From a virus, in IMG/VR virus record IMGVR_UViG_3300021197_000025, positions 1 to 25,738 of that record: a DNA stretch of 25,738 nt. One strand, 5' to 3'. The notes beneath the pieces are model-generated. The model had not been told where the DNA came from and searched no databases. It saw only the letters and a program-made list of their open reading frames with translations. Below, piece after piece: positions 1 through 25,738 of the stretch (the stretch's first letter is position 1; each line of letters begins with the position of its first letter). The translations under genes and the position numbers were made by a program.

Positions 1-23
1 CCTAAAAACGCCAGACCCCGCTA

Positions 24-104
24 TATGCGCTTTTATGCGCCAGCAATGGCCTATTGGCCGCTGGCCGTGGTATCTGGACGGCGTCCAGCCCGCCGCTGGC
101 CGTG
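24..104. repeat. Direct repeats flanking a palindrome
   Basis: A 13-base word GCCGCTGGCCGTG occurs at 57-69 and again at 92-104, 35 bases apart. Between the copies lies a 15-base interrupted palindrome, CTGGACG and CGTCCAG around one central base (74-88). Further left, TATGCGC occurs at 24-30 and 34-40, exactly one helical turn apart, and TGGCC occurs four times (47, 55, 62, 97). A layout of short repeats around a palindrome is typical of protein-binding sites such as terminase recognition sites, attachment sites or origins. Which of these applies cannot be told from sequence alone. Confidence 0.6.
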
Positions 105-250
105 ATAAATCGCTAGGTTCCTTCCAATATCGGGTCAAAAACCGCAGAAAACCGCCAAAAATCCGAGATTTTCGCGCCGCCGCCCGCGCCGTGCCTAGCG
201 GGAGCATGGGCCATGTTTCTCTCAAATATTCATGTGAAAAACGGTATAGA

Positions 251-268
251 ATGTTTCACGTGAAACAT
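251..268. promoter_or_regulatory. parS: parS-like ParB-binding site
   Basis: Positions 252-267 read TGTTTCACGTGAAACA, a perfect 16-base palindrome; with the flanking A and T it is a perfect 18-base palindrome. This matches the consensus of chromosomal parS sites bound by ParB/Spo0J proteins across bacteria, including Alphaproteobacteria. Chance occurrence of this exact 16-mer in a 25.7 kb window is about 6 in a million for uniform base use. No parA or parB gene is visible in the window, so a host ParB would be the expected binder. It sits about 95 bases before the terminase start. The motif identity is certain; the function in this phage is inferred. Confidence 0.85.
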
Positions 269-286
269 TGCCTATTTATTAGGCAA
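268..286. other. 7-base inverted repeat after parS
   Basis: TTGCCTA (268-274) and TAGGCAA (280-286) form a perfect 7-base stem around a 5-base loop, directly abutting the parS-like palindrome. It lacks a following T-tract, so it does not look like an intrinsic terminator. It could be an operator, or a structural element of the same nucleoprotein site. Confidence 0.5.
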
Positions 287-296
287 ATATGAAGTC

Positions 297-334
297 TTGT
301 TAACTGACTAATAAATGTGCATATTTATGCACAT
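297..334 (+). promoter_or_regulatory. Possible promoter with operator-like inverted repeat
   Basis: ATGTGCAT (315-322) and ATGCACAT (327-334) form a perfect 8-base inverted repeat with a 4-base spacer, in AT-rich DNA 26 bases before the terminase start. A related half-site (TGTGCAAT) follows at 339-346. A weak sigma70-like pair, TTGTTA (297-302) and CATATT (320-325), has a 17-base spacer and would place the -10 inside the inverted repeat, as expected for repression. The inverted repeat is seen directly. The promoter matches only 4 of 6 bases in each box and is tentative. Confidence 0.35.
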
Positions 335-360
335 ATTTTGTGCAATTTAAGGGTCCCCCG

Positions 361-1806
361 ATGGATGTTTCTGATCAGGAGTTAAAGCTTCGCCTGCGAC
401 TCGCGCAAATCGAGAAGAATGAAGCTTGCAGAGAGACGTTTTTACCTTTTGTAAAATCTATGTGGCCGGAGTTTATTGCTGGTCGGCATCATAAAATCAT
501 TGCTGACAAGTTAGAGCGGGTAGCAAAGGGCGAGTTAAAGCGTTTAATTATTAACATGGCCCCTAGACACACGAAGTCAGAGTTTGCATCCTTCTTGTTT
601 CCGGCTTGGATGATGGGCAAAAACCCGCGAATGAAGATCATTCAGGCCACGCACACAACAGAGCTTGCGGTTAACTTTGGCCGTAAGACAAAAAATCTTT
701 TAGACAGTGACGAGTACAGAGAGGTATTTCCGGATGTTAAACTGGCTTCTGATAGTAAAGCTTCTGGTCGTTGGGACACTGCTGCTGGGGGGATGTACTA
801 TGCCGTCGGCGTGGGATCGAACCTTGCCGGGCGTGGTGGTGACTTGGTAATCATTGATGATCCGCATTCGGAGCAGACAGCGATGTCCGCGAACGGATTT
901 GACGATGCGTGGGATTGGTACACAGGGGGCCCCCGGCAGAGGCTCCAGCCGGGTGGGTCGATTGTTTTGGTACAGACCCGGTGGTCTGAGAAGGATATGA
1001 CGGGTCAGCTTTTGAGGGCGATGGCTAAAGATCCGTTAGCAGATCAGTGGGAAGTTGTGGAGCTTCCTGCTATTTTTGAGGATGAGACGCCGTGTTGGCC
1101 GGAGTTTTGGTCTTTGGAAGATTTGACCGCGGTCAAAGCATCTATTCCGCCGGGCAAGTGGAATGCTCAGTATCAGCAGAATCCGACGGGTGAAGAGAAC
1201 GCGATTATACCTCGTGAGTGGTGGAACAGGTGGGAGAAGGACAACATTCCCAACTTGGAGTATGTCATTCAGAGTTATGATACGGCGTTTAGTAAGCGCG
1301 AGACGGCTGACTATTCTGCCATTACAACGTGGGGTGTGTTTCGTCCAGAGGAGGTTGGGGGCCCTCCGGCACTCATACTTTTGGATAGTAAGAAGGACAG
1401 GTGGGATTTTCCGGAATTAAAGAAGGAGGCTTTGGAGCAATATCATTACTGGGAGCCTGATACGGTAATTGTTGAGGCGAAGGCTTCTGGCTTGCCGTTG
1501 ACGCAGGAATTAAGGAACATGGGTATTCCAGTTGTTAACTTTACGCCGAGCAAGGGAAATGATAAGCTAACGCGAGTTCACTCTGTATCGCCTCTTTTTG
1601 AGTCTGGTATGGTTTGGGCCCCCGACACCGTCTTTGCTGATGAGATGATAGAGGAGGTGGCGGCATTTCCAAACGGGGAGCACGACGATTTGGTTGACAG
1701 CATGACACAGGCATTGATGCGTTACCGTCAGGGTAATTTTGTTCAGTTGCCTAGTGATGACTGGGATGAGTCGGATGGCAACGTACAAGTTAGGGCTTAT
1801 TATTGA
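361..1806 (+). CDS. terL: Terminase large subunit
   Basis: This is the ATP-driven motor and nuclease that packages DNA through the portal into the procapsid. The 481-residue product shows the expected two-domain plan. The N-terminal ATPase has a Walker A-like P-loop APRHTKS at about residues 67-73 and a Walker B segment LVIIDDPH at 162-169. The C-terminal RNase H-like nuclease has acidic residues at D307 (SYDTAFSK), E372 (VEAKAS) and D442/D443/D446 (HDDLVD). An in-frame GTG at 340 could extend it by 7 residues, but ATG 361 has an AAGGG Shine-Dalgarno 7 bases upstream and is preferred. Length is normal for the family. The stop overlaps the next start (TGATG), so the genes are probably translationally coupled. 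No small terminase gene is recognised. Confidence 0.95.
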   Translation: MDVSDQELKLRLRLAQIEKNEACRETFLPFVKSMWPEFIAGRHHKIIADKLERVAKGELKRLIINMAPRHTKSEFASFLFPAWMMGKNPRMKIIQATHTTELAVNFGRKTKNLLDSDEYREVFPDVKLASDSKASGRWDTAAGGMYYAVGVGSNLAGRGGDLVIIDDPHSEQTAMSANGFDDAWDWYTGGPRQRLQPGGSIVLVQTRWSEKDMTGQLLRAMAKDPLADQWEVVELPAIFEDETPCWPEFWSLEDLTAVKASIPPGKWNAQYQQNPTGEENAIIPREWWNRWEKDNIPNLEYVIQSYDTAFSKRETADYSAITTWGVFRPEEVGGPPALILLDSKKDRWDFPELKKEALEQYHYWEPDTVIVEAKASGLPLTQELRNMGIPVVNFTPSKGNDKLTRVHSVSPLFESGMVWAPDTVFADEMIEEVAAFPNGEHDDLVDSMTQALMRYRQGNFVQLPSDDWDESDGNVQVRAYY

Positions 1807-3368
1807 TGGGTAATTCTGTAGTAGATTTAGGGGCCGCGGGCAGTTTAAATTATTTAGACATGGGTGACATGTCTTTGAACGACGCGCTTGGTTTAACTCG
1901 TGATAATCCGGCATATGTGCAAGATAGCGGGTTTTCTGGACCGTCATACGCGGAGGATCAAACGCGACCTGCGGATCTTACGGGTCCTTTTTTAGAGGAG
2001 TATGCGCCTGTAGACGGTGCGTATCAGCGCCTTGATTACTATGACATGTACCAAGATTTCCCGGAGGGTCGGTCTGGCAGTGACTTTGGACCGTCGGCCC
2101 CGGAGATTGCGATGCAGGACGGCGGCATCGTTGGTGGTTTAGAAAACCTTGGCAGAATGTCTACGGCAATGATTGAGAGTTTAGATAGGGCTGTATATGG
2201 CGGTGGTTCTGGCGGCAGGGGCCGACCAGCGGCACCTGTGCAGCAGGTAGGTTTTCTCGGTAGTGGCACGGGCTCAGATAACTTACGGTTCGCGTTCCCC
2301 GTTCCACAAAACGCCCTTGGCGGTGGCCTGTTACCCCCTCCTATTCAACCGGGGGATATGCAGGATCAGAACATTCATGCTGATCTGTCAGCCCAATACG
2401 GTCCGTTACCTCCGGGGCGGTATGCGTCAAACATACAAAAAGAAATGTCTCCAGACTCTCCGTATTTTAATGTTCCAGATAGAAGTCAGATGCAGCCGCT
2501 TGTAGGATTTAACGAAAATAATCCATATCAGATGCAGCCGCTTGGAAGTTCTAACGCGAATAATCAAAATCTAATGCTGTCGCAAGGGACGAACATGCGT
2601 TCTATTTTCGGCTTTGAGGACGGCGGCGAAGTCCCTGTAGAGGAAGCGGGTATAGGTAGTTTTATGTATGATGTGGTCACGGGTAAGGTGCCTTCTGACC
2701 AGTACAACGCTATGCGGACCTCGGGTCGTATGGATGATCCTATGGCGCAAGCTATTTATGGTCAGGATCCCACTTTTATGGAGCAGTTGGTAAAGGATTA
2801 CGATTATCCTGCCAATATACCGATGGAGGATGCTCAGGGGTATGCGATCATGGATCCTGAAACAGGGGGCCAAAAGATGATGATGGCTACTGATTTTAAT
2901 CTTCCGGAATATATGCGTACTGGTCGTCCGCGCCAAGACATGCCCACGTATGGTGAGTTAGAGGATGCGCGGGCACATGCTCTTGCTTCTGCTTTAATGG
3001 CGAAGGACTACGGCCCGGAGACCGCGAAGACTGCTGGGGGTATTAAGGAATTTTCTGAGATGTTGCCGGGTTTTGGTTCATCCAAATATAAAGACACGAA
3101 GATGGATTTACGGAACAACGCTTTGGGGGTTAAGCTTTTGAAGGAAGCTGGCGTAAACGCTACTCCGGCACAATTAGCGCGGACCGTGGACCGCGAGGTT
3201 TTTAAACAGATTGACCGTATTTTGGACCGACCCGAAGATCGTCAGAATACACCTGCAAAGGATCAGCCTTTTGCGGATCATTATTTCAAGTCTCCGGAGG
3301 GTGGTTTAGATGTTTATTTTCCGCGGGACAAAGACGGTTACTTTGACACTAGCTACATATACGACTGA
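1806..3368 (+). CDS. Phage protein of unknown function, probably virion-associated
   Basis: A 520-residue protein between terminase and portal, starting at ATG 1806 within the terminase stop. The N-terminal 380 residues look poorly folded: rich in G, P, Q, N and D, with a glycine-rich stretch near residue 137 and an imperfect duplication around QMQPL near 2488-2545. Two DGGxV motifs occur, MQDGGIV at 103-109 and DGGEV at 272-276. A compact C-terminal part (about 387-450) has the pattern RAHALASALM, then DLRNNALG, reminiscent from memory of a family with conserved RHA and DLxNNxxG motifs, though the usual HE pair is not evident here. Position suggests an internal or packaging-associated protein. 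Function unknown. Confidence 0.75.
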   Translation: MGNSVVDLGAAGSLNYLDMGDMSLNDALGLTRDNPAYVQDSGFSGPSYAEDQTRPADLTGPFLEEYAPVDGAYQRLDYYDMYQDFPEGRSGSDFGPSAPEIAMQDGGIVGGLENLGRMSTAMIESLDRAVYGGGSGGRGRPAAPVQQVGFLGSGTGSDNLRFAFPVPQNALGGGLLPPPIQPGDMQDQNIHADLSAQYGPLPPGRYASNIQKEMSPDSPYFNVPDRSQMQPLVGFNENNPYQMQPLGSSNANNQNLMLSQGTNMRSIFGFEDGGEVPVEEAGIGSFMYDVVTGKVPSDQYNAMRTSGRMDDPMAQAIYGQDPTFMEQLVKDYDYPANIPMEDAQGYAIMDPETGGQKMMMATDFNLPEYMRTGRPRQDMPTYGELEDARAHALASALMAKDYGPETAKTAGGIKEFSEMLPGFGSSKYKDTKMDLRNNALGVKLLKEAGVNATPAQLARTVDREVFKQIDRILDRPEDRQNTPAKDQPFADHYFKSPEGGLDVYFPRDKDGYFDTSYIYD

Positions 3369-3426
3369 CCACGGATCTATGAAAACACACCGGCCTATGG
3401 TAAGTTAGGCGTAGAGGAGATAACGA

Positions 3427-5865
3427 ATGGCACGTAAACCAATTGGCGGTTTGATGGACACGAATGTTCCGTCGCAGCTTGATCCGGAGGATTTGGCGGC
3501 TGAAGTGGAGCTAGAGGTTCCGGGCGGCATGGACGACAACGTCGTTGCTTTTGAGGGTGTGGCCGAGGGCATGGACATTGAGATGACGCCGGAAGAAGAT
3601 GGTGGCGTCACGATTGATTTTGATCCGCAGGACCAGCGCGGGGAGAGCGATGATTTTTACGTGAACTTGGCCGAGGAGATGCCGGAGCGTGAGCTTGGTC
3701 GCATTGCCAGTGAGTTATTGGGTGAGTTTGATGCCAACAAGGCGGGAAGGCAGGATTGGGAAGATGCTTATGCAAACGGTCTTGAACTGCTTGGGTTCAA
3801 CTACGAGGAGAGGACCCAGCCATTTAGAGGGGCTTCTGGGGTTACGCACCCGTTGTTGGCCGAGGCGGCTACGCAGTTTCAGGCGCAGGCGTTCAATGAG
3901 TTGTTGCCAGCCAGCGGCCCCGTGCGAACTGCTATTATGGGAAGCGAAACAAGGGAGAAGCAGGCCCAGTCGCAGCGCGTAAGGCAGTTTATGAATTACT
4001 ATGTCACGAGTGTAATGGATGATTATACGCCTGACATGGATCAGATGTTGTTTTATTTACCGTTGGCGGGCAGCACTTTTAAGAAGGTTTACTATGATGA
4101 GACGTTAGGACGTGCTGTAAGCAAGTTTATTCCTGCCGAGCACCTTGTGGTTCCTTATGACACGGCTGATTTGGACACTTGTCCGAACATCACGCAAGTT
4201 TTGCGGATGTCTTTGAACGATTTGCGTAAAAAGCAGGTTGCGGGGTTCTATTTGGACATTCCGGTTATTCCTGCACAAGAAGAATTGAACAGTGTGGAGA
4301 ACGAATTAGACCGTATTGACGGTATTTCGCCCACGCAGATTGATTATGACTGCACTATTTTGGAATGTCATGTTGATTTGGACATTGAGGGGTATGAGGA
4401 CCTTGATGAGGACGGTGAGCCGACCGGTATTAAAATACCCTATGTTGTCACGATTAGTCAGGATAACGGTCAAATCCTGTCGATTAAACGTAATTACCTT
4501 GAGGAAGACGAGCGGAAGCGCAAGATTGCATATTTTGTGCATTTTAAGTTCCTTCCGGGCTTTGGTTTCTATGGTTTGGGTCTTATTCACACCATTGGCG
4601 GCTTGTCACGCACCGCCACGGCGGCACTGAGGCAGTTAATCGACGCTGGTACGTTGTCCAATCTTCCAGCGGGTTTCAAGGCCCGCGGACTACGGATCAG
4701 GGACGACGATGACCCGCTTCAGCCCGGAGAGTTCAGAGATGTGGACGCTCCCGGAGGGGCTATTCGTGACAGCCTGATGCCGTTGCCCTTTAAGGGTCCT
4801 GACCAGACGTTATTTGCGTTATTGGGCTTTGTTGTTGATGCCGGTCAGCGGTTCGCGACCATTACTGACATGAAGGTTGGCGATGGAAATCAGGGTGCGG
4901 CGGTTGGAACCACCATTGCGATGTTGGAGCAAGGCTCTCGTGTGATGAGTGCGGTGCATAAGCGGCTTCATTACGGTATGAAGCAGGAATTTAAGATTTT
5001 ATCTCGTGTGATGAGTGAGAGTTTACCGCAGGAGTATCCGTATTCTGTAGAGGGTTCGGACGCTACTGTAATGCGGACGGACTTTGATGACCGTGTGGAC
5101 ATTATTCCGGTATCTGATCCGAATGTATTTTCGCAGGCGCAACGGATTGCTTTAGCTCAGACGAAGTTGCAGTTGGCTGGTGCTGCACCTGATTTACACA
5201 ACATGTATGAAGTGTATCGGGACATGTACGATGCGCTTGGTGTACGGGACGTGGACCGGATTATGAAGCGTATTCCGGACGATGAGCCGACACCGAAGGA
5301 TCCAGCACAGGAAAACATTGATTCGATGGACATGGTTCCGTTGCAGGCGTTTGAGGGGCAGGAGCACGAGGCGCATATTATGGCGCACATGGTTTTTGGT
5401 TCTACGCCAATGGTTGCTGGTATGCCTGCCATTGCGATGGCTTTGCAGAAGCATATTATGGAGCATGTAAGGATTGCGGCGCGAGAGCGGGCGGCTGTTC
5501 AGTTTATCCAGAGCCGACAAGCGGCTGGTGGTGAAGCGGCGACAGAGGAAGAAATGCTGCAAGTCGAGGGTTTGACGGCACAGTTTGTTGCTGAAGGTAT
5601 GCAGATGGTCAAGCAGATGTCTCAGCAGGTATCGGGCCAAGGCCCTGATCCTTTGGTACAGCTTAAAGAGCAGGAGCTTCAGATTAAGGCACAGGCTGAA
5701 CAGGCTGATGCACAGAATGACCAAGCGAAGCTTAACTTGGACGCACAGAACCAGCGGTTGCGGGCGGATCAGTTCCAGCAACGGCTTGCGGCACAAGAGC
5801 GGCAGACGGACAAGCGTATCCAGTCTGCTATGGAACGTGAAATGCTTAAACAGAGAGGGCAATAA
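3427..5865 (+). CDS. Portal protein
   Basis: The portal forms the dodecameric ring at one head vertex through which DNA enters and leaves. The 812-residue product follows terminase, as usual, and has the general character of the P22-type/podoviral portal: acidic, disordered N-terminus (1-80), then a globular core with the stretch FRGASGVTHPLLAEAATQF near residue 140. The core runs to about residue 620, followed by a long Q/E/A/R-rich coiled coil from about 715 to the end that could form a barrel-like extension into the head. Shine-Dalgarno AGAGGAGA lies about 8 bases before ATG 3427. A weak GCCTA/TAGGC inverted repeat (3393-3410) precedes it. Assignment rests on order, size and core motifs; P22 gp1 is somewhat shorter (725 residues). 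Confidence 0.88.
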   Translation: MARKPIGGLMDTNVPSQLDPEDLAAEVELEVPGGMDDNVVAFEGVAEGMDIEMTPEEDGGVTIDFDPQDQRGESDDFYVNLAEEMPERELGRIASELLGEFDANKAGRQDWEDAYANGLELLGFNYEERTQPFRGASGVTHPLLAEAATQFQAQAFNELLPASGPVRTAIMGSETREKQAQSQRVRQFMNYYVTSVMDDYTPDMDQMLFYLPLAGSTFKKVYYDETLGRAVSKFIPAEHLVVPYDTADLDTCPNITQVLRMSLNDLRKKQVAGFYLDIPVIPAQEELNSVENELDRIDGISPTQIDYDCTILECHVDLDIEGYEDLDEDGEPTGIKIPYVVTISQDNGQILSIKRNYLEEDERKRKIAYFVHFKFLPGFGFYGLGLIHTIGGLSRTATAALRQLIDAGTLSNLPAGFKARGLRIRDDDDPLQPGEFRDVDAPGGAIRDSLMPLPFKGPDQTLFALLGFVVDAGQRFATITDMKVGDGNQGAAVGTTIAMLEQGSRVMSAVHKRLHYGMKQEFKILSRVMSESLPQEYPYSVEGSDATVMRTDFDDRVDIIPVSDPNVFSQAQRIALAQTKLQLAGAAPDLHNMYEVYRDMYDALGVRDVDRIMKRIPDDEPTPKDPAQENIDSMDMVPLQAFEGQEHEAHIMAHMVFGSTPMVAGMPAIAMALQKHIMEHVRIAARERAAVQFIQSRQAAGGEAATEEEMLQVEGLTAQFVAEGMQMVKQMSQQVSGQGPDPLVQLKEQELQIKAQAEQADAQNDQAKLNLDAQNQRLRADQFQQRLAAQERQTDKRIQSAMEREMLKQRGQ

Positions 5866-5866
5866 G

Positions 5867-6064
5867 ATGAAAAGCGTAGTAAAAATTGTAACAAATAAGC
5901 CGGGTGCGGCCCCAAAAGCTGCTGAATATGCCCAGATTGACAATCAGGGTCGTATTCCTTACGGCAAGACAGCGGACGTAAAGGTTCCGACTAGCATGAG
6001 CCGGATGACGGTTCGTGGTATGGGTGCTGCTATAAAAGGTGGGGGCTACAACGGTTGTAGCTAA
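5867..6064 (+). CDS. Small basic phage protein with RGxGA motif
   Basis: A 65-residue protein starting one base after the portal stop (TAAGATG), probably coupled to portal translation. It is basic, with no membrane segment, and ends in a glycine-rich tail RGMGAAIKGGGYNGCS. The RGxGA core (residues 50-54) recurs at residues 108-112 of the 128-residue protein at 13986. The position next to the portal suggests a small head component. No known function is recognised. Confidence 0.65.
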   Translation: MKSVVKIVTNKPGAAPKAAEYAQIDNQGRIPYGKTADVKVPTSMSRMTVRGMGAAIKGGGYNGCS

Positions 6065-6100
6065 CGCCGTTACAAACATAGATAAATACGGGAATTATTT

Positions 6101-6574
6101 ATGGAACCATTATCTGCATTAGCGGCAGCTTCTGCCGCTTTTGGCACTCTCAAAAAAGGTTTTGCTATTGGCCGGGACCTTGAGTCGATGGCGGGAGACC
6201 TATCCAGATGGATGGGCGCTCTTTCTGACATTGAGCAGGCCAACAAAGAAGCAAAAAACCCTCCCATATTTAAGAAACTTCTTAACAGCAAGAGCGTTGA
6301 GCAGGAAGCTATTGAGGCTTTTGCGGCTAAACAGAAAGCGGAGGCTCAAAGAAAAGAGCTTCAGCAATGGATTAGTTTGACTCTGGGCGCAGCTAAGTGG
6401 GATGAGTTAATACGGATGGAAGGTCAAATTCGTAAAAAACGTCAGGAGACCTTATATCGTCAGCGGGAGCGCCGCCAGAAATTTGTTGAGGTGGTTGCTT
6501 GGATTATAATGTTGAGTGTGGGCGTAGGAGCGCTGATCTTATTTGCTATTGTCCTAAAGGAGTCTCAAAAATGA
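6101..6574 (+). CDS. C-terminally anchored coiled-coil membrane protein
   Basis: A 157-residue protein. It starts with an alanine-rich helix (LSALAAASAAFG). It continues with a long charged K/E/Q/R-rich helical region (about 45-130) likely to form a coiled coil, and ends with one strong membrane segment (about 131-152, VVAWIIMLSVGVGALILF). Only a weak Shine-Dalgarno (GGGAA) precedes ATG 6101. Its stop overlaps the next start (ATGA). It opens the run of small membrane proteins leading to the holin. A tail-anchored topology with a cytoplasmic coiled coil is inferred. No specific family is recognised. Confidence 0.7.
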   Translation: MEPLSALAAASAAFGTLKKGFAIGRDLESMAGDLSRWMGALSDIEQANKEAKNPPIFKKLLNSKSVEQEAIEAFAAKQKAEAQRKELQQWISLTLGAAKWDELIRMEGQIRKKRQETLYRQRERRQKFVEVVAWIIMLSVGVGALILFAIVLKESQK

Positions 6575-6882
6575 GTAAAAAGTTTCAATCCGATACGGAA
6601 TACGCTAAATATGACTTAGACGGTGATGGAGAGATAACTGACGAAGAGTTAGAACATGCCAAGGAGATCAGGGAAACGGAGCGTGATTTGCGTAAGCATC
6701 TGGCTCAGTTGCGTATGGCTCGGATTACTTTAATTGCTATGGGTGCTTTTACGTTAGCAATGTTTTTTATCCCCCTTGATCGGCTAGCGGCTCTTAGTGA
6801 CATAAGTAATTTATTTTACATTTCTGGCGCGGGCATCGTTGGGGCGTATATGGGCACCACAGCTTGGATGAACCGGAAGTGA
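6571..6882 (+). CDS. EF-hand two-pass membrane protein
   Basis: A 103-residue protein starting at ATG 6571, overlapping the previous stop by four bases; an upstream in-frame start at 6499 would lie inside the previous gene and is rejected. Residues 15-26 (DLDGDGEITDEE) fit a canonical EF-hand calcium loop at every key position: D1, D3, D5, G6, I8 and E12. A charged helix follows (27-50), then two membrane segments (about 52-69 and 79-99). Only one EF-hand is seen, so binding may need dimerisation. The fold and topology are predicted from sequence; calcium binding and role (membrane sensing, lysis timing or entry) are inferences. Confidence 0.75.
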   Translation: MSKKFQSDTEYAKYDLDGDGEITDEELEHAKEIRETERDLRKHLAQLRMARITLIAMGAFTLAMFFIPLDRLAALSDISNLFYISGAGIVGAYMGTTAWMNRK

Positions 6883-7091
6883 CACACGCTTTTTTGCTTG
6901 TTTTGGTGCTAGGCGGGGAGGTTCAGAGCCGGGACATGTACTTCAGATCAGTAACGGATTGCAATTTTTTTGCTTCTCAGGTAACCAAAAGGTATGGGAA
7001 TTACCAACATTATAGCGGAGTTCCCTCAGAACATAAGGCTACGGCATATTGCAAACCTGTTAAAGTGAGTAAAGATCAGGAGTTATACTGA
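6879..7091 (+). CDS. Small two-cysteine protein, hydrophobic N-terminus (copy 1)
   Basis: A 70-residue protein from GTG 6879, whose start overlaps the previous stop (GTGA). An alternative TTG at 6864 would add 5 residues. It begins with a short hydrophobic stretch (AFLLVLVLGG), then a YF-S-C segment, and ends with a YCKPV motif. The plan is hydrophobic start, GGxV, aromatic, cysteine, then about 30 residues and YxC. Two nearby genes (7094 and 7704) share parts of it, so these look like diverged paralogues. The hydrophobic start could be a weak signal or anchor. Paired cysteines would suit an oxidising periplasm. Function unknown. Confidence 0.6.
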   Translation: MTHAFLLVLVLGGEVQSRDMYFRSVTDCNFFASQVTKRYGNYQHYSGVPSEHKATAYCKPVKVSKDQELY

Positions 7092-7093
7092 AG

Positions 7094-7315
7094 ATGGAAA
7101 AGGGCTTCCTACTGGTTATAAGTATGTGGGGGCACACTGGCGCAGAATGGGAATATATTGGTAACCAGATAGTATTGCAGCAAGTGATGACAGAAGCGCA
7201 ATGCCTTTATCTTATTGACGAAGAGATGTGGGAAGCGTCCTACAAGAACAAGTACTATCAGATGATGGCGCATTGTTTTCCGGAAGATTGCGCTGGAAAG
7301 AAAGATTGTGACTAA
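7094..7315 (+). CDS. Small cysteine-containing protein (possible paralogue, copy 2)
   Basis: A 73-residue protein from ATG 7094, two bases after the previous stop. It opens with the hydrophobic stretch GFLLVISMWG. A central cysteine (EAQC) is followed by a KYYQMMAHCFPEDC motif matching the YxC-P end of the upstream gene, plus a short acidic tail with another cysteine. Length, position and pattern suggest duplication and divergence from the gene at 6879. No enzyme or known lysis motif is seen, and there is no clear lipobox. Function unknown. Confidence 0.6.
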   Translation: MEKGFLLVISMWGHTGAEWEYIGNQIVLQQVMTEAQCLYLIDEEMWEASYKNKYYQMMAHCFPEDCAGKKDCD

Positions 7316-7318
7316 GTA

Positions 7319-7723
7319 GTGGCAACCAAGATAAATGAGAACACTGAACTGTCCATGCCCATACGCAACCTCATGGCGATGGTTGTAGGGGCGGCTATAG
7401 GAACATGGGCGTATTTTGGCATCATTGAACGTCTAAATACTATGGAGAATAAATTTATATTGATGGAGGCCGACTTAGGGCAAAACACAGAGTTCCGCAT
7501 AAAATGGCCTAGAGGTGACATGGGTGTTTTGCCAGCCGATAGTGAACAGTATATGTTGATTGAGCATCTAGCAGAGCAGCTTTCCAAGCTTCAAGAGCAG
7601 ATTGATGAAGGCCGCGCCCCGCATGACCAGCAACAAAAGCTAACATTAGATTTTTATGAAAAGAGAATTACAAACATAGAAAGCCAAATTGAGAAGTTAA
7701 GAAATGGACGCAACGGTAATTAA
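7319..7723 (+). CDS. Membrane-anchored coiled-coil protein, i-spanin-like topology
   Basis: A 134-residue protein starting at GTG 7319, three bases after the preceding stop; no strong Shine-Dalgarno is seen, so coupled translation is likely. One membrane segment lies near the N-terminus (about 14-34). A conserved-looking FRIKWPRGDMGVLPADSEQ patch (about 60-78) and a C-terminal coiled coil (about 80-130) follow. This layout and length resemble an inner-membrane spanin (Rz-type), and lysis genes follow closely. The WPRG patch, however, is not a spanin feature known to me and no outer-membrane lipoprotein partner is evident. The spanin role is only a hypothesis. Confidence 0.65.
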   Translation: MATKINENTELSMPIRNLMAMVVGAAIGTWAYFGIIERLNTMENKFILMEADLGQNTEFRIKWPRGDMGVLPADSEQYMLIEHLAEQLSKLQEQIDEGRAPHDQQQKLTLDFYEKRITNIESQIEKLRNGRNGN

Positions 7724-7931
7724 AACCATAACATTGATTTTGTACATGGGCGGAGATGTCTCAGAGCATACCGCCTATGAGAAAATTTCTAAATGTTTGA
7801 AAGCCAAGCGCACCATTGAGCGTAATCTATACAAAAAGTCCACTTCTGTGCGGTATTCTTGTGAAAATAAGACAGTTGAGGTATCAAAGAACACAGATGG
7901 CACGAATTATATTGTGAGGATCATAGAATGA
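7704..7931 (+). CDS. Small two-cysteine protein (possible paralogue, copy 3)
   Basis: A 75-residue protein starting at ATG 7704 inside the last 20 bases of the upstream gene and ending in an ATGA overlap with the holin. It has the same outline as the genes at 6879 and 7094: hydrophobic start (TITLILYMGGDV), a central cysteine (KISKC), and a second cysteine in RYSC about 20 residues later. The C-terminal part is polar and differs from the others. No lipobox is visible, so an outer-membrane spanin call is not supported. Function unknown. Confidence 0.6.
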   Translation: MDATVIKTITLILYMGGDVSEHTAYEKISKCLKAKRTIERNLYKKSTSVRYSCENKTVEVSKNTDGTNYIVRIIE

Positions 7932-8314
7932 TACAAGCACTTTTAGGGCCCTTGAGCAGTCTTGCTTCAACTTGGCTTGAGGGAAAGGTTGAGACTAAGA
8001 AAGCCGAGGCAGGGGCAAAGGTTGCTAAAGCCAAGGCCGAAGCCGTTATCATGGAAAAGAAAGCTACTGGAGAGATCGACTGGGATCTTAAAATGGCCGA
8101 TGCTTCTGCAAATTCTTGGAAGGATGAGTGGCTAACAATTTTGTTCTCGGTGCCCTTAATTTTGGCCTTTTGTGGAGAATGGGGAAGACAGATAGTAACA
8201 GACGGTTTTACTGCTTTAGAAGCTATGCCAGAGTACTACAGGTACACTTTAGGTATTATTGTGAGCGCGAGTTTTGGAACTAGAGCCGCCTCCAAGTTTT
8301 TTGGAAAGAAATAG
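7928..8314 (+). CDS. Holin, gene-transfer-agent 3-TM type
   Basis: The holin forms the inner-membrane lesions that time lysis. The 128-residue product has an N-terminal amphipathic, alanine/lysine-rich helix (1-48), the signature WKDEWLTILFSVPLILAF (64-81) containing a membrane segment, and a second membrane segment (about 105-120). A possible third is the N-terminal amphipathic helix. The W-DEWLT-L-F-PL pattern is typical of the GTA_holin_3TM family found in alphaproteobacterial phages and gene transfer agents. The start overlaps the previous stop (ATGA), and the lysozyme gene starts two bases after its stop, forming a lysis pair. Confidence 0.85.
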   Translation: MIQALLGPLSSLASTWLEGKVETKKAEAGAKVAKAKAEAVIMEKKATGEIDWDLKMADASANSWKDEWLTILFSVPLILAFCGEWGRQIVTDGFTALEAMPEYYRYTLGIIVSASFGTRAASKFFGKK

Positions 8315-8316
8315 TT

Positions 8317-8769
8317 ATGAACAAAGATCAGCTAAGAGTAGAACTTGCGGACGACGAGGGCTGTAAGTATTTGATTTATTTAGATCATTTGAACTTACCC
8401 ACTTTCGGCATTGGTCACTTAATTACTGAGTCCGACCCGGAGTTCGGTGAGCCTATTGGTACAGAGGTGTCGGAAGAAAGAGTGCGTAAAGCATTTAACT
8501 TGGATGTGGCGGTGACTATAGATGAGTGCAAAGTATTGTACGATGACTTCGATGATCTGCCTGAAGAGTGTCAGCACGTCATAGCCAACATGATGTTTAA
8601 CATGGGTCGGCCTCGCTTATCCAAGTTCAAAGGCATGAAAGCTGGCGTTGATGCTCGTGACTGGAATAAGGCCGCAGACGAAATGGTCGATTCAAGGTGG
8701 CATGATCAGGTTCCAAATCGAGCTAAACGCTTAGTAAAACGAATGAGAGACCTTGCAACCTCCGCATAG
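8317..8769 (+). CDS. Endolysin, T4-type lysozyme (GH24)
   Basis: This hydrolyses the peptidoglycan glycan backbone (muramidase). The 150-residue product carries the T4 lysozyme catalytic triad with exact spacing: E14, D23 and T29 (9 and 6 residues apart, as E11, D20 and T26 in T4). The T29 lies in LPTFGIGH. A downstream NMMFNMGRPRLSKFK segment matches the family's N-F-N-G core. No signal or anchor sequence is seen, so it should depend on the holin just upstream for access to the wall. T4 lysozyme is slightly longer (164 residues). Confidence 0.93.
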   Translation: MNKDQLRVELADDEGCKYLIYLDHLNLPTFGIGHLITESDPEFGEPIGTEVSEERVRKAFNLDVAVTIDECKVLYDDFDDLPEECQHVIANMMFNMGRPRLSKFKGMKAGVDARDWNKAADEMVDSRWHDQVPNRAKRLVKRMRDLATSA

Positions 8770-8780
8770 TATGTTATAAG
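8753..8780 (+). promoter_or_regulatory. Candidate sigma70-type promoter for head genes
   Basis: TTGCAA (8753-8758) and TATAAG (8775-8780) are separated by 16 bases, with 4 of 6 and 5 of 6 consensus matches. Transcription would start near 8787, upstream of the co-chaperonin, scaffold and capsid genes. This would separate capsid expression from the lysis genes. It overlaps the endolysin 3' end. Based on consensus matching only. Confidence 0.35.
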
Positions 8781-8803
8781 AAGACATAGGACTTAATGCG
8801 GAG
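8760..8803 (+). promoter_or_regulatory. Inverted repeat that could hide a ribosome binding site
   Basis: CTCCGCAT (8760-8767) and ATGCGGAG (8796-8803) are perfectly complementary, 28 bases apart. The right arm contains the GGAG Shine-Dalgarno of the gene starting at 8812, and the left arm runs to the first base of the endolysin stop codon (8767-8769). In an RNA reading through from the lysis genes, the stem would mask the ribosome site until a ribosome finishing the endolysin opens it. An RNA started at the candidate promoter would lack the left arm. Pairing is seen; the regulation is inferred. Confidence 0.45.
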
Positions 8804-8811
8804 ATATGTGA

Positions 8812-9009
8812 GTGGATGAAATATATATAGCGGAGGCCGTTTTTCGTATTATTCGGGACCGCCGTCAGGGTGTTCAAGACATTGTACTTTATGACAACGT
8901 GTCGAACATGGAGCAGTATCGTGAGCTCATGGGTAATTTAAAAGCCTTAGATCACGTGGAACAGGAACTCAAGGGCCTGCTAGATAAACAGGAGCACAGC
9001 AATGACTGA
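8812..9009 (+). CDS. Small acidic helical protein of unknown function
   Basis: A 65-residue protein from GTG 8812; GGAG at 8800-8803 sets this start 8 bases downstream, and no in-frame ATG is nearby. It is predicted to be helical and charged (YRELMGNLKALDHVEQELKG), with no membrane segment. It overlaps the co-chaperonin start by 8 bases. The place at the head of the capsid operon suggests a role in head assembly or co-chaperonin function, but no family is recognised. Confidence 0.65.
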   Translation: MDEIYIAEAVFRIIRDRRQGVQDIVLYDNVSNMEQYRELMGNLKALDHVEQELKGLLDKQEHSND

Positions 9010-9451
9010 TGTACAAGTAAACCTTGCGGACGTGGCAGAGGGTGTTGGAAAACTTTCTGAGGCGTACAAGGATGTTACCGATAAAGCACTAGACCCCGAA
9101 AAGATTGGCGGGTCTCTCCTAGAACGGATGCCGCAGCCTACGGGTTGGCGTCTTCTTATCTTGCCGTATCGTGGCAAAGGGAAAACTGACGGTGGGATAT
9201 ACCTTCCTAACGCAGTGGTTGAGGAGCAAACAGTATCTACACAGGTTGGCTATGTCCTAAAAGTAGGTCCTCTGGCGTATAAGGACGCGGAAAAGTTTCC
9301 GTCCGGTCCGTGGTGTGAGCAGGGTAATTGGGTGATGTTTGCCCGTTATGCTGGCTCTCGTTTCAAGATTGATGGCGGGGAGGTTCGCATTTTAAACGAT
9401 GACGAGATCTTGGCGTGTATTAATGAACCTGAAGATATTTTGCATTTCTAG
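9002..9451 (+). CDS. GroES-like co-chaperonin
   Basis: This caps host GroEL to fold proteins; phage versions such as T4 gp31 enlarge the chamber for capsid protein. The 149-residue product has a GroES fold from about residue 44. It shows a first strand GWRLLILPY (48-56), a mobile loop ending GGIYLPN (64-70) with the hydrophobic IYL that docks on GroEL, GYVLKVGP (83-90), GNWVMFARYAG (108-118) and a final VRILNDDEILA (128-138). It is longer than GroES (97 residues) because of a 45-residue N-terminal extension and an insertion around 91-107. AGGAG at 8990-8994 supports ATG 9002. It lies directly before scaffold and capsid genes, consistent with capsid folding. Confidence 0.88.
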   Translation: MTDVQVNLADVAEGVGKLSEAYKDVTDKALDPEKIGGSLLERMPQPTGWRLLILPYRGKGKTDGGIYLPNAVVEEQTVSTQVGYVLKVGPLAYKDAEKFPSGPWCEQGNWVMFARYAGSRFKIDGGEVRILNDDEILACINEPEDILHF

Positions 9452-9460
9452 GAGTAAATA

Positions 9461-10339
9461 ATGGCGAAAGAAAAAATAGCAGAAGACCAGATTGAACTTG
9501 ATTTGGACGAAAGCTCTGAAGAAGAGGTGGAGATCGAAGCGCGGGATGAGGCGCAAGACGACGCGCAGGAGGTCGCCTCAAGCGATGATAATTTTGACCG
9601 AGCGGACAATGCTACGCAAAAACGGATTGACCGTTTAACCAAAAAAATGCGCGAAGCAGAGCGTCAGCGCGAAGAAGCGTTAAAGTTTGCTCAAGGTGTG
9701 CAGGCCGAGTCTCAGAATTTAAAAACCCGCATGGATGCTTTGGACACTAATTATGTTAATGAGTATAGTAACCGTGTAGAGACGCAAACTACCGCGGCAG
9801 AGCAGGATCTAGCTCGTGCAATAGAGATCGGTGATACGAATGGCGTGATTGAAGCGCAACGCAAGATCACACGTTTGGCTATTGAAAACGACCGGGCTCA
9901 AACCGCAAAGATGCAGCAGCAACGCTATGCTCAGCAGGTTCAAGCGCAGGAGCAGGCGCGGGTACAGCAGCCCATGCCTCAGCAGCAGCCTCGTAGGCCC
10001 GACCCAAAAGCTGAAAAATGGGCTCAAAGAAATAGCTGGTTTGGTGATGATGAGGCTATGACTTATGCTGCTTTTGGTGTACATAAGAAATTAGTTGAAG
10101 ACGAAGGGTTTGACCCGCAGTCGGAAGACTACTATACTGAACTAGATAATCGTATGCGGGAAGAGTTTCCGCATAAGTTAAACGGTGGAAGTAAACGGCC
10201 CGCTCAGACTGTTGCTTCTGTATCCCGCAGTTCTGGGCGCAGTAGTGGGAAAAAGGTTAGACTCACCCCTAGCCAAGTCGCAATAGCGAAGAAATTGGGT
10301 GTGCCGCTTGAAGAATACGCGAAATACGTGAAGGAGTAA
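9461..10339 (+). CDS. Capsid scaffolding protein
   Basis: The scaffold guides assembly of capsid protein into a procapsid and is then removed. The 292-residue product shows the usual low-complexity design: very acidic N-terminus (1-50), long coiled-coil centre (53-175), a Q-rich run (about 155-178), a short ordered RNSWFGDDEAMTYAAF segment and a basic C-terminus (about 255-292, GKKVRLTPSQVAIAKKLG) suited to binding the capsid shell. AGGAG at 9450-9454 precedes the start. No protease motif is visible. Called from composition and its place between co-chaperonin and capsid genes. Confidence 0.8.
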   Translation: MAKEKIAEDQIELDLDESSEEEVEIEARDEAQDDAQEVASSDDNFDRADNATQKRIDRLTKKMREAERQREEALKFAQGVQAESQNLKTRMDALDTNYVNEYSNRVETQTTAAEQDLARAIEIGDTNGVIEAQRKITRLAIENDRAQTAKMQQQRYAQQVQAQEQARVQQPMPQQQPRRPDPKAEKWAQRNSWFGDDEAMTYAAFGVHKKLVEDEGFDPQSEDYYTELDNRMREEFPHKLNGGSKRPAQTVASVSRSSGRSSGKKVRLTPSQVAIAKKLGVPLEEYAKYVKE

Positions 10340-10344
10340 GTTAA

Positions 10345-10833
10345 ATGTCTGAAGAACAGAACGAAATGTTTGAAGGTACAGTAAAACGTACTGCTCGCGC
10401 TAACCAAACTAGGGAAAAGACGGCGCAGCGTAAGCCGTGGGCTCCCCCGTCTATGTTGGATGCACCGCCTGCACCGGATGGTTTTAAGCATCGTTGGATC
10501 CGGGCTGAAACCCGTGGTTTTGACGATACTAAGAACATCAGCGCAAAAATGCGCGAAGGTTATGAGCTTGTTCGTAAGGACGAGTACCCAGACTTTGAGG
10601 CCCCGGTAGTCGAATCAGGTAAATATGAAGGTGTGTTTGGAGTAGGTGGACTTATTCTCGCACGGATTCCATTGGAAACAGTGGCAGAACGGACTCAGTA
10701 TTTTTCTCAGAGAAATACCGACCAGATGCAGGCTGTTGACTCTGACATGATGCGTGAGAATGCACATTCAACTATGACGATCAGTAAACCTGACCGTCAA
10801 TCTCGTGTAACCTTTGGCGGTCCACAGAAATAA
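10345..10833 (+). CDS. Head-associated protein of unknown function
   Basis: A 162-residue soluble protein between scaffold and capsid genes. Basic residues and a proline-rich stretch (KPWAPPSMLDAPPAPDG, about 31-47) come first, then a conserved-looking FKHRWIRAETRGFDDTKN segment typical of proteins at this locus in similar marine phages as I recall them, and a polar C-terminus. AAGGAG lies upstream of ATG 10345. It could be a second scaffold, a minor capsid protein or an assembly factor; sequence alone does not decide. Confidence 0.7.
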   Translation: MSEEQNEMFEGTVKRTARANQTREKTAQRKPWAPPSMLDAPPAPDGFKHRWIRAETRGFDDTKNISAKMREGYELVRKDEYPDFEAPVVESGKYEGVFGVGGLILARIPLETVAERTQYFSQRNTDQMQAVDSDMMRENAHSTMTISKPDRQSRVTFGGPQK

Positions 10834-10867
10834 TTCAAAGGGCCGCCCTGATTAGGAGAAAAATCAA

Positions 10868-11515
10868 ATGGCAAATCAAGATACTGCCTTTGGCCTTCGT
10901 CCTATCGGGCTAAATGGCGCAGGTGCCAACACTACTGGCGTGACTCAATATGAGATCGCATCCAACAATACAAATGCAATTTTTCAGTATTCACCGGTAA
11001 TTCCGTTGGCCGCTGGAGTGATTGATCTTGTTGGTAATGCCAATGGTGGTACGGTTCCTGCTCTAGGCGTCCTGATGGGTGTTGAGTACGTAGATAGCTC
11101 TTCAAAAAAGACTGTCTTCAAAAACTACTGGCCCGGTTCTAACAGCGTAAGCGTTGATACGAACTTCCCAGTAAAAGCCTTTGTAGCTGACAACCCGAAC
11201 CAATTGTTCATGGTAGCCGCGGATACAACAACTACAGATAGAGCAACTGCTCTTGCTGATGTGTTTACCAACTGCTCTCTTGCAACAGCGACTTCTGGTT
11301 CAACTTCAACAGGTCGTTCCACTGCTGAACTAGACATTTCTACCGCAGCTAATACTGCAACACTCTTCATGCGTATTGTTGGTTTATCGCAAGATATAGC
11401 CAACCTAGATTACGCCTCTGCTGGTGTGAATTTTGTAGTTCGGTTTAACTTCCATCACAACGCGCCTGTGGCAGCTTCGGCTTCCCAGACAACGTCGTTG
11501 TCAACCGGCATTTAA
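10868..11515 (+). CDS. Putative head decoration or minor capsid protein
   Basis: A 215-residue protein rich in A, T, S, N and V, predicted mainly beta and without membrane segments. It starts MANQDTAFGLRPIGLNGAG, a start pattern I associate with phage capsid-surface or structural proteins in this position. Codon use leans to well-used codons like those of the capsid gene that follows. AGGAG precedes ATG 10868, and its stop overlaps the strong ribosome site of the capsid gene. An outer decoration role is an inference; a second capsid component is possible. Confidence 0.65.
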   Translation: MANQDTAFGLRPIGLNGAGANTTGVTQYEIASNNTNAIFQYSPVIPLAAGVIDLVGNANGGTVPALGVLMGVEYVDSSSKKTVFKNYWPGSNSVSVDTNFPVKAFVADNPNQLFMVAADTTTTDRATALADVFTNCSLATATSGSTSTGRSTAELDISTAANTATLFMRIVGLSQDIANLDYASAGVNFVVRFNFHHNAPVAASASQTTSLSTGI

Positions 11516-11529
11516 GGAGGGGATAGATA

Positions 11530-12435
11530 ATGGCTATTTCTCGCGCACAATTAGCGAAAGAGCTTGAGCCCGGACTAAATGCTTTGTTCGGACTGGAGTA
11601 CGACCGCTACGAAAATGAGCATGGTGAAATCTTTGAAGAAGAGTCATCAGATCGCGCATTTGAAGAAGAAGTGATGCTCGGTGGTTTCTCAACAGCACCA
11701 GTTAAAGGTGAGGGCGCTGCCATCAACTTTGACGATGCTCAGGAGACATACACCGCTCGTTACACACATGAGACGATTGCACTGGCGTTTTCAATCACTG
11801 AAGAAGCGATTGAGGATAACCTTTACGACCGTCTTGCGTCTCGTTACACAAAGGCATTGGCTCGTTCAATGGCTCAGACAAAGCAAATCAAGGCTGCTGC
11901 AATCCTGAACAATGCGTTCAGCACTGGTAGCCCTGTTGGTGATGGTGCAGCGCTTTGCTCCGCCGCTCACCCGTCTCTGTCTGGTAATCAACGCAACCTG
12001 CTGTCAACTGCGGCGGACCTCAATGAGACTTCTCTTGAGCAGATGTTGATTGACATTGCTGGTCTGACTGACGAGCGCGGCTTGAAGATTGCTGTACGTG
12101 GTACAAAGCTGATTATCCCGAAAGAACTGCAATTCATTGCAGAGCGGGTAATCAACTCAAACCTTCGTTCAGGAACAGCCGACAACGATGCGAACGCCAT
12201 GAAGAACATGGGTATGCTGCCAGAAGGTGCAGTGGTTAACCACTTCCTGACGGACACAGATGCCTTCTTCATCAAGACGGATGCACCGAACGGCTTCAAG
12301 TTCTTCAACCGTTCACCAATCAAGACTGCTATGGAAGGTGACTTTGACACTGGAAATATGCGGTTTAAGGCCCGTGAGCGTTACAGCTTCGGCGTTTCTG
12401 ATTGGCGTTGTGTGTTCGGTACACCGGGCGCATAA
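11530..12435 (+). CDS. Major capsid protein (HK97 fold, Mu gpT-like)
   Basis: The main shell protein, 301 residues. It has an N-terminal acidic helix (DRYENEHGEIFEEESSD), the ARYTHETIALAFSITEEAIEDN segment (start at about 76) typical of Mu gpT-like major head subunits, and a central spine-helix/A-domain region with LTDERGLKIAVRGTKLIIP (start at about 177). It ends in a FKARERYSFGVSDWRCVFG C-terminal strand region. AAGGAGG at 11514-11520, 9 bases before ATG 11530, is an ideal ribosome site and fits high output. A clear intrinsic terminator follows directly. Position after scaffold supports the call strongly. Confidence 0.9.
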   Translation: MAISRAQLAKELEPGLNALFGLEYDRYENEHGEIFEEESSDRAFEEEVMLGGFSTAPVKGEGAAINFDDAQETYTARYTHETIALAFSITEEAIEDNLYDRLASRYTKALARSMAQTKQIKAAAILNNAFSTGSPVGDGAALCSAAHPSLSGNQRNLLSTAADLNETSLEQMLIDIAGLTDERGLKIAVRGTKLIIPKELQFIAERVINSNLRSGTADNDANAMKNMGMLPEGAVVNHFLTDTDAFFIKTDAPNGFKFFNRSPIKTAMEGDFDTGNMRFKARERYSFGVSDWRCVFGTPGA

Positions 12436-12456
12436 GGTTCAAAACGGATTACAGAA

Positions 12457-12486
12457 AAGGGCGGCTTCACAGCCGTCCTTTTTTAT
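12457..12486 (+). terminator. Intrinsic terminator after capsid gene
   Basis: AAGGGCGGCT (12457-12466) pairs with AGCCGTCCTT (12471-12480) through a TCAC loop, with one G-U pair, followed by a run of T (six T including the end of the stem). It lies 20 bases after the capsid stop and is the only convincing Rho-independent terminator in the window. Confidence 0.85.
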
Positions 12487-12509
12487 TGTATAGTTTTCTA
12501 TATCCCTGA

Positions 12510-12526
12510 CAGCCCCTAATGGGCTG
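12510..12526 (+). other. Stem-loop in leader of next gene
   Basis: CAGCCC (12510-12515) and GGGCTG (12521-12526) form a perfect 6-base stem with a 5-base loop, without a T-tract, between the terminator and the gene at 12552. It could stabilise the 5' end of a transcript starting in the AT-rich stretch 12481-12503 (for instance at TATAGT near 12489). The promoter is only a guess. Confidence 0.35.
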
Positions 12527-12551
12527 ACACTAGCCACGACAGGAGAGACAA

Positions 12552-13013
12552 ATGGCTACAACTACTTTTTCTGGACCGATTAAGGCCGGAACTATCAAAA
12601 ATACCACGGGCACAGATCTTGGAACCAATATTGCGAATGTTGGTCAAGTTGTCATGGCTCAGACTTTTTCAGCAGACCTTTCTGGTGGCGCACTTGCCGC
12701 CCAAGTAACAGATGTTGTTATTCCTGCAAACTCTCAGATTATTGACTGCGTGATTGACATCATTACAGCCGCTAATGCTACAACTAACCTTAGTATCGGT
12801 GATACTGTAGGTGGTGCAGCTACAATCCTGAACACCTTTGCATCTGGAACCGACGCTGGGCGTAAGTACCCAACCACACAAGCTGGCGCTGCATTGGCTT
12901 GGCAAGACACTGGAACAGCAGACATCCGTTTGACTGTGACCGCTTCTGCCGCCACAAACGCAGGCCTTGTTCGTTTTACAATCCTGTATCAGCAAAACAA
13001 TAACCTAGCTTAG
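12552..13013 (+). CDS. Putative virion structural protein, beta-rich
   Basis: A 153-residue protein rich in T, A, G and V with alternating hydrophobic and polar residues, suggesting beta-sandwich folding (VVIPANSQIIDCVIDIITAANATT). No membrane segment or catalytic motif. AGGAGAG lies before ATG 12552. The position right after the capsid gene and the composition point to a head decoration or head-tail structural protein. The next gene resembles it in composition and they may act together. Confidence 0.6.
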   Translation: MATTTFSGPIKAGTIKNTTGTDLGTNIANVGQVVMAQTFSADLSGGALAAQVTDVVIPANSQIIDCVIDIITAANATTNLSIGDTVGGAATILNTFASGTDAGRKYPTTQAGAALAWQDTGTADIRLTVTASAATNAGLVRFTILYQQNNNLA

Positions 13014-13025
13014 TAGGAGGCTGTT

Positions 13026-13298
13026 ATGGCTGATTCTGATGTAAAATCAAAACGTGTGACCGCAACAGGTTCGCTTGCTGTAGGTCCTGCTCGGGTTCGT
13101 CAGATACAATTGAAAACAGCCGCAGGTACTCCTCGCCTTACCATCACTGATGGTACTGGTGGGGCTACTGTGCTTGATCTGGATTTCAACGAATCTACGA
13201 CGCATTCGGTTAATATCCCGTCGAACGGTATTCGTGTAGACGATATCTTTATATCTACTTTGACGAATATCACTGCCGTTACGGTGTTTTTTAATTGA
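13026..13298 (+). CDS. Small beta-rich structural protein
   Basis: A 90-residue protein with AGGAGG closely upstream of ATG 13026. It has repeated beta-type strands (VRQIQLKTAAGTPRLTITDG, IFISTLTNITAVTVFF), resembling the receptor or capsid-surface modules that display a small beta-sandwich. It is probably a virion component co-made with the gene at 12552. No specific family recognised. Confidence 0.6.
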   Translation: MADSDVKSKRVTATGSLAVGPARVRQIQLKTAAGTPRLTITDGTGGATVLDLDFNESTTHSVNIPSNGIRVDDIFISTLTNITAVTVFFN

Positions 13299-13306
13299 GG
13301 TAGGTT

Positions 13307-13594
13307 ATGGCTCCTCGTAAAGCTGCAATGCCTAAGAAAAACAAGAAAAATTTCCGCCCTACGGAAAAAGGGGCGGGAATGACTAAAGCTGGTGTTGCGG
13401 CATACAGACGCGCAAATCCCGGTTCTAAGTTAAAAACGGCTGTTACAGGCAAGGTGAAAAAGGGAAGTGCTGCGGCCAAACGCCGTTCTTCTTATTGTAG
13501 TAGGTCTAAAGGCCAGATGAAGATGCACAACATAAATTGTAAGAAAACGCCTAAAAAGCGTATTTGTGCCGCACGAAAAAGGTGGAAGTGTTAA
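13307..13594 (+). CDS. Lysine-rich cysteine-containing mini-protein (NPGSKLKTAVTG family)
   Basis: A 95-residue very basic protein. The core ANPGSKLKTAVTGKVKKGSA with the following AAKRRSSYCSRSKG (about 36-69) is a pattern I recognise as recurrent in marine phage genomes (possibly the family named DUF6321, from memory). The C-terminus has paired cysteines and ends RKRWKC. High charge and four cysteines suggest a nucleic-acid-binding or packaged virion protein, but no function is established to my knowledge. GAGGT precedes ATG 13307, and the stop overlaps the next start (TAATG). Confidence 0.75.
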   Translation: MAPRKAAMPKKNKKNFRPTEKGAGMTKAGVAAYRRANPGSKLKTAVTGKVKKGSAAAKRRSSYCSRSKGQMKMHNINCKKTPKKRICAARKRWKC

Positions 13595-13752
13595 TGAAAG
13601 CAGATGACGTCCTAAAACTTTTGGAAAAGCACGAGGAAGAGTGCAATGGCCGGTATGCTCAAATACAGAAACAGCTAGATAAGTTGGATCAAAGACTTTG
13701 GGGTATAGCGGGTTTAATCATTGCTGCGGCAGTCGTGCAGAAGGTGTTTTAA
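13594..13752 (+). CDS. Small one-pass membrane protein
   Basis: A 52-residue protein from ATG 13594 (overlapping the previous stop); the shorter start is chosen over an upstream in-frame start at 13564. An acidic, heptad-like helix (EEECNGRYAQIQKQLDKLDQRL) is followed by one C-terminal membrane segment (WGIAGLIIAAAVVQKVF). The outline resembles XhlA-like holin helpers and other phage micro-membrane proteins. Involvement in lysis or entry is possible but unproven. Stop and next start abut (TAAATG). Confidence 0.65.
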   Translation: MKADDVLKLLEKHEEECNGRYAQIQKQLDKLDQRLWGIAGLIIAAAVVQKVF

Positions 13753-13986
13753 ATGACCAGTGCAGTTAGATTAGGGGCCGGGGCCTGTCCTAGTCCTAGA
13801 CGATCCTCTAAAGGCGTTGTTCGCATGAAAAAGGGGGGTGAGGTAAAAAGTGGTGGTAAGATCTGTCCCAAAGGGAAAGCGTGGGCCAAACGCACATTTG
13901 ACACATACCCGTCAGCGTATGCAAACATGGCAGCCTCAAAGTACTGTAAGGACCCCAACTATGCTAAAAAATCAAAGGGCAAGTAA
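13753..13986 (+). CDS. Basic mini-protein, WAKRTFDTYPSAYAN family
   Basis: A 77-residue lysine-rich protein starting immediately after the upstream stop. An N-terminal MKKGGEV motif (25-31) precedes the block ICPKGKAWAKRTFDTYPSAY and its continuation ANMAASKYCKDPNYAKK (37-73). I recognise this as a widespread small family in marine phages. The function is unknown to me. Three cysteines and high positive charge suggest nucleic-acid contact or packaging in the virion. Its stop overlaps the next start (TAATG). Confidence 0.75.
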   Translation: MTSAVRLGAGACPSPRRSSKGVVRMKKGGEVKSGGKICPKGKAWAKRTFDTYPSAYANMAASKYCKDPNYAKKSKGK

Positions 13987-14372
13987 TGGGACAGTTAAAG
14001 GAATGGGTGAAACAAGATTGGGTTAGGATTGGATCAGATGGCTCTATTAAAGGTAAATGCGGCACTTCAAAAGATAAGAGTAACCCTGATCGTTGCTTGC
14101 CTAGATCTAAAGCTAACAGTTTGTCAAAAGCTGAACGAGCTTCGACAGCACGTAAAAAGAAGCGTGAAGGCTCTAAAGGAAAGCAAGTTGTTTCAAACAC
14201 TAAGGCTGCGAAAGTGAAGAAAATGGCTAATGGCGGCGTTGCGGGGTATGAAACCACAGCAAAGCGCCCGTTTCGTGGAAGCAGCATACCCGGAACAGCC
14301 GTAGCACGGGGGTGTGGGGCTATTATGAACGGCAGACGTAAGCGCACGAAAGGGTCAGTGTCTCAGGCATGA
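13986..14372 (+). CDS. Basic phage protein with GGV and RGxGA motifs
   Basis: A 128-residue protein beginning with a WVKQDWVRIG segment, then KCGTSKDKSNPDRCLPRSKA followed by SLSKAERASTARKKKREGSKG (25-65). This pattern, as I recall it, is common in small phage proteins with spaced cysteines. The second half has MANGGVAG (80-87) and RGCGAIMNGRRKRTKG (108-123), matching motifs in the genes at 13753, 14938 and 5867. It looks like a fusion of a basic N-terminal domain with a short GGxV-type tail. Function unknown; coupled to neighbours by overlaps. Confidence 0.72.
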   Translation: MGQLKEWVKQDWVRIGSDGSIKGKCGTSKDKSNPDRCLPRSKANSLSKAERASTARKKKREGSKGKQVVSNTKAAKVKKMANGGVAGYETTAKRPFRGSSIPGTAVARGCGAIMNGRRKRTKGSVSQA

Positions 14373-14947
14373 CGAATACGCGGTGTTACATAGGTAAAGA
14401 GAGTGAGATATGCGATGAAATCATAGCATGGTCTAGTCACACTTTACAGAAACCGAACCCTTATTATAACGGTTTGCCGCCTTGCCCCTACGCTCAAAAA
14501 GCGTGGGAAGAACAGAAGGTTCTGTTTCTTTTTAAGTACGATACAAATATGCAAGTGCTGTATAGCACCTTGTCTCAATGGGAAGACGCTTTTGATCTAG
14601 TAATTATTGTAGATATGGCGTTTCAAAAGAACCCCGAAGACTTTCACGACTATCTAGACTTGCTGAATGAAACTATTTCGGAAGGTGTTTTTATAGATAG
14701 GGATATGTGGTTGATGGGTTTTCACCCGAACGATGACTGCAACGATTTCATTGACGATAGTTCATTTTTACAGTTAGTAGAAGATGAGTACGCAATGATC
14801 TTTGTCCAGCGGCTTTCAAAAGTTCAGGAAGCAGCAGACAAACTGGCTAAAAAAGGGTATTATGATAAGTATCTGGAAGAATATAACGTAGAAGAACTTT
14901 TTCAGAAACGTGAAACTTTATACAGGAGACTGAAGTCATGGCAATGA
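14369..14947 (+). CDS. Phage protein of unknown function, CPYAxKAW motif
   Basis: A 192-residue acidic soluble protein whose start overlaps the previous stop (ATGA). The N-terminus has YNGLPPCPYAQKAWEEQ (33-49), and a DLVIIVDMAF strand, then WLMGFHPNDDCNDFIDDSS, and a C-terminal helical part (FVQRLSKVQEAADKLAKKGYYDKY). The order looks like a compact alpha/beta domain with an acidic patch. It is unlike its lysine-rich neighbours. I do not recognise a function; homologues are plausible in marine phages. Confidence 0.68.
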   Translation: MTNTRCYIGKESEICDEIIAWSSHTLQKPNPYYNGLPPCPYAQKAWEEQKVLFLFKYDTNMQVLYSTLSQWEDAFDLVIIVDMAFQKNPEDFHDYLDLLNETISEGVFIDRDMWLMGFHPNDDCNDFIDDSSFLQLVEDEYAMIFVQRLSKVQEAADKLAKKGYYDKYLEEYNVEELFQKRETLYRRLKSWQ

Positions 14948-15075
14948 AACCACGCAAAATGATGAAAAAAGGCGGCGCAGTCAAGAAGATGCGCGGCGGC
15001 GGTATGGTTAAGAAGATGCGCGGCGGCGGTATGGTTAAGAAGATGCGTCGTGGCGGCATGGTAAAGAAGAAGTAG
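14938..15075 (+). CDS. 45-residue KKMRGGGMV repeat protein
   Basis: A tiny protein starting at ATG 14938, overlapping the previous gene by 10 bases, with AGGAG at 14924-14928 as ribosome site. After a basic start (MAMKPRKMMKKGGA) it has three units of VKKMRGGGM and ends VKKK. About 40% of residues are K or R and it contains no acidic residue. It is too short for standard gene finders. It shares the GGxV-type motif with proteins at 13753 and 13986. Likely to bind nucleic acid or membranes; such a peptide could be packaged with DNA. Function unknown. Confidence 0.7.
   Translation: MAMKPRKMMKKGGAVKKMRGGGMVKKMRGGGMVKKMRRGGMVKKK
14980..15072 (+). repeat. 27-base tandem repeat, about 3.4 copies
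   Basis: Units at 14980-15006, 15007-15033 and 15034-15060, with a partial copy at 15061-15072, encode VKKMRGGGM. The first two units differ only at one third-codon position; the third differs at four or five bases. Slippage or recombination may change copy number. The repeat lies entirely within the 45-residue gene. Confidence 0.85.
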
Positions 15076-15076
15076 C

Positions 15077-15745
15077 ATGGCGACTTCTGGAAGCACCAAT
15101 TTTGAGCTAGATGTCTCTTCGTACATTGAAGAGGCGTTTGAGCGTTGCGGTCTTGAGGTTCGTACCGGTTACGACCTAAAAACTGCGAAGCGTTCACTAA
15201 ATTTGATGTTAGCAGAATGGGCAAATAGAGGTCTAAATCAGTGGACTATCGCGCAAAAAACGCAGGCTTTAACGTCTGGGACGGGCGATTATACTTTAGG
15301 CGCAGACATCATTGATATATTGTCTGTTGTTGTGCGGCGTAGCGGAACCGACTACAGCCTAGACCGTATGAGTCGGGACGATTATTTGACAATACCAACA
15401 AAGACCACTTCTGGTCGTCCTAATCAGTTTTTTTTGGATCGTCAAGTAACTCCGGAGCTTCGGCTTTGGCCCGTACCGGACAACAGCACAGACATCGTTA
15501 TCTATAATGCTTTAACACGAATGGACGACGCTGATACGTTTACCAACACTATGGAAATGCCCTTTCGGTTATACCCTTGTCTCGCGGCTGGTCTAGCTTA
15601 TTATATTTCTATTAAACGTGCACCTAACCGAGCGCAGCTTTTAAAGGCTATGTATGAAGAAGAGTTTGAACGCGCTATGGCAGAAGATAGAGACAGGGCT
15701 TCGTTCAATGTTGTTCCACAATATCAGTATTTTAGGACTAACTGA
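15077..15745 (+). CDS. Head-tail adaptor, P22 gp4-like
   Basis: The adaptor ring joins the portal to the tail hub after packaging. The 222-residue product has a P22 gp4-type outline: an N-terminal helix pair (YIEEAFERCGLEVRTGYDLK, then AKRSLNLMLAEWANRGLNQWT), and central beta strands (YTLGADIIDILSVVVRRSG). A LRLWPVPDNS loop and C-terminal helices (PCLAAGLAYYISIKRAPNR) follow. P22 gp4 is 166 residues, so this one is somewhat longer. Ribosome site is weak, so coupling with the repeat-protein gene two bases upstream is likely. Confidence 0.85.
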   Translation: MATSGSTNFELDVSSYIEEAFERCGLEVRTGYDLKTAKRSLNLMLAEWANRGLNQWTIAQKTQALTSGTGDYTLGADIIDILSVVVRRSGTDYSLDRMSRDDYLTIPTKTTSGRPNQFFLDRQVTPELRLWPVPDNSTDIVIYNALTRMDDADTFTNTMEMPFRLYPCLAAGLAYYISIKRAPNRAQLLKAMYEEEFERAMAEDRDRASFNVVPQYQYFRTN

Positions 15746-16050
15746 TGTCTAAGTTCGCGTCTGGAAAAGACTCTTATGCTATATCCGACCGGTCGGGGTT
15801 TAGGTATCGGTATAAGGACATGCGTCGAGAGTGGAACGGCCTATTGGTTGGGAAAGATGAGTTTGAACAGAAACAACCGCAACTAGCGCCCTTTCGCAAA
15901 GTTTTTGACGCAGAGGCTTTAAAAGATGCTAGGCCGGACCGTACAGAGCCCTTAGATGTGTTTGTTGGAGTTCCTTTAGTAGAAGCTCCTACTCTTAGGG
16001 TCGCTGTAATGTTTGGAAGCGTTGGGGGCGTAACGGTGACAACAACATGA
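15745..16050 (+). CDS. Small virion-associated protein of unknown function
   Basis: A 101-residue protein whose start overlaps the adaptor stop (TGATG). It contains AISDRSGFRYRYKDMRREWN (about 12-31) then GLLVGKDEFEQKQPQL, a pattern I remember from marine phages with podoviral adaptors, followed by a glycine/valine-rich end. Soluble, moderately basic at the start. Its position between adaptor and neck genes supports a structural or assembly role; no enzymatic motif is seen. Confidence 0.7.
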   Translation: MSKFASGKDSYAISDRSGFRYRYKDMRREWNGLLVGKDEFEQKQPQLAPFRKVFDAEALKDARPDRTEPLDVFVGVPLVEAPTLRVAVMFGSVGGVTVTTT

Positions 16051-16697
16051 CTTACACATACACAGAGCTTCAACAGGCTATCCAAGACTACACCGAAAAC
16101 GACGAAACTACGTTCGTTAATAATATTCCTATTTTTATTAGAAATTCCGAAGAGAGAATTTTAAAGAATGTTCAGCTTAGTTTATTTCGTAAAAACGTGT
16201 CAGGGTCAGTAACCGCGTCTAACAAGTATTTAGCCTGCCCCACTGATTTCTTAGCTCCGTATTCCTTGTCGTATACCGATGCAAATAACGACGCTAATTT
16301 TCTGGATTTCAAAGATGCTGATTATGTTCAACAGTTTAATCCAGATCCCACTACAGTAGGGGGTCCAAGGTACTATGCTGTCTTTGACTTAACTAATTTC
16401 ATTCTTGGTCCTACCCCTGATGCAAACTATGTTGCTGAATTACATTATTTTTATCGTCCCGCAAGCTTGACCGCGGGAGCGGGAACTGGGACTACTTGGC
16501 TTAGTGAAAACGCCGAATTAGCTATGCTTTACGGCAGTTTAATGGAAGCGTATATTTTTATGAAAGGGGAGCCTGATATGCAGGCTTTGTATGAAAAACG
16601 GTTTGGTGAATCAATTATGGGTTTAAAAATGTTCGGGGAAACTAAAGAGGTAACCGATGAGTATCGTACAGGAAAGGTAATTAGGCCCAAACAATGA
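16047..16697 (+). CDS. Neck or tail structural protein (phage adaptor-like)
   Basis: A 216-residue protein overlapping the previous stop by four bases. It has an N-terminal helical part (ELQQAIQDYTENDETTFVNN, IRNSEERILKNVQL), a central beta region with FILGPTPDANYVAELHYFY (about 115-133) and a C-terminal helix pair (ENAELAMLYGSLMEAYIFMKG). The plan resembles gp4- or tail-tubular-like connector proteins. It probably forms a second ring in the neck. No membrane segments or catalytic motif. The next gene starts within its stop (ATGATAA). Confidence 0.72.
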   Translation: MTYTYTELQQAIQDYTENDETTFVNNIPIFIRNSEERILKNVQLSLFRKNVSGSVTASNKYLACPTDFLAPYSLSYTDANNDANFLDFKDADYVQQFNPDPTTVGGPRYYAVFDLTNFILGPTPDANYVAELHYFYRPASLTAGAGTGTTWLSENAELAMLYGSLMEAYIFMKGEPDMQALYEKRFGESIMGLKMFGETKEVTDEYRTGKVIRPKQ

Positions 16698-16990
16698 TAA
16701 AAGCATTAGAAGTAGACATCCCTACGGATTATAAAGTTTTGGTAGAAACCACGCATGAACGCGGGTTTACGCCAGAAGAAGTTGCAGAGCGTTGTGCTGA
16801 TAAGATCATTCAAATATCGGAAGATTCCCATCCGGGTATCCGCGATCAGGCTTATGCGTTTAGACAACACCTCGTCAAGGTTTTAGCTTTTTACATGCGT
16901 GAAGCTATAAAAAGTGATAGAACTACAACATACAACACCCTATCAAAGGCAGGTTACAAGGAACTTGCTGAGCAATTAAGGAGACTGTGA
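16694..16990 (+). CDS. Small helical phage protein
   Basis: A 98-residue protein, almost entirely helical, with GFTPEEVAERCADKIIQISE and IRDQAYAFRQHLVKVLAFYM segments. It follows the neck gene with an ATGA-type overlap and precedes a structural gene. The composition and place resemble small tail-assembly helper proteins of podoviruses. No function is known to me. Confidence 0.65.
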   Translation: MIKALEVDIPTDYKVLVETTHERGFTPEEVAERCADKIIQISEDSHPGIRDQAYAFRQHLVKVLAFYMREAIKSDRTTTYNTLSKAGYKELAEQLRRL

Positions 16991-16991
16991 C

Positions 16992-17426
16992 ATGGCATTT
17001 TCGGGAAATTTTATGTGCACAAGCTTCAAGAAAGAGTTACTTGAAGCTAAGCACAATTTTTTAGCATCTGGGGGCAATAGCTTTAAACTAGCGCTTTATA
17101 CAAACAGTGCATCTTTTACTGCGGCAACCACCGCATACACCACCAGTAACGAAGTATCTGGGACAGGTTATTCTGCCGGAGGTGCAGGTTTGACAAACGT
17201 CAATCCCACCACTTCTGGAACTACAGCCTTTACGGATTTTTCAAACTTAACTTTTTCTAGCGCAACAATTACTGCTCGTGGTGCATTAATATATAATGAC
17301 ACTGCTTCAGGGGATCCCTCTGTAGTTGTTTTAGACTTCGGTGGTGACAAGACGTCAACTGCCGGGGATTTTACAATTGTGTTTCCAACCGCCGACGCAA
17401 GTAACGCTATTATTCGCATAGCTTAA
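16992..17426 (+). CDS. Virion structural protein, beta-rich
   Basis: A 144-residue protein with AAGGAGA before ATG 16992. It contains SFKKELLEAKHNFLASGGNSF followed by KLALYTNSASFTAATTAYTT (start region), GTGYSAGGAG, and ATITARGALIYNDTASGDPS, then a FGGDKTSTAGDFTIVFP strand pair. I recall this combination from marine phage structural genes lying just before fibre genes. It probably forms part of the tail or the fibre base. It has no catalytic motif. Confidence 0.72.
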   Translation: MAFSGNFMCTSFKKELLEAKHNFLASGGNSFKLALYTNSASFTAATTAYTTSNEVSGTGYSAGGAGLTNVNPTTSGTTAFTDFSNLTFSSATITARGALIYNDTASGDPSVVVLDFGGDKTSTAGDFTIVFPTADASNAIIRIA

Positions 17427-17444
17427 AACATTTAGGTGGCATAA

Positions 17445-18773
17445 ATGGCACTTATTGCGGGTTGGGGAAGAGGAGCGTGGTCAGAAGGGGCTTGGGGTAG
17501 TCCTTTATCTGTATCGGTTACTGGGGTATCGGCGACAGGGCAAGTCGGCACCGTTACGGTAGCCGGGGCAAGCGATGTTCCCGCTACGGGCGTAGCGGCT
17601 ACGGGAAATGTTGGCACAGTCTCTATTACAACAGAAGCCAATGTGTCTGTTACGGGCCTCTCGGCTACAGGGCAAGTCGGATCTATAACGGCGGATGCGA
17701 AAGCCAATGTGTCTGTTACGGGCCTCTCGGCTACAGGGCAAGTCGATTCCGTAACGGTGAATATAGGTTCGGGCGCTGTTGTTACGGGGCTAGAGGCCAC
17801 CGGTAGTGTTGGCACGGTTTCTGCTACGGGAGGAGCCGATGTTTCTGTTACCGGCGTAGAGGCCACCGGTAATGTTGGCACGGTTTCTGTTACGGGAGAA
17901 AACGACGTTCTAGTTACCGGCGTCGCAGCTACGGGTAATGTTGGCACGGTTTCTCCTACGGGAGTAGCCAATGTGTCTGTTACGGGAGTAGCGGCTACTG
18001 GAGAAGTAGGAACAGCCGGTGTCCAGCAAAGCGTAAGCGTTTCTGTTACCGGAGTAGCGGCGACTGCCGCAGTTGGGTCCTCCACCGTGGGGATAGGAAT
18101 AACCGTCCCTGTTACGGGAGTAGCGGCGACTGCCGCAGTTGGTTCTGTAACAACAACGGGAGCGACCAACATAGCCTTGACGGGCTTATCTGCTACGGGA
18201 CAGGTTGGCGCAGCAACAATTGATGCGGCCTCTATTGTACCGGCTACGGGGCTGGAAAGCACCGGATCAGTAGGGTCTGTAGGAGTAACTGCCGACTCCA
18301 TCAATAGCGTCACGGGGCTAGCGGCTACGGCGTCTGTAGGTTCTGTCACTGCGGGCGTCACCGTTGATGTCTCTGTAACAGGCGTAGCGGCTACGGGATC
18401 AGTAGGGACGGCTACGGCGGCCATAGGTAAAGCGGTTCCTGTTACGGGGCTAGAGGCTACTGGAGCGGTTGGGTCTGTCACAACAACGGCGAACGCGAAT
18501 GTTTCTGTTACGGGTGTAGCCGGGACAGGAAGTGTTGGTGCTGCAACTGTTGATCTTAAAGTAGATGTGGACGTTAATGGTGTTAGCGCCACGGGGCAAG
18601 TTGGAACGATTTCTGACTTTAATTTGGGTTGCACTGTTTTCCCAACAGGTGTTGAAGCCACTGGAAGCACAACCCCCGTACTGATTTGGGATACTATTGT
18701 GCCAAACCAGAATCCGGAGTATACTTCTATTGCTCCATCACAAACACCGGGTTGGGATCAAATAGCAGCTTAG
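17445..18773 (+). CDS. Fibre-like protein of 22-residue repeats
   Basis: A 442-residue protein made of about 18 tandem units of 22 residues with core VSVTGVxATGxVGTV, after a short W/G-rich head (GWGRGAWSEGAWG). It ends in a tail with repeated aromatic motif (TIVPNQNPEYTSI, APSQTPGWDQIAA). The strict period and T/G/V composition suggest a beta-solenoid or stacked-beta shaft. Such shafts serve as spacers in phage fibres; the ends may act as attachment points. AGGTGG precedes ATG 17445. A long ORF runs on the other strand, an effect of the repeat's base composition. Confidence 0.75.
   Translation: MALIAGWGRGAWSEGAWGSPLSVSVTGVSATGQVGTVTVAGASDVPATGVAATGNVGTVSITTEANVSVTGLSATGQVGSITADAKANVSVTGLSATGQVDSVTVNIGSGAVVTGLEATGSVGTVSATGGADVSVTGVEATGNVGTVSVTGENDVLVTGVAATGNVGTVSPTGVANVSVTGVAATGEVGTAGVQQSVSVSVTGVAATAAVGSSTVGIGITVPVTGVAATAAVGSVTTTGATNIALTGLSATGQVGAATIDAASIVPATGLESTGSVGSVGVTADSINSVTGLAATASVGSVTAGVTVDVSVTGVAATGSVGTATAAIGKAVPVTGLEATGAVGSVTTTANANVSVTGVAGTGSVGAATVDLKVDVDVNGVSATGQVGTISDFNLGCTVFPTGVEATGSTTPVLIWDTIVPNQNPEYTSIAPSQTPGWDQIAA
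17502..18669 (+). repeat. 66-base tandem repeat array in fibre gene
   Basis: About 18 units of 66 bases encode the 22-residue repeat. Neighbouring units can be nearly identical: 17635-17679 matches 17701-17745 base for base (45 bases, offset 66), and a second close pair lies near 18045 and 18111. Most other units differ more at the DNA level, so this array has both recent and old duplications. Recombination between identical stretches could change the fibre length. Confidence 0.85.
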
Positions 18774-18786
18774 AAGGGTTAAGCGA

Positions 18787-20859
18787 ATGGCAAGTACATA
18801 TACAGTTAATATCGGAATTGAAAAACCGGGGACCGGGGATCAATCTGGGACATGGGGCGACACGACTAACACAAATTTTGACATTATTGACCAAGCTATA
18901 AACGGCGTCCAAACAGTCACTTTATCTTCTAAAGCCACTTCAGGCTCGCCTAATACATTGCTTATTACCAACGGCGCTTTGTCTGATGGGCGTAATCGTT
19001 TTATCGAGTTTAATGACGGCGGGGATCTGGGTGGTACTGCTTTTGTACAACTTGGTCCTAACGATGCAGAAAAAGTTGTACACTTGCGGAACAGCTTGTC
19101 TTCTTCTCGTAGCCTAATTGTTTTCCAAGGAAACTACAGCGCCTCTAATGATTTTGAAATTCCTAATGGTGCGGATGTACTTTTAAAGTTCAATGGCGGC
19201 GGCACGGGGGCTACGGTCACTGACGTAAATGTAAATCTAACCGCAACCAAAGTTACTTCTGGCGCACTAGATGTAGACAATATAAGCCTAGATGGAAACG
19301 CTATTACCAGCACCGATACCAACGGGGATGTTGATATTTTGCCTAACGGTTCAGGCAAAGTTAATCTTGACGGCAATGGTTCTAGCGGCGGTGTTACCAT
19401 ATCAGACGGTCTTGTTGATATTCGTACAGGAACAGGAACACGGTCTCAGGTAAAATTTTACTGTGAATCCAGTAATGCTCATGCTCAGACCGTACAACCA
19501 CAGCCTCATTCGGCGGGGGTAACCAATACTCTTACTTTACCCGCAGGAGGCGACCAAGAACTTGTCGGTACAATTGACACACAAACACTAACTAACAAGA
19601 CTTTAACGGCACCCACAATCACGGGTGCCGGTCAAATTGCGGGTGTGTTTACTGGAGATTTAACAGGTAACGCGGACACGGCCACTGCGCTGGAGACCGC
19701 ACGGACTATAGGTGGCGTGTCTTTTAATGGTACAGCTAACATAAACCTTCCCGGAGTAAACACGTCCGGTAGTCAGGACACTTCTGGCAACGCCACTACG
19801 GCTACCGCGCTTGCAACAGGCCGCACCATTGGAATGACGGGCGATGTGGTATGGACATCCGCCTCCTTCGACGGTTCTGGTAACGTGACTGGAACAGCTA
19901 CTATTCAGGCTAACTCTGTTGCTTTGGGAACAGATACTACTGGAAATTACGTTGGTACTGTCACCGGGGGTACTGGTATTGACTCTACGGGGGCTACTTC
20001 GGGTGAGGGAATTGCACACACTCTTTCCCTAGACCTAAACGAACTCACCACGTCTACTTCAGATGGCGACGGTGACTTCTTTGCCGTAGTCGATGCTAGC
20101 GGTAACCAAAAGAAGCTGACAAAAGGTAACGTCAATATCTCAGGCTTCAACAATGACAGCGGGTTTGTTACATCTGCGGACGGGGGTAACGCCGCGACGT
20201 TAGACTCGCTAGATAGCACACAGTTTCTTCGTTCAGATGCAGCGGATACGAAGACCTCCGGTAACTTGTCCTTTAGCGATGATGTGCAGGCCGTGTTCGG
20301 TGATGGAAGCGATTTGACAATCAAAAGTGACGGTTCAAACGCTCTTATTCAAGGCTCTGGGACTACTTATATCCGTGGAGGCAGCCTTATCCTTTCTGCA
20401 AACGGTGGCAGTGGTGGATTTGAAACTGGTATTAAAGTTCAAGAAGTTAGTTCTGAAACATCAAACGTGGAACTTTACTATGACAATGGTAAAAAACTAG
20501 AAACATCTGCCACAGGCGTTACAGTAACAGGCACCGCCATTGCCACTACAGACACCGACACGTCAAACACAGGCTCTGTTACGTTAGACTTTGGTGCAAA
20601 CCAAAACTTTGTGCTGACGCTGACCGGCAACGTGACGTTAGCCAACCCAAGCACTGAACAAGTTGGTCAGTCAGGCTTTATTACTCTTATTCAAGACGGA
20701 ACTGGCGGGCGCACGGTGTCTCTTGGAACCGACTACGAAACGGCGGGTGCAGCAGGGTTAACGCTATCTACTGCTGCCAGCACTACAGACATTGTGCCGT
20801 ATGTTGTGGCAGCATCCGGTCGTATTCTGCTTGGCGCACCACAATTAGCTTTTGCATAG
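18787..20859 (+). CDS. Tail fibre protein
   Basis: A 690-residue protein. The N-terminus (about 4-45, NIGIEKPGTGDQSGTWGDTT, then NTNFDIIDQAING) is the pattern of virion-attached tail-fibre starts in marine phages. The middle has phage tail repeats (TNKTLTAPTI; VFTGDLTGNADTATALETAR; GNATTATALATGRTIGMTGD), the familiar tail-fibre repeat units with NADTAT/NATTAT cores. The C-terminus (about 590-690) is a beta-rich closing domain (FVLTLTGNVTLANPSTEQVG). AAGGG lies 8 bases before ATG 18787. It is likely to link the tail to the lectin-like protein downstream. Confidence 0.85.
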   Translation: MASTYTVNIGIEKPGTGDQSGTWGDTTNTNFDIIDQAINGVQTVTLSSKATSGSPNTLLITNGALSDGRNRFIEFNDGGDLGGTAFVQLGPNDAEKVVHLRNSLSSSRSLIVFQGNYSASNDFEIPNGADVLLKFNGGGTGATVTDVNVNLTATKVTSGALDVDNISLDGNAITSTDTNGDVDILPNGSGKVNLDGNGSSGGVTISDGLVDIRTGTGTRSQVKFYCESSNAHAQTVQPQPHSAGVTNTLTLPAGGDQELVGTIDTQTLTNKTLTAPTITGAGQIAGVFTGDLTGNADTATALETARTIGGVSFNGTANINLPGVNTSGSQDTSGNATTATALATGRTIGMTGDVVWTSASFDGSGNVTGTATIQANSVALGTDTTGNYVGTVTGGTGIDSTGATSGEGIAHTLSLDLNELTTSTSDGDGDFFAVVDASGNQKKLTKGNVNISGFNNDSGFVTSADGGNAATLDSLDSTQFLRSDAADTKTSGNLSFSDDVQAVFGDGSDLTIKSDGSNALIQGSGTTYIRGGSLILSANGGSGGFETGIKVQEVSSETSNVELYYDNGKKLETSATGVTVTGTAIATTDTDTSNTGSVTLDFGANQNFVLTLTGNVTLANPSTEQVGQSGFITLIQDGTGGRTVSLGTDYETAGAAGLTLSTAASTTDIVPYVVAASGRILLGAPQLAFA

Positions 20860-20868
20860 GAAAGTAAT

Positions 20869-23800
20869 ATGAGCGGACCCTTTGGATCCAGTCAATGGAT
20901 GTACAACGCGAGTAGCGGGTTTTATTCCTACAGAATAAACCAGTCGTTGCGGTTTAATGATGGTGATAGTGCGTATTTAACCCGCGACCCATCATCTGCT
21001 GGCGACCGTCAAAAGTTTACTTATAGCGTTTGGTTTAAACGGTCGGCTTTAAGTGCGGCTGAAATAGATTTATTTTCTGCTGGTGATTCATCAACGGATA
21101 GATTTGAAATTATTCTTAGTTCAGCTAACCCTAACCAACTAGAAATATATATGAACACTAGCGGAACAATTGGAGACTTAATAACTACACAAGTCTTCCG
21201 GGATGTTTCGGCGTGGTACCATTTAGTTGTGGCGTTTGATACAACTCAATCAACTGCGTCAAATCGTGTAAAAATATACATTAATGGTTCACAGATTACA
21301 TCTTTTGCGACAGAAACCTATCCATCACAAAACTTTAATACGGCTGTAAATAGCACTAGCAATCAATATATTAGTAAAAGAAATTATGTTAATGACCGCT
21401 ACTATGATGGGTATATGGCAGAAGTTAATATGATTGATGGGCAGCAGTTAACCCCCGCTAGCTTTGGCGAAACTAAAGAGGGTGTCTGGGTTCCTAAGTC
21501 TTCTAGCGGTTTGACATTCGGAACCAACGGCTTCTATCTTCCATTCAAAAGTGACGCTGTGTCTGAGGGGTTCAATGTTGTAACTTATCTTGGTAACGAT
21601 ACCAGCCAAACCCTTGGGGGGATAGGCTTCGCACCTGATTTCGTTTGGCTTAAAAACAGAGACCAATCAGAGGTTCATAGCCTTTACGATACGGTTCGTG
21701 GGGCTACTGCACAGTTGTTCAGTTCAGAGACTGATGCAGAGGCTGACAGAGGGGTTTATGGATTAACAGCATTTACTGGTGATGGCTTCACTGTTGGTTC
21801 CGGCGGGGAGGTTAATGACGCTAACGAAAAGTATGTTGCTTGGTGCTGGGAAGCGGGTGGCGCACCTACAGCCGACAACAGTGCTAGTGCAGGGGCAACT
21901 CCAACAGCGGGGTCTGTAAAAATAGATGGTAGCAATCTTGGTTCGGCTTTGGGCGGCTCAATAGCTGCGACTAGGTTGACGGCAAATACATCTAGGGGCT
22001 TTAGTGTGGTGTCGTGGACTGGAAATGGCATTAGCGGGGCTACTATAGCTCACGGACTGTCAAGTGCGCCGGAAATGATATTTGTCAAGACTCGCAGTGC
22101 TGCCGGTATGTGGGTGACATACGCAAAACCAGCAGCAAATGACGCTGAAACTGATTATTTGCGCTTAGACGGTACAGATGCTTTGCAGGATGATGACCGC
22201 ATCTGGAACGACACAGCCCCAACATCGTCGGTGTTTTCGGTGGGTTCTGGCACATCCCATATAAACTCCAATACTGTAACGCACGTTTCTTACTGTTTCC
22301 ACAGCGTTTCTAATTACAGCAAAATTGGCAGCTACAGTGGCACAGGTTCGGCTAATAATAGTGTGACAGGGCTGGGCTTCAAGCCAGCGTGGTTAATGAT
22401 TAAACGAGTTGATAGTGCTAATAGTTGGATGATGCTTGATTCTACCAGAACGGCATCTGGTAGACAGGGTAATTATTTGTATGCTGATACAAATTCCGCT
22501 GAGTCATATTATGCAGAAATAGATTTTGATAGTGATGGCTTTACGCTTCAAGTGAATACTAACGCAGTAAACGCATCCGGCGGTACATACATTTATATGG
22601 CCTTTGCCGACACTCGTGAATCAGCTTTCTTTAAAGATGCCTCTGGGCAGGGCAACAACTTTACACCTAACAACTTAGACTATAGGGATGTTTTACTAGA
22701 TAGCCCGACTGATAACTTTTGCACACTTAATCCTTTAACTACAACGGCAGGAACGTACAGCGAAGGTAACACAAGATATCTTGGTGCTAGTGCGTGGAGA
22801 CGTTCTAATGCAACACACGGTATTTCCTCAGGAAAATGGTATTGGGAATATTGTGTTTTAACTGCGCCTTACGGTACAAGAGCGGTAAACAGCGCATATA
22901 ATGCTGGTGGATTTGGTCTATCAACCGCTTTTAACAGCACAACTGCTCATAGTTCTGTAACTGACGGTGTTGTCTATACTGATAGCGGATATTTCAAAAA
23001 TTTTAGTGGTAGTTATACCAGCGGTTCAGCGGGGGCTGCAACAAGCGTTGGTGACATTATTGGTTTTGCTGTAAATCTAGAAGATAATACGTTTACCATT
23101 TATAAAAATAACTCTTCTGAAGCATCTGGCACTATAGGAATGACGGCGGGTACAGAAATAGTTCCGCTTCTTCTCTCGTACAATGCAGATTACGGTACAC
23201 TTGCAGCCAACTTTGGTCAAGACAGCAGTTTTGCCGGAGCAAAAGCAGCGCAGGGTAATGCTGATGGCAACGGCATTGGTGATTTTTTCTATGCGCCGCC
23301 ATCGGGCTTCCTAGCTGTCTGCACTAAAAATTTACCTGACCCAACGATTGGGCCAACCGCTGACACTTTAGCCACTGACCATTTTAACACGGTGACGTAT
23401 ACTGGCCCAATTGCTGCCGCTGCCGCTGCTGGCACGACAGGTGCCGTTACTGGTGTAGGTTTTCAACCAGATTGGGTGTGGATTAAAGCCAGAAGTACAG
23501 TCAACAATCACGAGGTTTTTGACTCTGTAAGAGGTGTTGCCACAGATGGTACAAAGGGTTTGATTCCTAATACCGCCGCTGCTGAACAAAGTAGCAATCT
23601 TAATGGTGGGCTTTACTCTTTAGATAATGATGGTTTTACTGTTGTTGCTGGAACAGACAGTGGTGGTCGTTCAAATGAAACAGGAAGTGATGATAGAACA
23701 TATGTTTCTTGGAACTGGAAAGCTGGTGGCTCTGCATCTAGCAACTCTGATGGCGACATTACGTCAAGCGTGTCTGCAAATACTGCCGCGGGCTTTAGTA

Positions 23801-24438
23801 TAGGAACGTACACAGGCAATGGTCAGGGTAGCCAAACCATTGGTCACGGTCTTTCTTCTGCTCCAGAATTGGTAATTGTTAAACAAAGAAGTGGTGGTAA
23901 TGATTGGGTTGTGTTTGACAAGTTTCGCCCCGACACAGAAAAGTATTTAAGATTAAATGAAAATAATGGTTACTATGATTATGGCGCAACTTTAATGGCA
24001 ACGCCGGGAGCATCCACGTTTGAATTAACGTATGCGCCATCAGGATATACAAACGATAGTGGTGCTACCTATGTATTTTATGCGTTCCACTCAGTCGATG
24101 GCTACAGTAAGGTCGGCACCTACACCGGAAATGGAAACAATGAGGGGCCGTTTGTTTTCACGGGCTTCAGGCCAGCTTTTGTTCAAGTAAAAGATACATC
24201 AGTAGGCAATGGGTGGCGAACAGCAGATAATAAACGACCGGCTGCTTTTAATGTAATTAATGAAAGTTTAAGTGCAAGTTCTAGTGGGGCCGCTAGTACA
24301 ACCGATGGAGATAGAATTGACTTTCTATCAAATGGTTTTAAATGCCGGTCTTCCGCCGGACAATACAATGATAACAATAGCAAGTACATCTACATTGCTT
24401 TTGCCGAAGCCCCCTTCAAATTTGCTAATGCCCGATAG
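20869..24438 (+). CDS. Giant receptor-binding protein with LamG and SPRY domains
   Basis: A 1189-residue protein likely to contact host surface sugars. Order: LamG/concanavalin-type domain (about 25-210, FTYSVWFKRS ... KIYINGSQI); a type A module ending in VAWCWEAGG (about 235-330); type B modules with HGLSSAPEMIFVKTR and GLGFKPAWLMIKRV (about 374-584); a SPRY-like domain (about 618-788, SGKWYWEYCVL ... FTIYKNNSSEASGTI); then again a type A module ending SWNWKAGG (about 840-954) and type B modules (about 974-1189). The A and B units resemble a family I recall as DUF7483. A duplicated block with a lectin-like core suggests modular growth. The role as adhesin is inferred. Confidence 0.8.
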   Translation: MSGPFGSSQWMYNASSGFYSYRINQSLRFNDGDSAYLTRDPSSAGDRQKFTYSVWFKRSALSAAEIDLFSAGDSSTDRFEIILSSANPNQLEIYMNTSGTIGDLITTQVFRDVSAWYHLVVAFDTTQSTASNRVKIYINGSQITSFATETYPSQNFNTAVNSTSNQYISKRNYVNDRYYDGYMAEVNMIDGQQLTPASFGETKEGVWVPKSSSGLTFGTNGFYLPFKSDAVSEGFNVVTYLGNDTSQTLGGIGFAPDFVWLKNRDQSEVHSLYDTVRGATAQLFSSETDAEADRGVYGLTAFTGDGFTVGSGGEVNDANEKYVAWCWEAGGAPTADNSASAGATPTAGSVKIDGSNLGSALGGSIAATRLTANTSRGFSVVSWTGNGISGATIAHGLSSAPEMIFVKTRSAAGMWVTYAKPAANDAETDYLRLDGTDALQDDDRIWNDTAPTSSVFSVGSGTSHINSNTVTHVSYCFHSVSNYSKIGSYSGTGSANNSVTGLGFKPAWLMIKRVDSANSWMMLDSTRTASGRQGNYLYADTNSAESYYAEIDFDSDGFTLQVNTNAVNASGGTYIYMAFADTRESAFFKDASGQGNNFTPNNLDYRDVLLDSPTDNFCTLNPLTTTAGTYSEGNTRYLGASAWRRSNATHGISSGKWYWEYCVLTAPYGTRAVNSAYNAGGFGLSTAFNSTTAHSSVTDGVVYTDSGYFKNFSGSYTSGSAGAATSVGDIIGFAVNLEDNTFTIYKNNSSEASGTIGMTAGTEIVPLLLSYNADYGTLAANFGQDSSFAGAKAAQGNADGNGIGDFFYAPPSGFLAVCTKNLPDPTIGPTADTLATDHFNTVTYTGPIAAAAAAGTTGAVTGVGFQPDWVWIKARSTVNNHEVFDSVRGVATDGTKGLIPNTAAAEQSSNLNGGLYSLDNDGFTVVAGTDSGGRSNETGSDDRTYVSWNWKAGGSASSNSDGDITSSVSANTAAGFSIGTYTGNGQGSQTIGHGLSSAPELVIVKQRSGGNDWVVFDKFRPDTEKYLRLNENNGYYDYGATLMATPGASTFELTYAPSGYTNDSGATYVFYAFHSVDGYSKVGTYTGNGNNEGPFVFTGFRPAFVQVKDTSVGNGWRTADNKRPAAFNVINESLSASSSGAASTTDGDRIDFLSNGFKCRSSAGQYNDNNSKYIYIAFAEAPFKFANAR

Positions 24439-24448
24439 GAGATAACCG

Positions 24449-25021
24449 ATGGCATATAAATACTCAGGTCGTATTATTCGCGCAGGCAGATCGTGGACGA
24501 ATAATGACGGCATTGTTCATCCGAAAAACTGGATGGTTTGGTCAGATGCAGACAAGACTGCCGCTGGTCTTGTGTGGGAAGACCCACCAGCGTCTGAAGC
24601 CCCCTTTGATAACCGGTTCTATCACGGCAGGCAGGCTGACGGCACACTTATACCCAAGAGCTTAACAGATACTCTGTGGGTAGATGGTGATGGAAATGCT
24701 ATAAATGATCCAATAACAGGGGAACAAGGCAAAACACTTGGCCTTAAAAATACAGCTATAGCCCAAGCAAAGACAACAGCGGCAGGAAAACTAGCACCCT
24801 ACGACTGGTACGTAACGCGGAAGTCGGAAAAGTCTACAGCTATACCAAGCTCAGTAACCACCTACCGTGATGCCGTGCGGACGGCTTGTGCCGCAATCGA
24901 AACATCAATCGGCAATGCAAGTGACCTTGCTGCGTTTATGGCTTTGTATGATATGCCTGTTGATTCAGATAATGAGCCGACCGGCCCCGCACCGATTAAC
25001 GACTGGCCTGACGCCATATAA
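24449..25021 (+). CDS. Tail-fibre associated or assembly protein
   Basis: A 190-residue protein with AGGAGAT before ATG 24449. The N-terminus has AGRSWTNNDGIVHPKNWMVW and FDNRFYHGRQADG segments; the C-terminal half (about 105-190) has KTLGLKNTAIAQAKTTAAG, YDWYVTRKSEKSTAIPSSV and FMALYDMPVDSDNEPTGP. This composite pattern, found next to fibre genes in many marine phages in my memory, resembles tail-fibre assembly/tail assembly chaperone-like proteins. Role not proven. Confidence 0.72.
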   Translation: MAYKYSGRIIRAGRSWTNNDGIVHPKNWMVWSDADKTAAGLVWEDPPASEAPFDNRFYHGRQADGTLIPKSLTDTLWVDGDGNAINDPITGEQGKTLGLKNTAIAQAKTTAAGKLAPYDWYVTRKSEKSTAIPSSVTTYRDAVRTACAAIETSIGNASDLAAFMALYDMPVDSDNEPTGPAPINDWPDAI

Positions 25022-25032
25022 AGGAGTCCTCT

Positions 25033-25722
25033 GTGCCTTTAACGAAGCTGCAATTTAGACCCGGCGTCAACCGAGAAACTACCTCCTATACAAATGAGGG
25101 AGGTTGGTTTGATTGTGATAAGGTACGTTTTAAATACGGGTTGCCTCAAAAAATTGGTGGCTGGGAGAAAAAATCCTCGACAGACAGTTTTCTTGGAACT
25201 TGTCGTGCGTTACATGCTTTTGTTTCTTTGGACGGAAGTAACTATTTAGGAGCGGGCACTAATCTAAAGTATTACCTTGAAGAGGGTGGTGCTTTTAGTG
25301 ACATCACACCTTTGAGGCAGACCACGGCGTCAGGAGATGTCACTTTTGCCGCTACAAACGGGTCTAGCACACTTACTATAACAGATACCAATCACGGGTG
25401 TTTTGTAAACGATTTTGTTACTTTTAGTGGTGCCACCTCTCTTGGCGGGGTTATTACGGCAAGTGTTCTCAACCAAGAGTATCAGATAGCGTCCATAATA
25501 AGCGACAACCAGTACACCATTGTAGCACGAACGGCAGCTTCTCTGAATTCAGTAACAGTTGACGGGCAATATACGGTAACTCCGGTTGTCGCTAATTCGT
25601 CGGATACAGGAAACGGGGGGGCCTCAACGGTTGGGGCTTATCAAGTCACGACAGGTTTGGACACTACCGTTCTGGGTACGGGCTGGGGAGCGGGAACGTG
25701 GGGCCGCGGCACAGGGGGGTAG
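25033..25722 (+). CDS. Tail protein (P22 gp10-like family), truncated by early stop
   Basis: A 229-residue protein from GTG 25033, with AAGGAG 6 bases before. It opens PLTKLQFRPGVNRETTSYTN then EGGWFDCDKVRFKYGLPQKIGGWEK, the start of a family of long tail-stabilising or tail-needle-type proteins in marine podoviruses, usually several hundred residues longer as I recall. It continues with TFAATNGSSTLTITDTNHG beta units and ends in TGWGAGTWGRGTGG. The stop follows a run of six G (25714-25719), 16 bases from the window end, so a frameshift from miscalled homopolymer length or a contig-end error is likely. The product in the virus is probably longer. Confidence 0.7.
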   Translation: MPLTKLQFRPGVNRETTSYTNEGGWFDCDKVRFKYGLPQKIGGWEKKSSTDSFLGTCRALHAFVSLDGSNYLGAGTNLKYYLEEGGAFSDITPLRQTTASGDVTFAATNGSSTLTITDTNHGCFVNDFVTFSGATSLGGVITASVLNQEYQIASIISDNQYTIVARTAASLNSVTVDGQYTVTPVVANSSDTGNGGASTVGAYQVTTGLDTTVLGTGWGAGTWGRGTGG

Positions 25723-25738
25723 GGTCACTCGCTTACCG

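What the first reader, a model, noticed from the sequence alone, without database searches (positions are those of the whole stretch)
251..268. Exact parS site in a phage, next to the terminase gene
TGTTTCACGTGAAACA is the canonical chromosomal partition site and is found as a perfect 18-base palindrome with flanks. One exact 16-mer hit by chance in this window is about 6 in a million. There is no parA or parB in view, so the phage may recruit the host ParB clamp. Hypotheses: to segregate or localise the phage genome as an extrachromosomal element, to bring DNA to the packaging or replication site, or to act as a regulator of the terminase promoter or as a decoy for host ParB. A partition-hijacking site without its own partition genes would be unusual.
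Basis: partly seen in the sequence, partly recalled or inferred. Interest (0 to 1): 0.85.

Follow-up and report, generated by a model that had tools for sequence, protein, structure and literature searches.

The report
Orphan host-type parS in marine phages
A family of marine viruses of bacteria carries, just before its DNA-packaging gene, a perfect copy of the DNA tag that bacteria use to sort their own chromosomes; the tag has stayed unchanged while the DNA around it drifted, yet none of these viruses was found to encode the protein that reads it, so they probably borrow the host's.

Summary
TGTTTCACGTGAAACA lies at 252-267, about 93 bp before the likely terL start. It is not chance or chimera: 62 of 98 terL leaders compared (window included) carry the exact 16-mer, and two more have one mismatch. 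In 51 distinct contexts, 14 of 16 columns are invariant and two are 98%, while adjacent columns are 73-75% and terL four-fold sites average 45% identity. It is not coding: it sits in all three frames relative to a conserved upstream small ORF. It has been lost cleanly, gained or relocated within the same leader, and replaced by TGTTCCACGTGGAACA, which is built from ParB's other preferred half-site. No ParB or ParA passed cut-off in relatives up to 58 kb. The motif recurs in at least 120 IMG/VR stretches and 262 phage records; one scrambled control gave none in IMG/VR and two gave none in phages. 96 of 100 carriers tested lack ParB. Best reading: a host-ParB loading site under strong selection. 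Its benefit (partition or positioning, condensin loading, or terminase control) is undecided. No held paper describes it.

The parts
252..267 (.). parS-type palindrome TGTTTCACGTGAAACA, probable host-ParB nucleation site
   Evidence: Exact match; 14/16 columns invariant in 51 non-redundant contexts; scrambled control palindromes give no hits in collections
213..263 (+). Conserved small upstream ORF start (MFLSNIHVKNGIECFT in the window; MFxxNxxVKN in relatives), overlapping parS; parS falls in frames 0, 1 and 2 relative to it in different relatives
   Evidence: may be a leader peptide or a conserved DNA element, not tested
268..286 (.). Inverted repeat TTGCCTATTTATTAGGCAA directly after parS; common companion but absent in L062/L063 and imperfect in others
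299..304 (.). GTTAAC landmark of a conserved TTGTTAACTG...GCATATT element, a possible promoter (no consensus sigma-70 match); distance from parS 9-76 nt in relatives
315..334 (.). Second inverted repeat ATGTGCATATTTATGCACAT in the leader
361..1806 (+). terL, terminase large subunit (probable start ATG361; mechanical ORF starts at GTG340)
   Evidence: PHROG 38, E 6e-110; start inferred from relatives

Best explanation
The palindrome is a functional parS: a loading site for the host's chromosomal ParB. Inferred mechanism: after DNA entry, host ParB dimers recognise the two GTTTCAC half-sites, bind CTP, close into clamps and slide over the neighbouring kilobases of phage DNA, so that the phage genome is treated like an origin region. 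The most likely benefit is that ParA (and possibly the SMC condensin recruited by ParB) then positions, compacts or separates the intracellular phage genomes, without the phage paying for its own parAB. Shown here: sequence identity to parS, strong purifying selection on the exact 16-mer, repeated gain, loss and relocation, replacement by the other ParB-preferred form, and absence of detectable ParA/ParB genes. Inferred: binding by host ParB, spreading, and the benefit.
For: Exact parS in 62 of 98 terL leaders compared, plus two with one mismatch. 14/16 columns invariant in 51 distinct contexts, against 73-75% for adjacent columns and 45% mean identity at terL four-fold sites. On the main terL tree the character needs 6 changes versus 26 for shuffled labels. 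Clean deletions in L026/L036/L037/L041, and different positions in the homologous leader in L109, L162, L172, L176, L198, L066, L072, L076. L394 has TGTTCCACGTGGAACA where its relative L109 has TGTTTCACGTGAAACA, and L176 and L462 have both forms side by side; GTTCCAC and GTTTCAC are the two half-sites preferred by P. aeruginosa ParB (PMC10419367). No ParB_N or ParA-type domain in relatives including near-full-length ones; HTH_ParB only one sub-threshold match. The motif recurs in unrelated phages of Listeria, Lactobacillus, Enterococcus, Gordonia, Microbacterium, Arthrobacter, Ruegeria and in Inoviridae; the eight such genomes tested for ParB have none. 96 of 100 IMG/VR carriers lack ParB_N. 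Their common denominator is a host with chromosomal ParB (host content: general knowledge).
Against: No binding data. The hosts of this clade are unknown: the MAG bins that hold relatives (Verrucomicrobia, Maricaulis) are unreliable, and the Verrucomicrobiales MAG has parS only on the phage contig. One site per genome is few. The cultured pelagiphage HTVC023P, Roseobacter phages CRP-901/902/810 and whole sister clades lack the site, and HTVC027P has only a one-mismatch coding look-alike, so it is dispensable. Partition should work from any position, yet sites cluster near terL. These sequences were mostly reached through terL queries, which biases that view, although the unbiased motif scan also gives many terL-proximal sites.
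Confidence: 0.72

Rival explanations
1. ParB loaded at this parS acts mainly as a local regulator of the terminase operon: clamps spreading into the terL (or terS-terL) promoter repress or time late transcription.
For: The site sits between the leader ORF and terL in nearly all carriers. In the L045-type phages, where a terS-like gene precedes terL, it lies upstream of the pair. ParB spreading can silence genes near parS, as in P1 (reviewed in PMC7333895).
Against: Spacing to the next conserved element varies 9-76 nt, and in sister clades the site is on the other side of that element, 14-70 nt from the terL match start. Mutating 25 half-parS sites in P. aeruginosa had no dominant effect on local transcription (PMC10419367). 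Many other phages carry the site far from terL.
Confidence: 0.22
2. Replicating phage copies titrate ParB (a decoy), disturbing host chromosome segregation as part of host takeover.
For: Each genome copy brings a perfect-consensus site; some other phages carry arrays (six in a 6-kb inovirus; five in L097 and L124; eleven of a variant form in L166).
Against: One site per 55-60 kb genome in this clade is a weak sponge. No pressure for extra copies is seen in most relatives.
Confidence: 0.1
3. The palindrome is read by a phage-encoded DNA-binding protein with the same specificity by coincidence, or it acts as an RNA hairpin.
For: The leader folds strongly as RNA, z about -4.8. The phages encode unannotated small proteins.
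Against: No ParB_N and no above-threshold HTH_ParB. The same 16-mer recurs in unrelated phages. The central ACGT, which would be an RNA loop, is near-invariant, and the two single-base variants leave the pairing uncompensated.
Confidence: 0.08
4. Protein-coding constraint in the overlapping small ORF (VSRET, CFT or MFHVKH) keeps the sequence.
For: A conserved small ORF runs into parS. In HTVC027P-type phages a near-parS string encodes an AFHVKH stretch and is a coding coincidence.
Against: parS is in all three frames relative to the ORF, and its synonymous positions hardly ever vary although terL four-fold sites average 45% identity.
Confidence: 0.02

Closest known systems
Chromosomal parS of bacterial ParABS systems
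   Same: Identical 16-bp palindrome; also the TGTTCCACGTGGAACA form made of the other ParB-preferred half-site (PMC10419367)
   Different: Located on a phage genome, singly, without parAB and without a bacterial origin
Partition modules of extrachromosomal phages (P1, N15; mycobacteriophage RedRock and other cluster A phages)
   Same: Phage DNA with a centromere-like site
   Different: Those phages encode their own ParA and ParB; the RedRock parS loci are eight 8-bp direct repeats (PMC7157519); here no partition gene was found and the site is the host's own consensus
HTVC023P-type podoviruses (Pelagibacter phages HTVC023P, HTVC027P; related phage DSL-LC04)
   Same: Homologous terL (54-62%) and capsid (70-73%), similar gene order with GroES
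   Different: These sequenced relatives lack an exact parS; the window clade is a higher-GC, parS-bearing branch with unknown hosts
Phages that use host factor sites in cis (for example dif sites of XerCD-using inoviruses, Chi, IHF sites; from general knowledge)
   Same: A host-recognised DNA motif placed on phage DNA without the cognate protein
   Different: Here the host factor would be the chromosome-partition clamp ParB

Membership tests
parS site (ParB nucleation site) | 16-bp palindrome matching the parS consensus | tested here: met
   0 mismatches at 252-267
parS site (ParB nucleation site) | Maintained by selection as a DNA site | tested here: met
   14/16 columns invariant over 51 contexts, flanks and synonymous sites diverged; all three frames
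parS site (ParB nucleation site) | Bound by ParB, with CTP-dependent spreading | not testable with these tools
   Needs in vitro loading or ChIP
Phage-encoded parABS partition module | ParB gene on the same genome | tested here: not met
   PF02195: 0 of 17 records; PF17762: none above cut-off in 13, one sub-threshold 84-aa match in G010
Phage-encoded parABS partition module | ParA-type ATPase gene on the same genome | tested here: not met
   PF13614: 0 of 13 records
HTVC023P-type podoviruses | Homologous terminase, portal and capsid set with GroES | tested here: met
   terL and capsid tblastn; PHROG hits for terL, portal, GroES and capsid in the window; portal homology to HTVC phages not tested directly
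HTVC023P-type podoviruses | Pelagibacter host | not testable with these tools
   No reliable host link found

The most novel reading that the evidence does not exclude
Hijacking of the host chromosome-partition clamp by an orphan parS is a widespread, repeatedly evolved phage strategy across tailed phages, inoviruses and others infecting ParB-bearing bacteria: a single palindrome, or an array of them, places the viral genome inside the host's ParABS/SMC machinery.
Probability: 0.55. Interest if true: 0.88.

Novelty: new variant of a known kind. Interest (0 to 1): 0.8.

Why it matters
ParABS is the main chromosome segregation system of bacteria. If phages without parAB keep perfect parS sites, then ParB becomes a host factor in infection: it could place, segregate or compact viral DNA, or time terminase expression. 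This makes the question of where phage DNA sits in the cell testable with a 16-bp mutation. It also predicts that phages of hosts lacking chromosomal ParB should lack the motif, and it gives a sequence marker of host ParB dependence for uncultured viruses.

Tried and rejected
Near-parS CGTTTCACGTGAAACA in HTVC027P and relatives: rejected as parS, it is part of a protein-coding AFHVKH stretch and drifts at codon positions. Host assignment from MAG bins: inconclusive; no tRNA genes in the 51-58 kb relatives. Contig ends upstream of parS as a sign of a physical genome end: contig starts are spread widely and G003 and G009 run through the region, so not pursued. RNA hairpin or terminator role: hairpins fold but sequence invariance including the loop argues against. 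No consensus sigma-70 promoter was found. Rfam finds nothing in the leader. PF03237 terminase near parS in the wider set: mixed, detected in 13 of 50. A structure prediction was not useful for a DNA site.

Full report
Observation. The window is a 25,738-base virus record carrying terL, portal, GroES, major capsid and tail genes. The exact palindrome TGTTTCACGTGAAACA is at 252-267, in the leader of terL, 93 bp before ATG361. I prefer ATG361 to the mechanical GTG340 because ATG361 and the AGGGnCCCC string before it are conserved in relatives. There is one site in the window and one in each parS-bearing record searched whole.

Who the phage is. TerL and capsid place it near the HTVC023P-type podoviruses: terL 62% to Pelagibacter phage HTVC027P, 58% to phage DSL-LC04 and 54% to HTVC023P; capsid 70-73% to the same set. 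Gene order with GroES is similar. There is no close nucleotide match among cultured phages. Window G+C is 47%, against 36% for the held part of HTVC027P. The host is not known. Relatives occur in Verrucomicrobia, Maricaulis and Legionellales MAG bins, but the Verrucomicrobiales bin has parS only on the phage contig, so these bins are not trusted.

Conservation. Of 80 terL relatives from IMG/VR, most carry the exact 16-mer upstream of terL, usually within about 140 bp. A search from a sister clade gave none in L299-L354 but exact sites in L355-L359, L361 and L362. HTVC027P-type relatives have no exact site. Of the 98 leaders classified for the tree (window included), 62 have the exact site, 2 have one mismatch, 33 have none within the searched leader and one could not be classified (one of the 33, L072, does carry it at -14). 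On the terL tree the site needs 6 changes against a shuffled mean of 26: it is old in the window's clade, with a few losses (L026/L036/L037/L040/L041, L042, L054) and a separate gain in L076. In 51 non-redundant contexts, 14 of the 16 columns are 100% and two are 98%, while the columns on either side are 73% and 75%; terL four-fold sites among carriers average 45% identity. Some upstream blocks are also well conserved (96-98%), so the leader holds other elements, but no other block is as invariant.

Not coding, not RNA. A small ORF (MFxxNxxVKN...) starts 37, 38 or 39 nt before parS, so the palindrome is read in all three frames in different relatives. The leader folds well as RNA, but the central ACGT, a loop in that fold, is near-invariant, and the two single-base variants are uncompensated. 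The one coordinated change seen is TGTTTCACGTGAAACA to TGTTCCACGTGGAACA at the matching place in L394 versus L109. GTTCCAC and GTTTCAC are the two half-sites most preferred by P. aeruginosa ParB (PMC10419367). L176 and L462 carry both forms side by side.

Position. The spacing from parS to the GTTAAC landmark is 31-33 nt in most carriers but 9 in L062/L063 and 76 in L027/L028/L030. In L109, L176, L198, L162, L172, L066 and L072 the site lies downstream of the equivalent element, immediately before the terL start. In L045-type phages a terS-like gene lies between parS and terL. Relocation within one homologous leader argues that presence near the terminase genes is selected, not a fixed promoter geometry.

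No partition genes. PF02195 (ParB_N) gives 0 of 17 records including 51-58 kb ones; PF17762 (HTH_ParB) gives none above cut-off, with one weak match in an 84-aa frame of G010; PF13614 (ParA type) gives 0 of 13. Controls rang as expected. Pfam scans of the early region of two relatives found replication, nuclease and terminase genes, not partition genes. The long records are not certified complete.

Generality. The BLAST version gave 262 phage records against none for two scrambled controls. In the fetched IMG/VR set, 53% of sites are intergenic against 15% of random positions, and 17 of 118 loci have several sites. 96 of 100 carriers tested lack ParB_N; many of these records are fragments. Named phages with exact sites and no ParB_N include an inovirus with six sites in 6.2 kb, Ruegeria phages DSS3_MAL1 and RpAliso, Gordonia phage Hail2Pitt, Lactobacillus phage Lpa804, Arthrobacter phage Mimi, Glutamicibacter phage Voltaire and Enterococcus phage CUB-FM. 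An unrelated marine group (L097, L124) has five sites in the gene-poor stretch upstream of a terL that is only about 29% identical.

Interpretation. Unrelated phages with different hosts share this motif and share no detectable reader of their own; the common reader is the host ParB. I therefore hold that it is a functional parS read by host ParB (about 0.8), with partition, positioning or compaction of phage DNA through ParA/SMC as the most likely benefit, local control of the terminase operon second, titration third. The benefit is inference. Sister clades and cultured pelagiphages do without it, so it is an adaptation to certain hosts or lifestyles.

Literature. Searches of the open-access library found phage-encoded parABS systems (PMC7157519) and ParB-like proteins in phages (PMC4351075, PMC12704722) but no report of orphan parS in phages. 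Subscription papers and preprints were not searchable, so priority is not certain.

Noticed in passing
L386 (PQ006097.1, bajarodino virus 3), sites at 704, 740, 3041, 3583, 4380, 5921: An inovirus of 6.2 kb with six exact parS sites and no ParB_N: a filamentous phage array that deserves its own study.
   Followed up: partly
L166 (IMG/VR 3300037518_000322), 8907-13877: Eleven copies of the asymmetric form GTTTCACGTGGAAC (mostly within TGTTTCACGTGGAACA) in 5 kb of a 116-kb viral contig, plus an exact parS; no ParB_N found in the record.
   Followed up: partly
L097 and L124: Unrelated marine phage group with five exact parS each, upstream of a very different terL.
   Followed up: partly
window 213-263 and homologous leaders: Conserved small ORF start MFxxNxxVKN upstream of terL, present also in many phages without parS; possible leader peptide, or a DNA element with GTTTCTC and GTGAAAAA half-site-like ends.
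   Followed up: partly
window 349-361 and relatives: AGGGGCCCC / AGGGTCCCC strings directly before the terL start and repeated elsewhere upstream in several relatives; function unknown.
   Followed up: no
G003 28841-29047 (L379): A parS-bearing relative encodes a small protein with the DnaA C-terminal DNA-binding domain (E 2.8e-14), not seen in ten related records.
   Followed up: partly
window 12504-12554: Rfam Mu-gpT-DE RNA (RF03012, 58.4 bits) just downstream of the major capsid gene.
   Followed up: no
L207 15915-15930 and HTVC027P-type relatives: One-mismatch parS inside a protein-coding AFHVKH stretch: a warning that near-parS strings in coding DNA can be coincidence.
   Followed up: yes
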